The notes under the pieces are model-generated. The model was not told where the DNA came from. It made no database searches and worked only from the letters and a program-made list of their open reading frames with translations. This document shows positions 1 to 64,000 of a stretch of 64,000 nucleotides of DNA, piece after piece. How positions within the stretch are numbered: the stretch's first letter is position 1; the number at the start of each line of letters is the position of its first letter. The stretch comes from Asaia prunellae JCM 25354 (GTDB lineage: Bacteria > Pseudomonadota > Alphaproteobacteria > Acetobacterales > Acetobacteraceae), in contig NZ_BAJV01000001.1 in the NCBI RefSeq assembly GCF_000613885.1, positions 62,001 through 126,000 of the forward strand. The letters are read 5' to 3'. The position numbers were made by a program, and so were the translations under genes.

Positions 1-1041
1 TGTTGCTCCGAGCCCGTACCACCCCCTGACCGGCAGGATGGATGTAGCGACCAGATCGCGATCCAGAAATACAGTTTCGGCCGAACCGGTAGAGCCGTCG
101 AACCCGCGATCATTAAACTTGTTACCGAGCGTATATTCTACCAGATGTTTTGCCATACGGTCACTCCACGTAGCATAAGCACTCATCACCGAGACCCGGT
201 TGTTCGAGTAATCTCCTTCAAATACCCAGGACAGCTGCCTTGCACGGCCTTCAACACCCAGCCTGACAGCGCGCAGACTTGTTCTGGAGACATTCTGATC
301 GTGAAATTTCGATCCAAATGCCGATCCGTAATCAAACAGAATCCGACCACGAATTCTGAAGGCGTACTGCTTGTCTGGCGTTGTAAATTCCGGAAGTCCT
401 TTACCCCATTTCAGGACAAGCCCACCGACATGCGTCGTTCGCCCCGCATAAGGAATGGACGAATCCACCCCCATGACCGGCGAAGAGTTGAGCGGAATCG
501 CAGATACCGCCCCCCAGGATCCAGGAGCCGCAGCCTGCTCCGGATAGCGTGTACCGCCCTGTCCTATACTTCCGCCCTTTCCGGGAGGAGCGGACGACAA
601 AGGTACGGTCGCAAAGTCGGATGAGGCAATCTGCAACGTAGGTGACTGTGAGCGGGCCGTCGAGGACGATACCTCTTTGCTTGACTTTACTGTCGGCGAA
701 AGCGCTTTTTGCGATGTCTGGTCAGCCAGTGCCGTATCCGTCTTCTGACTGACCGCGATCGCTGCAGCTGGCGGAACGGCCTGGGCTCCACGTACCCCAT
801 GCGTTTTACGTATAGCCGGTTTATGACCTTCGAGAACTGCAAGTCTTGCCTGCAGATCGTGGATCTGCTGCGCCTGGGCTTTGACGAGAGAGGCCAGAGC
901 CTGCATGTCGATTTCGTTCTTCCTGACAGAGGCTTCGGCCTGTGATCCCAGAAATGTCACGAGAATTACGGGGGCCAGAGCCCGACGCCCTGATACGACG
1001 GACTTTGGATAATCATTAACCGGAGCAGAAACAGAACTCAT
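1..1041 (-). CDS. Phosphate-selective porin-like outer membrane protein (OprP/OprO family), C-terminus outside window
   Basis: An open frame starts at the ATG ending at 1041 and runs off the left window edge (347 codons seen). An N-terminal hydrophobic stretch (about residues 22-37) looks like a signal peptide. A short coiled-coil-like segment rich in Gln and Leu (about 45-72) follows, then a Ser/Ala/Pro-rich linker. From about residue 220 the sequence has alternating beta-barrel character, with FRIRGRILFDYG and LGVEGRARQLSWVFEGDYS, typical of the OprP/OprO porin family. These are outer-membrane channels for phosphate or polyphosphate. The start codon overlaps the stop of the upstream MFS gene (ATGA), so the two are probably co-transcribed. 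The substrate is inferred from family only. Confidence 0.8.
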   Translation of the reverse strand, partial: MSSVSAPVNDYPKSVVSGRRALAPVILVTFLGSQAEASVRKNEIDMQALASLVKAQAQQIHDLQARLAVLEGHKPAIRKTHGVRGAQAVPPAAAIAVSQKTDTALADQTSQKALSPTVKSSKEVSSSTARSQSPTLQIASSDFATVPLSSAPPGKGGSIGQGGTRYPEQAAAPGSWGAVSAIPLNSSPVMGVDSSIPYAGRTTHVGGLVLKWGKGLPEFTTPDKQYAFRIRGRILFDYGSAFGSKFHDQNVSRTSLRAVRLGVEGRARQLSWVFEGDYSNNRVSVMSAYATWSDRMAKHLVEYTLGNKFNDRGFDGSTGSAETVFLDRDLVATSILPVRGWYGLGAT

Positions 1042-2375
1042 GATTGTCCTGCCTCCTGTTTGTAAGGACGGGCAATCAGCGCTGCTACCAGCCCGCACAG
1101 GGCCGCGAGCGAAAGCCAGGCCCCGGGTATGGATCGATCACCCGTTGCATGAATAAGCCAGGTGCAGATCATCGGGGTAAAACCACCGATGCAGGTTGCA
1201 AGGCTATAGGCGAATGAGAAGCCCGTTGTGCGAATACGCGGCGGGACGATTTCAGTCAGCCAGACAACTGCAGCACCATTATATGCGCTGTAAAGAACAG
1301 CAAGAACCATCTCGACGAGCAGAAGGCGACCGAAACTCGGTGCCGAAACAAGCCAGTTCATCATCGGCCATGCAGAAGCAAGGGCAAGGAGCGTCGCTGA
1401 GATAAGCAGCTTGCGTCGACCAACCCGATCCGACAATGCACCAAAGCAAGGAAGCAAAACGAGATTGGTCAGTCCGACACAGAGTGTGACGGCAAGACTT
1501 TCGCGATTTGTCAGATGGAGAACACGCGTTCCGAAAGAAGGAGTATAGGCCGTAATCACATAAAACGATGTTGTGGTCATCATAACGGTCAAAATCCCCG
1601 TACCGACGATCTTCCACTCCTTGCAAAGCATATGCACGACTTCACGAAACTTCGGCGGCGCATGTGTTTCACGAAAGCTTTGGGTTTCCTGCAGGTTGCG
1701 TCTCAGGAAAAACAGGACGGGCACAATAAGGCATCCCAGAATGAGAGGAATGCGCCACCCCCACGCGGCCATGGCCTGATGATCAAGGTAAGTTGTCAAT
1801 ACAACACCGAGCAATGCTGCGCCGATAACGGCAACCTGCTGCGATGCAGACTGAAAGGCCACAATGAAGCCTTTCGTTCTTTCTGTAGCAATTTCAGATA
1901 GATAGACAGAGGTTGAACCCAGTTCTACCCCTGCGGAAAAACCCTGCAGAAGCCGGCCACACAGTACGAAGAAAGGCGCCAGTAACCCGATACTCGCATA
2001 CCCTGGTGTCAATGCCAGAGTTGCTGTGCCAATTGACATGAGGGCAAGCGTCAATATCAGACCCTTACGTCGCCCGATACGATCGACATAGGCTCCCAGT
2101 ACAAGCGCCCCGAGGGGCCGCATTAGAAACCCTGCGCCAAATGTCGTGAAAGAAAGTAAAAGTTCTGCGTGCTTGTCTTCGGAAGGAAAAAAAGCAGTAC
2201 CTATAGCTGCGGCGTAATAGCCAAATATCATGAAATCGTACATCTCAAGCATGTTACCGCTTGCGACCTGACCCACTGCTTTCATGCGCTCAAATCTTGT
2301 TACGGGCGACTTCTGCCCCAAGGTCACGGCATCCTGAGTTTCGACCTCACAATCTGTCGCGTCTACGGTTCTCAT
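1038..2375 (-). CDS. MFS transporter, metabolite:H+ symporter family (citrate/dicarboxylate-like)
   Basis: The protein has 445 residues with about 12 hydrophobic segments, the usual MHS-family size. Residues 40-62 (GNMLEMYDFMIFGYY) match the first helix of MHS symporters such as the citrate and alpha-ketoglutarate carriers. The MFS signature GAYVDRIGRRKG lies at 94-105, and its repeat GALSDRVGRRK lies in the second half. It probably imports an organic acid with protons across the inner membrane; the exact substrate cannot be read from sequence. Its stop overlaps the start of the porin gene by four bases, which suggests an uptake operon pairing an outer-membrane channel with an inner-membrane carrier. 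The 530 bp upstream is AT-rich and probably holds the promoter. Confidence 0.88.
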   Translation of the reverse strand: MRTVDATDCEVETQDAVTLGQKSPVTRFERMKAVGQVASGNMLEMYDFMIFGYYAAAIGTAFFPSEDKHAELLLSFTTFGAGFLMRPLGALVLGAYVDRIGRRKGLILTLALMSIGTATLALTPGYASIGLLAPFFVLCGRLLQGFSAGVELGSTSVYLSEIATERTKGFIVAFQSASQQVAVIGAALLGVVLTTYLDHQAMAAWGWRIPLILGCLIVPVLFFLRRNLQETQSFRETHAPPKFREVVHMLCKEWKIVGTGILTVMMTTTSFYVITAYTPSFGTRVLHLTNRESLAVTLCVGLTNLVLLPCFGALSDRVGRRKLLISATLLALASAWPMMNWLVSAPSFGRLLLVEMVLAVLYSAYNGAAVVWLTEIVPPRIRTTGFSFAYSLATCIGGFTPMICTWLIHATGDRSIPGAWLSLAALCGLVAALIARPYKQEAGQS

Positions 2376-2905
2376 GTCGCTATCCCCTACTTATCACAGG
2401 ATAAGGACGCTCATTTTCTGCATATATTTTTAGCCATAGATACAAACAAAATGGTGATGTAACGAAATCAAGAGCTATTGTTGATGAAAAAAATTGCACA
2501 GTAGATGTACGAAATTGACTGGATTATCCCATTTATAGGTAGAGCTGGATAAATTAGTTAACATGATCAATACATCAGACATTTTTATCAAAGCGTTTCT
2601 ATTTACTCTAACGGGGCATTCCTATCCACCCACCGCAGATAATCGTTAACTCATTAACGAAATAATCTGAACCGCCATCCAGATGTAAAGTGGCAACATC
2701 TGCCGTCCTGTCACGACAAGGGTAACGATATTTTCGGGCACTATTATTATTGTTGAGTCAAGCAGCACGTCTGCGAGTTTCAGCATGAAACTCCCATGAA
2801 GCCAGCAAACCATGATCAAACGGCCGATATGACACGGCCATAGGCTCATAGCTCGGGTTTTTTCTATCGCCTCAACTGCCTGTAGGTCGGCTCTGCCGAT
2901 TTACG
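2376..2905. other. AT-rich intergenic region
   Basis: These 530 bp between the MFS gene (start at 2375) and the HAD gene (stop at 2906) are visibly richer in A and T than the flanking genes. A 67-codon minus-strand frame with hydrophobic content (2646-2849) is present, but I found no ribosome-binding site or family match. The promoter of the transporter-porin operon should lie near 2376-2500. No tRNA, IS end or terminator with a clear U-run was seen. Confidence 0.5.
2644..2659. promoter_or_regulatory. Short inverted repeat, possible operator
   Basis: CGTTAA, four bases, TTAACG forms a perfect 6-bp inverted repeat in an AT-rich non-coding stretch. The form is that of a dimeric regulator site. 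It is far (about 270 bp) from the transporter start and lies downstream of the HAD gene, so its role is unclear. Confidence 0.25.
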
Positions 2906-3610
2906 CTAGCGCCCGTAACGAGCCACATAATCCTGGACAACAGTAAGGTCACTCACAATGGCAAGCGCCTCTTCCCTGACCTCCGGCGTTAGTTCGGTCA
3001 GATCCGGCACAACTATAACTCTCATTCCGGCTGCAAGAGCTGAGCTTGCGCCACTCGTCGAGTCCTCGAGAACAAGACAGAGTTCTGGTACTACGCCAAT
3101 CCGCGATGACGCGACGAGGTAGGTCTCTGCATCAGGCGTTCCATGGACAACATCCTCACGAGTGACAATTGCATCGAAACGCTCAATGAGGGAAACATGA
3201 CGAAGCTGATTTCTAGCTTCTTCCCACCCTGACGAAGTTACGATCGCTCTGGGAATATGTCTCGTATCCAGAAGGTCGAGCAGAGGGAGGACACCCTGCT
3301 TTATTCTTAGCCGACCTTCTTCAAGGTAATACTTCATGTACTGCGCCTGCAAGGCAAACAACTCTTCGGCTGGAAAATCCTCGCCGAAAGTTTCCCGCAT
3401 TTTAGACGCATAGCGACCCTCAACAAGGCCAATCATATGTACGCAGAATGACCGGGACAGATTGTGACCCAGATCACGCCCTGCGCGCATTTGAGCTTCT
3501 ATTGCCAGGGCACCACTATTGAGGAGCAGGCCATCCATATCAAAAATAACACCACGAACTGAAAGTTGTGGACTTGAGACCAGATGGCCGGGCAGGCTGT
3601 GGGCGGGCAT
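2906..3610 (-). CDS. HAD-superfamily phosphatase, beta-phosphoglucomutase-like subgroup
   Basis: The protein has 234 residues. HAD motif I is DMDG (Asp24 nucleophile, Asp26), followed by LLLNS where most relatives have DS. Motif II is IVTSSG. Motif IV is VLEDSTSGASSALAAG, the E-D-S pattern of the phosphatase and phosphoglucomutase branch. The segment that normally carries the catalytic lysine as GKP reads GTPDAETY, so that Lys is replaced by Thr. This may weaken or change activity, or another Lys may substitute. It is a cytosolic small-molecule phosphatase or mutase by family; the substrate is unknown. It stands alone between intergenic regions. Confidence 0.82.
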   Translation of the reverse strand: MPAHSLPGHLVSSPQLSVRGVIFDMDGLLLNSGALAIEAQMRAGRDLGHNLSRSFCVHMIGLVEGRYASKMRETFGEDFPAEELFALQAQYMKYYLEEGRLRIKQGVLPLLDLLDTRHIPRAIVTSSGWEEARNQLRHVSLIERFDAIVTREDVVHGTPDAETYLVASSRIGVVPELCLVLEDSTSGASSALAAGMRVIVVPDLTELTPEVREEALAIVSDLTVVQDYVARYGR

Positions 3611-3862
3611 AAATTCATCTCGTTATGTCTGGAGAAGCTGCCAGAACACCTTGGTCAACCATATCCCTCTCAGGGAGATATTTACCGGCATACACCCCGG
3701 CACCAGAGAACCCGGAGCGGAGGCGCTCATAGCATGAAAGCGTCTGCTTCCCTCTCTCTAACGATTATCACACGCGGCTGTTCACCAGCTCTCTTCACAT
3801 CCTCGGCACCATACCCGCCCAAACGCTGATTACCTGACTTCACAGCACCACGCAGAGCGCAT

Positions 3863-4132
3863 TTATCTGGGAGCAGTCTGATGATGGGCAGCTCGATACA
3901 GAACCCATTCCTCTACAATCCGCCCATAAGCGAGATGACAATACCCGACCTCACCTCCCTTTTCTTTTCTGATTTCCAATTGCCCACCCTGTTCCTTGCA
4001 GTAAACCGATGCCGGATTGGCAAGCATTAGAGCCTTTTCCTGCCCGGATTTGCTGCCACAGCCAGTCAGTCCGCTCGCTGTAACAAGCAGGAGCAAAAAC
4101 GCTGGAAAAGGCCGTCTGGGGGCCAGATTCAT
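3863..4132 (-). CDS. Small DUF333-type lipoprotein
   Basis: The protein has 89 residues. The N-terminus has basic residues, a hydrophobic core and the lipobox LTGC (Cys25), marking export and lipid attachment. The mature part holds ANPASVYC, then GGQLEIRKEK and GEVGYC, the short two-cysteine pattern of DUF333 proteins, sometimes labelled hemolysin-like. Function is not established for this family. No clear operon partner: the HAD gene downstream is 252 bp away and the SDR gene upstream is divergent. Confidence 0.75.
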   Translation of the reverse strand: MNLAPRRPFPAFLLLLVTASGLTGCGSKSGQEKALMLANPASVYCKEQGGQLEIRKEKGGEVGYCHLAYGRIVEEWVLYRAAHHQTAPR

Positions 4133-4530
4133 GGGTCTATCCTTTTATTCTGTCACCTTGTTGGTGGACCATCTGAGAAAAAAAAGCGAGTGAAGGAAAT
4201 CTTGATGCCCCCACACCACTAATCGAAACAAGCTTTTACAGCACGTTCTTCTTATAATAGAGCAAATGGCAAACCGGCTCATCGGGGTCGAGCTTGTCAC
4301 ATTGACCGCATCGAAACTTGCCGGGATTCCTGATGCTATTCTCTGGCCCAGTACGAAACTGTTGATGCCGGAGTTGTCTGAGACAAAATCTTTCTGCCTC
4401 ACCTGAGCGTGTTCAAGAACACCGCATCGTGTTCGACCTCCCCCCTTTTACTCGACCCGATATCCCCGTTCAGTCATTTCTTTCAAGCTGCCCATAATGG
4501 GCTGTGCTTTTTACATGAGGAAGCGATCAA
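4133..4530. other. Divergent intergenic region
   Basis: About 400 bp separate the lipoprotein gene (minus) from the dehydrogenase gene (plus), so promoters for both should lie here. An 85-codon minus-strand frame (4145-4402) is present but has no recognisable domain or ribosome-binding site and is taken as chance. No repeats or structured RNA were recognised. Confidence 0.45.
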
Positions 4531-5322
4531 ATGGATATGGGCCTGAAAAACAAGGTCGCCGTTGTTACAGGCGGCAGTGTCGGAATTGGCCTTGCGGTAG
4601 CCGAAGGGCTGGCGCGTGAAGGAGCTCATATCGTCATGGTGGCCCGCGACAAGGAGCGCCTTGCGACAGCAGCGCACAAGCTCGCAGAAACCCATGGTGT
4701 GCGCTGTCTGCCAGTCTCTGCCGATGTCGCAACGGCAGAGGGGGTCGATAGTGTCATTCGTCAGATCGAAGAAGCTTTCGGTGGTGCTGATATCCTTATC
4801 AACAATGCAGGTACCGGCTCGAACGAAACGATCATGGAAGCCCCCGATGACAAATGGCAGTTCTACTGGGAACTGCATGTCATGGCAGCCGTGCGTCTGG
4901 CACGCGGTCTCGTACCCGGCATGAAGAAACGCGGTGGGGGCGCAATCATTCATAATGCCTCCATCTGCGCCGTTCAGCCCCTGTGGTATGAGCCGATCTA
5001 TAACGTCACCAAGGCTGCGCTGATGATGTTCTCCAAAACGCTGGCAACAGAAGTGATCAAGGACAATATCCGCGTCAACTGCGTCAATCCCGGGCTGATC
5101 CTGACACCGGACTGGGTAAAAACCGCCAAACAGCTTACCAGCGAGAGCGGCGGAGACTGGGAAGGCTATCTGCAATCGGTGGCAGATGAGCATGCTACGA
5201 TCAAGCGGTTCGGCTCGCCGGAAGAACTGGCCAATTTCTTCGTTTTCCTGTGCTCCGACAAAGCCTCCTACAGCGTGGGCTCGTCGTATTTTGTTGATGG
5301 CGGCATGCTCAAGACGCTTTAA
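4531..5322 (+). CDS. Short-chain dehydrogenase/reductase (SDR)
   Basis: The protein has 263 residues, the size of a classical SDR. The cofactor motif TGGSVGIG is at 13-20, NNAG at 91-94, and the catalytic set is Ser144, Tyr157 and Lys161 (YNVTK). The C-terminus ends with the usual VDGG segment. Arg39 after the second beta strand (VARDK) suggests NADP(H) preference. AGGAAG lies at the right distance before the chosen ATG. It would reduce or oxidise a sugar, polyol or ketone in the cytosol; the substrate is not determined. It precedes a second SDR gene by 130 bp in the same direction, so the two may form one operon. Confidence 0.88.
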   Translation: MDMGLKNKVAVVTGGSVGIGLAVAEGLAREGAHIVMVARDKERLATAAHKLAETHGVRCLPVSADVATAEGVDSVIRQIEEAFGGADILINNAGTGSNETIMEAPDDKWQFYWELHVMAAVRLARGLVPGMKKRGGGAIIHNASICAVQPLWYEPIYNVTKAALMMFSKTLATEVIKDNIRVNCVNPGLILTPDWVKTAKQLTSESGGDWEGYLQSVADEHATIKRFGSPEELANFFVFLCSDKASYSVGSSYFVDGGMLKTL

Positions 5323-5452
5323 CTCGGTGTGATGCGACCCAGAGCTTTCTGACCAGTTAATGCGTAGTCAGTCGCCCCCCATTCGCGGGGCGACAGTATT
5401 TCACCTGTCTCGGGCTCCTGGCCCGTAACAGGCTCCTAAGGAAAACCAATCG

Positions 5453-6252
5453 ATGAGTGATACGAAACGCTTTGCAGGCAAGACAGCACTGGTCACAGGT
5501 GCTGCTGGCAATATTGGCCTCGCCGTTGCCCGGCGTCTCGCCAGGGAAGGCAGCCATGTAATTCTGCTCGACCTCGATCAGGCCAAGCTCGATGATGCTG
5601 CCAAGGGCTTTGCCGAGCATGGAGTAAAGGTGAAGACAGTCGTCTGCGACGTTACGAATTACAAAAGCGTGGAAGACGCAGTGGAATACGCCGAAAAAAC
5701 GGTGGGACCGATTGACTTCCTCTTCAACAATGCCGGCTATCAGGGGGCCTTTGCCCCAATCCATGAATACCCGGCGGAAGATTTCCAGCGTGTGGTGGAT
5801 ATCGATCTCGTCGGCGCGTTTCACGTATTACGCGCCGTATCGCGTCGCATGGTCGACCGTCGCTCAGGCAGTATCGTCAACACCGCCAGCATGGCCGGAT
5901 TACAGGGCCCGCCCAATATGGGTGCCTATGGCTCATCAAAATTCGGCGTGGTCGGCCTTACCCAGGTAGCTCGAAAGACCTCGCGCCACATAATATCCGG
6001 GTCAACGGCATTGCTCCCGCATTGATGGGGCCAGGCTTCATGTGGGATCGCCAGACAGAGCTCCAGGCGGCTACCAATACCCAGTATTTTTCAACTGATC
6101 CCGAAAAGGTGAAAATCGATATGGTCGCAGGTGTCCCGATGCGGCGCCTTGGCGATATCGAGGAAATTCCGGGAACGGTCGCGTTCCTGCTCAGTGAAGA
6201 TTCAAGCTATATCACAGGCGTAACGCTGCCTATTTCCGGCGGTATCCTCTGA
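5453..6252 (+). CDS. NAD-dependent xylitol dehydrogenase-like SDR, frameshifted
   Basis: Repaired length is about 266 residues. The sequence closely resembles Gluconobacter NAD-dependent xylitol dehydrogenase, including DFLFNNAGYQGAFAP, VNTASMAG, GPPNM, MGPGFMW and the QYFSTDP and VPMRR segments. TGAAGNIG is at 15-22, Asp40 at the end of strand two favours NAD+, and Ser146, Tyr159 and Lys163 are the catalytic residues. The enzyme interconverts xylitol and D-xylulose. A one-base deletion near 5965-5975 breaks the frame just after GLTQVA; adding a base restores SKDLAPHNIRVNG. It could be a true pseudogene, but many neighbours show the same kind of error. AAGGAAAA precedes the ATG. Confidence 0.85.
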
Positions 6253-6523
6253 TCCAGCTCCGAACTGCGTCCTCGCTCTTGCGAGGCGCAGCCTCTGAGA
6301 GTTCTTTTCGAAAATTGCGAGAAACTCTCTTCAGGCACGGATGATTTACACTTCTGCGTCGTCGACGATACTTCGGAACCAGCACGCAGAAAACAAAAAT
6401 CACGATTATACTGATATAGTGAGTCTGTAATTTCTCACAATCAATCCTATGATGACTTTCATATATTCTGCAGAGAATAGCTGATTTACACCGTATTCAG
6501 CGATCTCATCAGGGAGAGCACCA

Positions 6524-6802
6524 TTGAAGCTGACAATCCTTACGCTAGGCACCTTGCTTGTTGGTCTTGCCGCATCGCAAGCTCAGGCAGGGACAAATTG
6601 CGACAAGAAAATCCAGAACCTTGAATACCAGATTTCGATAGCCAGAAATTATAACAATACCCAGAGAATTACAGGGCTCGAGAGATCTCTGGATCAGGTC
6701 AAACTGAACTGCCAGCAGAACCAGTATTACTACGACAAACGCAAGACCAACCGTCAAAGAAATCGCCACCACGATCACCACGACCGCAACAGAGATAACT
6801 AG
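6524..6802 (+). CDS. Small exported DUF1090-family protein
   Basis: The protein has 92 residues and begins with TTG; AGGGAGAG lies just upstream, supporting this start. Residues 1-22 are a signal peptide ending in AQA. The mature part has CDKKIQNLEYQI and GLERSLDQVKLNC, matching the two-Cys helical DUF1090 pattern, followed by a very basic and His-rich tail (HHDHHDRNRDN). It is expected to be periplasmic. Function is unknown; the His tail might bind metal, which is inference. Confidence 0.72.
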   Translation: MKLTILTLGTLLVGLAASQAQAGTNCDKKIQNLEYQISIARNYNNTQRITGLERSLDQVKLNCQQNQYYYDKRKTNRQRNRHHDHHDRNRDN

Positions 6803-6830
6803 ACGCGCTCCAACCCGGCAATGCTACAGA

Positions 6831-6855
6831 ATGGCGGTCGGAAATTGCCCGCCAT
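6831..6855. terminator. Hairpin between convergent genes
   Basis: ATGGCGG and CCGCCAT form a 7-bp stem with an 11-base loop in the 92 bp between the convergent DUF1090 and MliC-like genes. No U-run follows on either strand, so intrinsic termination is only possible, not shown. Confidence 0.35.
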
Positions 6856-6894
6856 CTCTGCCAAAGACTCTCGATAAAAGACAGACTGCTACGC

Positions 6895-7305
6895 TCAGCC
6901 CTTGATTTCATGACAATTCAGCATTGCGCTGGCATCCGTCTCACTCGAGAAAAGTGCCTCATCGCTTCGGGTCCACCAGACATATTGGCCTGCGACATAT
7001 TTTGCACCATCCGCAGCAACGACATTCGAGAAGATCTGGGTTTTCCCCTCGATCTGCAGCACAGCCAGGCTGATATCGCCGGCATTGACGTAACTGACCT
7101 TGACCACTTTTTCTGCCAGAACACCGCGCAGCTTGGCCGAGCTGGCGCCTTTTTTCGCCTTGCAGACATAGGATACATCCTGCCGCTGAATCTCGGTTGA
7201 AACGGAGAGAGGGACCGAGAGAGACGTTTCTTTCTCCGCGTATGCCGGAGAGATCATCATAACTGTCGTCAGAACAACTGCAGCGATCGTCAGCTTACTG
7301 ATCAT
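6895..7305 (-). CDS. MliC-like periplasmic protein (putative C-type lysozyme inhibitor fold)
   Basis: From the ATG ending at 7305 the protein has 136 residues. AAAGGGTGG precedes this start, and a longer frame upstream lacks such a site. Residues 1-23 are a signal peptide ending in AYA. The mature domain starts with YVCKAKKG and contains VSYVNAG, LAVLQIEG, GAKYVAGQYVWW and a final Cys, the layout of MliC/PliC lysozyme inhibitors (two Cys, SGxxY and WW elements). No lipobox is present, so it should be soluble in the periplasm. Inhibition of host lysozyme is the family role; it is inferred here. Confidence 0.7.
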   Translation of the reverse strand: MISKLTIAAVVLTTVMMISPAYAEKETSLSVPLSVSTEIQRQDVSYVCKAKKGASSAKLRGVLAEKVVKVSYVNAGDISLAVLQIEGKTQIFSNVVAADGAKYVAGQYVWWTRSDEALFSSETDASAMLNCHEIKG

Positions 7306-7577
7306 GTTCCACCCTTTTTCGTCAGTCAGTCGAGAATAAGGGCCTTCGCTCGACAGAACAACACGCTCATCCCGCCTCCATGATCTCAGCATAAGCAGGC
7401 AGCTTCTGTCGCGTCGCCTACCAACGGTTCTGGAAGAATTGGAAAAGCTTGATCAGCAACGGATGATACGCGTCGAAGTGATCTTCTTCTGTTTGACAGA
7501 TCCGATACGTGCCGTTTGTGTGTGCCTTCTGGGACAAGGGGCAAACGACGACACGGAATATATTTTCAGGAAAATCA

Positions 7578-7652
<75 letters not shown>

Positions 7653-7720
7653 AACTGGAGCGCTTCGTAGCTTCTCAGCCCGAAAGCTGCAAGCCCCGAA
7701 AGCGCTTTTTTATAAAAGAA

Positions 7721-8134
7721 TCAGTCGTCGCGGTGAATTTTTTCCATACGCTCATGGCGCTCCTGCGCCTCAATCGACATGGTCGCAATAGGCCGGGCCT
7801 CGAGCCGCTTCAGGCCGATCGGCTCGCCTGTCTCCTCGCAATAGCCATAGGAGCCGTTTTCGATGCGCTGCAGTGCAAGATTGATCTTGCCGATCAGCTT
7901 GCGGGCACGATCCCGCGTGCGCAGTTCAAGCGCACGGTCGGTCTCCACGCTGGCACGGTCGGTAACATCGGCTTCATGAATTCCACCCTCCGACAGGCTG
8001 GCAAGCGTCAGGTTAGCCTCCTTGAGAAGGTCATTGCGCCAGCGAAGCAACTTCTGTCTGAAGAACTCCACATGAAGCGGATTCATGAACTCTTCTTCGT
8101 CAGAGGGCCGATAATCCGGTGGGAGCGTGATCAT
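7721..8134 (-). CDS. dksA: RNA polymerase-binding transcription factor DksA
   Basis: The protein has 137 residues. A coiled-coil N-terminal part carries FFRQKLLRWRNDLLKEA and DVTDRASVETDRA, whose acidic tip residues (D..A..E) enter the RNA polymerase secondary channel. The globular end reads GSYGYCEETGEPIGLKRLEARPIAT. Only one of the four zinc-finger cysteines is kept, as is known for cysteine-poor DksA variants in alphaproteobacteria. With ppGpp it reprograms transcription of stable RNA and amino-acid genes. A structured element lies just upstream (8172-8267). Confidence 0.93.
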   Translation of the reverse strand: MITLPPDYRPSDEEEFMNPLHVEFFRQKLLRWRNDLLKEANLTLASLSEGGIHEADVTDRASVETDRALELRTRDRARKLIGKINLALQRIENGSYGYCEETGEPIGLKRLEARPIATMSIEAQERHERMEKIHRDD

Positions 8135-8171
8135 GCACGTCTGTCCTTAACGCAAGTCGCTTGGGCCGCAC

Positions 8172-8267
8172 CGTTCTGCGTGCCTTATGGGTGGGAACAG
8201 GATCGAACCCGTATCATGGGCATAACGGCAGGCTGGTTTGGCGCGGCTTATAGCCGGGCACGCAACG
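8172..8267 (-). other. Structured element upstream of dksA, partly tRNA-like
   Basis: Outer arms (CGTTCTGCGTGCC at 8172-8184 and GGCACGCAACG at 8257-8267) pair over about 11 bp with one bulged base. Inside are a perfect 5-bp hairpin (CGGCT-TAT-AGCCG, 8244-8256) and, on the minus strand, ACGGG-TTCGAT-CCTGT, which resembles a T-arm with a loop one base short. No matching acceptor or anticodon arm completes a tRNA. It may be a leader structure of dksA, a small RNA or a decayed tRNA. The call is structural only. Confidence 0.4.
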
Positions 8268-8283
8268 TTCGCCAAGTCCGAAT

Positions 8284-8317
8284 TAAAAAAACATCTGTTC
8301 TCGAATGACGAGAGATG
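8284..8317 (-). terminator. Rho-independent terminator, minus strand
   Basis: On the minus strand CATCT-CTCG-TCATT-CGAG-AAC-AGATG forms a two-part stem with a small bulge and is followed by seven T. It would end transcripts arriving from the GST/mnmA operon, which stops 264 bp earlier, before dksA starts. Confidence 0.55.
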
Positions 8318-8580
8318 GAAATACCTGAAATTATGACATTGAAATAAAATTGACACATAGATTTGGTGAACAAATTACTACTTCTCAAGCAATAATCTTT
8401 TTCCACACCTCAAAACAAATACGTCGCGGAAAAGAACGTGACCTCTGCAGAATCATTACTCCTCCTTTTCCCGTTCAACGTCTGCTGCTCGGCGGTCTAC
8501 CCCTGTCGCCGCATTCCGCGAGATATTACAGTCTGCCGGAATAATCTGTTCCTGGTCAAAAAAGGAAGATTTCCTTTTCC

Positions 8581-9240
8581 TCAGTCCAGACTTTCGTAAC
8601 GATCAAGACGCCATTCTTCCGGTTCCTGCGCTGCAAGGCGATACCATTCGCGCATGAGCGGATGGTTAAGCACGGCATGACAATAGGTGCTGGCGTCCTC
8701 TGAGAGAGTAACCCCATAAGAAGCAAAGCGTGATGCAACAGGCGCAAACATAATATCAGCATTGGTAAAAACGGTACCAAAGAGATAGGGACCAGAGCCA
8801 CCAAAGCACTCACGCGTCTTGCACCAGAGACGATCAATCATGCCGATATCGCTCAATGCCTCGTCCGGCATTGTCGCGCGCGGTCTCCCTTCCCGCCCCA
8901 GATTCATGGGCAGAGCCTGCCTCAGGGCACGAAAGCCGGCATGCATTTCAGAGGCAACGCTGCGTGCTGTGGCACGGGCCATCCAATCCCTTGGCCAAAG
9001 CGACGGACTGATTTCAGCGCAATATTCGCAGATCGCCAGACTTTCCCAGATCCTTGCACCCTGATGCTCAAGGTACGGCACCAGGGCATTAGGCGAGATT
9101 TCATGGATTTCCCGGGTCTGGCCTGCACCACGCAGGGGGATCACCTGATCCTCAACCTCCAGACCGGCGCACCGTACAGCCAGCCAGCCACGAAGAGACC
9201 ATGAGGAATAGCGGCGTGTACCAATGACGAGACGATCCAA
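8581..9240 (-). CDS. Glutathione S-transferase family protein
   Basis: The protein has 219 residues. The N-terminal thioredoxin-like domain (about 1-80) contains RRYSSWSLRGW, in the position of the glutathione-activating serine, and the SNAIC-like segment WESLAICEYCAEI that binds the gamma-glutamyl part. A helical C-terminal domain follows. The pattern fits the bacterial GST group related to zeta and YfcF proteins. It is cytosolic; the substrate is unknown. It lies 15 bp after mnmA and is probably the last gene of the sulfur-transfer operon. Confidence 0.83.
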   Translation of the reverse strand: MDRLVIGTRRYSSWSLRGWLAVRCAGLEVEDQVIPLRGAGQTREIHEISPNALVPYLEHQGARIWESLAICEYCAEISPSLWPRDWMARATARSVASEMHAGFRALRQALPMNLGREGRPRATMPDEALSDIGMIDRLWCKTRECFGGSGPYLFGTVFTNADIMFAPVASRFASYGVTLSEDASTYCHAVLNHPLMREWYRLAAQEPEEWRLDRYESLD

Positions 9241-9255
9241 GGCGGGGTTTTCCTC

Positions 9256-10320
9256 TCAGGAAAGAATGAAGCCCCCGCCGAGCACCCTGCTCCCCTGATA
9301 AAGTACGCAGGCCTGCCCCGGCGCTGGCATGGCAGGCTCATCCAACACTACCCTTGCCCCATCAGCAAGGGGATAGACCCAGGCCTCACGCGAGACCTCA
9401 CGCGCTCTGATCTGCACGTGACAGCGAACACCATCAGATGAAGGCTCAATCAGCCAGTTCATGTCACGCAGCGCGAATTCGATCCGTCCGGCACTTTCCT
9501 TGGGGCCGACAATGATACGACGTGTTGAAGCGTCGATCCGTTTCACGATCTGGCGGCGCCCATCCTTGGTATGAATATCGCCAAGGCGCTTGCTCTGCCC
9601 GACTGTGTAGCGGGCAATGCCTTCATGCTGCCCCAGAATGCGCCCCGTCTCATCAACGATCTCACCCGCACCGTTGGTTTCGGGCCGCAGCTTCTCCACA
9701 ACAGAGGCATAGGTACCCGAGGGTACAAAACAGATATCCTGACTGTCTGGCTTGGCTGCGATGGCGAGGCCAAACTCCTGTGCCTTCTGGCGAACGGCAT
9801 CCTTGTTGGGCATATCACCCAGCGGAAAACGCAGGTAATCAAGCTGGTCCTGGGTGGTCGCGAACAGAAACCATGACTGGTCACGCGACAGATCAGCGGG
9901 GCGATGCAATTCAGCCCGCCCCTCACCCTCGACACGACGTACGTAATGGCCGGTCGCCATCGCCTCGCATCCCAGATCGCGGGCCATGCTGAGCAGGTCG
10001 GTAAATTTTACTCCCTGATTGCAGGCAACACAGGGTACAGGGGTCTCTCCACGCGCATAGCTGTCGGCAAAACTCGCCATCACACTGCTGCGGAAGCGCT
10101 CTTCTGCATCAATAACGTAATGCGGAATATCCAAACGATCCGCTACGGCCCGGGCATCAAGAATATCACGCCCGGCACAGCATGCTCCCGGTTTGGAAAC
10201 AGCCTGTCCGTGATCATAAAGCTGAAGCGTGGCACCAATGACCTCATGCCCTTCCTGTTTCAGGGTCGCGGCCACAACGGAACTGTCCACGCCTCCCGAC
10301 ATGGCAACTAGGATACGCAT
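9256..10320 (-). CDS. mnmA: tRNA 2-thiouridine(34) synthase MnmA
   Basis: The protein has 354 residues. The PP-loop SGGVDSSV at 8-15 binds ATP. Cys100 (in CVACN) and Cys197 (in SQDICFVPSG) correspond to the two catalytic cysteines that take up persulfide sulfur and form the thiolated product. ATGHYVR and GLAIAAKPDSQD are also family hallmarks. It adds sulfur to the wobble uridine of tRNA Lys, Glu and Gln. Its place behind two cysteine desulfurases and a ferredoxin suggests that sulfur is supplied by its own operon. Confidence 0.95.
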   Translation of the reverse strand: MRILVAMSGGVDSSVVAATLKQEGHEVIGATLQLYDHGQAVSKPGACCAGRDILDARAVADRLDIPHYVIDAEERFRSSVMASFADSYARGETPVPCVACNQGVKFTDLLSMARDLGCEAMATGHYVRRVEGEGRAELHRPADLSRDQSWFLFATTQDQLDYLRFPLGDMPNKDAVRQKAQEFGLAIAAKPDSQDICFVPSGTYASVVEKLRPETNGAGEIVDETGRILGQHEGIARYTVGQSKRLGDIHTKDGRRQIVKRIDASTRRIIVGPKESAGRIEFALRDMNWLIEPSSDGVRCHVQIRAREVSREAWVYPLADGARVVLDEPAMPAPGQACVLYQGSRVLGGGFILS

Positions 10321-10376
10321 GAGATCTCTCTATGGTCTGAAAATGGGGAGAGCTCCGAAGCAAAACGCCCCGGAGT

Positions 10377-10691
10377 TCAGGATGATTTGGGTAAACGCAC
10401 CACTAGGCCGTCCAGCGCTTCCGTCATAACGATCTGACAGCCCAGACGGGAAGTCTTTTCGAGACCAAAAGCCAGATCAAGCATGTCTTCTTCGTCATCC
10501 GTCGGTGCTGAGAGCTTGTCAGCCCATGCCGGGTCAACCACCACATGGCAGGTGGCGCAAGCCAGCGAACCCTCGCAGGCACCTTCGAGTTCGATATCGT
10601 GCTTATGCGCGATTTCGAGCACGGAAAGGCCGATCGGAGCGTCGACTTCCTTTCGGGTGCCATCCTGCTCGACAAAAATCATATGAGGCAT
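10377..10691 (-). CDS. 2Fe-2S ferredoxin (adrenodoxin/ISC type)
   Basis: The protein has 104 residues. Cys39, Cys45, Cys48 and Cys85 form the CX5CX2C...C cluster motif ([18 protein letters not shown]). Acidic helix [10 protein letters not shown] is typical of adrenodoxin-type ferredoxins in ISC systems. It carries single electrons for cluster assembly or hydroxylation. It sits between cysteine desulfurase and mnmA, 24 bp after the former, so it likely serves persulfide reduction or Fe-S assembly. Confidence 0.93.
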
Positions 10692-10714
10692 GTTCTTGTT
10701 ACCCTGGTTCTTCG

Positions 10715-11863
10715 TTACGAGGCACTACGGGCCTCGCGTGCCGCCACCCCGAACCGGTCGAGGGCCTGCACGATCTCGGGCGTGGAGGTAAAGCGTCCGA
10801 CCGACAGACGCAAGCATCGTGCGGCCTCTTTTGCATCCAGTCCCATCGCGGTCAGCACATAAGAAGGGGTGATCGCAGCAGAGGTACAGGCCGAACCAGT
10901 CGAAACAGCGACATCCGGCATGGCATCCATAAGTGCGCGAGCTTCATAGCCGGGCGGAAACATGAGATTGAGTGCACCAGGAAGACGTTCTGCATCTGCA
11001 CCATTAACGACAAGGCCGGGAAACAGTGTCTCAAGCCCAGCAAGAATCTGCTCTCTCAGCTTTTCGATACGGCATGTTTCCTCTGGCAACCAGCTCCGGG
11101 CAAGACGCGCCGCCTCACCAAAACCGACGACAAGAGGCGTTGGCAATGTGCCCGAGCGCAGTCCCCTCTCCTGCCCGCCCCCGGAAAAAAGAGGATGCAA
11201 CCTTACGCGCGGCCGATGCCTGACATAGAGGGCACCGACGCCTTTCGGCCCGTAAAACTTATGCGCAGATAACGACATAAGGTCGATATTGGCACAAGTC
11301 AGTGCTTTTTTTCCCGCTGCCTGCGCTGCGTCGGTATGAAAAAGCGCCCCGGCCTGCCTCGAAAGCGACGACAGGACACCAATGTCCTGTATCACTCCGG
11401 TCTCGTTGTTGGCAGTCATGATGCTGACAAGCGCGGTAGGCACTTTCAGCGCTTGCTCAAGCACATCAGAATCAACCAGACCAGATCGGGATACCGGCAG
11501 GATGACCGGCTCGAAACCTTCTGAAGCAAGATCGCGCACGGATTCGAGGACGCATTTATGTTCGGTAGCGACCGTAATCACCCGACGGCGATCGCCCCCC
11601 AGACGGGCGATATGACGCGCGGCGCCCTTTATGGCGAGGTTGTTTGCCTCGGTTGCACCGGAGGTGAAAATGATCTCTCGCGACGTCGCCCCTATCAGAC
11701 CGGCAATATCGTCACGTGCCTTCTCAACAGCCCGGGAAGCTACGGCTCCCGCCTCATGCCCTTCACTATGAGGGTTGCCATAATGCTCGCTGAACCAGGG
11801 CAGCATGGCCGATACCACCTCGGGATCGCAACGCGTCGTTGCCTGATTATCGAGATAGATCAT
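10715..11863 (-). CDS. Cysteine desulfurase, IscS/NifS type (second of two)
   Basis: The protein has 382 residues, a class V aminotransferase fold. Lys202 in [12 protein letters not shown] binds PLP. Cys326 in STGSACTS is the persulfide-forming residue. [10 protein letters not shown] and ANNETG are conserved cofactor contacts. It releases sulfur from L-cysteine for Fe-S clusters or tRNA thiolation. Its ATG overlaps the stop of the preceding desulfurase gene by four bases, and ferredoxin and mnmA follow. Confidence 0.93.
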
Positions 11864-12962
11864 GCTGTTTTCTTTCCAAGGCGGCGCGCCATATCAACAT
11901 AGGCACCGACAAACCCTTCCACCTGACTCTCTGTGATATTCCAGGGCAGGGAAACTCTGATGGCGCAGGCGGCATCGTCTTCCAGCCCCATGGCCTGAAG
12001 CACATGAGAAGCCGACACCTTGCCTGACGAACAGGCCGAACCGGTCGAGACCGCATAGCCTGCAAGATCCAGCATCATGAGCTGCGTCTGGGCCGAGATA
12101 CCCGGGAGGATCAGCGAAGTCGTATTGGGCAGACGCGGGCATTTCCTGTCTCCCGTGATACGGGCACCACAGGAAAGGGCGGTCATGTCTATCTGATCAC
12201 GCAAGGAAGCAATGAGGGACCAGTCCTGTTCCATCGCCAGACCGAAAGCCGCAGCCATCGAAACAATGGCAGGCAGAGCCGGTGTGCCTCCACGACGCCC
12301 CCGCTCCTGACCGCCACCACGCAACATGGGCGATACATGTCCTTCAGCACCCAGAATCAGAGCCCCGGCTCCCTTGATCCCTCCAGCCTTGTGACCAGAA
12401 ACCGCGAGACTGGTCAGCCCCGCGACCGAAAGTCTTTTGTCCCCCGCAAGCTGACGCCCTGCCACCTGCACAGCATCAACATGAAGCAGGGCGCCATACT
12501 GCCTGCAAAGAGTGCCGATAGCTTCGAGCGGATGCAGGATACCTGTCTCATTATTGGCCGCCATTGCACAGACAAGGGCGCCCCCCTCACGCTGAAGGGC
12601 CGCTTCAAGCGCCTGAAGGCACAAGCTGCCATCAGGAAGAACCGGCACAATCTCATGATCGGGCGACGCCATACGCACCGCATCATGCTCGGTTGCGCCG
12701 ATCAGCAGGCGTCGTTCCTGACCAAAAGCATGGATGGCCAGGGCATTGGCTTCTGTGCCCCCTGAAGTAAATACCACCTGTTCAGGCCCGGCTGCCAGAT
12801 ACGACCGATTGCCTCCCGGGCTGCCTCAAGCACACGACGCGCCTCGCGGCCCGGCCCGTGAACCGATGACGGATTACCTGCCAGACGGGCAGAATCAAGC
12901 ATGGCAGCGATGGCGCCATCACGCAGAATTTCAGTAGCATTCGCGTCAAGATAAACGGTCAT
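11860..12962 (-). CDS. Cysteine desulfurase family protein (first of two), frameshifted
   Basis: Repaired length is about 367 residues. It begins TVYLDANATEILRDG and, after a frame change, continues VFTSGGTEANALAIHAFG. The PLP lysine is in LAVSGHKAGGIKG and the active cysteine in STGSACSSG. One base is missing in the C-rich stretch near 12787-12791; adding it gives PGPEQVVFTSGG. The protein is clearly diverged from its downstream paralogue, so the pair is not a recent duplication. The two may have different sulfur acceptors. Its stop overlaps the next start (ATGA). Confidence 0.88.
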
Positions 12963-13433
12963 GGACCTATAGATCGGGTTGCGTTGAGCAAGTGCAAGTC
13001 AAAACCTCACGGAGGTGAAATCGCTCCGATTGACGATTTCTGTGGAATTTTACCCTTTAGCCTCGTTATACACTGCGCCAATGATGACGTGACGGTCGTT
13101 TTTGCTGGTCGGGCTTACCCCCGGAAGCAGACGATGTCGCGTCAGGGGATGTCGGCCTGATATCCTCTCACCGTCGAGGAGCTTGTCCATGTGCGTTTCA
13201 ACGCCAGTCGAATCCTTTTGTGGTTTCTACCCTCGACCAGCCGCTCGTCCGATAACCGGTCGCATAATACAGCAGGGCTGACATCTCCACGCCGTTCATC
13301 ATGAACCATTTCGCACCGGGCCCGTGCCCTTCATTGGGCATGTCCCATGCGGTCAGGTTCCGTTCCCACAATAAAAACACCTTCCTTCAGCCGCATTCAC
13401 ATGCTGGCTGAGGGTCAATTCGGAAGCATTTTG
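12963..13433. other. Divergent intergenic region upstream of the desulfurase operon
   Basis: These 470 bp should hold the promoters of the desulfurase operon (minus) and of the hydrolase gene (plus). A 60-codon minus-strand frame (13198-13380) is listed separately. No IscR-like or other known operator was recognised with confidence. Confidence 0.4.
13198..13380 (-). CDS. Possible small protein of unknown function
   Basis: A 60-codon frame beginning with GTG has codon use like nearby genes and a plausible soluble composition (for example GHGPGAKWFMMNG and GWSRVETTKG). An alternative start is the internal ATG giving MPNEGHG (47 residues). No domain was recognised and no strong ribosome-binding site was seen, so it could be a remnant or chance. 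Confidence 0.3.
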   Translation of the reverse strand: MFLLWERNLTAWDMPNEGHGPGAKWFMMNGVEMSALLYYATGYRTSGWSRVETTKGFDWR

Positions 13434-14099
13434 ATGCCTGAAGTCATGTTCGCCGGCCCAGACGGCCGGTTGGAGGGTCGCTACCACCATTCTGACGAGC
13501 CGAATGCGCCGCTCGCTCTGGTTCTGCATCCACATCCGCTTCACGGCGGTACCATGAACAACCGCATCACCTACACGATGTATCGGTCGTTCGAGAAAAT
13601 GGGTTTTTCGGTCATGCGCTACAACTCGCGCGGCGTTGGCCGTTCGCAGGGGCGTTATGATGGCGGGATTGGAGAAATCTCGGATGCTGCTGCCGCACTC
13701 GACTGGATGCAGATGGTTAATCCCAATTCCAGCGAGCTCTGGATTGCAGGGTATTCCTTCGGCGCCTTTGTCGGCATGCAGCTTCTGATGCGCCGTCCAG
13801 AAATCAGTGGCTGGATCAGTGTAGCCCCCCCGGCCAATGACTACGATTTTGGTTTTCTTGCCCCCTGCCCCTGTGGTGGTCTGATGATTGCCGGCGACAA
13901 GGATGACATGGCTCCAGAGCCAGGCATTCGCAAGCTGGTGGACAAGCTGAACACACAGAAGAATGTCGAAGTCGATTATCGCATTTTTGAAGGCGCGAAC
14001 CACATCTTTGCAAGCGAAGCAGAGAAAGTCGCTTCCGCCCTTGAAGATCATGTGACCGTCATGCGCAATCGCCGCGTTCTAGCCATTGCCGCAGACTGA
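13434..14099 (+). CDS. Alpha/beta hydrolase (serine hydrolase)
   Basis: From the ATG at 13434 the protein has 221 residues and begins PEVMFAGPDGRLEGRY, the usual start of this alphaproteobacterial family; longer frames upstream look spurious. LHPHPLHGGTM gives the oxyanion region, GYSFGA places the nucleophile at Ser108, GDKDDM carries the acid and GANHIF the histidine. It is a cytosolic hydrolase of unknown substrate. Related genes are often found near cysteine desulfurase genes in alphaproteobacteria. A strong terminator follows. Confidence 0.88.
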   Translation: MPEVMFAGPDGRLEGRYHHSDEPNAPLALVLHPHPLHGGTMNNRITYTMYRSFEKMGFSVMRYNSRGVGRSQGRYDGGIGEISDAAAALDWMQMVNPNSSELWIAGYSFGAFVGMQLLMRRPEISGWISVAPPANDYDFGFLAPCPCGGLMIAGDKDDMAPEPGIRKLVDKLNTQKNVEVDYRIFEGANHIFASEAEKVASALEDHVTVMRNRRVLAIAAD

Positions 14100-14127
14100 T
14101 CTGCGCGAGCTGACGCAGGCCCAGACA

Positions 14128-14158
14128 AAGGCGGAGAGGTCTTCTCCGCCTTTTTTTA
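14128..14158 (+). terminator. Rho-independent terminator after the hydrolase gene
   Basis: AGGCGGAGA, loop GGTC and TTCTCCGCC pair into a strong GC-rich stem directly followed by seven T. It lies about 30 bp after the hydrolase stop and about 100 bp before tyrS. Confidence 0.9.
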
Positions 14159-14256
14159 TTGCACCTTAACGGGGGTTTCTCACGACAGCGGTCGGCTTGG
14201 CGCTGTTTTCATGCTACGACCCCTGCTCCAAACCGACTGATAGTGGATAGACCGAT

Positions 14257-15512
14257 ATGGCAGAGCACGCGCTGAAAAGTCCTTTTCTGAAAGAGGCTTA
14301 CGCTCGGGGCTATATTTTCCAGTGCACTGACCTGGCTGCGCTTGATGACGCCATGTGCGCAGGGCCGGTAACCGGTTATATCGGCTTCGACCCGACAGCA
14401 GATTCACTGCATGTCGGCAATGCCTTGTCTATCATGATGCTGCGCCTGTTGCAGAAGCATGGCCATCGCCCGATTGCCCTGATGGGCGGCGGTACGGCGA
14501 AGATTGGCGACCCGTCCTTTCGTGACGAAGCACGCGCCTGATGAGCCCCGAGAAACTTGCACATAATCTCGCTGGCATCGAAGTCAGCCTGCGCCAGTTC
14601 CTGAATTTCGGTGCGGGAACAAGTGATGCCATGCTTGTCAACAATGCAGACTGGCTTGATCGCCTTTCCTATATCGAGCTGCTGCAGGATGTCGGGGTCC
14701 ATTTCTCGATCAGTCGCATGCTGTCTTTCGAGAGCGTAAAACAGCGTCTTGATCGTGAGCAGGGTCTGACCTTTCTCGAATTCAACTATTCCATTCTGCA
14801 ATCCTATGACTTCCGTGAACTGAATCGCCGTCATGGGGCCGTGTTGCAGATGGGTGGCTCGGATCAGTGGGGCAATATCGTGGCCGGAATCGATCTGGCG
14901 CGACGCACGGATTCCAGACAGGTCTTCGGCCTGACAACTCCCCTCGTGACGACCTCTTCCGGCGCCAAAATGGGGAAATCGGCCAATGGAGCCACTTGGG
15001 TCAGCGCCAAGAAATTCCCGATATTCGAATACTGGCAGTTCTGGCGTAATACCGAAGATGCCGATGTCGGACGTTTCCTCAAATTCTTTACCGATCTGCC
15101 GGTTGAGGAATGCGAACGCCTCGGGACACTCGAAGGGGCTGCCATCAACGAAGCAAAAAAAATCCTGGCCACCGAGGCGACCGCCATCTGCCATGGACGG
15201 GAGGCGGCTGAAGCTGCTGCGGAAACAGCCAGACAGGCTTTCGAGACAGGCAGTCTGGCCATCGATCTCCCTTCTCGCGATCTCCCCAAAGCCGAGCTTG
15301 AAGCCGGCATTCCGGCTTTCAGACTATTCGGTGAATCCGGTCTCGTCACAACCAACAGCGAAGCCCGCCGTCTGATCCGTGGCGGTGGGGCACGACTTAA
15401 TGACACGCAGGTCAATGATGAAAACCTGATTGTCACGATGGATGATCTGGTTGAAGGCGTGCTCAAACTCTCTTCCGGCAAAAAACGCCATTTGCTCATA
15501 CGTCCGGTCTGA
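14257..15512 (+). CDS. tyrS: Tyrosyl-tRNA synthetase, frameshifted
   Basis: Repaired length is about 418 residues, the normal size. [15 protein letters not shown] holds the HIGH-like motif (HVGN), [11 protein letters not shown] binds tyrosine, and [10 protein letters not shown] is the KMSKS-like loop. The C-terminal part ([11 protein letters not shown]) is an S4-like RNA-binding domain. It charges tRNA-Tyr. One base is missing near 14536-14541; adding it gives [15 protein letters not shown] without interruption. Because the enzyme is essential and no second copy is seen here, a sequencing error is the likely cause. Confidence 0.93.
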
Positions 15513-15838
15513 TCTCTGGAGAGATCGGATCAACAGAGCAGCATGACCTTGCACTGCTTCAGCATCTGTCAGCAGTATCTCGCTTAAATTTCATGTAATT
15601 CCCTGTCATGAATAAGGCGTGATACTGCACACTATTTGCAGATCGTAATCTCCTCCATGGTCACCGACAGAAAACGGCGATCACAGGAAACGGAAATGGT
15701 TACCTTTTGCAAAATATTACCTTGCCCGCGTTGTACTCCGATTGATCCAGGCGGATTGGCCTTTGCCACAGCCCTGGAGATACACGACCATGTGCTGCGT
15801 CTGCCTGGTCGACCAGTCTGCGATGTGGAGGTCTTCAC
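15513..15838 (+). other. Intergenic region between tyrS and the sensor kinase
   Basis: About 325 bp. A 16-bp palindrome (15511-15526, GATCTCT-GG-AGAGATC) overlaps the tyrS stop region and might help end transcription, though no U-run follows. The right half holds a small frame coupled to the kinase gene (15696-15842). Confidence 0.4.
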
Positions 15839-15842
15839 ATGA
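15696..15842 (+). CDS. Possible small cysteine-rich protein coupled to the sensor kinase gene
   Basis: From the ATG at 15696 the frame encodes 48 residues, with AGGAAACGGA upstream as a ribosome-binding site. A CX4CX2C cluster (CKILPCPRC) lies near the N-terminus. The stop overlaps the ATG of the kinase gene (ATGA), the same coupling used by real gene pairs in this window. No family was recognised. It could be a metal- or redox-responsive peptide or only a leader that drives translation of the kinase. Confidence 0.38.
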   Translation: MVTFCKILPCPRCTPIDPGGLAFATALEIHDHVLRLPGRPVCDVEVFT

Positions 15843-16933
15843 GCTGCATCCATGACACGACACGTCTGGCGCTCACGCGGCGTCTCAGCTTTGGTATCTA
15901 TCTTCTGCTTTATCCCCTGCCATGGCTTTCAAACGGCACAACGCCAGGCGCTGTTAGTGCCTTTCTGGCCGGAGCCGTTCTCTTTCTCATACTGCCATTC
16001 CTGCCAGGACATTTTGCGCTGACCGTGGGGCTGAGGGCCGGGATCTACGCAATGATCGGGGTCGCTCTCATTCCCTTCAGGGGATATTGGGATGTTTTCT
16101 TTATTTCGGCAGCCGCAACTTGCGGAGCCATTGCGTCTCCTGTGCCTAGAGTTGTGACCCTGGTTGCAATTCTCGTCCCTTACTGTTTTCTGAGCTGGTT
16201 CCTGGGTAACAATGCGCTCGGCAGTCTGATCACTCTCGTTGTGGCGCTGGGTGTTTTTGCCACCACCAAACTTTCAGCAGACCTATACAAACAGAATAAC
16301 GCTCTGGAAGCTGCACAGGAAGAAATCAGAACCCTGACACTCATGACCGAACGCGAGCGTTTTGCGCGCGATCTGCATGATACGCTCGGCCACTCCCTCA
16401 CACTCATCGCACTGAAATCCGAGCTCGCTCTTCGTCATCTGCCGGATAATCCCGAAAAAGCAGCTAGTGAACTACGTGAAATCGGCGAGAAATCGCGCCA
16501 GGCTCTAGCCGAGACCCGGCTTGCCGTTTCAGGCATCCGCCTGACAAGTCTCAGACAGGAACTTGCAGATGGTCGTCTCACATTTGAGACAGCCGGAATC
16601 AGGTTCAGGCTTTTTGGTAACCTAACGATAATACCCCCTGGGTCGGAAGATGTTCTGGTCATGGTACTACGCGAGGCGCTGACCAATATCCTGCGCCACG
16701 CTCGGGCGGAACTCTGCACCATACGCTTCAGTCGCAATGCGCAGGATCAGGTGCTGATTGAGATCAGCGACCACCACGTTCCTCCTGAGAACAGCGAAAA
16801 TCCATTTTCATTCCGAGAGGGAAATGGTATTAAAGGCATGCGTGCACGTCTTGCCGGGCTTGACGGCCACCTCACCATCGAACGTCGTCGTGACGGGACT
16901 ACCCTTCTCATCACCTTTGGGAATGATCAATGA
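15839..16933 (+). CDS. Sensor histidine kinase, DesK/NarL-type (HisKA_3)
   Basis: The protein has 364 residues. About five hydrophobic segments span residues 17-145, then a linker helix leads to RERFARDLHDTLGHSL with the phospho-accepting His180. The ATP-binding domain has VLREALTNILRHARA (N box) and GNGIKGMRARLAGLDG (G box). There is no large periplasmic sensor, so it probably senses a membrane property such as fluidity, as DesK does. GGAGG precedes the ATG. It overlaps the response-regulator gene by four bases. Confidence 0.92.
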   Translation: MSCIHDTTRLALTRRLSFGIYLLLYPLPWLSNGTTPGAVSAFLAGAVLFLILPFLPGHFALTVGLRAGIYAMIGVALIPFRGYWDVFFISAAATCGAIASPVPRVVTLVAILVPYCFLSWFLGNNALGSLITLVVALGVFATTKLSADLYKQNNALEAAQEEIRTLTLMTERERFARDLHDTLGHSLTLIALKSELALRHLPDNPEKAASELREIGEKSRQALAETRLAVSGIRLTSLRQELADGRLTFETAGIRFRLFGNLTIIPPGSEDVLVMVLREALTNILRHARAELCTIRFSRNAQDQVLIEISDHHVPPENSENPFSFREGNGIKGMRARLAGLDGHLTIERRRDGTTLLITFGNDQ

Positions 16934-17544
16934 GACAGAAGCTGCGGCTCGTTCTGGCAGAAGACCAGGTCATGCTTCTGGACGCTTTCGCCACCCTGCT
17001 CTCATTGGAACCTGATTTCGAAATTGTGGGAAAAGCCGGTAACGGACGCAAGGCTCTGGAACTGGTACAGGCTCACCGCCCGGATATTCTTCTGACCGAT
17101 ATCGAAATGCCCGAACTCGGAGGGATAGAACTCGCCGAAACGCTACAGGCTACCAAGGCTCACACAGTCGTTGTCATTATTACGACGTTTACACGCGCTG
17201 GCTATATGAAGCGGGCGCTCAATGCCGGAGTCAGGGGCTATCTGCTGAAAGACGCCCCTTTCTCCCAGCTTTCGGGAGCCCTGCGTCAGGTTGGGCGCGG
17301 AGGACGCGCCATAGATCCCACACTCGCGCAACAGGTCTGGAATGCAACTCATGACCCGCTCAATTCACGCGACCGGGCCATTCTTCGGCTGGTGGAGTCC
17401 GGACGCTCCGGGGAGGAGATTGCAACAATTTTCCATCTCTCACCCGGAACAGTGCGCAATTGTTTCTCGGATATTATCCAGAAAATAGGCGCTAGGAACC
17501 GGGTCGAGGCCAGCCGGATCGCACGTCAGAATGGCTGGCTCTGA
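16930..17544 (+). CDS. Response regulator, NarL/DesR family
   Basis: The protein has 204 residues. The receiver domain has the acidic pair ED at 11-12 and the phosphorylation site Asp57 in LLTDIEMP, with Lys in LLKDAP. The LuxR-type helix-turn-helix is in SRDRAILRLVESG...GEEIATIFHLSPGTVRN. It is the partner of the DesK-like kinase just upstream (ATGA overlap). No target genes can be named; a desaturase gene, the classical target, is not in this window. Confidence 0.94.
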   Translation: MRQKLRLVLAEDQVMLLDAFATLLSLEPDFEIVGKAGNGRKALELVQAHRPDILLTDIEMPELGGIELAETLQATKAHTVVVIITTFTRAGYMKRALNAGVRGYLLKDAPFSQLSGALRQVGRGGRAIDPTLAQQVWNATHDPLNSRDRAILRLVESGRSGEEIATIFHLSPGTVRNCFSDIIQKIGARNRVEASRIARQNGWL

Positions 17545-18702
17545 TCAACCCAGAATTTCAACAACACGTTTCAGCACATCTTTCTGGTCATAGAGAGCCA
17601 GGGCACGTTCACGTGCTGCCACGCCCATTGCCTGACGCATACCCGGATTTCTGACGAGCTCCGTAAGGGCACCGGCCAGAGGTACGGCCAGACCCGGGGG
17701 TACAAGCAGTCCTGTTTCACCCGGTACAACCTGCTCGGCAGGGCCACGGATGTTGGTTGCCACCACAGGGAGACCGGTCAGCATGGCCTCGATTACCGAC
17801 ATTGGCAGGCCCTCGAAATGGCTCGGCAGGGTAAAGATATCCGCTGCTGCCAGAAGACGCGGCGTATCCTCACGATAACCAAGCAACAGCAGACGAGGCC
17901 CCAGAATCTCGGTCGCGCGCGCGAATTCCTGTGCCATTACATCGCCATGGTCGGAAGGCAGACGGTCTCCGACAATCAGCAGAACCGCCTCAGGCACATT
18001 TTCCATGGCACGTAATAACTCAGGGTATCCCTTGTGCCTGACGATACGCGATACTGCGATAATGACGACCTGATCATCGGTCAGACCCAGCTCCTTGCGC
18101 ACGAACGAGCGCAGCGCGGGAGCAGGTTTGTACTGGTCAGGGTCGCGCCCGTTGCCTATGCCGCGGGCGGCGTGATGGATATGCAATCGTCGTGCATCCT
18201 GCGCCTCCGCCCGGGAAACTGTCATATAACGATCCGTGATCTGACCCGCCCCCCATTCAAGCAGAAAGGACAGGACGCGCCGTTTCAGCGAACCGGGCTG
18301 ATTGAACAGGAAACCGTGGCAGGTATAGGCAATACACGGAACGCCACACCACCACCCTGCCACACGCGCCAGGAAACCGCTGATTGGCATATGACCATGC
18401 ACCAGATCAGGCCGTGTCTGCCGGATCAGCCTGACGAGCGCCCTGAACGCCCGGATCTGGGCGATCGGAGAAAAGGAACGTGCCATGGGCAGCGCATGCA
18501 CGACAAATCCGTCTTCACGAAGCACCGCCAGATGCGGCCCTTCCGCGCATCCTCCCTCGACATGATGTCCCGCCTCACGCAGCGCCTGCATAAGGGGATG
18601 CAGAAATTGCCTCATGGCAAAATCCACATTGGTAATTTCGAGAATATGTTTGCTACCGGGTGCCTCCTTACCCGACACCCCTTTTGATCGGCGCCAGATC
18701 AT
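17545..18702 (-). CDS. Glycosyltransferase family 4 (GT-B fold)
   Basis: The protein has 385 residues. The N-terminal domain contains HGHMPISGFLAR and TCHGFLFNQPG. The C-terminal donor site has AVSRIVRHKGYPELLRA, LPSHFEGLPMSVIEAMLTGLPVVATN and GPAEQVV, the standard GT4 E-X7-E region. It transfers an activated sugar to a glycan or lipid acceptor at the inner face of the membrane. Its start overlaps the stop of the heparinase-like gene (ATGA), suggesting joint action in polysaccharide metabolism. The stop directly abuts the response-regulator stop. Confidence 0.9.
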   Translation of the reverse strand: MIWRRSKGVSGKEAPGSKHILEITNVDFAMRQFLHPLMQALREAGHHVEGGCAEGPHLAVLREDGFVVHALPMARSFSPIAQIRAFRALVRLIRQTRPDLVHGHMPISGFLARVAGWWCGVPCIAYTCHGFLFNQPGSLKRRVLSFLLEWGAGQITDRYMTVSRAEAQDARRLHIHHAARGIGNGRDPDQYKPAPALRSFVRKELGLTDDQVVIIAVSRIVRHKGYPELLRAMENVPEAVLLIVGDRLPSDHGDVMAQEFARATEILGPRLLLLGYREDTPRLLAAADIFTLPSHFEGLPMSVIEAMLTGLPVVATNIRGPAEQVVPGETGLLVPPGLAVPLAGALTELVRNPGMRQAMGVAARERALALYDQKDVLKRVVEILG

Positions 18703-20465
18703 TCAGGCACTCGCTCCATGACCCATTGCACGACCTGCCTGGCAGGCAGACAGCCGGGTCTGGGAGGAGGGTCAGACACTATAACAGACCCGTCATCAGC
18801 AGACGAAGGAACCTCATCACCTGCAGGACTGGAATGAGACGCCTCATCAGAAGTCTCTCCCCCTGGTTCAGTCTCAGCAACTGACAGAGGAGTCTCTTCC
18901 ACGGGAAGAACATTGTCAGGCACAGCAGGACGAATCACAATCTGGGAACTTGCTACCGGCTTTTCGCCGCCGACATAAACGCTACGCTCAAGAGAAAGGG
19001 TGCCCCCCTCCTGGCGAAAACGCCAGATCATCCCACCGGCATGCATCAGAACCTCATCACCATCAGGCGCCAGTTCGGCCTGAACCGATGGATGAAGATG
19101 GAAACGCAGCGCAAAGGCGACACGTCTCTCTCCATCAATACATTCCTCACCACGCAAATCCTCGCCAACCGGACCAAGATAGAGCCGACGACGCCAGTTC
19201 ACTCCAAAGCCGGGATACCAGCCGTCATGCTGGCCATCGAGCCAATGCGCGCCATCCTGGGTCTGATGGTTGAATGTTACATGAGCCGGACGACGCAGGA
19301 TGGCCCCGTCCCTGCTGAAATCGCAACAGGATGTTCCCTCGATTACCAGAGAGGAATGCGCCGCGGTTTCGCGCAGGGCCTTCTTCCACTGCCCCGTCGA
19401 GGCCGAACCGCAATTGACAAAGAGGCGCTGCCTGCCATGCGAGAACTCCAGAGCAAGCGGTGCCGCATGAGCATTTGTATCATAGGGAGCCGAAGCAGGT
19501 AGCGCTCCATCGACAAAAAGGAGTGCCTTACCCGCGGCAATACGCCAAAAACCGCCATCAGGCATCGAGGGAGCAAGCAGACGCTGACGGGCCCCATACT
19601 GGATAATCCGGTCTATCTGCCGGTCATCCTGCTCCTTGCTGCCGTGAAACAGCGCCAGACTGCCATCGCCATGACGGAGAGCACGCAAAACCGGACAGAT
19701 TCGCGCCAGGGCATTCTGTACTTTCTCTGATGGAGAAAGCTGCGCCATACGCATGAAAACGCTTATTTCAGCCAGTTCACGAGCGGCTTCCATCTGAGCC
19801 TGCGGACTCCGTTCACGCAAAGTACCGTCAGGCAGGATCAGACGATCCAGCTCCTGCTCCGTGTAACGATAGAAACGTTGCAGAAAACCCGTCTGGGACG
19901 GTATCGCGACAGCAACGGCAAGCAGCCCCTTGAGAGCAGCAAGATTGCTCCACCCCTGTTCGGGCAGAGGCAGCATGACAGAAATCAGTCGCCCTTCAAC
20001 CAGAAGACGATCCATGACTCTCTGACGGAAGGCTCCACTCGCCGAGGCTGCAAAAAAATCGAAGTGACCCAGCCAGGAGGCCAGCCTTGCCCCTGTAGCA
20101 GGAGCATTCAGCACGAGAGGGTCTATAGGAGGCTGATCGATCCAGCTTCCAACGATCGAGCGGGCATAGAGCCGGGCCTCGTCACTGCCAAGCGCACGCA
20201 GATCACGCAACCAGGTAAAACCCTGCAACCACTCGCGCATTTCTGGCGCAAGATCCGCATATTCCCAGTCATGTGCACGCAGCGGAATACTGTGCCCTTC
20301 GAAACGGGCAGTGCCACCAACAAGCAACGCACCATGATCGGGATTACCCGGCCAGATATCGCGTATCGCATGAACGGGACGATCAGGCGCTCGGGCAATA
20401 CCCGGCACGCTCGATGGAAGTCGGGCTAATGAAAGACGAGCTTCACGCGCCCAGCGTCCGAACAT
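18699..20465 (-). CDS. Heparinase II/III family protein
   Basis: The protein has 588 residues. An N-terminal alpha-helical toroid region (to about 290) precedes a beta-rich domain with NAHAAPLALEFSHGRQRLFVNCG, AHSSLVIEG and the His-containing HVTFNHQTQDGAHWLDGQHDGW, as in bacterial heparinase II/III-like proteins. No clear signal peptide is seen. The C-terminal 75 residues are an unusual Ser/Glu/Pro/Asp-rich low-complexity tail. Relatives in Acetobacteraceae are often next to rsmB and rpe, as here, so a role in a uronic-acid-containing cell glycan is possible but not shown. Confidence 0.88.
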   Translation of the reverse strand: MFGRWAREARLSLARLPSSVPGIARAPDRPVHAIRDIWPGNPDHGALLVGGTARFEGHSIPLRAHDWEYADLAPEMREWLQGFTWLRDLRALGSDEARLYARSIVGSWIDQPPIDPLVLNAPATGARLASWLGHFDFFAASASGAFRQRVMDRLLVEGRLISVMLPLPEQGWSNLAALKGLLAVAVAIPSQTGFLQRFYRYTEQELDRLILPDGTLRERSPQAQMEAARELAEISVFMRMAQLSPSEKVQNALARICPVLRALRHGDGSLALFHGSKEQDDRQIDRIIQYGARQRLLAPSMPDGGFWRIAAGKALLFVDGALPASAPYDTNAHAAPLALEFSHGRQRLFVNCGSASTGQWKKALRETAAHSSLVIEGTSCCDFSRDGAILRRPAHVTFNHQTQDGAHWLDGQHDGWYPGFGVNWRRRLYLGPVGEDLRGEECIDGERRVAFALRFHLHPSVQAELAPDGDEVLMHAGGMIWRFRQEGGTLSLERSVYVGGEKPVASSQIVIRPAVPDNVLPVEETPLSVAETEPGGETSDEASHSSPAGDEVPSSADDGSVIVSDPPPRPGCLPARQVVQWVMERVPE

Positions 20466-20492
20466 GCCCGTATTGTCCCTTTGGTCGGAGAA

Positions 20493-21166
20493 TCAGGACA
20501 GGCTCCCGGCCTGTCGCAAAGATGTGATTGCTGCAGCATAGTCGTCTTGGCCGTAGATGGAAGTCCCTGCAACCATCATATCGGCACCTGCACCCGTCGC
20601 GAGAGGTGCCGTAGCAAGATCGATGCCGCCATCAACACCTATACGGATATCCCGTCCCGACGCATCGGCCATCTCTCTCAGCCTGCGGATTTTCGGCACC
20701 TGGCTATCAAGGAATTTCTGGCCGCCAAAGCCCGGATTGACCGTCATGACCAGAATGACGTCAACCAGATCAAGCAGATATTCGATCGTCTCGGGCGGCG
20801 TACCGGGGCAGATCGCAATACCGGGTTTCTTGCCGAGCGCACGGATATGCTGGAGGGTACGATGCACATGCGGGTTGTTTTCCACATGAACGTGAATATG
20901 GTCGGCACCCGCCCTGGCGAATGCATCAATGAAGCGTCTGCAGGCTCGATCATGAGATGTACGTCAAATGGCTTATCGGTGCGGTTGCGCAATGCCGCGA
21001 TCATGCCGGGACCAAAAGTCATGTTCGGTACGAAATGCCCGTCCATGACATCGAGATGAAGCCAGTCTGCGCCATCGCGTACGACGGCCTCAACCTCTTC
21101 ACCCATGCGCGCGAAGTCGGCACTGAGAATACTCGGGGCAATCAGGGGCGTTTTCAGCTGGGGCAT
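20493..21166 (-). CDS. rpe: Ribulose-phosphate 3-epimerase, frameshifted
   Basis: Repaired length is about 224 residues, the normal size. [47 protein letters not shown] and GVDGGI are all present, including the metal-binding and catalytic Asp residues. It interconverts ribulose 5-phosphate and xylulose 5-phosphate, central to the pentose phosphate pathway that acetic acid bacteria rely on. A one-base deletion near 20936 breaks the frame after EPAD; adding it gives [17 protein letters not shown]. It lies between rsmB and the heparinase-like gene. Confidence 0.93.
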
Positions 21167-21197
21167 AATCTTACCTTTTCTCTAACACGGGTCTGTT

Positions 21198-22460
21198 TCA
21201 AGTACTCTTGCGCAATCTCGCTGCAAAAAAACCATCCATGCCCCCCCGATCGGCCCACATTCCTGGATGGGTGCGAAATGTCCCCTGTCTCGTGAGCGCA
21301 TCAGGAATCGCAGCCATTTCCTCAGCAGTGAAAGGCTCCAATATCCAGCCCCGCTTGAGCGCAGCGGCAACACGCTGCGGACCTTCCTCATCCTGAAGGG
21401 AGCAGACAGCATAGAGCAGAACACCATCCGGTTTGAGCATGGCACCCGCCGCATCAATCAGACGATCCTGATCCTTGGCCAGAGCCAGAACATCACGTGG
21501 ACGCTTGACCCAGAGCACGTCAGGATGACGTCGAAGCGTGCCCGTTGCCGAGCACGGTGCATCAAGCAGCACGGCATCCACCTTCTCTTCCGGCTGCCAG
21601 TCAAGCGCATCGGCAATGACAACCTGTGCACCAAGACCCAGACGCTCAAGATTCTGTTTCAGGCGTTTTGCGCGCGTTTCCTCGCGTTCGACAGCAATGA
21701 CCTCCGCACCTGCCACAGCAAGCTGGGCTGTCTTGCCACCGGGTGCCGCACAAAGATCAATTACACTCTGCCCGGGCCGGACATTCAGCAGGCGTGCTGG
21801 CATGGTCGCAGCAGCATCCTGAACCCAGAAGGCGCCCTCATCGAAACCCGATAGTTCGGTCACACGTGTTCCCGGGGGAAAACGTACACTGCCATTGGGC
21901 ATGAGCTCTCCGCCTTCCGGGGCTTCGGCGCCAGGGCGCAAGGTCAGATCGATCGGCGCTTCGCGATGCAAGCCAGCGGCAATATCGCGAGCGCGATTGC
22001 CCCAGGCGGTCCAAAGCCATGCAGGCACATCGAGACGATCGGCATCAAGTCCCTCGGCAAGAACCTCAGCGTCACGCGCCACGCGTCGCAGCACCGCATT
22101 GGCAAGCCCGGCAAACGGCGCCAGACCGCGACGACGCAGAAGCGAAACGATGGTACCGACGGCCGCATGAGGAGGTGTTTCCAGATGGCATAGCTGGGCA
22201 ACGCCCATAAGCAGCGCACAGCGGACAGGGGCAGGCGGTTCCCGACGCAGGAGTGGCTGAAGCAGTTCCGTCATGCTGCCCATATGGCGCAATACAGTCG
22301 CAGCCAAGCGATGCGCGCTGGCGCGATCCCGCGGATCTGTCAGCGGACTGCGGTCGAGCGTTGTCTCCAGCATGCGTCGATGCTCGACAACACCGCAGAG
22401 AATATCAAAAGCCAGATCGCGTGTCGGATCGGCGGGAGTCTGTGAAGGTGCTTTGGACAT
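21198..22460 (-). CDS. rsmB: 16S rRNA (cytosine-5) methyltransferase, RsmB family
   Basis: The protein has 420 residues. The N-terminal NusB-like helical domain (about 1-140) is followed by a Rossmann methyltransferase domain: VIDLCAAPGGKTAQLA binds SAM, LLDAPCSATG and LYAVCSLQDEEG carry the two catalytic cysteines. It methylates C967-type positions of 16S rRNA. It is the first gene of a likely operon with rpe, heparinase-like and glycosyltransferase genes. Confidence 0.92.
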   Translation of the reverse strand: MSKAPSQTPADPTRDLAFDILCGVVEHRRMLETTLDRSPLTDPRDRASAHRLAATVLRHMGSMTELLQPLLRREPPAPVRCALLMGVAQLCHLETPPHAAVGTIVSLLRRRGLAPFAGLANAVLRRVARDAEVLAEGLDADRLDVPAWLWTAWGNRARDIAAGLHREAPIDLTLRPGAEAPEGGELMPNGSVRFPPGTRVTELSGFDEGAFWVQDAAATMPARLLNVRPGQSVIDLCAAPGGKTAQLAVAGAEVIAVEREETRAKRLKQNLERLGLGAQVVIADALDWQPEEKVDAVLLDAPCSATGTLRRHPDVLWVKRPRDVLALAKDQDRLIDAAGAMLKPDGVLLYAVCSLQDEEGPQRVAAALKRGWILEPFTAEEMAAIPDALTRQGTFRTHPGMWADRGGMDGFFAARLRKST

Positions 22461-22539
22461 TGCCTTGCCAATGGCATTTCGCGAAGCGCCGCGCTACCCC
22501 TTCCTGCATTCCAACTGCAACAACTTACGGAGCCCGGTC

Positions 22540-23216
22540 ATGTCGGACGACACACTTTCATCCCGGATTGGACTGATACGCGCCCGCATGGAACAGGCCT
22601 GTATGCTGGCAGGACGTCCTTCAGAACAGGTGAAACTGGTAGCTGTCAGCAAGTTTCACCCGGCCTCTGCCGTCGAGGAAGCGTTGAAATCCGGCCAGAA
22701 TATCTTCGGTGAGAATCGTGTGCAGGAAGCCAAAGAAAAATTTCCGGCCCTGCGTGAACACTGGCCGGATCTGCGGCTTCATCTTATCGGCAGCCTTCAG
22801 ACAAACAAGGCTCTCGAGGCCTGCCGCCTGGCCGACGCCATCGAATCCGTCGACCGTCCCGGGCTTGTCGATGCCCTGTCGCGGGCTGCAGACCGCCTGG
22901 GGCGTCTGCCCGATCTTTTCGTTCAGGTGAACACGGGAGACGAACCCCAGAAATCCGGCGTGCCACGCTATGAGGCTGATGATTTTATCATCCGGTGCAA
23001 GGAACGTTTCGGCGCCTCTCTCAAAGGGGTCATGTGTATTCCGCCCGAGGATCAGGACCCTGCCGTGCATTTCGCATTTCTGGCCCGGCTCGCACATGAA
23101 CATGAATTAATCGACTGTTCGATGGGTATGTCTGCTGACTTCGAAACGGCCATCATGCAGGGAGCCACACTCGTACGGTTGGTACAGCGATCTTCGGTAA
23201 CCGTTCGAAAGCCTGA
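22540..23216 (+). CDS. YggS-family pyridoxal phosphate homeostasis protein, frameshifted near the end
   Basis: Repaired length is about 225 residues. VKLVAVSKFHP carries the PLP-binding lysine, and FGENRVQEAKEK, HLIGSLQTNK and DCSMGMSADFETAI are conserved. It buffers PLP and affects amino-acid metabolism. One base is missing near 23178-23182; adding it gives VGTAIFGNRSKA and a stop at 23214. Without repair the frame runs on for 48 wrong codons. The start at 22540 is chosen because homology begins there; the gene is divergent from rsmB. Confidence 0.9.
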
Positions 23217-23344
23217 TGATCAGCCTTTCCTGAACATCAGATGCTTGCGGTGTCCGGAAAAACCATCGTATGGCAGGCTTTATGTCAGTGATCGCTCACG
23301 TCTATGTGTGCGACGCAGCGTGCTTGCCATGAGTTGGAACAGAA

Positions 23345-25331
23345 ATGACAGAGAGGCCTGACGGACAGCCAGGTTCGATAAACGCTGCCGCATCGAAAGA
23401 TGCCAAGACAGCGACCGGCGAACAGGTCCAATCCGTGAGTTCGGCGCAACAGAGGATCTGCACAAGAAGGCCCCGGTCGGTCTGGCCGGGCTTCTGGGCG
23501 TTCTGGGCGTTGTCTATGGTGATATCGGCACGAGCCCGCTCTATGCGTTTCAGGCATCAGTCCAGATTGTCGGCTCCATTCGCCATCCGGCGGAGAGCTG
23601 GGAGATCATGGGAATCGAAAGCCTGATCTTCTGGGCGCTGATGCTGGTTGTGACCATCAAGTATGTCATGCTGGTCATGCGCGCGGATCATGATGGCGAA
23701 GGCGGTATCATCGCCCTCATGTCACTGGCCCAGCGTGTCTGCAAATCACCCCGGTTCCGCTGGATCTTTGGCATTGTCGGTATCGGCGGTGCCTGCCTCT
23801 TCTTCGGCGATGGTATCATCACACCAGCTGTCTCGGTACTCTCGGCCATCGAAGGTATTGAGGTTTCCGTTCCATCAGCCTCACATATCATCATCCTGTC
23901 GCCATCATCATCCTGATTGCCCTGTTCAGTGCCCAGGCCCTCGGGACAGGAAAGATCGGTCGTGCTTTCGGGCCGATCATGATGGTGTGGTTTCTGACGC
24001 TGGCTGTGATGGGCATCCATTCCATCATGCAGACACCCGGCATTCTCATGGCGCTTTCGCCCTATTATGCCGCACAGTTCGTCCTCTATCACGGCTGGCT
24101 TGCTTTCATAGCCCTAGGTTCGGTCGTGCTTTCCGTCACCGGTGCCGAGGCTCTTTATGCCGATATGGGCCATTTCGGACGCGCACCTATCCGTTACGCA
24201 TGGCTGTTCTTCGTACTGCCTGCGCTGACCCTTAATTATCTTGGTCAGGGCGCGCTGTTGCTCCGCAACCCGGCTGCCCTGCAAAATCCGTTCTATCATC
24301 TGGCGCCTGGATGGGCGCAGATCCCTCTGCTTCTTCTGGCAACCATGGCCACGGTTATTGCCAGTCAGGCAGGTATTTCCGGCGGGTTTTCACTATGCCG
24401 CCAGCTGATCCAGCTCGGCTATCTGCCGCGCATGCGCATCATGCATACCAATGCCGAAGAAGAAGCGCAGATCTATCTGCCTGTTTTCAACTGGGTACTG
24501 GCTCTGGGCTCAATCCTGCTTGTGCTTTCCTTCCGCTCTTCCTCGGCTCTGGCCGCAGCCTATGGCATCGCTGTAACGGGCACATTCATGTGCACTGCTA
24601 TTCTCGCCATGGTTGTGTTCCGCCGTGTCTTCAAATGGAGTGTTCCCCTGTCCGGACTGGTCTTTGGTTTCTTCCTGATCAGCGACGGGACGTTCTTTGC
24701 CGCCAATGTCCTGAAGATTCCTGATGGTGGCTGGGTACCGCTGGCCATAGGCGTATCGGCCACCATACTGATGACAACATGGGCGCGAGGTCGCAGCCTT
24801 CTGCGCGCACGCCAGTCAGCAGACTCCTTGCCCATGGCCTCGTTCCTGGCACGTCTGCCGCAGTCACGCACTGTGCGCGTACCGGGAATGGCTGTATTCC
24901 TGACAGCCAATCCCGAGACGGTACCAACCTGCCTGCTGCATAACCTCAAGCACAACAAGGTCCTGCACGATCATGTGCTTTTTGTTACCGTACAGAACCT
25001 AGACAAACCCGAGGCCGAACGCGGTCATCGTGCCATGGTCCAGGAACTGGCGCCGAATATCTATCGCGTCATTGTCCGTTATGGCTTCATGGAGATGCCA
25101 AACCTGCCCAAGGCCCTTGAGGAACTGAATGCTGCCGGGGTCGAATTCGATGCCATTCAGGCTTCCTATTTCGTCTCACGTGAACTGGTCGTACGCTCGA
25201 CCGTGCCCAAACTCTCCCTGTGGCGCATGTGGCTGTTCCTGCTGATGGTACGCAATGCCACCCCCAGCACCGAGTTTTTCCGCATTCCGCCCGATCGTGT
25301 GGTCGAGCTGGGCGTGAGGATCGCGATCTGA
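23345..25331 (+). CDS. kup: Low-affinity potassium transport protein Kup, frameshifted twice
   Basis: Repaired length is about 662 residues. [14 protein letters not shown] is the KUP signature, followed by about 12 membrane helices and a cytosolic C-terminal domain (from about residue 480: [24 protein letters not shown]). It takes up K+ with protons. One base is missing near 23440, before [11 protein letters not shown], and another near 23897, where ASHIIIPVAIIIL is restored. Both fit the error pattern seen elsewhere. The stop overlaps the probable CTG start of hemW. Confidence 0.92.
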
Positions 25332-26485
25332 GCGACACGACACCGCTTTCGCTTTACGTGCATTGGCCATTCTGTCTGGCAAAATGCCCGTATTGCGACT
25401 TTAACTCACATGTCCGCGATACCCTGCCCCATGAGCGCTTCACTGCGGCATTGAGGCTGGAATTGGCATCGGATGTCGAACGTACCGGGCGTCGTCCATT
25501 GCGCTCGATTTTTTTCGGCGGGGGTACGCCTTCGCTCATGTTACCGGAAACGGTTGCCATACTGATCGAGGATGCGCGACGGTTTTTTGATGTAACCGAT
25601 GATCTCGAGATTACGCTCGAAGCAAACCCGACCAGCGTCGAAAGAGGCAAACTGGGCGGTTTTCGTAGCGCGGGCGTCAATCGCATATCACTAGGCATCC
25701 AGAGCCTGGATGAATCGGCACTGCGCTTTCTTGGACGGGAACATTCCTCGTCGCAGGCCATAGCCGCTCTCGAAACAGCGCGCACACTGTTTCCGCGTCT
25801 TTCTTTTGATCTGATCTATGCCCGCCCCGGCCAGACCCTGACGGAATGGGAAACCGAGCTGCACCGCGCCCTTGATCTCGCCTCGGACCATCTTTCACTC
25901 TATCAGCTCACCATAGAACAGGGGACGAAATTCGAGGCTCTGTACCGGCAAGGGCGCTTCATTCTGCCCAAAGACGACGATGCGGCTCTTCTGTATGAGA
26001 AAACCGCCGAGATCGCCGCCCTGCACGGATTGCAGAATTACGAAATCTCGAATTATGCCCGTCCCGGTTCAGAGAGCCGCCATAACCTCACTTATTGGCG
26101 GTATCAGGACTATATCGGCATCGGACCGGGTGCCCATGGCCGACTCACCCTTGACAGCACGCTGCATGCCACACGCCGACATCGCGCTCCTGAAATCTGG
26201 GCTGAACGTGTGGAGCAACACGGCAGTGGCTCGACAGAAGAAACGCCCCTTTCTGCAGAAGAGCGCGGACGAGAGGCTTTGCTGATGGGACTGCGTTTGC
26301 GCGAAGGGATCGCCCTCGACTGGTTCGAGCAGCGAACAGGCCGGAAAATGGAAACCTGCGTCAATCCCCATATTCTTGAGGCAGCCCTGGAAGAGAATTA
26401 TCTCACACTCAGTGAAACGCGTCTGATCGCCACAGATGAGGGCCGAGTCAGACTAGAAGCCTTACTAAGCGCTCTTGTAATGTGA
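25328..26485 (+). CDS. hemW: Radical SAM heme chaperone HemW
   Basis: The protein has about 385 residues from a CTG at 25328. [17 protein letters not shown] carries the CX3CX2C 4Fe-4S radical-SAM motif, and [18 protein letters not shown] and SLGIQSLD bind SAM. Relatives called HemN-like are heme chaperones rather than coproporphyrinogen dehydrogenases. No ATG or GTG lies close to the first homologous residues; an in-frame ATG is 108 bp upstream inside kup. GAGGA at 25315-25319 and the CTGA overlap with the kup stop favour the CTG, unless an indel hides an ATG. Confidence 0.9.
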
Positions 26486-26626
26486 TGCTCACCCCGTAAC
26501 GGCCAGAAGGTTTTTTTTGCAAAACATGACGGAAACAGGACATAAGCCTTGCTTCCCTTGTGGCCTCGTCAGGCTAGAAACGGATCCTCGGGGAACCCTC
26601 CCCACCTTACGGAGTAAGAGCTTTCC

Positions 26627-27711
26627 ATGCGTCGTCTTCTTGCCAGCCTGGCTCTTGCAGCCCTTACGATGGGATCCGCCCATGCCGAAAATCCGAAAGG
26701 TCCTGAGCTCGTTATCGCGGATAACGATTATCTCGGTCCGGGTGGGTCCAATATCCAGTCTGTCATACCGCTGCTGAACAACCCGAGGCTGAAAGTACTT
26801 GGCCTCACCGTCGTGGCAGGTGACGACTGGGAAAATGCCGAAAGCGCACGGATACGCCGTTTTCTTGAAATCACGGATCATCGCGATGTACGGGTCTATG
26901 ATGGCGCAACCCAGCCCCTGATCAACACGGTAGCCCTTACCCGCCTGCGCGAGCAGCAATTCGGTACCCTGCCCTGGAAAGGCGCCTGGGGCGGTATGGG
27001 ATCAATAAACAACACGCCTGATACGCAACCCCCCGTCAAATCGACACCCGATGGCGCTCCCACCCTTCAGCCACAGGGTATTCCGGCAGCTCTGTTCATG
27101 ATCCAGCAGGTTCATGCCCATCCGCATCAGGTAACGATCATTGAGCGGGCCCGATGACCAATCTGGCCCTTGCCATCAGGCTTGATCCCAGCTTTGCGGA
27201 AACAGCCAAACAGCTGGTTTTCATGGGAGGGTATCTCGATCTCTCGATGATGTCTGTCACGGGGAACGCTGACAATGGATCGGACTTCAATATGATCTTT
27301 GATCCCGAGGCTGCTCATATTACTCTCACAGCTCCCTGGGCACGCATTACCTCCGTAGCCAATGTCTCGAATGACGTCGTCCTGTCCAAGGAAGAGGTCG
27401 CGGCGATTGGCCGAGGTCATGAAACACCGGTTACGGAATATCTGACAAAATACTACGTACCACTCGCAATGTGGGATGAAGTTACCAGTGCTATCGTTGC
27501 TGATCCGACGCTCGTTACAAAAACCCAGGATGCCTATATGGATGTCGAAATCAGCAAGGGCATCGGATATGGCCACGCCTATGTCTGGCCTGACTCACTG
27601 GCTCCCAAGGCCATGGGCGTACGCAAGGTGCGGATCGTACAATCCATTGATGTTGATCGTTTCAAGAAGGCCTATGCAGGCTGGGCGCAGAGCTTCATGG
27701 GAAAGCACTGA
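26627..27711 (+). CDS. Exported nucleoside hydrolase family protein, frameshifted
   Basis: Repaired length is about 361 residues. Residues 1-20 are a signal peptide ending in AHA, so it acts in the periplasm. The metal site near the N-terminus reads ADNDYLGPGGSN instead of the usual DTDPGxDD, keeping Asp32 and Asp34 only. VLGLTVVAGDDW, AAGPMTNLALAIR, QLVFMGGYLD and NMIFDPEAAH are family motifs. One base is missing near 27142-27147. It probably hydrolyses nucleosides or a related N-glycoside; the altered site makes the substrate uncertain. Confidence 0.85.
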
Positions 27712-27714
27712 GCC

Positions 27715-28137
27715 TTGCTCCATATGATCAAGCTGGTGGTCGGCTGTACCACGCTCGATGAACTCGCCGCCTGGATGCATCGCGGCGAGCGCATCGAAGG
27801 ATATGGTGTCATCCGTACACGTACCATGCCCAAACAGGCCGAAGAGATCAGCGGTAAGGGCTCACTCTACCGCGTCATGGGAGGACTGGTTCTGTGTCGC
27901 CAGCCTGTTGTGGGGTTTCGTCCGTTTACACGACCGGATGGCCAGCTGGGTACGCATATTCTGGTCACGGATGACATCATTCCCGTACAACCACGCGCCA
28001 TGCGTCCTTTCCAGGGGTGGCGCTATCTCAAGCCGGATGAAGCGCCGGAAGATCTTGGTGCGGGCGCTCTGGTCTCAGGCATAGAGAACTTGCCTCCTGC
28101 CCTGAGGCGCAGTCTTTCCGAACTCTGCCTGATCTGA
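27715..28137 (+). CDS. DUF1489 family protein
   Basis: The protein has 140 residues from a TTG start, giving MLHMIKLVVG, which matches how alphaproteobacterial DUF1489 proteins begin. RTRTMPKQAEEI, GSLYRVMGGLVLCRQPVVGF and FQGWRYLKPDEAPEDLG are family features. It is a small cytosolic protein of unknown function, found widely in alphaproteobacteria. It starts four bases after the nucleoside hydrolase stop and ends six bases before the convergent FUSC gene. Confidence 0.82.
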   Translation: MLHMIKLVVGCTTLDELAAWMHRGERIEGYGVIRTRTMPKQAEEISGKGSLYRVMGGLVLCRQPVVGFRPFTRPDGQLGTHILVTDDIIPVQPRAMRPFQGWRYLKPDEAPEDLGAGALVSGIENLPPALRRSLSELCLI

Positions 28138-28143
28138 CGAAGG

Positions 28144-30093
28144 TCAATGTCGGGCGAGACGTTCGAACAGGGTCCCGTTTCCCAGCATTGTCATGATATC
28201 AGAGATAGGCTCTCCTCGCGCGAGCGCCCTGTTCCAGCTTTCGAACCGGACGGCTTCCTCCGGCTTCGGCTGGCGAAACCCGTTCTGCATGTCAAAGCGA
28301 TAGAGAGTTATCTCCCCGCTCAAGCGCCGCAATGCTCTGAGCGTCTCCTGACGCAGAAGAAACCTGTGATCATGTAACTGCGCGACGATGCCCCCCAGAA
28401 GCGGCAATCCTCCCGGCAGAAACTCTGCCGAAATACTCGCTATTCCCGCCTCACGCTGCGCCTTTTCGATTGCCGCATCGTGGCAATTGCCCTGAAGAAC
28501 AAGAGCCGCATACTGGAAATTTGCTTCTATGGCCCTCTTCAGGACCCCTTCATGGTCCGTTTCGATACGCTGGGGCCAGAGCAGCAGAACGCACAACAAG
28601 GCAATGCCGCTGCCGATGAGATTATCAAGTACGCGCGCCCATATAATGCCACCACCCGGCATGACCGCTTCGGCAATCACAACCACCAGACCGGTCAGGA
28701 AAAAGACCAGCAGGGTATAATTCACGGCTCTTGTGGCTATAGCCGCAAGAGACATGAAAACCGCCACAACAAGCAGGGCCGGTTTACCAGGTAGAGCCAT
28801 AGCGCAGAGGGCAGCCATCAGACTTCCGCCAATACTGCCGATCACCCGTTCAACACTGCGCACAAGCGTCACATTGCCCGCTGGCTGCATTACGAGCAAC
28901 GTGGCTATCAGGGCCCAGTAGGAAAATCCTTCGCCGCCATAAAGACAAATCCCTTGCGTCAGCAACAAGGCAAAGGAAAGACGGCAGGCATGCCGCCATA
29001 TGGCAGGTGACAGCACCATGAATGATCTGTTCTGCGCTGCTTCCGTTTCCTGATGACCGCGCGCAAAAGCCGTTTTCATACGCTCGAAAGTCTCGGCGCA
29101 GGCAAGGATCGGCGCAACATGGACAAGTTCACCGATGCGCGCTTTTCGATCCATTGCCTGAGCCAGTTGACCCAGAACCGTGAAATCCGGCTCAGTGCGG
29201 CCAGCCTGACGCATCGCTTCATGACAGGCCGTGCCCAGTCCACCAAGGAGGTGTCGCAATCCGGGAGAAAGTGGCCCTGCTTCAGCTTGATGCTCCAGCG
29301 CCAGAAGCGCCGTAAAAACGCGCTCCGCAGCAGACAGCATGACCTCCATACGTCGTCTGAGTCGGAAATTACCATGACCTGCATCAAGCAGTGTCACAAG
29401 CGCGCGTGCGCGCTCGATTGCATTGCGCGCTGCCTGACGATGCACCGTCTCGCGCAGACGCCCGGCAGCCAGTTCACGCGCCATGAGATCAAGAATATAG
29501 TAGGTTGCAGCGATGCTGCGTCGTGCGGGAGCATAAGGCTGCTGCTTCCACAGAACGAGGCAGAAAAGCATTGCCAGCAAGCCACCGGCACAAAAAAGCC
29601 CAGCGATTCCTGCTGCTTGCAGGGGGGATGAAGGAAATCCCGTCGCCGCGACCGCAGCACAACCGGCAAGCACCCAGAGTTGCATGATGGCAGGCGAGAA
29701 CGCGCGGGATAATCCGCAGCCCAGACCAATAAGAGCGACAATCGGGAGAGTGGCCAACGACCCGAAGACACTCAGTGAGGAAACGCTAAAAACAAGCGCC
29801 GTCCCTGCAAGCGTGAAGCCTCCCAGCACCTGCAGACGTTCACGATCAGGACCGCCCGGATCAATCAGGCAGGCCCAGAAGCACGCAAAGGCGATCCAGG
29901 CAAGAATTGCCTGATCGAAGAAAAGCGATGGCGCAAGCGCAAGCGCCGTTACCAGCGCGGCACGTCCTCCCTCGTACAGACTGAGCTGTTCGGGTGAGAG
30001 TGTGATGGCATAGCGCGCCAGATGATTGCTGGAAGTGGTAAGAAAAGCTGCAAAGGGGCGTGTAGCAGAAAGATGGGAGTGCCCCTTTATCAT
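28144..30093 (-). CDS. FUSC family inner membrane transporter (aromatic acid exporter-like)
   Basis: The protein has 649 residues with two blocks of membrane helices (about residues 45-180 and 370-510), each followed by a soluble helical region, the FUSC/AaeB layout. The second block contains SYWALIATLLVMQPAGNVTLVRSVERVIGSIGG, matching the FUSC core. Members export aromatic acids or related toxic compounds, often with an HlyD-type partner; no such partner is next to it here. The next gene in the same direction, the monooxygenase, ends 29 bp upstream of its start. Confidence 0.87.
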   Translation of the reverse strand: MIKGHSHLSATRPFAAFLTTSSNHLARYAITLSPEQLSLYEGGRAALVTALALAPSLFFDQAILAWIAFACFWACLIDPGGPDRERLQVLGGFTLAGTALVFSVSSLSVFGSLATLPIVALIGLGCGLSRAFSPAIMQLWVLAGCAAVAATGFPSSPLQAAGIAGLFCAGGLLAMLFCLVLWKQQPYAPARRSIAATYYILDLMARELAAGRLRETVHRQAARNAIERARALVTLLDAGHGNFRLRRRMEVMLSAAERVFTALLALEHQAEAGPLSPGLRHLLGGLGTACHEAMRQAGRTEPDFTVLGQLAQAMDRKARIGELVHVAPILACAETFERMKTAFARGHQETEAAQNRSFMVLSPAIWRHACRLSFALLLTQGICLYGGEGFSYWALIATLLVMQPAGNVTLVRSVERVIGSIGGSLMAALCAMALPGKPALLVVAVFMSLAAIATRAVNYTLLVFFLTGLVVVIAEAVMPGGGIIWARVLDNLIGSGIALLCVLLLWPQRIETDHEGVLKRAIEANFQYAALVLQGNCHDAAIEKAQREAGIASISAEFLPGGLPLLGGIVAQLHDHRFLLRQETLRALRRLSGEITLYRFDMQNGFRQPKPEEAVRFESWNRALARGEPISDIMTMLGNGTLFERLARH

Positions 30094-30121
30094 GCAGTAC
30101 GCTCCCTGTGGGACCGGGCGC

Positions 30122-31550
30122 TTAGCGCCCCGTCATGATCTGCTCGACCAGCTGTCTGACTGTCGGTGTGAAACCAGAAGCATAGAACGGATCGTTACCG
30201 AAACGCCAAGCATTCGTACCACCAAACATCAGGTTATGGTCGACGACCTCATCAGCTGTCGTCTGACCGGCACTGTCGTCAACATGCGCAATATCCTGCA
30301 GACTTTTCTGAATGCAGAAAGAGCGTGGATCAGCTTTTGCCCCATTGGTGTAATTGGGGCCACGCTGGCTCCAGTTGGAAAAGCGACACTCCGAAAGACA
30401 ACCCATGCACGCTACCTGATCGGCTACGATCACACGGCTTTCTTCAGGCGTTACAAAAACAAGCGTTGAATCAGGCGTGCGCATGGCCTCGGTATAACCG
30501 GCTGCCTCCCACGCCAGGACATGCTCGCGATCAGCTGCCGTCATCCATACTTCACGCTTGCGCGCACCAATGCCATGTGGTGTGTCATGTTCACCTACAG
30601 GCTCGCTGCTATAGGCAACCTGGCGTTCCGAGCGACCACGCAGGTTTCTCATGAAACTGTTATTGACCGCAGAGGAATAGAAGCCTGTCGGCGAAAAACG
30701 GTTGAGATAGACGTCTCCCTCATGCAGCTGGCGCAAACGACGCTTCCAGGCATCAGGAATAGGGCTTTCCTGTGTCAGCAACGGTCTCGTGCCAAACTGG
30801 AACACGATCGGTCCGATCTCGGGATTGTTGAACCAGTGGGCCCATTCCTCAAGCCACCAGACACCACCCGCCATGATGATCGGTACAGAGTCGAGACCAA
30901 ACTGGTTCATCGCCTTGCGCAGGGCCGCGACACGCGGATACGGATCCTCGGGTTGCAACGGATTTTCGGTGTTCGACAATCCGTTATGTCCACCCGCACG
31001 CCAAGGATCTTCGTAAACCACAGCCCCCAGAAGCTCGGCTGTCTTGTGATAGGCGCGCTTCCACAGGGCGTTGAATGCCCGTGCAGAAGAAACAATCGGA
31101 TAATAATGCACGTTGTGGCGTGCCGCAATTTCTGACAGACGATAGGGCATGCCAGCGCCGCAGGTCAAACCATCGATCAGCGGGTGCCTCTTCGAGAATG
31201 CCCTCGATAACCAGCTCAGCACCACCCATCTCCCAGAGGAGATTGACATTGAGCATGCCATTGCTGCCCGCAATCTCACGTGCAATTTTGACCTGAGTGA
31301 TACCGCCATCAATGGCGTAGCGAATCAGTTCCTCATGACGTTCGCGCCGTGTACGGCCCGAATAGATCTGAGGAATACGGTTTCCAGCCTCATCGTAGCT
31401 GTCAGCATTGACGGCAGAAACGGTCCCCACACCACCTGCCGCGGCCCAGTGCCCGGCAGAAATACCAGTCGAAACCGAGACGCCCTTTCCGCCTTCAACA
31501 AGGGGGAGAACATTCCGGCCAGCCATACGGACGGTATCAATCGACATCAT
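30122..31550 (-). CDS. NAD(P)H-dependent flavin oxidoreductase, nitronate monooxygenase-like, frameshifted
   Basis: Repaired length is about 475 residues. MAGRNVLPLVEGGKGVSVS and ISAGHWAAAGGVGTVSA begin an FMN TIM barrel; GAGMPYRL, PIIMAGGVWWLEEW and GTRPLLTQE bind the flavin phosphate. The C-terminal ACMGCLSECRFSNW is a cysteine-rich extension typical of the long form. It probably oxidises nitronates or reduces a quinone-like substrate. The frame changes near 31179-31182 between EEAP and LIDGLTCG. This site needs one base removed or two added, unlike most others here. Confidence 0.85.
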
Positions 31551-31607
31551 AATCTATGTTGTACTCCGAGAGGGGCAGCCGAGGCCGCCCCCTCCTGAAA
31601 CGACAGG

Positions 31608-33759
31608 TCAGTCAGCGTCACGCTGCCTGGAAGGGCGGGACGGCTTTGCACCGACATTCTCCGAGATATCGGCACCCGTCTGCTGATCGACAACACGCAT
31701 CGACAGCTTGACCTTGCCGCGATCATCAAAGCCAACGACCTTGACCTTTACGGCGTCGCCCTGCTTGACGACATCGGTGGTCTTGGCCACGCGACCATCG
31801 CTGAGTTCGGAGATATGCACCAGGCCGTCACGCGGGCCGAGGAAGTTCACGAACGCGCCGAAATCGGCAGTCTTCACGACCTTGCGTCGTAGATACGACC
31901 GATTTCCGGCTCTGCCACAATGCCTTCAATGCGCGAGATGGCTTTCTGAGCCTGCTCGTCATTGGACGCAGCAATGGTGATTACACCTTCATCGTTGATA
32001 TCAACCTTGGCACCCGAAAATTCGACGATCTCACGGATAACCTTGCCGCCCGAACCGATCACGTCACGGATCTTTTCCTTGGCAATGCTCATGGTGGTGA
32101 TCTTCGGCGCATTGCGCGACACACCCTCACGACCTTCGTCAAGAGCCTTTGCCATTTCACCCAGGATATGCAGACGACCGTCACGAGCCTGCTCGAGGGC
32201 CACCTTCATGATTTCTGGCGTGATCGAGGTGATCTTGATGTCCATCTGAAGCGCGGTAATGCCTGCTTCCGTTCCGGCCACCTTGAAGTCCATGTCGCCG
32301 AGGTGGTCTTCGTCGCCGAGAATGTCGGAAAGCACAGCGTAACCGCGATCTTCCTTGATCAGCCCCATGGCGATACCAGCTACGGGGCGCGGCAGCGGAA
32401 CGCCGGCATCCATCAGGGCCAGAGACGAGCCGCAGACCGTTGCCATTGACGACGAGCCATTGCTCTCGGTGATTTCAGAGACAATACGCACCGTGTAGGG
32501 AAAACGGTCCTTGGCAGGCAGGAGCGGATGAATGGCACGCCATGCAAGCTTGCCATGGCCGATTTCACGGCGACCCGGGCTACCCATACGACCGCATTCA
32601 CCGACCGAGTAGGGCGGAAAATTATAATGCAGCATGAAGTTCGAGCGATACTCGCCTTCAAGCGCATCAATAATTTGCTCGTCCTGCGTCGTACCAAGGG
32701 TTGCAACGACAAGGGCCTGCGTTTCACCACGGGTAAACAATGCAGAACCATGTGCGCGCGGCAGGATACCAACTTCGGAAACGATCGGACGCACGGTTTT
32801 GGTGTCACGGCCATCGATGCGGATGCCGCTTTTCAGAATGGCACCACGAACGACCTGGGCCTCCAGCTCCTTGAGCATGGGCTTGGCCAGTTCGACATCA
32901 AGGCCTTCTTCCTGAAGACCTTCAATGATACGGCCCTTGGCTGTCGCGATCTTCTCGTAACGAGCCTGCTTGGCTTTTTCCTTATAGGCATCAGCCATAA
33001 GCTTGGTGCCGATCTTCTCCACGCGCTTGCGCAGGGCAATCTGCTCTTTGGTGGGACCTTCGAGATCCCAGGGCTGCTTGGCAGCGTGCTCGGCGAGATC
33101 GATGATCGCATCAATGACGGGCTGGAAAGCCGTATGACCTGCGGTCACGGCTTCAAGCATCACCTCTTCCGAAAGCTCAGAAGCCTCGGACTCAACCATC
33201 AGCACGCCTTCACTCGTACCGGCTACGACGAGATCAAGCTCACTTTCCTTCATCTCCGAAAGAGTCGGGTTGATAACGAGCTTGTCATTGATGCGTGCAA
33301 CACGTGCCACACCGACCGGACCGTAGAAAGGGATGCCCGAAAGGGTAAGCGCAGCCGAACAACCGATCAGGCAACCAGAGCCGGGTCATTTTCCATGTCA
33401 TGGCTGAGAACGGTCGCCGTAACCTGCACTTCGTTACGGAAATTCTCCGGAAAGAGCGGGCGGATAGGACGGTCGATCAGACGCGAAATCAGGGTTTCGC
33501 TTTCGGACGGACGGCCTTCACGCTTGAAGAACCCGCCGGGAATACGGCCGGCCGCATAGGCCTTTTCCTGATAGTTGACCGTCATCGGGAAGAAATCCTG
33601 ACCCGGCTTGACGGTTTTCGCACCTACAGCGGTGCAGAGTACCACGGTGTCGCCATAGGTCGCTACGACAGCCCCATCGGCCTGACGGGCAATCTTGCCG
33701 GTTTCCAGAACGAGCGGGCGACCTGCCCAGTCGATTTCCTTGCGGAAGTAGTTGAACAT
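31608..33759 (-). CDS. pnp: Polyribonucleotide nucleotidyltransferase (PNPase), frameshifted twice
   Basis: Repaired length is about 717 residues, the normal size. Two RNase PH-like domains ([37 protein letters not shown]), a KH domain ([15 protein letters not shown]) and an S1 domain ([20 protein letters not shown]) appear in order. It degrades RNA 3' to 5' with phosphate and forms the degradosome core. Bases are missing near 33370 and 31884; repair gives [13 protein letters not shown] and [13 protein letters not shown]. The start [11 protein letters not shown] is supported by homology. It follows rpsO, the usual order. Confidence 0.95.
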
Positions 33760-33949
33760 TGTTCTGTCCTGATTTGACGGCTTTGACACTGGGTGCGGGA
33801 GTCTGAAGGGAACGGGCCCTGACTGGCTGGCAGCGTTTCGGACGGCATGGCAAGAACGACCGGGATCGGACCGGCATGTCACCATGTGGCCTGAAACGCC
33901 GAAGGCCGGTTCTGTCTCCAGCTTCAACGCTCAGTGACGCAGCCTGTTG

Positions 33950-33974
33950 GCCCGCCGCCAGGAAAGCGGCGGGC
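33950..33974 (-). promoter_or_regulatory. Perfect 9-bp hairpin between rpsO and pnp
   Basis: GCCCGCCGC and GCGGCGGGC pair perfectly around a seven-base loop, 34 bp after the rpsO stop and about 190 bp before the pnp start. No U-run follows on the minus strand. In enterobacteria a leader hairpin at this place is cut by RNase III and lets PNPase control its own mRNA; a similar role here is inference. Confidence 0.55.
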
Positions 33975-34007
33975 AGTGGCGGAGACGAAGCGCTCCGCCC
34001 GAGCATG

Positions 34008-34277
34008 TTAGCGGCGCAGGCCGAGACGCTCGATAAGGGTCTGATAGCGGCCCTGGTCCTTGCGCTTGAGGTAGTCAAGCAGGCCACGACGCTGGCCGAC
34101 GAGCATCAGAAGACCACGACGTGAGTGGAAGTCTTTCTTGTGCGTCTGCAGGTGGCCCGTCAGATTGACAATACGCTCGCTCAGCAGGGCAACCTGCACT
34201 TCCGGCGAACCCGTGTCATTCGGGGCGGTCTTGTATTCTTCGATCAGCGCCGTGCGGCGTTCAGCTGTAATCGACAT
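34008..34277 (-). CDS. rpsO: 30S ribosomal protein S15
   Basis: The protein has 89 residues, exactly the usual size. [60 protein letters not shown] and a basic C-terminus identify S15, which binds the central domain of 16S rRNA early in 30S assembly. GGAGACAGAG precedes the ATG. The start overlaps the end of truB by 17 bp. Confidence 0.97.
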
Positions 34278-35214
34278 CTCTGTCTCCGTATTTAAACGAC
34301 TCGAATATCCGTATCGGCTTCAGCCGCCCCTCCTGGACGCGGCACAATCCGACAAGACACCCCCCCTCCCGGGCTTGCAGGATGTCGCCATCCTGTGCTG
34401 TCAGCATCAGATCAGCGCAATCGGACAAGACAAGGCTTTGTCCGTAGCGCAGGGCCTGTGCTTCTGAATCGGTCACGGCCAGAGCCGGGATGTCGGCCAG
34501 CGCGGTCGAGACCGGACGCAGAAGCGCTGAAAGTGCATCGGCCTTGTCGTCATTTTGGATCAGCTTGTCCAGTGTTATCGCATGTTTCTCCTCAAACGGA
34601 CCGCATTTGGTCCGACGAAGAACGGCGATATGACCAACGGTCCCACAGGCCAGAGCAATGTCGCGAGCCAGGCTGCGCATATAAACGCCCTTGCCCGACT
34701 GCACCTCAAAAATCGCATGATCACGATCGGGTCGTTCCACCAGGGTGATCGAGTCAACACGAGCCGGACGCGGCGGCAGTTCAGGAGGTTTGCCTGCTCG
34801 GGCAAGATCATAGGACCTTTCCCCATCAACCTTGAGCGCGGAATAGACCGGTGGAACCTGCATGATATCGCCGGTCAGGGCGGGCAGAGCACCGCGCAGA
34901 TCCTCATCGGAAGGACGATGATCACTGGTTACAACCACCTCTCCCTCGCGGTCATCCGTTGTGCGGGATTCGCCCAGAAAAAGCGTGAAACGATACCGCT
35001 TTGTCGCATCCATGATGTAGGGGATTGTCTTGGTAGCCTGGCCAAACGCGACAGGCAGTATACCCGTTGCAAGAGGGTCCAGCGTGCCGCCATGACCGGC
35101 CTTCCTGGCATTGATCAGGCGACGCGCCTTGTTCACCACATCGGTTGATCCGATATGCAGATCCTTGTCGACGACCAGCCAGCCGTCGATATCCAGACCT
35201 TTTTTTCGTCCCAT
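34261..35214 (-). CDS. truB: tRNA pseudouridine(55) synthase TruB
   Basis: The protein has 317 residues. [19 protein letters not shown] and [18 protein letters not shown] are the TruB motifs, with the catalytic Asp46. [20 protein letters not shown] and [16 protein letters not shown] follow as expected. It makes pseudouridine 55 in the T-loop of tRNAs. It lies between rbfA (11 bp) and rpsO (overlapping). Confidence 0.95.
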
Positions 35215-35224
35215 GAGGGGTTAC

Positions 35225-35650
35225 TCAGTCTTCTGAATCAAGATCACGACGAACTTCGGGCGTACGCATCAGCGCATCCATTTCCATCGCATGTTCAAGA
35301 GCTGTATCGGGCTGAAAATGAATCTCAGGCACCATACGCGAACGCAGTGTCTTGGACAGTCCGGTACGAAGGAAAGGCGCCACACGCTTGAGCGCGGGAA
35401 GAATTTCCTCGATATCGCTGCGGCCGAGACGACAGACGAATGCCGTCGCATGCCGGAAATCAGGCGAGATACGCACTTCCGTAACAGTCACGCGCACATC
35501 AACCAGTTCCGGGTCGCGAAACTCGGTACGGGCGAAAATCTCCGAGAGGACACGACGGACCTCTTCGGACATTCTCAGCTGACGCTGCGAAGGACCGGCT
35601 ACATCACCGGGGCCAGAGAACCCCGGGACCTTGGAACGCGATCCCCTCAT
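35225..35650 (-). CDS. rbfA: Ribosome-binding factor A
   Basis: From the ATG ending at 35650 the protein has 141 residues. This start overlaps the infB stop as ATGA and is preferred to a start 27 bp upstream. [56 protein letters not shown] and a final short acidic region match RbfA. It aids late 30S maturation near the 16S 5' end. Confidence 0.94.
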
Positions 35651-38453
35651 GCAGGGATCACTTCCATTTCGAAGCATTCGACCATATCGCCTTCGCGCAG
35701 ATCGTTATAGCCGGCAAAGGAAAGACCACACTCATAGTTGCGTGCGACTTCCTTGACGTCATCCTTGAAGCGCTTGAGCTGGCTCAGATCGCCTTCATGG
35801 ATCACAACGTTGTCACGCAACAGACGTACGCCACAGCCGCGCTTGACCACACCCTCGGTGACATAGCAACCAGCGACCTTGCCGACCTTCGTGATATTGA
35901 AGACCTGACGGATCTCGGCGTAGCCCAGGAACTTCTCGCGATGCTTGGGCGCAACTTTGCCCTTGACCAGCTGCTCCACGTCATCGGTCACCTGATAGAT
36001 GATCGAGTAGTAGCGGATATCCACGTCTTCACGCTGGGCCATTTCGCGAGCCTGCGTCGTAGCACGCACGTTGAAGGCCACGATGATAGCGTTGGATGCC
36101 TTGGCAAGCTGGATATCACTCTCCGTGATCTGACCGACAGAGGCGTTCAGCACACGGATACGAACTTCCTCATGCTCGAGCTTGAGTACCGAAGCCTCGA
36201 TAGCCTCAGCAGAACCCTGTACGTCGGCCTTGATGAGCAGAGCCACTTCCTTCTGCTCACCTGCCTGGATACGAGCCAGCATCTGGTCGAGCGTACCACG
36301 TGCAGCGGCACGACCGGCTGCCATCTTGTCCTTCTGCCGACGCTGACGGAACTCACAGATTTCGCGGGCACGGTTCTCGTTCTCAACCACAACGAACGGC
36401 TCACCGGCACCCGGAACACCGGTAATACCAAGAAGCTCTACCGGCATGGACGGACCAGCCTCCTTGAGCTGACGCCCCTTGTCATCGAGCATGGCACGCA
36501 CACGGCCCCATTCGGCACCAGCCACCACAATGTCGGAGCGGTTGAGTGTGCCCTTCTGGACCAGAACCGTCGCCACCGGACCGCGACCGCGATCGAGGCG
36601 ACTTTCGATGACAGAGCCTTCTGCAACACGGTTCGGATTCGCTTTGAGGTCAAGAACTTCCGCCTGAAGCAGAATGGCCTCTTCCAGCTTGTCCAGACCT
36701 GTGCGCTTCAGCGCTGAAACCTCGACATCCTGCACATCGCCACCCATAGCCTCAACCACGATATCATGGCTGAGCAGGGCCTGACGCACTCGGTCAGGAT
36801 TGGCACCCGGCTTGTCGATCTTGTTGATCGCCACAATGATCGGAGCATCAGCCGCCTTGGCATGCTTGATGGCCTCAATTGTCTGGGGCATCACACCGTC
36901 ATCAGCAGCGACAACCAGAACAACCACATCAGTGACAGAGGCACCACGGGCACGCATGGACGTGAATGCCTCATGGCCTGGCGTATCGACGAAGGTAATC
37001 TTCGCACCGCTCGGCACAGTCACCTGATAGGCTCCGATATGCTGGGTAATGCCACCGGCTTCGCCTGCTGCCACATCCGTCGTGCGAAGTGCGTCGAGCA
37101 GTGAGGTCTTGCCGTGATCGACATGCCCCATGACGGTAACAACCGGAGCGCGGGTCTGGAGCTCGTCTTCACGATCTTCCACGCCCTCGATACCCAGCTC
37201 AACATCGCTCTCGGCAACGCGACGGACGCGATGGCCGAATTCGCTGATGACCAGCTCTGCGGTGTCAGCATCGATCAGCTGGGTCGCCGTAGCCATGACA
37301 CCCATCTTCATGAGAGCCTTGACCACTTCAGCCTGACGCAGCGCCATACGGTTGGCCAGCTCGGCCACCGTGATCGACTCCGGCAGGATCACGTCACGTA
37401 CAACGCGTACCTGATCGGCACGCAGACGTTCCAGCTCGGCCTGACGACGCTCACGATCGCGCTGACGACGAACAGAGGCGAGCGAACGCGTCTTGTCATC
37501 ATCACCTTCAATCGCAGCCCGAACATCAATACGGCCCGAACGGCGCGAGTCGCCACTTTTCTTGGGTGCGGCTGGCGCACCACGGCGTGGCGGCGCTGCA
37601 GGCGCACGACGCGGGCTGGCACGACGGTCATCTTCAGCCTCACCACCCGCGGCACCACCCCGACGCAGATGCAGCGTCTCATTGCGTGGTGCAGCAGCAG
37701 CATTGTTGGCAGCCGGTGCTGGCTTGGGTGTGACAGGGCGAGGCGCCATAACAGCACGTTCTGCCAGCGGACGCAGTCGTTCCATCGGCGCAGCAAGCTG
37801 CACACCGCCAGTACGACGCACGGTCTCCGCCGCCTCGAGCGGTGCACGTCGGGCAGCTTCCTCACGTTCACGCTCAGCGGCTCGCGCCTTGCGCTGCTCT
37901 TCGAGAGCTTCCTGCTTGGCCTTGTCTTCGGCGGCCGCCGCCATCTGGCGCTCGTGTTCTTCCGCCTCGCGAGCCGCTTCAGCTTCGCGAGCCAGCGCTT
38001 CGGCACGGGCCTCTTCCTCTCGCTTGGCTTCCTCAGCCGCGGAGAGAATGCGGATCTTCTCTTCCTCGATGCGGGCCGCCTCACGGGCTGCTTCCTTGCG
38101 TTGCTCTTCGAGCACACGCTGGCGGATAGCAAGTTCGGCCGGCGTCAGTGCGCGACCGGCGCCTGCGCGACCACCACGCCCCCCTGCTGAACCACGACCG
38201 TCCTTGCGTTCGTTGGCCTCACGCTTCTTGCGCACTTCCACCTGGACCACCTTCGAGCGTCCATGCTGAAGCTCTGACGCACTGATCCTGCGTCAACCGT
38301 CCGCCCGAGTTCCATGCGCCCGCCCGGACGCAGGGACAGACGTCCCTTACCCTGGTCACCCTGAGCCTGGGCGCCCTGATCCTGGACATTCTGGCCTTCT
38401 GTCTGGCCGCCCTGAGCCTGAGTGCCCTGGTTCCGTTCGTTGCCTTCGCTCAT
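35647..38453 (-). CDS. infB: Translation initiation factor IF-2, frameshifted near the start
   Basis: Repaired length is about 935 residues. The N-terminus is Gln/Gly-rich then [18 protein letters not shown], followed by a long charged Ala/Glu/Arg helical region. The GTPase domain has GHVDHGKTS (G1), VDTPGHEAF (G3) and NKIDKP (G4); the C-terminal domains bind fMet-tRNA. One base is missing near 38262, where [18 protein letters not shown] is restored. Its ATG overlaps the stop of the ylxR-like gene. The factor is essential, so an error is more likely than a mutation. Confidence 0.95.
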
Positions 38454-39098
38454 ATACCTGCCTGTTCCCGTCCGAGCCGCTCAGTCAGCGGCTCAGGAAC
38501 CAACCCATCGGTCAGCCCCAAAAATCGTTCATGCTCAGCCATCAGACGCTGCGCGAGCGCCCCAGGCGCTATCACAGCATAGACCGCATGTTCCCGCCCG
38601 AATGCCGTCGCAAGCATTTGGGCCGGTAACGTCAGTACCGGAAGTTTGTTGTTTCCCGATATCAGACGCCGCAACTCATCCGGCTTCCGCCCGATCCCTG
38701 GATTACCAGTCCGGCTTTACCGCCGACAATCCATTCGCGACACTTAACAAAACCACAGAGAGCCTGACCAGCCCGGCGCGCGAGACCGAGCCCCTGCACC
38801 AGCCGCGCTTCTATTCCTGAAACCAGTACCTGCGCAATATCCTCAGGTACCGTTACCGGCTGACGCGCTGCCCTCGAAAAGAGATGACGCGTCCGCGCGG
38901 TATCTAGCACATCCCGCCCGGCGCTCAACCAGATTCCCCGCCCCGGCAGCTTTGCCGCCAGATCAGGAACACCAAGCCATTGGGGGAGATAACAAAGCGC
39001 AGCATAACATCGGGGTTTCCACTCTTGCGAGTGACGATGCAGCGCCTCTGCGGTCCTTTTTCATCATCCAGCTCGATCGGATCGAGCAAGTCGGACAA
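38450..39098 (-). CDS. YlxR (DUF448) and L7Ae-like RNA-binding protein, frameshifted twice
   Basis: Repaired length is about 216 residues from TTG at 39098; AGGAGA lies just upstream. The N-terminal DUF448/YlxR domain has GPQRRCIVTRK and GRGIWLSAGRDVLDTA. The C-terminal domain, GLGLARRAGQALCGF and GKAGLVIQGS, is like ribosomal L7Ae. Such fusions sit between nusA and infB in alphaproteobacteria, as here, and probably bind RNA. Bases are missing near 38968 and 38683. The exact function is not settled. Confidence 0.87.
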
Positions 39099-39129
39099 AA
39101 AAATCTCCTGTGCTTCTTTATCCTGAAAC

Positions 39130-40674
39130 TCAGACGTCGGAAGCCTCCCCTTCCTTGGGGGACTCGGCGTCCTGCTCACCATCGAACCAATGGGCACGTG
39201 CCGCCATGATGATCTCGTTGGCAGCATCTTCATCTATATTGTCATTACCCAGCATTTCGACAAGCTCATCACCTGCAAGATCAGCCAGATCATCAAGGGT
39301 TTTTACACCCTTTTCACCCAGCGTAACCAGCATGGCATTGGTAAAGACACCAAGCTCGGCAATCGAATCCTCGACTCCCAGACCACGGCGCTTGTCATCA
39401 AGTTCCTGCTCTTTCTGTACAAGGAACTCTTCGGCACGGCGCATCAGCTCTTCAGCCACGCTTTCATCGAAACCTTCGATTGCGTGCAGCTCGTCGGGCT
39501 CAGCGTAGGCCAGCTCCTCGATCGTATGAAAGCCTTCTGTCACCAGCAAACCGGCAATCACGTCGTCGACATCAAGCGCATCAACAAAAAGCTGGGTGCG
39601 TTTGCGGAATTCTTCCTGACGACGCTCTGATTCTTCCGCCTCGGTCAGGATATCGATATCCCAACGTGTCAGCTGGCTTGCCAGACGCACATTCTGGCCG
39701 CGACGACCAATGGCAAGAGAAAGCTGCTCGTTCGGCACAACCACTTCCACGCGCCCGGCTTCCTCGTCCATGACCACCTTGGTCACTTCGGCCGGAGCCA
39801 GTGCGTTCACCACAAAGGTTGCAGCCTGCGGGCTCCAGGGGATGATATCGATCTTTTCACCCTGGAGTTCGGCAACAACGGCCTGAACGCGCGAACCGCG
39901 CATACCGACGCAGGCGCCGACGGGATCGATCGAGGCATCCTTGGAGATGACGGCCATCTTGGCGCGCGAACCCGGATCACGGGCTACGGCCTTGATCTCG
40001 ATGATGCCATCATAGATTTCAGGCACTTCCTGCGCGAACAGCTTGGCAAGGAAGGCCGGATGCGTGCGGCTCAGAAAGATCTGCGGGCCACGCGTCTCGT
40101 CACGCACATCATAGATATAGGCACGAACGCGATCCGAGTTGCGGAACGACTCGCGGGGAATCAGTTCGTCGCGGCGCAGCAGAGCCTCGGTATGGCCGAT
40201 CTCGACCATGAGGTTGCCGTATTCGGTGCGCTTGACGGTACCGTTGACGATCTCGCCTACGCGGTCCTTGAATTCGTTATACTGTTTCTTGCGCTCATAT
40301 TCGCGCACGCGCTGAACGATAACCTGCTTGGCAGTCTGGGCCGCGATGCGTCCGAAATCGATCGGCGGCAGCGGATCGACCAGATGCTCGCCAATCTTGA
40401 TCTCGGGCTGAAACTTCAGCGCGATGGCATGAGGAATCTGCGTGTCCTCATTTTCGACGGTTTCAACCACCTCGGTCCAGCGCGACAGACGCACTTCACC
40501 GGAGCGACGGTCGATGGTCGCGCGGATATCCTTCTCATGACCGTATTTGGCGCGTCCGGCCTTCTGGATGGCCTGCTCCATCGCCTCCAGCACTTCTTCA
40601 CGATCAATGTTCTTTTCACGTGAAACGGCGTCTGCCACCAGCAACAGCTCAGGACGGGTAACGGAGGTGTCCAT
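39130..40674 (-). CDS. nusA: Transcription termination/antitermination factor NusA
   Basis: The protein has 514 residues. The N-terminal RNA polymerase-binding domain (1-130), S1 domain ([16 protein letters not shown]), two KH domains ([34 protein letters not shown]) and two C-terminal acidic helical repeats are all present. It controls pausing, termination and rRNA antitermination. It lies 32 bp before the YlxR-like gene and 68 bp after rimP in the conserved cluster. Confidence 0.96.
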
Positions 40675-40741
40675 CAGACGAAATCCTCAAATACGGAGCG
40701 CGAAACCGCGCGGAACAGCAAAAACGGAATAGACGATAAAC

Positions 40742-41365
40742 TCAGTGCGCCTTGCGTCCGGGCTTGGAACCCTTGCCCGGTTTGGCAGGATTGAGCTTCG
40801 GCGTCTTGCGGCGCGTAGCGTCCTCTTCTTCTGCCGCTTCATCTTCCGATGCAATACCCATCATGCAGCGCTTGCTCGATCAGAGCATCAGTCAACACCA
40901 GACGCGCCTTGCGTATGGCCTCAATCGGCAAAACGGCCTCTTCTCCGTCATCAAGACGGATCACGGCCGCATTCTCGCGCGTACCAGTGATAATTCCCGA
41001 GAAACGCTTCCGACCATTAAGCGGCAGATCAAGCTCAGCCTTGACCAGATGACCTGCAAAACGGTCCCAGTCCTTGAGGCGTGTCAAGGGACGATCGATT
41101 CCGGCAGAGGACACTTCCAGCGTCCAGGCACCGGGGATCGGATCATCAACGTCGAGCACGGCGCCGACAGCGTGGCTGATCTGCTCGCAATCCTCGATAC
41201 CGATCAGCGAACCATCTGCCGATCTGCCATGATCTGGATGGTCGGGGTCTCACGCCCCAGAACGCTCAGACGCACGATCTCATAGCCGAGATCGGTCAGA
41301 GTCGGCTCGATCTGCTGCGCGATACGCGCTTCAAGACCGTTCAGGCTGGGAATTTCATTGGCCAA
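40742..41365 (-). CDS. rimP: Ribosome maturation factor RimP, frameshifted twice
   Basis: Repaired length is about 207 residues from TTG at 41365. [26 protein letters not shown] begins the N-terminal domain; [13 protein letters not shown] and the SH3-like C-terminal part follow, then a basic Lys/Pro-rich tail ([15 protein letters not shown]). It aids 30S assembly. One base is missing near 41213 (restoring [19 protein letters not shown]); a second site near 40866 needs one base removed. The TTG lies four bases after a terminator-like U-run and lacks a visible ribosome-binding site, which is odd. Confidence 0.88.
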
Positions 41366-41368
41366 GAC

Positions 41369-41396
41369 AAAAAAGGCGGCCCGTCAAGGCCACCCC
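41369..41396 (-). terminator. Terminator-like hairpin in the rimP leader (possible attenuator)
   Basis: On the minus strand GGTGGCC-TTGACG-GGCCGCC forms a 7-bp GC-rich stem (one G-T pair) directly followed by six T, the form of an intrinsic terminator. No minus-strand gene lies upstream before the divergent plus-strand cassette, so it would end transcripts in the leader of the rimP-nusA-infB operon. NusA-sensitive autoregulation by attenuation is a reasonable inference. Confidence 0.6.
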
Positions 41397-41564
41397 CCGA
41401 TAAGACGAAAGATGAAAGGAATTGCGTCTGTCTAGGCCAGTTTTGGAAGAGATGCAAGACTCGCCCCGTTTTACATACGAGTCACACACGTTACGCTCGT
41501 TTACATTATTAGGGTTTCGCAATGGTTGCGAGCAGGTACGGCCGCCTGCCATCGTTCACCGGAC

Positions 41565-42176
41565 ATGAATGATCAAGAGCATCCACTCCCGCAGCTGTTG
41601 GAACAACACCCGGATGGACCGTCCCATCCGGAACGGCGCGGCCCGCGTCTTGCCGGGTTTGCCCTGATTGCCGGGCTGGCCCTTTCCGGCCTGGCTGGTT
41701 TGCATCACATCACAGGGCATAATTCCGTATCCGGCGTACCCGCCTCAGTCGATAACCTGAAAGCCGCCGATCAGCCCACACAACATCCTGAAGCTCAACT
41801 CCCCCAGATCCCCCCGGGAAGTGCGGAACGCGCTCTGGCACGATCGAACTACAGCCAGAAGGACCAGGCCCGCATTCTTGCCGCTTACAAGCGACGCGAG
41901 ATCTCTCTGATCCAGATGCCCATTGCAGAACTCGACGGCAGGATAGGCGAGACCGTCCGGATCGATGCCGGAGGATTCACCCAGATCGTAACCCTCAGCG
42001 ACAATCTGAAAGCCGTTACCCTGCCGATCTATCATGCGGGTGAAGTGACCATATCGCCCGTCCATATGATTGCAGGCAATACGCTTGCAGCAGGAGTTTT
42101 GACTGTTTACGGGATGTACACCCTCCCAACGCTCAGCCCTTCGGAGCTGGTAACCCTGGACGTCATTGCGCAATGA
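41565..42176 (+). CDS. Unknown single-pass membrane protein, first gene of AAA+ cassette
   Basis: From the ATG at 41565 the protein has 203 residues. A Pro/His/Glu-rich cytosolic N-terminus is followed by one membrane helix (about 28-46, LAGFALIAGLALSGLAGL). The rest, about 150 residues, should face the periplasm and includes YSQKDQARILAAYKRREI and GRIGETVRIDAGGF, with no Cys and no recognised domain. The stop overlaps the start of the AAA+ gene (ATGA), so it is very likely a partner of that ATPase. Confidence 0.7.
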   Translation: MNDQEHPLPQLLEQHPDGPSHPERRGPRLAGFALIAGLALSGLAGLHHITGHNSVSGVPASVDNLKAADQPTQHPEAQLPQIPPGSAERALARSNYSQKDQARILAAYKRREISLIQMPIAELDGRIGETVRIDAGGFTQIVTLSDNLKAVTLPIYHAGEVTISPVHMIAGNTLAAGVLTVYGMYTLPTLSPSELVTLDVIAQ

Positions 42177-43441
42177 AAGCCCTGCTTCCCGCCCTGACCC
42201 GTTTCATGCCCGTTATGATGGTCATCTTCCTGATCCTCGCGAGCATTCAAGCGGCAGTAGCTCTGCATCTGTCAGGTGGCATGTTCGTGCGTTTCCTTTC
42301 CTGGGCGCGTGAGGCGTATCTCCCTCTGGCCGGCATCTCGGCCCTGACAGTTCTCTGCGGGATCATATTCGAAACCCATTCCGAAAAACTGATCCGAAAA
42401 GGCCTTCGTAGAAGGAGAGGTATCCTCATGGACTCACTTGCGAGACTGACAAACCGTGACATGCTTGAGGCCCTTATGGCCCAGGAACAGAGAGAGACGA
42501 CGCTCGACGCTGAGGAACTGGCGGCGGCACTGCGCGCGCGGGTTATCGGGCAGGATCAGGTCTGTGAGGATATCGCCCAGCAGCTGCGCCGTCGTCTGGC
42601 CCTCCATGTGCGGAACAAGCCTGTCGGCATCTTTCTCATGGCCGGCCCGCCGGGAACGGGAAAAACCTATCTGGCCAAACAGATCGCCCGCCAGATGGAA
42701 CGTCCACTGCTGCATTTCGATATGACGCAGATGTCCAGCCCACATGCGGCAACGCAGCTTTTCGGCTCACCGAAAGGCTATGTCGGGTCTGATACTTTCG
42801 GCAAGCTGACCGGCGGATTACAGGAAAAACCTGATGCAGTCGTTCTGCTGGACGAAATCGAGAAAGCCCATCCGGATGTGTTCAAGAAATTCCTGACTGC
42901 ATGGAATGACGGACATGTCACCGAGGCCTCCACAGGCGCACAAATATCGACCACGCGCGCCATTTTCTTCCTGACCTCGAACATCGCGACCGAAGAGCTG
43001 ACCGAAATTGCCGATCGCCTGCCTGACGATGCAGAGCGCATGAGAGCCGAGTCGACCGAAGCCCTGCGCAAGGCCGGTTTTGCACCGGAAGTCCTGAACC
43101 GCCTTGACCGCATCTTCGTGTTCCGTCGCCTGCATGGGCTCGACCTTGCGCGTGTCGCCGCACTTGAAATCGAAGCCATGATCAAAGGCTACGGCCTGAG
43201 TGTTGAAGCCGGTGGCATTGACGCGCATCTCCTCTTCCAGCTTCTGCAGCGCCAGCAGAAACTTGGAACCGGGGCCTCCGCACGTGATCTTGTCAGGTCG
43301 ATCGAGGATATGGTTAGTGAGAGCCTGATTCTGGCTCGCCAGAATGGAGCCAAACTGGTCCGCCTGATCATGACGGATAACGGTGTGATCGCTGAAATTG
43401 CCGAAGAGAAACAAGCACTCAATGCCCGTCTTATCCCCTAA
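42173..43441 (+). CDS. Membrane-anchored Clp-type AAA+ ATPase, second gene of cassette
   Basis: The protein has 422 residues. Two membrane helices (about 11-33 and 49-66) precede a single AAA+ module like the second module of ClpA/ClpB: Walker A GPPGTGKT (158-165), pore loop GYVG (202-205), Walker B VVLLDE (223-228), sensor-1 Asn270 and the arginine finger in NRLD (about 310). A ClpB-type C-terminal small domain follows. No Clp-N repeat, no M-domain and no protease domain is present. The pore loop suggests threading of a protein substrate at the membrane. It is coupled to the upstream gene by ATGA. I know no named system with this layout. Confidence 0.85.
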   Translation: MKALLPALTRFMPVMMVIFLILASIQAAVALHLSGGMFVRFLSWAREAYLPLAGISALTVLCGIIFETHSEKLIRKGLRRRRGILMDSLARLTNRDMLEALMAQEQRETTLDAEELAAALRARVIGQDQVCEDIAQQLRRRLALHVRNKPVGIFLMAGPPGTGKTYLAKQIARQMERPLLHFDMTQMSSPHAATQLFGSPKGYVGSDTFGKLTGGLQEKPDAVVLLDEIEKAHPDVFKKFLTAWNDGHVTEASTGAQISTTRAIFFLTSNIATEELTEIADRLPDDAERMRAESTEALRKAGFAPEVLNRLDRIFVFRRLHGLDLARVAALEIEAMIKGYGLSVEAGGIDAHLLFQLLQRQQKLGTGASARDLVRSIEDMVSESLILARQNGAKLVRLIMTDNGVIAEIAEEKQALNARLIP

Positions 43442-43462
43442 TTCTCACGGGTATCCCCTCTG

Positions 43463-44439
43463 ATGTCTGCTGTATCACGTCTGTGGCGCCGGGCTCCCGC
43501 ATGGCGCTTCTTCCTCTATGCCAGTGTATTGTTTCTGATTCTCGGAGTGCTCTTTCCTACGCCTATCGTGGCCCGTCACATGGCATGGACAGAGATACTC
43601 ACACGTTATCTGCCTTCCTGGGCATCGCCCTCACCCAATGCCCAGGACAGTACTGCCAGCAATGACAACGCGAACCCGAGCCAACCCGACACCGGCAACC
43701 CGAAGGGCGATCTAACAGACCCGGCACGCTTCATTACACCAGACATCACGTTGGCCATGACAGGGGTGATCCCATTCGGAGGCCACAGCCTGCCCTTACC
43801 GGCCGGGATATGGCACCCTGTCCTGAGCGGCCAATACGGCCCCAATGCCAGAATGTCACTAAACGTTCTGGCCCGTACGGATCGTGGAATTGTCACGGGG
43901 GTGATCATTGCCAGCACAACAGACCAGGACGTACCTCGGGATGTTGTCGAAGATGCCTATAATCACTGTCATGATGACAGAAACTACCATTCAACCGTGC
44001 TTGCCGACCGTCCCGATGGCAAAACAGAATGTACCTATCTGACTGCTGCCTATATGGGACCGAACGCGTCGATCTCCTCAGACCCGCTCATCCAGCTCGC
44101 ATTCAAAAGACTGGTAACGCTCGGCTTTCCAATGCTTCATTGTTCATTGTTGCCAGCTGGCTACATAGCAGCGGGGCACAGGAAAGTACAAAAGGCTCAT
44201 CATCGATTACCTATCTGCTTGCTCCCACACAGCCAGGGACAGTGGTGCTGAAGGCCCCTCTCCCCTATTGGGACAAGAACATGATAGCCAGAGCCCCAGC
44301 AGCTCTGGAGTTTTTACGCCGGGTGGATATCTGGTTTACCGATTGGGTTCCAACACTCCGTCACGGCATGTTGAACGATTACAGTAGTGCTCTGGCAGAC
44401 AGAAAACCTGCCAGAGATCCGGCTGCACCGGAAGAATAG
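43463..44439 (+). CDS. Unknown single-pass membrane protein, third gene of AAA+ cassette, frameshifted
   Basis: Repaired length is about 325 residues. One membrane helix (about 14-33) is followed by a Ser/Asn/Pro-rich linker and a large domain with GQYGPNARMSLNVLARTDRG, DAYNHCHDDRNYH and KTECTYLTAAYMG, probably periplasmic; two Cys could form a disulfide. The C-terminal part has VDIWFTDWVPTLRHGMLNDYSSAL. No domain was recognised. One base is missing near 44131; adding it joins LVTLGFPNASLFIVASWL. It follows the AAA+ gene by 21 bp. Confidence 0.65.
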
Positions 44440-44508
44440 CGATCTGATACCATGGCGACCGGGGACGGCGACTCCGTGATCCAGCGAGAGCTGTGTCTGC
44501 GAAGCAAG

Positions 44509-44533
44509 GCAGCCTGACATCCGTACAGGCTGC
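44509..44533 (+). terminator. Hairpin after the AAA+ cassette
   Basis: GCAGCCTG and CAGGCTGC pair perfectly over 8 bp with a nine-base loop, followed by TGTGTTTGT. It lies 70 bp after the third cassette gene and just before the convergent transporter gene, so it could end transcription from the left. Confidence 0.6.
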
Positions 44534-44553
44534 TGTGTTTGTAACAATTCGCC

Positions 44554-46089
44554 TCAGTGATGTCCCGAACGCATCAGACTACGCCCGAGCTTACGTTCCA
44601 CATGGCGCGCAAACCGTACAAAAGGCAGCCCGAGAAGGAGATAGGCGCCACCGATCAGCAGACCGGTGCCTATATAATCATAATAGGTCGAAGAGAGACG
44701 GATATAGGTTTTTGTCAGCTCGGTCAGCGTGATTACGCTGACAAGCGATGAGTCTTTCAACAATGCGATAAAATCGTTGGTCATAACGGGCAAGACGGTA
44801 CGAAACGCCTGAGGTATGATCACAAGACGCAATGCCTGCCAATGCGTCATGTTCAGCGCAATGGCGGCTTCCATCTGACCGCGAGGTACTGAAGACAATC
44901 CGGCACGATAATTCTCGGCCTCATATGCCGCGTAATTCAGCCCCAATGCGAGCACGCCGGCAAAAAAAGGCGAGAGTTTTATACCGATCCCTGGCAAGCC
45001 ATAGAAAATAAACAGAATCTGAATCAGAAGCGGCGTACCACGTACGATCTCGATATAGAGTCCCGTCAACCAGCGCAGCCATGCCGGACCGTAATGACGC
45101 CCCAAAGCCAGCATCAGACCGAGACATACGGCCATGACCATCGACAGAGCCGATACCAGCAGGGTCAGAATTGCAGCTTCACCGATATCAGGCAGAAAGC
45201 CGATATAACGCCTGAGCTGACCCAGCCACCCTGTCTGGGCGCGCATGGCATCACGATAACGAAGCCATTCTTCCGGCTTCACATCGCGTTTGACATGATC
45301 ACCCGTCATAATGGCCATTTCAGGTGTCCACAGATTCCAGCGCGCCAGCAGAATCTGCAATGTTCCATCCTGCATCATGGCGCCAAGGGCGCGATCAACC
45401 TCATCATGCAGTGCCGTATCACCCTGCTTGAAGGCGATGCCGTAACGGGTCTGCCCTACCGGGGCACCGACAATTTCGAGATCATCTGTGATGCCGGCAT
45501 AATAAAGCGCAATAGGACCATCCAGAAGCAGGGCATCGAGTCTTCCGTTGCGCAGATCCGAGAACGCATAGGTTTCTTCTTCATAGGAACGTACCGTGAT
45601 GCTGGATTCACGCTGAAGCAAACGCTCGGCAAGAGTCTCCTTGATCGTGCCGACAACATGACCATGCAGAGCTTCGAAACTGTTGAGATCCATACGGTCG
45701 CGCCGTACGACGATACGATCACCTGTCACATAATAGGGGCGAGAGAACAAAGCTGCCTGCAGATGGTCAGGCGTCATCTCAATGCCGTCGACCACCATCT
45801 GATACATACCGCGCTGCAAGCCCGGGATCAGACCGTCCCAGTCATTCTGGATAAATTTTGCTTTCCGGTTCAGTCGACGGGCAATCTCCTGCACCATATC
45901 ATACTCGAACCCTTCCAGATGATTGAGTTTTGCCGGATCGTGGAAGACATAAGGCACGTTGGCCTCACCATCCGAGGCCCAGCTCAGCTCCGGCAGGGAC
46001 GCGCCCCCTGAGGCAGCAGCATGGACAGGCAGCGTCAGGCAAAGCGACAGCAAACAGAGCGTCAGCCGGGCCAGAAAGCGGAAATTCAT
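44554..46089 (-). CDS. Polar amino acid ABC transporter, substrate-binding domain fused to permease
   Basis: The protein has 511 residues. A signal peptide (1-25) is followed by a type-3 solute-binding domain (about 33-265: YVFHDPAKLNHLEGFEYDMVQEIA; GYDI-like YGIAFKQGD) and then a HisMQ-type permease (about 300-500) with GTPLLIQILFIFYGLPG and the EAA-like loop ENYRAGLSSVPRGQMEAA. The fusion means each complex carries its own binding domain. It imports a polar amino acid such as glutamine or glutamate; the ligand is not determined. Its start overlaps the stop of the ATPase gene. Confidence 0.92.
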   Translation of the reverse strand: MNFRFLARLTLCLLSLCLTLPVHAAASGGASLPELSWASDGEANVPYVFHDPAKLNHLEGFEYDMVQEIARRLNRKAKFIQNDWDGLIPGLQRGMYQMVVDGIEMTPDHLQAALFSRPYYVTGDRIVVRRDRMDLNSFEALHGHVVGTIKETLAERLLQRESSITVRSYEEETYAFSDLRNGRLDALLLDGPIALYYAGITDDLEIVGAPVGQTRYGIAFKQGDTALHDEVDRALGAMMQDGTLQILLARWNLWTPEMAIMTGDHVKRDVKPEEWLRYRDAMRAQTGWLGQLRRYIGFLPDIGEAAILTLLVSALSMVMAVCLGLMLALGRHYGPAWLRWLTGLYIEIVRGTPLLIQILFIFYGLPGIGIKLSPFFAGVLALGLNYAAYEAENYRAGLSSVPRGQMEAAIALNMTHWQALRLVIIPQAFRTVLPVMTNDFIALLKDSSLVSVITLTELTKTYIRLSSTYYDYIGTGLLIGGAYLLLGLPFVRFARHVERKLGRSLMRSGHH

Positions 46090-46856
46090 AATAACGTTCT
46101 CAGGAATCGTCGTGTTCGCGGATCTTCCGGAGCAGCAAAAAGCTCGTCAGGGTCGCCACTCTCAACAATATAGCCCCCTTCGACATAGAGGACACGGTCG
46201 GAGGCTGCCCGAGCAAAGCGCATGTCATGCGTCACGACAATCTGGGTCATGCCCTCCTCATCGAGCCGACGCATGACCTGAAGCACTTCTTCCGCCAGTT
46301 CCGGATCCAGCGCGGAAGTAGGCTCGTCATAGAGCATCACGGCAGGCTTCATTGCCAGCGCCCTGGCGATCGCAGCACGTTGCTGCTGGCCGCCAGACAA
46401 GGTCGAGGGATAGCGATCCGCCATACCGTCAAGACCGACCTTGGCAAGAAGCGCCCGGGCAAGAGGCTCGATCTCACCAAGGGTCTGTCCCTTGACCGTA
46501 CGCGGCGCCATCATGACGTTGTCCAGCACCGTACGATGGGCAAAAAGATTGAAGGACTGAAAGACCATGCCAACATGCGCCCGGAGTGCATGGGCACGGC
46601 GTTCCTGCGCACGGCTCCAGCTCTGGGAGAGCTGTTTGTCAATCTCGACATCCTCAATGCGAAGTACGCCTGAGTCGGGAATCTCAAGAAAATTGAGGCA
46701 ACGGAGAAAAGTGGATTTCCCGCAGCCTGAGGGGCCGATAATCGAGACCAGTTCCCCTCGCTCAACGCAAAGCGACATGTCGTGAAGCACGACATGTCGC
46801 CCGAAGCTTTTGATAATGTTTCTAGCGTCGAGAACGGACTCGGCGTTGTCAGTCAG
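46086..46856 (-). CDS. Amino acid ABC transporter ATP-binding protein
   Basis: The protein has about 256 residues if it starts with CTG at 46856, or 234 from GTG at 46790. The longer form is preferred because VLDARNIIKSFGRHVVLHDMSL supplies the first strands of the ABC domain. Walker A is GPSGCGKST, the signature LSGGQQQR, and Walker B VMLYDEPTSALD. It powers uptake with the fused binding-protein/permease encoded next. The CTG lies inside the last codons of acnA (CTGACTGA), so translation may be coupled to aconitase. Confidence 0.92.
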   Translation of the reverse strand: MTDNAESVLDARNIIKSFGRHVVLHDMSLCVERGELVSIIGPSGCGKSTFLRCLNFLEIPDSGVLRIEDVEIDKQLSQSWSRAQERRAHALRAHVGMVFQSFNLFAHRTVLDNVMMAPRTVKGQTLGEIEPLARALLAKVGLDGMADRYPSTLSGGQQQRAAIARALAMKPAVMLYDEPTSALDPELAEEVLQVMRRLDEEGMTQIVVTHDMRFARAASDRVLYVEGGYIVESGDPDELFAAPEDPRTRRFLRTLL

Positions 46857-49542
46857 TTTCTGTCATCCCACGCAGGACATAAGGAAGAATACCTCCATGC
46901 CTGTAATAGGCGACTTCATCAAGCGTATCGATACGGCAAAGCAGATCCACCTGTTCCGTTTCACCATTGGTACGGGTGATCGTCATGACAACAGTCATGC
47001 GCGGTGTGATCGCCTCAAGTCCGTTCAGCGAGATGGTCTCGGAGCCGTCGAGTTTGAGTGTCTTGCGTGACGTACCCTCCCGGAAGGTCAGGGGCAGTAC
47101 GCCCATACCAACCAGATTGGAACGATGGATACGCTCGAAACTCTCGGCAATGACTGCCTTGATCCCCAGAAGTTTCGTTCCCTTGGCCGCCCAGTCTCGC
47201 GACGAACCCATGCCATATTCGCGACCGCCAAAGACTACCAGGGGCGTACCATCCTGCTGGTAACGATACGCCACGTCATAGATCGACGCGACCGTACCAT
47301 CTGGCAGATATTTGGACATACCGCCTTCGACGCCCGGAAGCATCTCGTTACGAATGCGGATATTGGCAAAGGTGCCACGTACCATCACACGGTCATTGCC
47401 ACGACGTGAGCCATAGGAATTGTAGTCAGATACCGAGACCTGATGCTCACTCAGGAATCTCCCTGCCGGTGAAGAAGGCTTGATGGCCCCTGCAGGAGAA
47501 ATGTGATCGGTAGTGATGTTGTCACCCAGAAGCGCAAGGATACGCGCATTCTCGATGTCATGCGTCTCGCCGGGTTCCTTGGTCAGTCCTTCGAAATAAG
47601 GAGGCTTCTGGATGTATGTCGAGCTGTCCGACCAGGCAAACGTACGGGCGTCACTGGCAACAGCAAGGGCCTGCCACTGGCTGGTTCCCTTGGTAATGCT
47701 GCCATAACGCTCGACGAAGCTTTCGCGGGTTACAGACGACTTCATGAGGGTCGCGATTTCCTCATTGGTCGGCCAGACATCACGCAGGAAGATTTCCTTG
47801 CCATCCCTGGATACGCCCAGAGGCTCTTTCGTGATGTCCTTGCGCAGCGTACCAAGCAGGGCATAGGCAACCACAAGCGGCGGACTTGCAAGGTAGTTGG
47901 CCCGTACGTTGGGCGAAATGCGCCCTTCGAAATTGCGGTTCCCCGACAGCACAGAAGTGGCCACCAGACCATTTCCCTCGATCGCATCCACGATCGGCTG
48001 GGCTATCGGCCCGGAATTACCGATGCAGGTCGTGCAGCCATAACCGACGGTCTCGAAACCGAGCGCATCCAGATCAGCGCTGAGACCGGCCTTGTCCAGA
48101 TAATCGGTCACGACCTGAGAACCGGGAGCCAGCGAGGTCTTGACCCAGGGCTTGGGTTTGAGACCCAGTGCCCGTGCCTTGCGCGCCAGCAATCCTGCCG
48201 CGACCAGAACTGCCGGATTCGACGTATTGGTGCAGGAGGTGATGGCAGCAATCACCACATCACCATGACCGATATCATAATCCGATCCGGCAACGATGGC
48301 GCGTTTGCGCACGTCATCGGGCTTCACGCCAAGGGTCGTGGTCAATGCCTCTTCAAAGGCCGCGGTCGCATTGGTCAGTGCCACGCGGTCCTGAGGGCGT
48401 TTCGGCCCCGCGAGTGAGGGAATAATGGTCGAAAGGTCGAGGGAAAGCACCTTCGAGAATACTGGTTCAGGTGTATTCTCATCGCGGAACATGCCCTGAG
48501 CCCGCAGATAAGCCTCGGTCAAACGAATACGATGCTCGTCACGACCAGTCTGATGCAGGTAGTCCAGGGTCAGGGTATCGACCGGGAAGAAACCACAGGT
48601 CGCACCATATTCCGGCGCCATATTGGCAATAGTCGCGCGATCGGCTACCGGCAGATGATCGAGCGCCGGACCAAAAAATTCGACAAATTTGCCGACCACA
48701 CCTTCGGCGCGCAGCATTTCCGTGATGGTCAGAACCAAGTCGGTCGCGGTCGCCCCTTCGGGCAGCACGCCATCGAGACGCACGCCAATCACATCAGGGA
48801 TGAGCATGGCAATAGGCTGACCGAGCATGGCGGCCTCAGCTTCAATACCACCTACCCCCCAGCCCAGAACGCCCATACCGTTTACCATCGTTGTATGGCT
48901 GTCCGTTCCGTACAGCGTGTCCGGATAGGCATATTCCTTGCCATCGACCTTGGCAGTCCAGACCGCCTGAGCCAGATATTCAAGATTGACCTGGTGGCAG
49001 ATCCCCGCCCCCGGCGGCACCACCCGGAAATTTTCGAAAGCCCCCTGTCCCCAGCGTAGGAATGCATACCGCTCACCATTGCGCTCGAACTCGATCTCGA
49101 CATTGCGATCGAGCGCGTCTGCGCTACCCGCGACATCGACCATGACCGAGTGATCGATCACCAGATCAACCGGCACCAGCGGGTTTACCTTCTCCGGATC
49201 CCCGTCAAGTGCGATGATGCCATCGCGCATCGCAGCCAGATCAACCACGGCGGGCACGCCGGTGAAATCCTGCATGAGGATACGGGCCGGCTTGAAGGGT
49301 ACTTCCTGATCGGAATGACCTTTCGCGGTCCAATCAACAATCGCCTGGGCATCTTCCGTGCGGTAGCTCAGTCCATCCTCGAAACGCAGAACGTTTTCGA
49401 GCAGGACCTTGAGGCTGACCGGCAGCCGGGAAAGATCGCCCAGCCTAGTCGCCGCATCCGGCAGAGAGAATATGTGGTACTTTCGGCCATCAACCTCCAG
49501 ATCCCGCATTACGCCCAAGGAATCCCGTCCAACGGTTCTCAT
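46849..49542 (-). CDS. acnA: Aconitate hydratase AcnA
   Basis: The protein has 897 residues, the AcnA size. The 4Fe-4S ligands are in AAITSCTNTSNP and GYGCTTCIGNSG. DSHTTMVNGMGVLGWGVGGIEAE and GGREYGMGSSRDWAAKG are further signatures. It isomerises citrate to isocitrate in the TCA cycle. AGGAGGATA stands eight bases before the ATG. The ABC transporter genes follow with overlap, an uncommon operon that may link TCA flux with glutamate-family amino-acid uptake. Confidence 0.96.
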   Translation of the reverse strand: MRTVGRDSLGVMRDLEVDGRKYHIFSLPDAATRLGDLSRLPVSLKVLLENVLRFEDGLSYRTEDAQAIVDWTAKGHSDQEVPFKPARILMQDFTGVPAVVDLAAMRDGIIALDGDPEKVNPLVPVDLVIDHSVMVDVAGSADALDRNVEIEFERNGERYAFLRWGQGAFENFRVVPPGAGICHQVNLEYLAQAVWTAKVDGKEYAYPDTLYGTDSHTTMVNGMGVLGWGVGGIEAEAAMLGQPIAMLIPDVIGVRLDGVLPEGATATDLVLTITEMLRAEGVVGKFVEFFGPALDHLPVADRATIANMAPEYGATCGFFPVDTLTLDYLHQTGRDEHRIRLTEAYLRAQGMFRDENTPEPVFSKVLSLDLSTIIPSLAGPKRPQDRVALTNATAAFEEALTTTLGVKPDDVRKRAIVAGSDYDIGHGDVVIAAITSCTNTSNPAVLVAAGLLARKARALGLKPKPWVKTSLAPGSQVVTDYLDKAGLSADLDALGFETVGYGCTTCIGNSGPIAQPIVDAIEGNGLVATSVLSGNRNFEGRISPNVRANYLASPPLVVAYALLGTLRKDITKEPLGVSRDGKEIFLRDVWPTNEEIATLMKSSVTRESFVERYGSITKGTSQWQALAVASDARTFAWSDSSTYIQKPPYFEGLTKEPGETHDIENARILALLGDNITTDHISPAGAIKPSSPAGRFLSEHQVSVSDYNSYGSRRGNDRVMVRGTFANIRIRNEMLPGVEGGMSKYLPDGTVASIYDVAYRYQQDGTPLVVFGGREYGMGSSRDWAAKGTKLLGIKAVIAESFERIHRSNLVGMGVLPLTFREGTSRKTLKLDGSETISLNGLEAITPRMTVVMTITRTNGETEQVDLLCRIDTLDEVAYYRHGGILPYVLRGMTETD

Positions 49543-49658
49543 GGCTTATCCTCCTGCCTTGTCACCTGGCCCCTCAGGGCTGGGCCTTCTATACAGTCTC
49601 ACCCCTTATTCGCACAGAGTCGAATGAAACTCTCTCAGGAAGATGTTATCTTCGCACA

Positions 49659-50293
49659 ATGTCAGGTTTTTCCTCGCCTTCTGCCCCGTTTCTGCATGTC
49701 AATGACATAACCGTGATCCGAGGCGGCCGTCTTGTCCTGAAAAATGTGAGCTTTTTTCTTGATCACGGCGAAGCTCTTTTGCTGACCGGGCCCAATGGCG
49801 CAGGCAAATCAACCCTGCTGCGCGTTCTTGCCGGATTATGCCCCATACAGGCCGGTTCCTTTACCCTGGGCGGCCTCCGGGGAGGTATTCCGGAGCAGGC
49901 ACAGGATATTGCCTATCTTGGACACCTTGATGCCCTCAAACCCGGTCTGACCCTGCATGAAAATCTTGCTCTTGAGGCCAGAATCGCCGGCTCGAAGTGC
50001 GACAAGGCTCTTGAGACCCTTGATCTGGTGGAGCTGGCTGACCTGCCGACCCGTCTGCTGTCAGCAGGTCAGAAAAGGCGCGGTGCCTTTGCCCGCATCC
50101 TTCTGCGTCAGGCTCCGCTCTGGCTACTCGACGAACCCAGTCTCGGTCTCGATACCAGAGCCATTGAGACACTTGGCAGGGTGATGGCGGCGCATCGGGC
50201 AAATGGCGGCATGATCATCGCCACCACGCATATTCCCCTTCCTTGCCGGGAGCCCGTCCCTTTGTTCTCGGACAGCAGGAGGCACTCTCGTGA
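49659..50293 (+). CDS. ccmA: Heme exporter ATP-binding protein CcmA, frameshifted near the end
   Basis: Repaired length is about 211 residues. Walker A GPNGAGKST, the signature LSAGQKRR and Walker B LWLLDEPSLGLD identify an ABC ATPase; the short size and the following ccmB gene specify CcmA. One base is missing near 50239; repair gives PLPLPGARPFVLGQQEALS and a stop at 50291 that overlaps the GTG of ccmB (GTGA). It is needed to recycle CcmE in cytochrome c maturation. Confidence 0.92.
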
Positions 50294-50961
50294 ACCTGAA
50301 GGCATTCCTGGCCCTGATACGCCGCGAACTTCGTCTTGCCCTGCGTCATAGCGCCGATACCCTGGCTGCACTGCTGTTCTTTATTCTCTGCGGCAGTCTT
50401 TTCCCCCTGGCTCTCGGGCCCTCGCCATCCCTGCTGCATCGCATGGCCCCCGGCATCATCTGGGTCTGCGCCCTGCTTGCAAGCCTGCTCCCGCTGGACC
50501 GGCTGTTCAGTGCCGAACTGGAGGATGGTGCGCTCGACCATCTTCTTCTTGCGGGCCTTTCTCCGGGTTTCGTCGCCCTGGCCAAGATCCTGTCACACTG
50601 GCTGACAACGGGATTGCCGCTCCTTCTCGCCGCGGCACCCCTAAGCCTCATGCTGGGCGGCTCTCCTCATGATCTCCCGTCGCTCATTCTCGGACTGGCA
50701 CTCGGGACGCCCCTCCTTTCACTCCTGGGCGGCATGGCAGCGGCTCTCGTGCTTGGCGCGCGTCGGGGAGGCGTATTACTCCCTCTGCTCGTTCTGCCCC
50801 TTGCAACACCGGTTCTGATCTTCGGTGCAGCGGCCGCTGATACCGGCCTGTCCGGTCGCGGCTTTGGTCCGGAGATTGATTTTCTCGGCGCCTTTCTGGC
50901 TCTGGCGCTGGTATTTTGCCCTCTTGCCGCCGGGAGTGGCCTCAAAGCAGCGTGTTCCTGA
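50290..50961 (+). CDS. ccmB: Heme exporter protein CcmB
   Basis: The protein has 223 residues with six hydrophobic segments. FLALIRRELRLALRHSADTL and PLDRLFSAELEDGALDHLLL are conserved near the N-terminus of CcmB. It forms the membrane part of the CcmABCD complex that releases holo-CcmE. GTG start overlaps ccmA. The other ccm genes (C, D, E, F) do not follow; the next gene is a protease. Confidence 0.93.
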   Translation: MNLKAFLALIRRELRLALRHSADTLAALLFFILCGSLFPLALGPSPSLLHRMAPGIIWVCALLASLLPLDRLFSAELEDGALDHLLLAGLSPGFVALAKILSHWLTTGLPLLLAAAPLSLMLGGSPHDLPSLILGLALGTPLLSLLGGMAAALVLGARRGGVLLPLLVLPLATPVLIFGAAAADTGLSGRGFGPEIDFLGAFLALALVFCPLAAGSGLKAACS

Positions 50962-51033
50962 GATACAGGGCACTTGAATTTCACCTCCGTTCACGGTCTC
51001 TAGCAGGGATTTCATTTACCCCGGAAGGTGTTC

Positions 51034-54000
51034 ATGCGTTTCTCTCCGCTCCTCGCCAGCGTTGCCCTGATGAGCCTTGCACCTTTCTCGGTCCATGCGA
51101 CCCCGGGCTATCTGCGCGACCCGGCTCTCGCCGGAACAACACTCGTCTTCGATGACGAGCAGTCACTCTGGCAGGTCCCTCTGACAGGTGGAAACGCAAG
51201 CCGACTGACTGCACCTGTCGGCATCGATCCCCATCCCGTTCTTTCACCTGATGGTCGACAGGTCGCCTTTCTTGCTGATTATGACGGGCCGACAGAAATC
51301 TACGTCATGCCGATCGATGGCGGTACGCCACGACGAGTCACCTTCGAGCAGCAGAGTGTGATGCCGATCGGCTGGGACAAGAAAGCTGGTATTCTCTATA
51401 GCACGGCGCCAGCTACCGGCCCGGGATTGAGCCGTATCGTCGCATCGATCCATCCAACAAGTGGCACGCGACATGTCTATCCTCTTGCCGACGCGAATGA
51501 CGCCGCATTGAGCGCTGACGGGCAATGGATCTACTTCATCCGTTTCGGAACCGCTGTCAGTCACGATCACCTGCGGCTCTATCGCGGAGGCGCCATGGCA
51601 CAGCTCTGGCGCTACCGGCTCAAAGGTGGCGGTGAGGCCGAACGGATCGGCCAACAGGACGCCAATCTGCGCCGTCCGATGCTCTGGAACGATCGACTGA
51701 TCGTCGTAAGTGACAAGGATGGCCGCGATAATCTCTGGAGCTTCGCACTGGATGGCAGCGACGGTCAGCAGCTTACCCATCACGATGATTTCGGCGTCAG
51801 GCAAGCCAGTCTGAGTGGCAATGATATTGTCTACCAGCTCGGTGCCGATCTCTATCACTTCGATCTGAAAACCGGCCGCGACGCAGTTTTGCCGGTTGAT
51901 ATCGCAAGCGACCGCGCAGCCAGACGGCCACTCTGGCTTGACGATCCTTTTCCCTTCCTGACTGAGATCACTCTCGCCCCCAATGGCAGGCAGGTTGCAC
52001 TCACTCTGCGAGGACACGTCGTTCTGGCCTCGCCCGGCATGCTGAGAAGCGTAACCCTGGCCAGTGCCGCAACCACCAGACTGCGCCACGCCACACTCTC
52101 CCCGGACGGCAGGACTCTCTACGCCTTCAGTGACAGAGGCGGTGAGTCGGAACTCTGGGCATTTCCGACATCAGGCAGCGCCGAAGGTACACAGCTGACC
52201 CATGGCTCCAGAAGCGAGCCAATGGGGCTCTGGGTCTCACCTGATGGTAAACATGTCGCCCATACTGATATTCTAGGGAGGCTTTTTCTGTACGATGTTG
52301 CCGCCCGCAGTGACAAGATGATCGACGACGCCCGCCTGGACGGGCGCAGCGAATATGATTCGCTCACCTGGTCTCAGGATGGACGTGCGCTGGCTTTTGT
52401 CAGGCCCCGTGGTGAGACGATACGCCGGCAGATCGCGCTCTATACGCTTGATAACGGTACAACACTCTGGGTCACCACGCCTGACTACGAATCCTATGCT
52501 CCCCGTTTCAGCCCCGATGGCCAGTTTCTCTGGTTCCTGTCGGATCGACTTTTCAGACTTGGCAATGACGGCCCCTGGGGCGATCGTAACCCTGCCCCGG
52601 TCTACACCCAGCGCACAGGCGTTTTTGCACTTGCCCTGCAAAAGAACGGGCATTTCCCTTTCGCTCCGCATACGGAACTTGACCAGCCCCTGCCTGCCAG
52701 ATCCCCTGACACAACCGTTCTGCCTCCCGTAACCAGACCCGTTGCCATTGAGGCAACAGGTCTTGCCAGCCGGCTTTACCAGCTGCCGGTTTCTGCCGGT
52801 GATTTCTGCAAGATCGAGGTGAGTGCCGAATATCTGTATCTTCTGACGCGCAAAGCAGACCATCCTGCGGACAGGAATGATGATCTTGTCCTGAAAACCC
52901 TGAAAATCGGCCCCGGTGAAGCCAGACCGACAGATTTTGCAAGCGGGTTGCGCGATATCGCCCTGACACCTGATGGCAAGACCCTCATGCTCGTTTCGGG
53001 CAAGGACAGGAAGCGCCCCAAAATCCAGCTTGTGCCTGCACTCGCCACAATGAACGGCGTCAACACCACCGACACGACCGTATCGCTTGACGCTCTGCGC
53101 CTGCGTATCGATCCGGGTGCTGAATGGCAGGCCATGTTCAATGATGCTTGGCGGTTACACCGTGATCATTTCTACGACCCCGCTTTGCATGGTGTGGACT
53201 GGAATGCCGTACGCGATCGCTATCGTCCGCTTCTGTCGCGTCTGGGCGATCGCTCCGATCTTGATGATCTGCTGGGGCAGATGATCGGCGAACTCAATGC
53301 CCTGCATTCCCAGCTTCGCCCTGCCGAGATCACAAAGCGCGACAATACGACACTGATCGCCAGTCTGGGCGCCCATCTGACACGACAGCCTGGCGGTTTC
53401 CTGATTGATCGCTTCTACGAGGGTGATCCGAATCTGCCTGGGGATCGTTCTCCCCTCACCGCTCCTGGTCTGGATGTCCAGCCGGGTGATCTGATTATCG
53501 GTCTTAACGGTCAGAATCTCGCTGATCAGCCCGATCTCTCCGCCCTGCTGGCCGGCCAGGCCAATAGACAGGTACTTCTGACGCTCAAACGCAAGGACCG
53601 GATTTTCTCTGTTGTCGTGACAGCCATAGGCGCCAAACAGGATGCGGCGCTTCGTTTACGGGCTTGGGAGACAGAGCGCGCGCATTACGTCGCCACCGCC
53701 AGTCATGGCCGTATCGGCTATGTCCATCTCCGCGCCATGGGCAAGGAGGACATGGCACGTTTCACACGCGATTTCTTCACCCAGACCGAGAAAGACGGTC
53801 TCGTGATTGATGTAAGGCGTAACTTGGGGGGTAATATTGACTCCTGGGTGCTGTCAGAACTTCTTCGCAAGGTATGGATGTTCTGGTCCGATCACGGCAG
53901 AATACCGCAAGGCAACATGCAGCAGACCTTCCGGGGGCATATTGTCGTGCTCTGTGATGAATTCACCTATTCTGACGGCGAGACTTTTGCTCAGGGCGTA

Positions 54001-54322
54001 AAATCTCTTGGTATTGGCCCGCTCATAGGCAGCCGGACAGCAGGAGCCGGTGTCTGGTTGTCAGATAATGACCGGCTTGCCGATAACGGTCTTCCCCGTA
54101 CCGCCGAGCGTCCCTATTTCGACATGAAAGGTCACTGGCTGGTGGAAAATCACGCGTCGAGCCCGATCTCACAGTCGAGAACATGCCAGTGGCCACGTTC
54201 AACGGTCAGGATCAGCAACTCGATAGGGCCTGGATGTCCTTCACAAGCGTCTTGAGGCCGATCCGATTCTCCCGCTCGTGCCGCAGAAATTCGATCAGAC
54301 GAACGCACCAAACCCCCACTGA
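51034..54322 (+). CDS. Exported tricorn-like S41 protease, frameshifted twice near the C-terminus
   Basis: Repaired length is about 1096 residues. A signal peptide (1-22, ending VHA) is followed by a WD40-like TolB beta-propeller (about 30-640; repeats LSPDGRQVAF, LSADGQWIYF, FSPDGQFLWF), a helical region, a PDZ-like segment (about 780-870: LDVQPGDLIIGLNG) and an S41 peptidase domain with GYVHLRAMG, VIDVRRNLGGN and FTYSDGETFA, where Ser980 is the likely nucleophile. It should degrade peptides in the periplasm. Bases are missing near 54154 and 54231; repair gives NHGVEPDLTVENM and ALDVLHKRLEADP. ATG 51034 is chosen over GTG 51028 because GGAAGG fits it. Confidence 0.9.
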
Positions 54323-54354
54323 AAAACAGAGCTGCCCCCGAATGCGACCGTACG

Positions 54355-54380
54355 CCGCAGCCTGTAGCTACAGGCTGCGG
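54355..54380 (+). terminator. Perfect 26-bp palindrome after the S41 protease gene
   Basis: CCGCAGCCTGTAG followed at once by CTACAGGCTGCGG makes 13-bp perfect arms with no spacer, 32 bp after the repaired protease stop. It can fold into a strong hairpin with a small loop. No U-run follows, so it may be a terminator, an RNA-stability element or a protein-binding site. Confidence 0.5.
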
Positions 54381-54496
54381 GGCCTGACCCGACCGCAAGA
54401 TCATACAGAGGAGCAGATCGAGCAGAATTGACCGCGGAAGACTGTCAAATCCGGCCCTTTATGGCACTCTGGCCAGCAATCCCGGAGGTGCCATCA

Positions 54497-55056
54497 ATGA
54501 TAACTGACAGAAAAAGCGAGAAAGCAGCCGCAATCCAGGAACTGACATTCGCAGTCGACAGCATAGATGACACCGAGATCATGGATCTTGCCGGGTTGAT
54601 CCTCAAGGCAGGGAAGATTGTCTGCTACGGTGCCGGACGTGAAGGCCTCATGATGCGAGGCTTCACAATGCGACTGTTTCACGCCGGTATCGCAGCTCAT
54701 TACGTTGGGGACATGACCTGCCCGGCCATCGGAAAGGGCGATCTGCTGATGGTCGCCATAGGACCCGGCAGGCTGCGCAGTGTCGAGACCTACGCCTCCA
54801 TCGCCAAAGGTGCTGGCGCAACGGTTCTGTGCATCACCGCAGAGCCGGACAGGGTAGAGCATACGGGGTTTGACCGCATCATAGGAATTCTTGCCCAGAC
54901 AATGGCGTCGGATCAGGCTCCCATTCAGCGTTACCCATGGGCAGCGCTTTCGAGATCGCACTTCTGGTCATGGTCGATCTGGTAACCAACAAGGTACGAG
55001 CCGGTCGGCAGGAAAATCCCGACATCATGCGCGGTCGCCATACCAATCTCGAATAG
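54497..55056 (+). CDS. SIS-domain protein, 6-phospho-3-hexuloisomerase-like, frameshifted
   Basis: Repaired length is about 186 residues. GKIVCYGAGREGLMMRGFTMRLFHAG and VGDMTCPAIGKGDLLMVAIGPG are the SIS phosphosugar-binding motifs in the order seen in 6-phospho-3-hexuloisomerases, and the end PMGSAFEIALLVMVDLV also fits. The ribosome-binding site CGGAGGTG supports the ATG at 54497. One base is missing near 54928. The partner hexulose-6-phosphate synthase is not in the window, so formaldehyde fixation cannot be claimed; an isomerase for another phosphosugar, fed by the sugar transporter next door, is as likely. Confidence 0.85.
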
Positions 55057-55089
55057 CTGACCCGCAAGCAGCAAGAGCAGAGAGTTATC

Positions 55090-56397
55090 ATGTCAGAACA
55101 TCATTCCGGCACAGCCGGAAACGCCCTGTGGTACAGAGGTGCCGGGCTTTCCTTTGCACTGCTTGCCTGCTGCTTCGCCGCATGGGGACTGGCACAGGAT
55201 CTGACCACTCCTCTGGTGGCTGGCTTCAAGGGCGTGTTCACCATGAGCACGTTCGCCGCCTCGTTTGTGCAGTTTGTTTTCTATGGTGCCTACTTCCTGC
55301 TCGCCATTCCGGCAGCCCTGATCAACCAGCGCTGGGGCTACAAGGCCGGTGTTCTGACTGGTATCGTTCTGGCGGCAATGGGCGCCTTCCTCTTTCTTCC
55401 TGCAGCAAACTCGCTGACATTCTCGTTTTTCCTGCTTGCCCTGTTCGTTATGGCTGCGGGTCTTTCGATTCTGGAGACATCCGCAAGCCCGTTCGTCATG
55501 GCCATGGGGACGGAAGAAACAAGCACCAGGCGCCTGAACCTTGCCCAATCGTTCAATCCGATAGGCACCAATCTTGGTGTCCTGATCGCGGCAACGCTGA
55601 TTCTTCCGAAAATGAATCCGGCCACTGCTGAACAACGCCAGACAATGCCGATTGAAGCCCTCCACGCGATCCAGAAGAACGAACTCCTGACAATCATGGG
55701 GCCCTATCTCGCGTTCGCCGGATTGCTGCTCATCATAGGTCTGGGTGTGTTTTTTCTGCGCATTCCCCAGCTTCGCGAGACCTCAGCCGAACACGGAAAC
55801 AAGAGTGACGGGACAATGGCAGCCCTCCGCCGCCTGCTGGCAAATCGTCACTACTGCTTCGGTGTCGGTGCCCAGTTTGCCTATGTCGGCGCACAGGTAT
55901 GCACATGGACATTCATTGTCATCTATGTGGAAAATCTGGTGCCGGGCGGCGACAAGGTACAGGGTGCCTGGTTTCTTCAGCTCGGTCTGATCGGCTACTC
56001 AATCATGCGCTTCGTCATGACCTGGCTCATGGGCTATATCCGCCCCGCGGTGCTCATGGCGTTCATGGCTGTTGCCGCGATCGGTCTTAGCCTCTACGCC
56101 CTGTTCTCACCGGGTCTTGCAGGGGCATGGGCACTTGTCTGTGTATCATCCTCGATGTGCCTGATGTTTCCGACCATCTACGGCATTGCCTTGCACGGTC
56201 TGGGTAACGACACCAAACTGGGTGCCTCGGGATTGGTCATGGCGATCATCGGGGGGGCCGTATTTCCGGCAATGCAGGGCTTTCTTACAGATTTCTATGG
56301 TAGCGCTACAGCGCTGATCGTGCCCACCATCTGTTTCCTCGCTGTCCTTGGGTATGCGATTTTCGATCTCAGATCGGACAGAACCTACAGCGCCTGA
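55090..56397 (+). CDS. Sugar MFS transporter, FucP family
   Basis: The protein has 435 residues with 12 hydrophobic segments. FAAWGLAQDLTTPLVAGFKGVF, AIPAALINQRWGYKAGVLTG and ILETSASPFVMAMG are typical of the L-fucose/glucose/galactose:proton symporters. The acidic residue in LETSASP corresponds to a substrate-contact helix. It starts 33 bp after the SIS-domain gene and is probably co-transcribed with it, so the imported sugar may yield the isomerase substrate after phosphorylation. The exact sugar is unknown. Confidence 0.9.
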   Translation: MSEHHSGTAGNALWYRGAGLSFALLACCFAAWGLAQDLTTPLVAGFKGVFTMSTFAASFVQFVFYGAYFLLAIPAALINQRWGYKAGVLTGIVLAAMGAFLFLPAANSLTFSFFLLALFVMAAGLSILETSASPFVMAMGTEETSTRRLNLAQSFNPIGTNLGVLIAATLILPKMNPATAEQRQTMPIEALHAIQKNELLTIMGPYLAFAGLLLIIGLGVFFLRIPQLRETSAEHGNKSDGTMAALRRLLANRHYCFGVGAQFAYVGAQVCTWTFIVIYVENLVPGGDKVQGAWFLQLGLIGYSIMRFVMTWLMGYIRPAVLMAFMAVAAIGLSLYALFSPGLAGAWALVCVSSSMCLMFPTIYGIALHGLGNDTKLGASGLVMAIIGGAVFPAMQGFLTDFYGSATALIVPTICFLAVLGYAIFDLRSDRTYSA

Positions 56398-56444
56398 CGA
56401 AGCGGGAAAAGAAAAGCCTTACTGTGTCCACCAGCTTACCGGTG

Positions 56445-56482
56445 ACACCCCTGAATGCCTCCAGAGGCAGTTTCAGGGGTGT
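56445..56482. terminator. Long hairpin between convergent genes
   Basis: ACACCCCTGAA and TTCAGGGGTGT pair over 11 bp, with an inner TGCCT/AGGCA stem, in the 111 bp between the FucP-type gene and the NIPSNAP gene. It probably blocks transcription from both sides, although the U-runs are poor. Confidence 0.65.
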
Positions 56483-56508
56483 ATCTGAAACATCTTCCGG
56501 ATGCGGAG

Positions 56509-57063
56509 TCAGATACCTACCGGAGAAAGGATCATGTTACGCATGACACCGATAGTGCGGTAGATATCAAACGGCGGCCATAGGCCGCTGGCAAGAGCCT
56601 GCTTTCTGCATTCAGCGCGAACACCAAGATCAGCATATGGCCAGATATGACACAAACGGGACGGACCATCCCGGGATGTCATCAGTGCATAGAGTGGCGA
56701 AATGGATACGCGGTGTACAAGAGCCGAATGCATGATTGAGACGGCTTCGTCCTCACATCCGGGAAGGATGTCATAGATACGCCACTCCCAGGCAGCGCAA
56801 GGACTGTCGAGTTGAGGCAGGATATCCCCATGCAGGGTCCAGCGTGTGCGTTCGGTACGAAGCACATCCGGGGAGGCCTCGAGCAGAGCGGATATATCGC
56901 CGCCTTTGGTGAGTAACATGATCTCGTTGAGCACGCCGACATCTGTCGTCCAGCATCCGAGAACATCTTTACGCCCTTTCAGGCGCCCTCTGAGTTCAGA
57001 AACAACCTGCGGCACAGTCCCTGTACGGCAGGTCAGAACTAGGGTCTCAAGGCTTTCCGACAT
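56509..57063 (-). CDS. NIPSNAP family protein
   Basis: The protein has 184 residues. The second half contains WEWRIYDILPGCEDEAVSIMHSALVHR and LCHIWPYADLGVRAECRKQAL, matching the dimeric ferredoxin-like NIPSNAP fold (conserved Tyr, His and Trp-Pro-Tyr). The first half appears to be a diverged repeat of the same fold. Function is unknown; it is a soluble cytosolic protein. It lies 35 bp after accC in the same direction and may be a late member of that operon. Confidence 0.75.
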   Translation of the reverse strand: MSESLETLVLTCRTGTVPQVVSELRGRLKGRKDVLGCWTTDVGVLNEIMLLTKGGDISALLEASPDVLRTERTRWTLHGDILPQLDSPCAAWEWRIYDILPGCEDEAVSIMHSALVHRVSISPLYALMTSRDGPSRLCHIWPYADLGVRAECRKQALASGLWPPFDIYRTIGVMRNMILSPVGI

Positions 57064-57098
57064 AGGAGGTGTTTCCGCTTTGAGAGGACAGGGACAGC

Positions 57099-58445
57099 TC
57101 AGTTTTTCAGTGAATCAACGAATCTTTCCAGCCAGTGGATCGTATAGTCACCTTTCTGGAACTGCGGATCGGCCAGAATCTTGCGATGAAGCGGAATAAC
57201 CGTCTTCACACCATCGACCACGCATTCATCCAGAGCGCGCTGCATACGGGCAATGGCTTCGGCACGCGTGGGCGCATGAACAATCAGCTTTGCAATCATG
57301 CTGTCATAGAAAGGCGGTACGCGATAACCTGCATAGATGGCGCTGTCGATGCGCACACCCAGACCGCCCGGTGCATGGAAGACCTTGATCGTGCCCGGGT
57401 TGGGCATGAAGGTTTCCGGATCTTCGGCATTGATACGGCATTCGATGGCATGGCCGCTGAATGTGACATCAGACTGCTCGTAGCCCAGAGCTTCACCTGC
57501 CGCGACGCGGATCTGCTCACGCACCAGATCGACATCACAGACCATTTCGGTCACCGGATGCTCAACCTGAAGACGCGTGTTCATTTCAATGAAGCAGAAC
57601 TGACCATCCTGATACAGGAACTCAAGCGTACCTGCATTGCGATAGCCCATTCTCTTGAGCGCTGCAGTTGCCGTCTCACCGATGGCGTCACGCTCTTCAG
57701 CTGTCAGAACCGGTGAACCGGCTTCCTCAAGCAGCTTCTGGTGGCGACGCTGAAGCGAGCAATCACGCTCGCCAAAATGCACGACATTGCCGTGGGTATC
57801 GGCCAGGATCTGCAATTCGATATGACGCGGCTTGTCGAGATATTTCTCGAGATAGACCTCGTCATTGCCGAAAGCGGCACGCGCTTCCGTACGGGCAACT
57901 GACCAGGCTTCCTCGATCTCGGCTTCGCTCTGCGCCACCTTCATGCCGCGACCGCCGCCGCCGGCAGCCGCCTTGATCAGGACCGGATAACCGACCTGTG
58001 CAGCTACTTCGCGCGCGGCCGCAAGGTCACGCAGCGCACCGTCGGATCCCGGCACCAGTGGCACACCAAGCTCACGCATGGTGGTCTTGGCCATGATCTT
58101 GTCACCCATCGTACGAATATGATGAGCGGTCGGACCAATGAAGACAAAACCGTGTTCTTCAACAGTTTCGGCAAAATCGGCATTCTCGGAAAGAAAGCCA
58201 TAACCGGGATGAATGGCTTCAGCCCCGGTTATCGTGGCAGCCGAGAGAATAGCCGCTACGTTCAGGTAGGACTCGCGTGAAGAAGGCGGGCCGATGCAGA
58301 CCGCCTCATCCGCCAGTCGGACATGCATTGCATCCGCGTCTGCCGTCGAATGCACGGCAACCGTGGCAATGCCCATCTCACGGCAGGCGCGCAGGATGCG
58401 AAGCGCGATTTCGCCGCGATTGGCGATCAGGATCTTGGAAAACAT
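57099..58445 (-). CDS. accC: Acetyl-CoA carboxylase biotin carboxylase subunit
   Basis: The protein has 448 residues. [20 protein letters not shown] begins the biotin carboxylase domain; the glycine-rich ATP-grasp loop [23 protein letters not shown] and [17 protein letters not shown] are all present. It carboxylates biotin on AccB, the first step of fatty-acid synthesis. It follows accB by 26 bp. Confidence 0.97.
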
Positions 58446-58471
58446 CTGGCCCCAGACTCAGTCAGTAGTAC

Positions 58472-58918
58472 TTATTCGATGATGGCGAGAGCTTCGCCAA
58501 ATTCTACCGGATCTCCGCTTCCCACGAGGAAACGCGTCAGCGTGCCACTGCGCGGAGCCTTGATCTGGTTGAAGGTTTTCATGGCTTCGATCAGCATGAT
58601 CGTCTGCCCGGCTGTCACAGCCTGACCTTCCTGCACGAATGGCGGCGCAGACGGATCGGGTGTCAGATAGGCAATGCCGACCATCGGGCTGTTGACCGCC
58701 CCCGGATGTTTCGCTGCGTCAACGGGCGCAGCCACCGGTGTTGCGACCGGGGCGGCGACGGGAGCCGGAGCCATGGCGTGGGTCACCTGCCCGCCGGCGC
58801 TGCGGACAACGCGAATGCGATTGTCTTTTTCAGCGACCTCGATTTCGGTCAGTCCGGTTTCGGTCAGAATATCAGCCAATGCCCGGATGGCATCCGCGTC
58901 CACGAGCATACGGCTCAT
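58472..58918 (-). CDS. accB: Acetyl-CoA carboxylase biotin carboxyl carrier protein
   Basis: The protein has 148 residues. An N-terminal helical domain (1-40) is linked by an Ala/Pro-rich stretch (about 48-70) to the biotinyl domain, where Lys114 in IEAMKTFNQI is the biotin site (usual form EAMK). It carries CO2 between AccC and the carboxyltransferase. Its ATG overlaps the aroQ stop (ATGA). Confidence 0.96.
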   Translation of the reverse strand: MSRMLVDADAIRALADILTETGLTEIEVAEKDNRIRVVRSAGGQVTHAMAPAPVAAPVATPVAAPVDAAKHPGAVNSPMVGIAYLTPDPSAPPFVQEGQAVTAGQTIMLIEAMKTFNQIKAPRSGTLTRFLVGSGDPVEFGEALAIIE

Positions 58919-59370
58919 CGTTCGTCCTCGTCTTCGATCATGTCATAGAGTGCACGCAATGCCATGGCGTAGCCACGCACACCAAACCCGCAGATTACGC
59001 CAATAGCGGCCTGGGAGGTATAGGTGTGGTGGCGAAAGGCATCGCGGCGATGGATGTTGGAAATATGGACCTCAACCGTCGGCAGCCCTGTTGTCAGCAA
59101 CGCATCCAGAAGCGCGATGGAGGTATGACCATAAGCCGCCGGGTTAATCACAATACCTCGTGCCCGCCCCCGACATTCCTGGATCCAGGAAACGAGTTCA
59201 CCCTCGATATTCGTCTGGCGAAAATCGATGGCAACATCGAGCTGCTCGGCAGCCTGGATGCAAACCTGCTCCAGATCGTCCAGGGTCGCATGACCATAGA
59301 TTTCCGGCTGTCGCATTCCAAGCATATTGAGGTTGGGGCCGTTCAGCACGGCAATCATCGGGCGGATCAT
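58915..59370 (-). CDS. aroQ: Type II 3-dehydroquinate dehydratase
   Basis: From the ATG ending at 59370 the protein has 151 residues; homology (IAVLNGPNLNMLGMRQPEIYG) begins there, so an upstream start at 59442 is disfavoured. NPAAYGHTSIALLDAL and EVHISNIHRRDAFRHHTY carry the catalytic Tyr, Asn and His residues. It performs the third step of the shikimate pathway. The aroQ-accB-accC order is common in alphaproteobacteria. Confidence 0.95.
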   Translation of the reverse strand: MIRPMIAVLNGPNLNMLGMRQPEIYGHATLDDLEQVCIQAAEQLDVAIDFRQTNIEGELVSWIQECRGRARGIVINPAAYGHTSIALLDALLTTGLPTVEVHISNIHRRDAFRHHTYTSQAAIGVICGFGVRGYAMALRALYDMIEDEDER

Positions 59371-59697
59371 GAATGCAGCCCGTAGCACTTTCGTCCTGAG
59401 CGTAAAAGCCTTCGTGCTTGTAACGACAGGATTACGCCTCATTCCTGCCTCGTTTCTCCCCTTTTCTGCTGTCAGATAGGCAGACAGACACCTTGTTCGA
59501 ACAGAGGTGTTCCCTGGAAAAAGCCCGGATTTGCTTCATAATTTCGCATTCCGGGCCTGCTGTGTTAGGAACGTCGTTCGCCGTCCCGGCTTGTCGGGAC
59601 ATTCGATCGTTCGGAGTTACTGAGCAAAAGGCTAAACGCTGTCGTGATATCTTACTCAAGCAGATTGCGTACTTTCAGATCCACGGAACGCAGAAAA

Positions 59698-60339
59698 ATG
59701 CGTGTTCGTGCCCGAATCGGAGGTTTGGCCCTGCTCTGCACAGCGCTTGCACCGAAACACGGAGCCCATGCCGCAACAAAAGCGGACGTCACCACCGTTA
59801 CGGCTCCTTCTGCAGAACATGCTCCCTGGGCCTCATCGGTCAAGAAGGCTCTGGCACGACGGGCGCATAGCCTTGCTCTTGCAAGCCACAATGTACTGGC
59901 GTGGTCAGAACACGGTGTTGCAAGCTGGTATGGCAAACGCCTTGCCGGTCACCGCACAAGCAGCGGCGAGAGACTCGATGGTCGGGCACTGACAGCTGCT
60001 CACCCCACCCTACCCCTTGGCTCCAAGGTTCTTGTCGAGAATGAGGATACAGGGCGATCCGTTATCGTCACTGTCAATGATCGCGGCCCGTTCAACAGCC
60101 GCATCATCGATCTGTCTCACGCAGCGGCAGCAGAAATCGGCATGCTTGGCAGCGGCACTGCCCATGTGAAGCTCGCACCCATTCCTTCAGATACGACAAT
60201 CAAGGAAGATGAACCGCTGGAAGTTGCTGAAGCCGAAGCCGAGGATACAAACGCTCAGGCTATTGACGCTGTTACCCCGACCATCAAACCACATACAGTC
60301 AAGACTGCGAATACCCGTCGCACGCATCATCGCAGGTAG
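59698..60339 (+). CDS. RlpA-like septal ring protein (double-psi beta-barrel)
   Basis: From the ATG at 59698 the protein has 213 residues with a signal peptide (1-26, ending AHA). GVASWYGKRLAGHRTSSGERLDGRALTAAHPTLPLG and VTVNDRGPFNSRIIDLSHAAA are the RlpA double-psi barrel, with the catalytic Asp in NDRGPF. No lipobox Cys is at the usual place (LCTAL is inside the signal). An acidic linker and basic tail follow in place of the SPOR domain. It probably cleaves denuded peptidoglycan at division sites. Confidence 0.88.
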   Translation: MRVRARIGGLALLCTALAPKHGAHAATKADVTTVTAPSAEHAPWASSVKKALARRAHSLALASHNVLAWSEHGVASWYGKRLAGHRTSSGERLDGRALTAAHPTLPLGSKVLVENEDTGRSVIVTVNDRGPFNSRIIDLSHAAAAEIGMLGSGTAHVKLAPIPSDTTIKEDEPLEVAEAEAEDTNAQAIDAVTPTIKPHTVKTANTRRTHHRR

Positions 60340-60385
60340 GAATTATTCCTGTAATAATTAAGCCCTGACGATCGAGCTGGTTACA

Positions 60386-60422
60386 AGAAAGGGCGTGGCA
60401 CACAACGGCCACGCCCTTTTCT
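60386..60422. terminator. Bidirectional rho-independent terminator
   Basis: AAAGGGCGTGGC and GCCACGCCCTTTT pair over 12 bp with a short loop; the T-run on the plus strand and the A-run at the left (T on the minus strand) allow stop in both directions. It lies between the convergent rlpA-like and yihY genes. Confidence 0.9.
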
Positions 60423-60449
60423 TATGGGTAAACAAAGCAGCTTTCAGTG

Positions 60450-61611
60450 TCAGCTTTCCGAAGTCACCGCATGTGCCGGTTCCGGCGCTTCCTGCACGCG
60501 CGTAAGGCCTGGCACCTTGGGACTGAATCCTTTCATTCGATCTTCCAATCCGGCATTCAGCTCTGCTCCGAAGAGCACGACGTAAGTCCCTACGAAGAAC
60601 CACATCATGATTGCGGCCACAGCACCAAGAGGCCCGTAGGTTGAGCCGTAGCTTGCGAAGTGACTGACATAATAGGAGAAACCGAGTGACGTGAGCACCC
60701 ATAGGATAGTCGAGATGAACGACCCGGGCACGATCCAGCGCCAGTCGGGTTTGTCACGGCAGGGGCCATAGCGAAACAGCAGCGTGACTGCAGCAAAGAC
60801 GAAAAGCAGCATCAATGCCGGAGCCCCGAAATGCACGATATAACGCGTGCTGTAACTCATCAGATAATCAGCAAGATAGAGTATTTCGGGAGGCAGGTTA
60901 CGCAAACCGAAGCGGTTGAGCAGATCAGGCAGGTAATCGACCAGAGCCGGAAAAGCCACCATAAGGGCCAGCGTAAGACAGGCTGCCACGACCGCGCCAA
61001 GGGTTACCCCAAGCGCAACAAACTGGAATCTGAAAAATCCCCGTGTCTCAAGCACGTCATAAGCGAGATTCAGGCAGAAAGGACAGATTTGGTGCTCGCC
61101 GAGGTAGACCAGAGTGCGATCGAAATTGAAAAGATAAGGCCCATCGTCAACGAGGAGTGGGGTTGACCGATAAGCGTATGAATCTGTGATGCAATAAGCT
61201 GGAAGGCCGCAGGAGGAAGAAGGCTGCGCAGAACATTAAGCTGTGGTTCCACGGTCTGCAGATCGAAGACCAGGCCATAAACGGAGATAAGCGAGGTGAT
61301 TGCGGGAAAAAGCGACAATGTCGCGTAAAAGGCGCACCCGGCAGCAGACAGACTGGTCTGGCTGGAGCCATATTGCTGAGCGTCTGACGCAGAACCAGTT
61401 TCCACCCGCCAAAAGGCATATGAAAAGGGCTTTTTGCACCCGTGCCGGGAGCCGCACGCGCAAGTGCCTTTGGCTCATCACTGTCCTGATTGTCGGTCAT
61501 GGCCGAATTCCGGGAAGTTTCGTCAACAGAGGCTTCCCGCGCATCCACTGCACCTCCCGATTCTGCCGCTTCCTGTGACATATGGCTTCGTGGGGTGGAA
61601 GTCTCGTCCAC
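60450..61611 (-). CDS. YihY/BrkB family inner membrane protein, frameshifted twice
   Basis: Repaired length is about 387 residues from GTG at 61611, which has AAGAGGAAGGA upstream. A polar N-terminal region of about 60 residues precedes six membrane helices with AAGCAFYATLSLFPAITSLI, IALWSTSASTKSVLSALNLAY and GSFISTILWVLTSLGFSYYV, the YihY core. Bases are missing near 61395 and 61081. The family was once called RNase BN in error; the function is not known. A low-complexity polar C-terminus follows. Confidence 0.87.
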
Positions 61612-62046
61612 GCAGTGTTCCTTCCTCTTGATGACTCTATTCCCGAGGCCAAAGCGCATTAGGCATGCCGCCCGGAACAAATGATTTGTCGATGCTCCTG
61701 TATAGTTGCGAGAGAAGCATGATACCAGCATGACGCTCTGGCATGGGAAACGTTGCACCACATCCTTCGTTAAGGAATGGTGACTGCGTAGGCAGTGCAG
61801 AAAAAACGGATTCAGCCCCATTTTTTTGTTGCATGCGTAGGGCTTTGGTCCCATATGCCCCCCACGCAGCAACGCACGTGCCACTGGCCCTCTGTAGGTT
61901 ACGCAACGACGTCAAGCGTTCTGGCAATCGGGCTGTCCCCCGCTTCTTAAAGAGCAGGCAGCCTCGTCCTGATCGCCGGTCCGTTCGACCGTTTCGCAAC
62001 AATTCCGCCCGTGCAGGTTCGGGCGGATTTCGGGAGGAGTGACTCA
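61612..62046 (+). promoter_or_regulatory. Long leader region upstream of ornithine decarboxylase
   Basis: These 435 bp hold no supported gene. Near the right end CCGCCCG (62005-62011) and CGGGCGG (62020-62026) form a 7-bp hairpin ending five bases before the ribosome-binding site CGGGAGGAG (62031-62039). Leaders of speF-type ornithine decarboxylase genes in alphaproteobacteria are known to carry a structured cis-regulatory RNA (the speF motif); I cannot confirm its consensus by eye. The yihY promoter (minus) must lie here too. Confidence 0.45.
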
Positions 62047-63180
62047 ATGACTCCGAAAATCGTCCGCTATCTTGCCGAGCAGCAACCGGCAACTCCTTGC
62101 CTCGTGGTCGATATCGATCATGTTGAAGCACGCTATCATGCCTTGCGTGATGCCCTTCCCCTGGCACAGATCTATTATGCCGTAAAAGCCAATCCGGCTG
62201 CCCCGATCCTTGAGCGTCTGGTACGGCTTGGCTCGTCTTTCGACGCAGCCTCAATCGGCGAAATTCACCAGTGCATGGCTGCCGGTGCCCAGGCCAGCCA
62301 GATTTCTTTCGGCAATACCGTAAAGAAAGTTTCTGCCATTCGCGAAGCTTTTGATCTGGGCGTCGATCTTTTTGTTTTCGACAGCGAAGAAGAACTGGCC
62401 AAGCTTGCCGAGCACGCCCCGGGTTCGCGCGTCTTCTGCCGACTGGCTGTTGAGAATGAGGGGGCCGACTGGCCACTATCACGCAAATTCGGCACGACCA
62501 TCGCCCATGCGAAGGATCTCCTGCTTCAGGCTGTCGATCTCGGTCTTGAGCCTTATGGCCTGTCCTTCCATGTTGGGAGCCAGCAGACCAGCACGGCCGC
62601 TTATGAGGCTGCCATTGCCAAGGTCGCCATGCTGTTTACTGATCTTTCAGCGGCTGGAATCGACCTGAAAATGGTTAATCTGGGTGGTGGTTTCCCTGTT
62701 CGTTATCGTGATGACATTCCCGAAATCGAGCAGTTCGGTCTGGCCATTGGCCGCGCCATGACCGAGCATTTCGGCAATGCCTTGCCGCAAATGCTGATCG
62801 AGCCGGGTCGTTTTATGGTGGCAGAAGCCGGTGTGGTATCGACTGAGGTTGTTCTGGTGAGCCGTCGCGGCGGCAAGGAGAGCGATCCACGCTGGGTCTA
62901 TCTCGATATCGGTCGGTTCGGCGGTCTGGCAGAGACCGAAGGCGAAGCAATCCGCTATCGTTTTCGTACGCCGCATGATGGCCTGCCGACGGGCGAAACG
63001 GTTGTGGCGGGCCCGAGCTGCGACGGTGTGGACATCATGTATGAGAAGAATCGCGTTCAGCTGCCCCACGCACTGAATTCGGGCGACCGTATCGAACTGC
63101 TCACAACAGGTGCCTATGTTACCACCTATTGTTCAACCGGTTTCAACGGCTTCGCCCCGCTGAGTGAACATTACATCTGA
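62047..63180 (+). CDS. Ornithine/lysine decarboxylase, eukaryotic-type fold (type III PLP)
   Basis: The protein has 377 residues. YYAVKANPAAP carries the PLP lysine Lys47, and FHVGSQQTS, NLGGGFPVRY and the active-site Cys in GPSCDGVD are as in ODC of alphaproteobacteria. It makes putrescine (or cadaverine) from ornithine (or lysine). GGGAGGAG precedes the ATG at 62047. Dimeric, with the active site shared between subunits. Which substrate is preferred cannot be told from motifs. Confidence 0.93.
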   Translation: MTPKIVRYLAEQQPATPCLVVDIDHVEARYHALRDALPLAQIYYAVKANPAAPILERLVRLGSSFDAASIGEIHQCMAAGAQASQISFGNTVKKVSAIREAFDLGVDLFVFDSEEELAKLAEHAPGSRVFCRLAVENEGADWPLSRKFGTTIAHAKDLLLQAVDLGLEPYGLSFHVGSQQTSTAAYEAAIAKVAMLFTDLSAAGIDLKMVNLGGGFPVRYRDDIPEIEQFGLAIGRAMTEHFGNALPQMLIEPGRFMVAEAGVVSTEVVLVSRRGGKESDPRWVYLDIGRFGGLAETEGEAIRYRFRTPHDGLPTGETVVAGPSCDGVDIMYEKNRVQLPHALNSGDRIELLTTGAYVTTYCSTGFNGFAPLSEHYI

Positions 63181-63226
63181 GCCTTCAGAAGCGGTCTTTT
63201 CCTGACGGCCATGACAGCAAAACGAA

Positions 63227-63270
63227 GGCGCCCGCGACTGGAGTGTTCCATCGCGCGGCGTCTTTTCTGT
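63227..63270 (+). terminator. Terminator after the decarboxylase gene
   Basis: CGCCCGCGA and TCGCGCGGCG pair with a single bulge around a 13-base loop and are followed by TCTTTTCTGTTT. It lies 47 bp after the decarboxylase stop. Confidence 0.65.
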
Positions 63271-63383
63271 TTCAACAAGGACCCGGAGCCTGTCTTCGCA
63301 TACAGTCTTCATTACGGGCGTTCCCCCGGAACAACGAATACCCTGATTCCGGGCTTCCTTTTCCTGATACGGTCAGTTGTTTT

Positions 63384-64000
63384 ATGAAGCGTCGTGATTT
63401 TCTGCTCTCCGGACTTCTGACCGGGATCGTTCTCTCCAAGGCGGCACGGGCAACCCCGGCGCAAGATACGGCTCAGGGCCATATTGGCCGCAGCAACAGC
63501 CTCACAGATGTCGAGGGACTGAGTGTAGGCCAATCTCAGAATACCAATAGCCGTACCGGTGTAACCGTTATTCTTCCCGACCAGCCTGTGCCCTGCGCCG
63601 TCGATGTGCGTGGAGGGGGGCCGGGCACCCGCGAAACCGATGCCCTCAACAGCTGGAATCTGGTCCATCGGATTGATGCCCTGACCCTGTCTGGTGGCTC
63701 GGTTTATGGGCTCGCTGCCGCTGACGGTGTTGCGGCCTGGCTGGGTGCGCGAGACCGTGGCTTTGCCATGCGCAAGGTCAAAGATGTGCCTGTTTCTCCA
63801 ATCGTCCCGGCTGCCATTCTCTATGACCTTGATAATGGTGGCGACAAATCCTGGGGGGAGGCTCCCCCCTATCGTGCTCTCGGCGTGGACGCGGTCAGCC
63901 ATGCCAACCGTCACGTTGCCCTCGGAACGGTTGGTGCAGGCTATGGCGCGATGGCCGGACGCCTCAAGGGCGGAATCGGCACAGCCTCGTGGGTAACCAG
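63384..64000 (+). CDS. P1 family peptidase (DmpA-like aminopeptidase), C-terminus outside window
   Basis: An open frame from ATG 63384 runs off the right edge (205 codons seen). The N-terminus KRRDFLLSGLLTG looks like a twin-arginine or general signal, so it is exported. SLTDVEGLSVG, GVTVILP, DVRGGGPGTRETDALN, LSGGSVYGLAAADGV and KGGIGTAS are the DmpA/P1 motifs. The enzyme matures by self-cleavage before a Ser (or Thr) that lies beyond or near the end seen here. It removes N-terminal residues from peptides or amides. Confidence 0.9.
   Translation, partial: MKRRDFLLSGLLTGIVLSKAARATPAQDTAQGHIGRSNSLTDVEGLSVGQSQNTNSRTGVTVILPDQPVPCAVDVRGGGPGTRETDALNSWNLVHRIDALTLSGGSVYGLAAADGVAAWLGARDRGFAMRKVKDVPVSPIVPAAILYDLDNGGDKSWGEAPPYRALGVDAVSHANRHVALGTVGAGYGAMAGRLKGGIGTASWVT

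Follow-up and report, generated by a model that had tools for sequence, protein, structure and literature searches.

What does a Clp-type ATPase do when it is anchored in the inner membrane and encoded between two other membrane proteins? Three consecutive genes on the + strand of the window (the whole 64,000-nucleotide stretch of Asaia prunellae JCM 25354 DNA that was analyzed) raise this question: gene A (41565..42176, 203 aa), gene B (42173..43441, 422 aa), and gene C, assembled as two frames (43463..44251 and 44029..44439). The initial annotation read them as a cassette of a membrane-anchored Clp-type ATPase between two single-pass membrane proteins. We find that the conserved trio and its Clp-type ATPase hold up, while the third gene is broken as assembled. 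The shared strand, the ATGA overlap of A and B (42173-42176), the 21 bp between B and C, and the lengths given for A and B are all present in the sequence. The cassette is flanked by rimP and nusA on one side and by an ABC transporter and aconitase on the other, as judged from Pfam matches and gene order in relatives. Its closest named match, from a search that may omit records very close to the source genome, is in A. bogorensis GD-01 (91% over residues 1-112 of B); relative G001 matches at 96% over full-length B.

As assembled, the third gene does not encode the 325-residue product first proposed: 43463-44439 spans 977 bases, a length not divisible by three. Its first frame ends at 44251 after 262 codons and encodes an N-terminal motif, a membrane helix, and most of a predicted extracytoplasmic domain. 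The second encodes the C-terminal part and is homologous to relatives from about 44134; similarity to relatives shifts frame near 44130-44134. All 12 relatives compared have a C open reading frame (ORF) of 315-331 codons, and C is intact in 11 of them; G007 has the N-terminal part in a different frame. Other genes here are also frame-broken, including rimP and infB (the latter recognized by eye): 5 of 16 relative to A. bogorensis and 4 of 12 relative to G004, one of these being a spurious long ORF. The control comparison of A. bogorensis with G004 gave 0 of 15, and in the opposite direction 1 of 12, again the spurious ORF. Since several other genes are broken here and none or one between two relatives, the break in C is probably an assembly error. 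Outside the window, 3.4 kb before its start, a Clp-type gene also appears split in two, and B is broken in relatives G006 and G007.

Gene B encodes a single-module, membrane-anchored Clp/Hsp100 AAA+ ATPase. Hydropathy places two N-terminal helices, as first described, at about residues 13-31 (42209..42265) and 48-66 (42314..42370), the second followed by a positive stretch. A single Pfam AAA_2 domain (126.8 bits against a cut-off of 27; E 1.1e-36) bears out the one Clp-type module. It contains Walker A, GPPGTGKT (residues 158-165, 42644..42667); the pore loop, KGYVGSD (residues 201-207, 42773..42793); and Walker B, VVLLDE (residues 223-228, 42839..42856). It also contains R310 within PEVLNRLDR (43100..43102), which aligns with Clp proteins and which, from their general pattern, we take to be the likely arginine finger. 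Across 11 B proteins, excluding the broken copies in G006 and G007, mean identity is 90% over 422 columns. All four elements are invariant in 11 of 11, except that the first residue of Walker B is V or I; two hydrophobic N-terminal segments are detected by hydropathy in 8 of 11. Among more distant proteins, the pore loop reads GYIG at locus L221 and GYSG in a Microvirga protein described below.

We find that two further motifs distinguish B from the other aligned Clp proteins: MDxLARLTN in the juxtamembrane region (residues 86-94, 42428..42454) and FLTAWNDG. In a midpoint-rooted tree of 21 Clp-type modules, for which 11 of 26 candidate loci were retained besides viral Clp proteins, all 10 B proteins form one clade with support 1.0. 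The best sequence matches are to the second module of ClpB, ClpA, and ClpC, which B resembles in Walker A, Walker B, pore loop, and arginine finger. The top NCBIfam models, ClpB (4.2e-49) and ClpA (5.7e-48), match through this second module alone and far under their cut-offs. For the ClpB equivalog, B scores 167.7 against 1232 bits and covers only profile positions 549-781 of 853. In contrast to these proteins, B has one module instead of two, a membrane hairpin in place of the N domain and first ring, FLTAWNDG where they have LLQVLDDG, and co-inherited partners in A and C.

The failure to match B to FtsH, ClpV, MoxR, or others also stands, with 20.8 against 600 bits for FtsH_fam and 144.4 against 885 bits for TssH. 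In FtsH-HflK/HflC, a membrane hairpin and a cytosolic AAA+ ring operate with partners that have periplasmic domains. B differs from FtsH in its Clp-type module and short periplasmic loop, and M41 is not among the 25 of 38 Pfam matches listed for it, in agreement with the reported lack of a protease. Among the Pfam matches of the 52 C and 55 A proteins, taken to E 0.1, no SPFH family occurs either. Nevertheless, the cassette shares with FtsH-HflK/HflC the hairpin, the cytosolic ring, and partners with (here predicted) periplasmic domains, a likeness drawn in part from PMC12048511. A similar comparison can be made with Torsin, which receives its arginine finger from LAP1 or LULL1 in the lumen; B instead carries an arginine finger itself and is oriented away from its partner domains. 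B scores 25.7 bits against a Pfam Torsin cut-off of 27. Torsin is itself a Clp-like AAA+ protein with LAP1 and LULL1 as dedicated activators (PMC4999309, in part). FtsH-HflKC and Torsin-LAP1 are the nearest working parallels, and B falls below the family scores of both. A third likeness, by sequence match, is to Skd3 (mitochondrial CLPB), which also has a single D2-type module. Skd3 is a disaggregase with ankyrin repeats where B has its membrane hairpin, and we know of no partners like A and C for it.

Clp ancestry speaks for one alternative role. B might be a membrane-tethered unfoldase that feeds ClpP, or a protease in trans, while A and C act as receptors for its substrates, making the cassette a split counterpart of FtsH-HflK/C. 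ClpA and ClpC contact ClpP through an IG[FL] loop that lies between sensor 1 and the arginine finger. This loop is missing from all 10 aligned B proteins, as the initial annotation had noted for this one, while IGF is present in L240, L248, L261, and L281 of the same alignment. B thus differs from ClpB, ClpA, and ClpC in this loop as well, although it could serve a protease via another contact. The protease-feeding idea gains from the deep-branching genome G456 (locus L219), where Pfam identifies trigger factor, clpX, and lon upstream of the cassette on the same strand, along with a partial ClpP recognized by eye. It gains also from FtsH-HflK/C as an example of a motor in the cytosol working with partners that face the periplasm (PMC12048511, in part). 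The L219 neighborhood fits a role in proteostasis and can also be read as protease-linked. However, when the remaining 112 of the 113 loci were searched (flanks mostly 6-10 kb), none matched its lon, clpX, trigger factor, or ClpP at 45% identity over 80 residues. We consider protease feeding unlikely. A thioredoxin-like gene in two pieces also lies upstream at L219.

We find that the three genes are inherited together. Searching named genomes with the N terminus of B confirmed 86 loci, of which 80 were kept. They come from Asaia, Swaminathania, Brytella, Acidomonas, Gluconacetobacter, Acetobacter, Novacetimonas, Komagataeibacter, Ameyamaea, Tanticharoenia, Lichenicoccus, Acetobacteraceae KSS12, and some metagenome-assembled genomes. 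A lies upstream and C downstream of B in 80 of 80 loci, using profiles iterated on the same ORFs. A and B overlap by 4 bases in 69 loci and are separated by a gap in 11; B has 422-444 codons in 78 and is shorter in 2. The cassette adjoins rimP in 75 of 80, the exceptions being L178-L181, where rimP was not found, and L160, whose sequence starts too near B. Because this points to a single inherited site, synteny within acetic acid bacteria weighs less than independent arrivals would. No neighbor shared by L178-L181 and L221 was seen by eye.

Genome counts show the co-occurrence that the initial annotation named as its check. All nine genomes of the genus searched match A, B, and C. Among 397 Acetobacteraceae genomes, B is found in 106 and A in 98, and a comparison of the two lists by eye places all 98 within the 106. 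The eight genomes with B and no A match are seven of 1.9-2.4 Mb and G498, in which the B match starts at a contig end. No A was seen upstream of B in the four small genomes inspected of these seven; the small genomes may carry a diverged A. C matched in 36 of 150 genomes, 35 of which have B; the remaining one (G081) has its C match close to a contig end, at a distance of 79 bases. Among 42 hand-picked genomes, C is present in 32 of 32 that bear B and in 0 of 10 that lack it; the matches are weak (E 5e-7 to 6e-10) in the three deepest genomes. As A was not found in the seven small genomes, the core appears to be B-C and not all three genes. The best reading is that C is the core partner and A an accessory one. 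Several genomes of about 1.9-2.1 Mb retain the cassette whole.

At the order level, 103 of 200 genomes matched, with only Acetobacteraceae among the matches listed, so that this search says little about other families. The class search with profile A4, for which only acetic acid bacteria were used and which could overlook distant forms, matched 1 of 289 genomes, and the phylum search with profile A7 matched 1 of 299, in both cases the source genome itself. Profile A8 matched 45 genomes of the class, with 778 bits for the source B and 171 for the best other genome. Estimates of dN/dS are about 0.02-0.07 for B, 0.13-0.41 for A, and 0.06-0.21 for C (three saturated pairs gave no estimate). These values indicate that conservation of the three genes is not due to chance. 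We conclude that the cassette is a real, conserved, and unnamed system.

The partner proteins both face outward by prediction. A has one N-terminal hydrophobic segment (residues 29-47, 41649..41705), which may be a signal anchor and could instead be a cleaved signal peptide, followed by a beta-rich C-terminal domain predicted to be extracytoplasmic. C begins with an LWxxAxxWR motif (here LWRRAPAWR, 43481..43507), predicted on the cytoplasmic side, ahead of a membrane helix (residues 18-36, 43514..43570). The motif occupies one position in all 52 C proteins of alignment A5 (the 80 loci minus incomplete copies at L151 and L180, near-duplicates, and the broken L106). Within the first 30 residues it occurs in 11 of 1170 ORFs from 12 neighborhoods, and we take those 11 to be C genes. 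Two cysteines of C (codons 43967-43969 and 44030-44032, bounding the stretch 43967..44032) are invariant in 52 of 52, which fits a periplasmic location of the predicted domain. By hydropathy, exactly one hydrophobic segment is found in 34 of 55 A proteins (thinned at 92%, with start codons partly script-chosen) and in 41 of 52 C proteins. Mean K+R counts in the 15 residues before and after the segment are 2.3 and 0.5 for A, and 3.1 and 1.8 for C. In B, there are 2-7 after helix 2 and 0-2 in the loop between the helices. These charges suggest that the AAA+ module and the N terminus of C are cytoplasmic and the domains of A and C outside, the contrast being modest for C.

Structure models add predicted folds to this topology. 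The model of C (mean pLDDT 85.5, pTM 0.74) combines a mixed alpha-beta domain with two N-terminal helices. In the AlphaFold model of the A. bogorensis A protein (mean pLDDT 78.0, pTM 0.60), residues 1-80 are of low confidence and without a helix, the hydrophobic segment included, while the C-terminal beta domain is well predicted, with ten-residue means of 82-98 from residue 81 onward. Neither partner matches a family in the libraries searched, in line with the first description. Of the two outcomes that the initial annotation said would refute it, a characterized family for the flanking proteins or a lack of co-occurrence in relatives, neither was found. Searches of A, B, and the two separate C frames against Pfam, NCBIfam, PHROGs, and PADLOC gave no family for A or C, nor did searches of the 52 C and 55 A relatives against Pfam and NCBIfam. 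Profiles against PDB sequences reached E 0.068 (C) and 0.23 (A) at best. Foldseek returned nothing at 1e-3: the best values were 4.8e-3 for C and 2.5e-2 for A against the PDB, and 6.4e-3 against viral models, a comparison that covered A. We treat these values as no match. Two sequence candidates for A, the CU044_5270 family and FMN reductases, each appeared in 6 of 55 relatives (best E 0.0025 and 0.0075, respectively) and were taken as noise. Among the weak Foldseek rows for A were CBM60, C2, and MmpS5.

PADLOC did return matches for B, to PDC-M37B (3.4e-24) and DolB of Dodola (7.1e-22), which are Clp-like ATPases with models of 375, 390, and 518 positions. These matches, together with a B relative on a plasmid, could indicate an anti-phage defense module. 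They nonetheless span the shared AAA+ core and are weaker than the ClpB and ClpA matches, although the libraries differ. A and both C frames match no PADLOC family to E 1, so a DolA partner is not found, and neither partner has a family there. The cassette also keeps one chromosomal site in 75 of 80 loci and persists in several reduced genomes. A defense role seems highly improbable. Among viral contigs, the 80 loci kept from at least 474 confirmed encode Clp proteins of 274-969 residues, and in none of these are there two hydrophobic segments at the N terminus; six of these proteins are shorter than 500 residues, perhaps ended by contig ends. The FLTAWNDG pattern has no match in viral contigs, and 0 of 147 phage records cover 80% of B.

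The plasmid relative is informative in another respect. By tblastn, B matches pMVF16-3 of Microvirga sp. VF16 at 49.7% over residues 86-403 (280 bits), with other plasmid matches at 149 bits or less among the best 15 of 2135 records. It is the sole match clearly above ordinary Clp proteins in the best 15 and 12 of 2135. C has no match among plasmids. The Microvirga protein aligns with B at 45% over 396 positions, and its N terminus likewise contains two hydrophobic segments. Ten bases 3' of its gene, behind a purine-rich stretch, lies an ORF of 64 residues that is absent from the record's gene table. It comprises LWNEASVWR, a helix, and a short tail, that is, the motif and helix of C only, and may be a minimal C or a remnant. 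Retention of these elements suggests that they, rather than the periplasmic domain, meet B.

The reading we favor, to which we give about an even chance of being right, is that the cassette encodes a dedicated, protease-free, membrane-anchored remodeling machine of the Hsp100 type, with C as core and A as accessory partner. B would be tethered in the inner membrane by its helical hairpin, with the AAA+ module in the cytoplasm, and would probably form one hexameric ring, through whose pore proteins are threaded. Beside it would stand C and, in most species, A, each anchored once in the membrane with its folded domain in the periplasm. Most likely, A and C would recruit membrane or envelope proteins for B or present them to it, or would inform it of the state of the periplasm. 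B may then extract, unfold, or remodel an inner-membrane protein or complex without itself degrading it. C would contact B chiefly with the LWxxAxxWR segment on the cytoplasmic side and with its membrane helix.

At the level of sequence, this remodeling machine is supported by gene content, motifs, co-inheritance, purifying selection, and the missing IG[FL] loop; its topology and partner domains are supported by prediction. B has the motifs for threading and none seen for proteolysis, and so carries parts for threading proteins. Strong constraint on B together with faster-evolving A and C fits one motor with diverging outward partners, such as adaptors or sensors. We infer the coupling of B to periplasmic partners from topology and co-inheritance, and the hexamer, threading, contacts, and substrate are likewise proposed by inference. 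Against the remodeling machine weigh the uneven hydropathy counts, the modest charge contrast in C, the GYSG and GYIG loops, the small genomes in which A was not found, and the single inherited site. A possible cleavage of the A segment, a possible protease contact other than the IG[FL] loop, and the L219 neighborhood count against it as well.

Two other roles would use the same parts differently. A membrane-docked motor with outward partners could be an export or force machine, in which B threads a protein across the inner membrane or moves A and C against it. The export motor of Apicomplexa is an Hsp100 docked on a membrane channel. Here, however, the cassette has no multi-pass channel protein, A and C mostly have one hydrophobic segment, and the deep loci inspected by eye showed no further recurrent neighbor gene. 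We regard export as quite unlikely. Effector trafficking in Apicomplexa is reviewed in PMC7355975 (in part). Alternatively, the two outward domains that evolve faster than B, and the conserved cytoplasmic motif of C beside the motor, might form an envelope-stress switch, in which A and C regulate B, or B regulates them, and other proteins are not remodeled. A complete threading pore loop suggests instead that B works on protein substrates, and we judge such a switch very unlikely.

The remodeling machine can also be taken further, as a tentative possibility that we doubt more than we expect. The cassette might represent a new class of membrane machine in bacteria, a hairpin-anchored single-ring Hsp100 coupled through the cytoplasmic LWxxAxxWR helix of C to periplasmic domains of novel fold. 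Driven by ATP, it would extract or disassemble envelope complexes, serving acetic acid bacteria and spread by plasmids to other Alphaproteobacteria. It would be a remodeler in the manner of FtsH-HflKC or Torsin, but without a protease.

Among the records and abstract openings listed, drawn largely from outside subscription journals, we found no description of this cassette. Membrane-protein extraction in bacteria is discussed mainly through FtsH, and a protease-free, membrane-anchored Hsp100 would be an addition to that field. The Microvirga plasmid hints at the part of C that would be worth examining against the motor. A strongly constrained motor in 106 of 397 Acetobacteraceae genomes, some of them small, together with two partners unrecognized by the libraries searched, points to an envelope process of acetic acid bacteria that goes unnamed in the searches made.

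Before gene A, the first gene of the cassette, the window carries TTACA, then TTGC and then CTG.CA (41490-41555), and these elements are common to nine Asaia and Swaminathania sequences. The stretch may be the promoter region. Several genes at 33002-41365, including rimP and infB (the latter identified by eye), are frame-broken relative to their counterparts in related genomes, a pattern indicative of indel errors in the present assembly.

In the deep-branching genome G456, the region upstream of the cassette (L219:9922-16972) holds trigger factor, clpX, lon, and a thioredoxin-like gene, all on the cassette's strand; this arrangement was seen in that one genome. Behind the relative of the ATPase B on Microvirga plasmid pMVF16-3 lies a 64-residue ORF (L239:20998-21192) that has, of partner protein C, the N-terminal motif and helix only. 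Separately, the A. prunellae genome contains a Clp-type gene approximately 3.4 kb before the window (C38:57608-58626), two pieces of which match B in different frames.

Four loci in small genomes (L228, L229, L231, and L232) have B and C, and a search of their upstream regions found no recognizable A. Matches to B and C are absent in G500, G072, G464, G504, G535, G564 (g55, g65), and G098 (g91), all Acetobacteraceae genomes of 1.7-2.5 Mb. Thus, the cassette may have been lost from these small genomes of the family.
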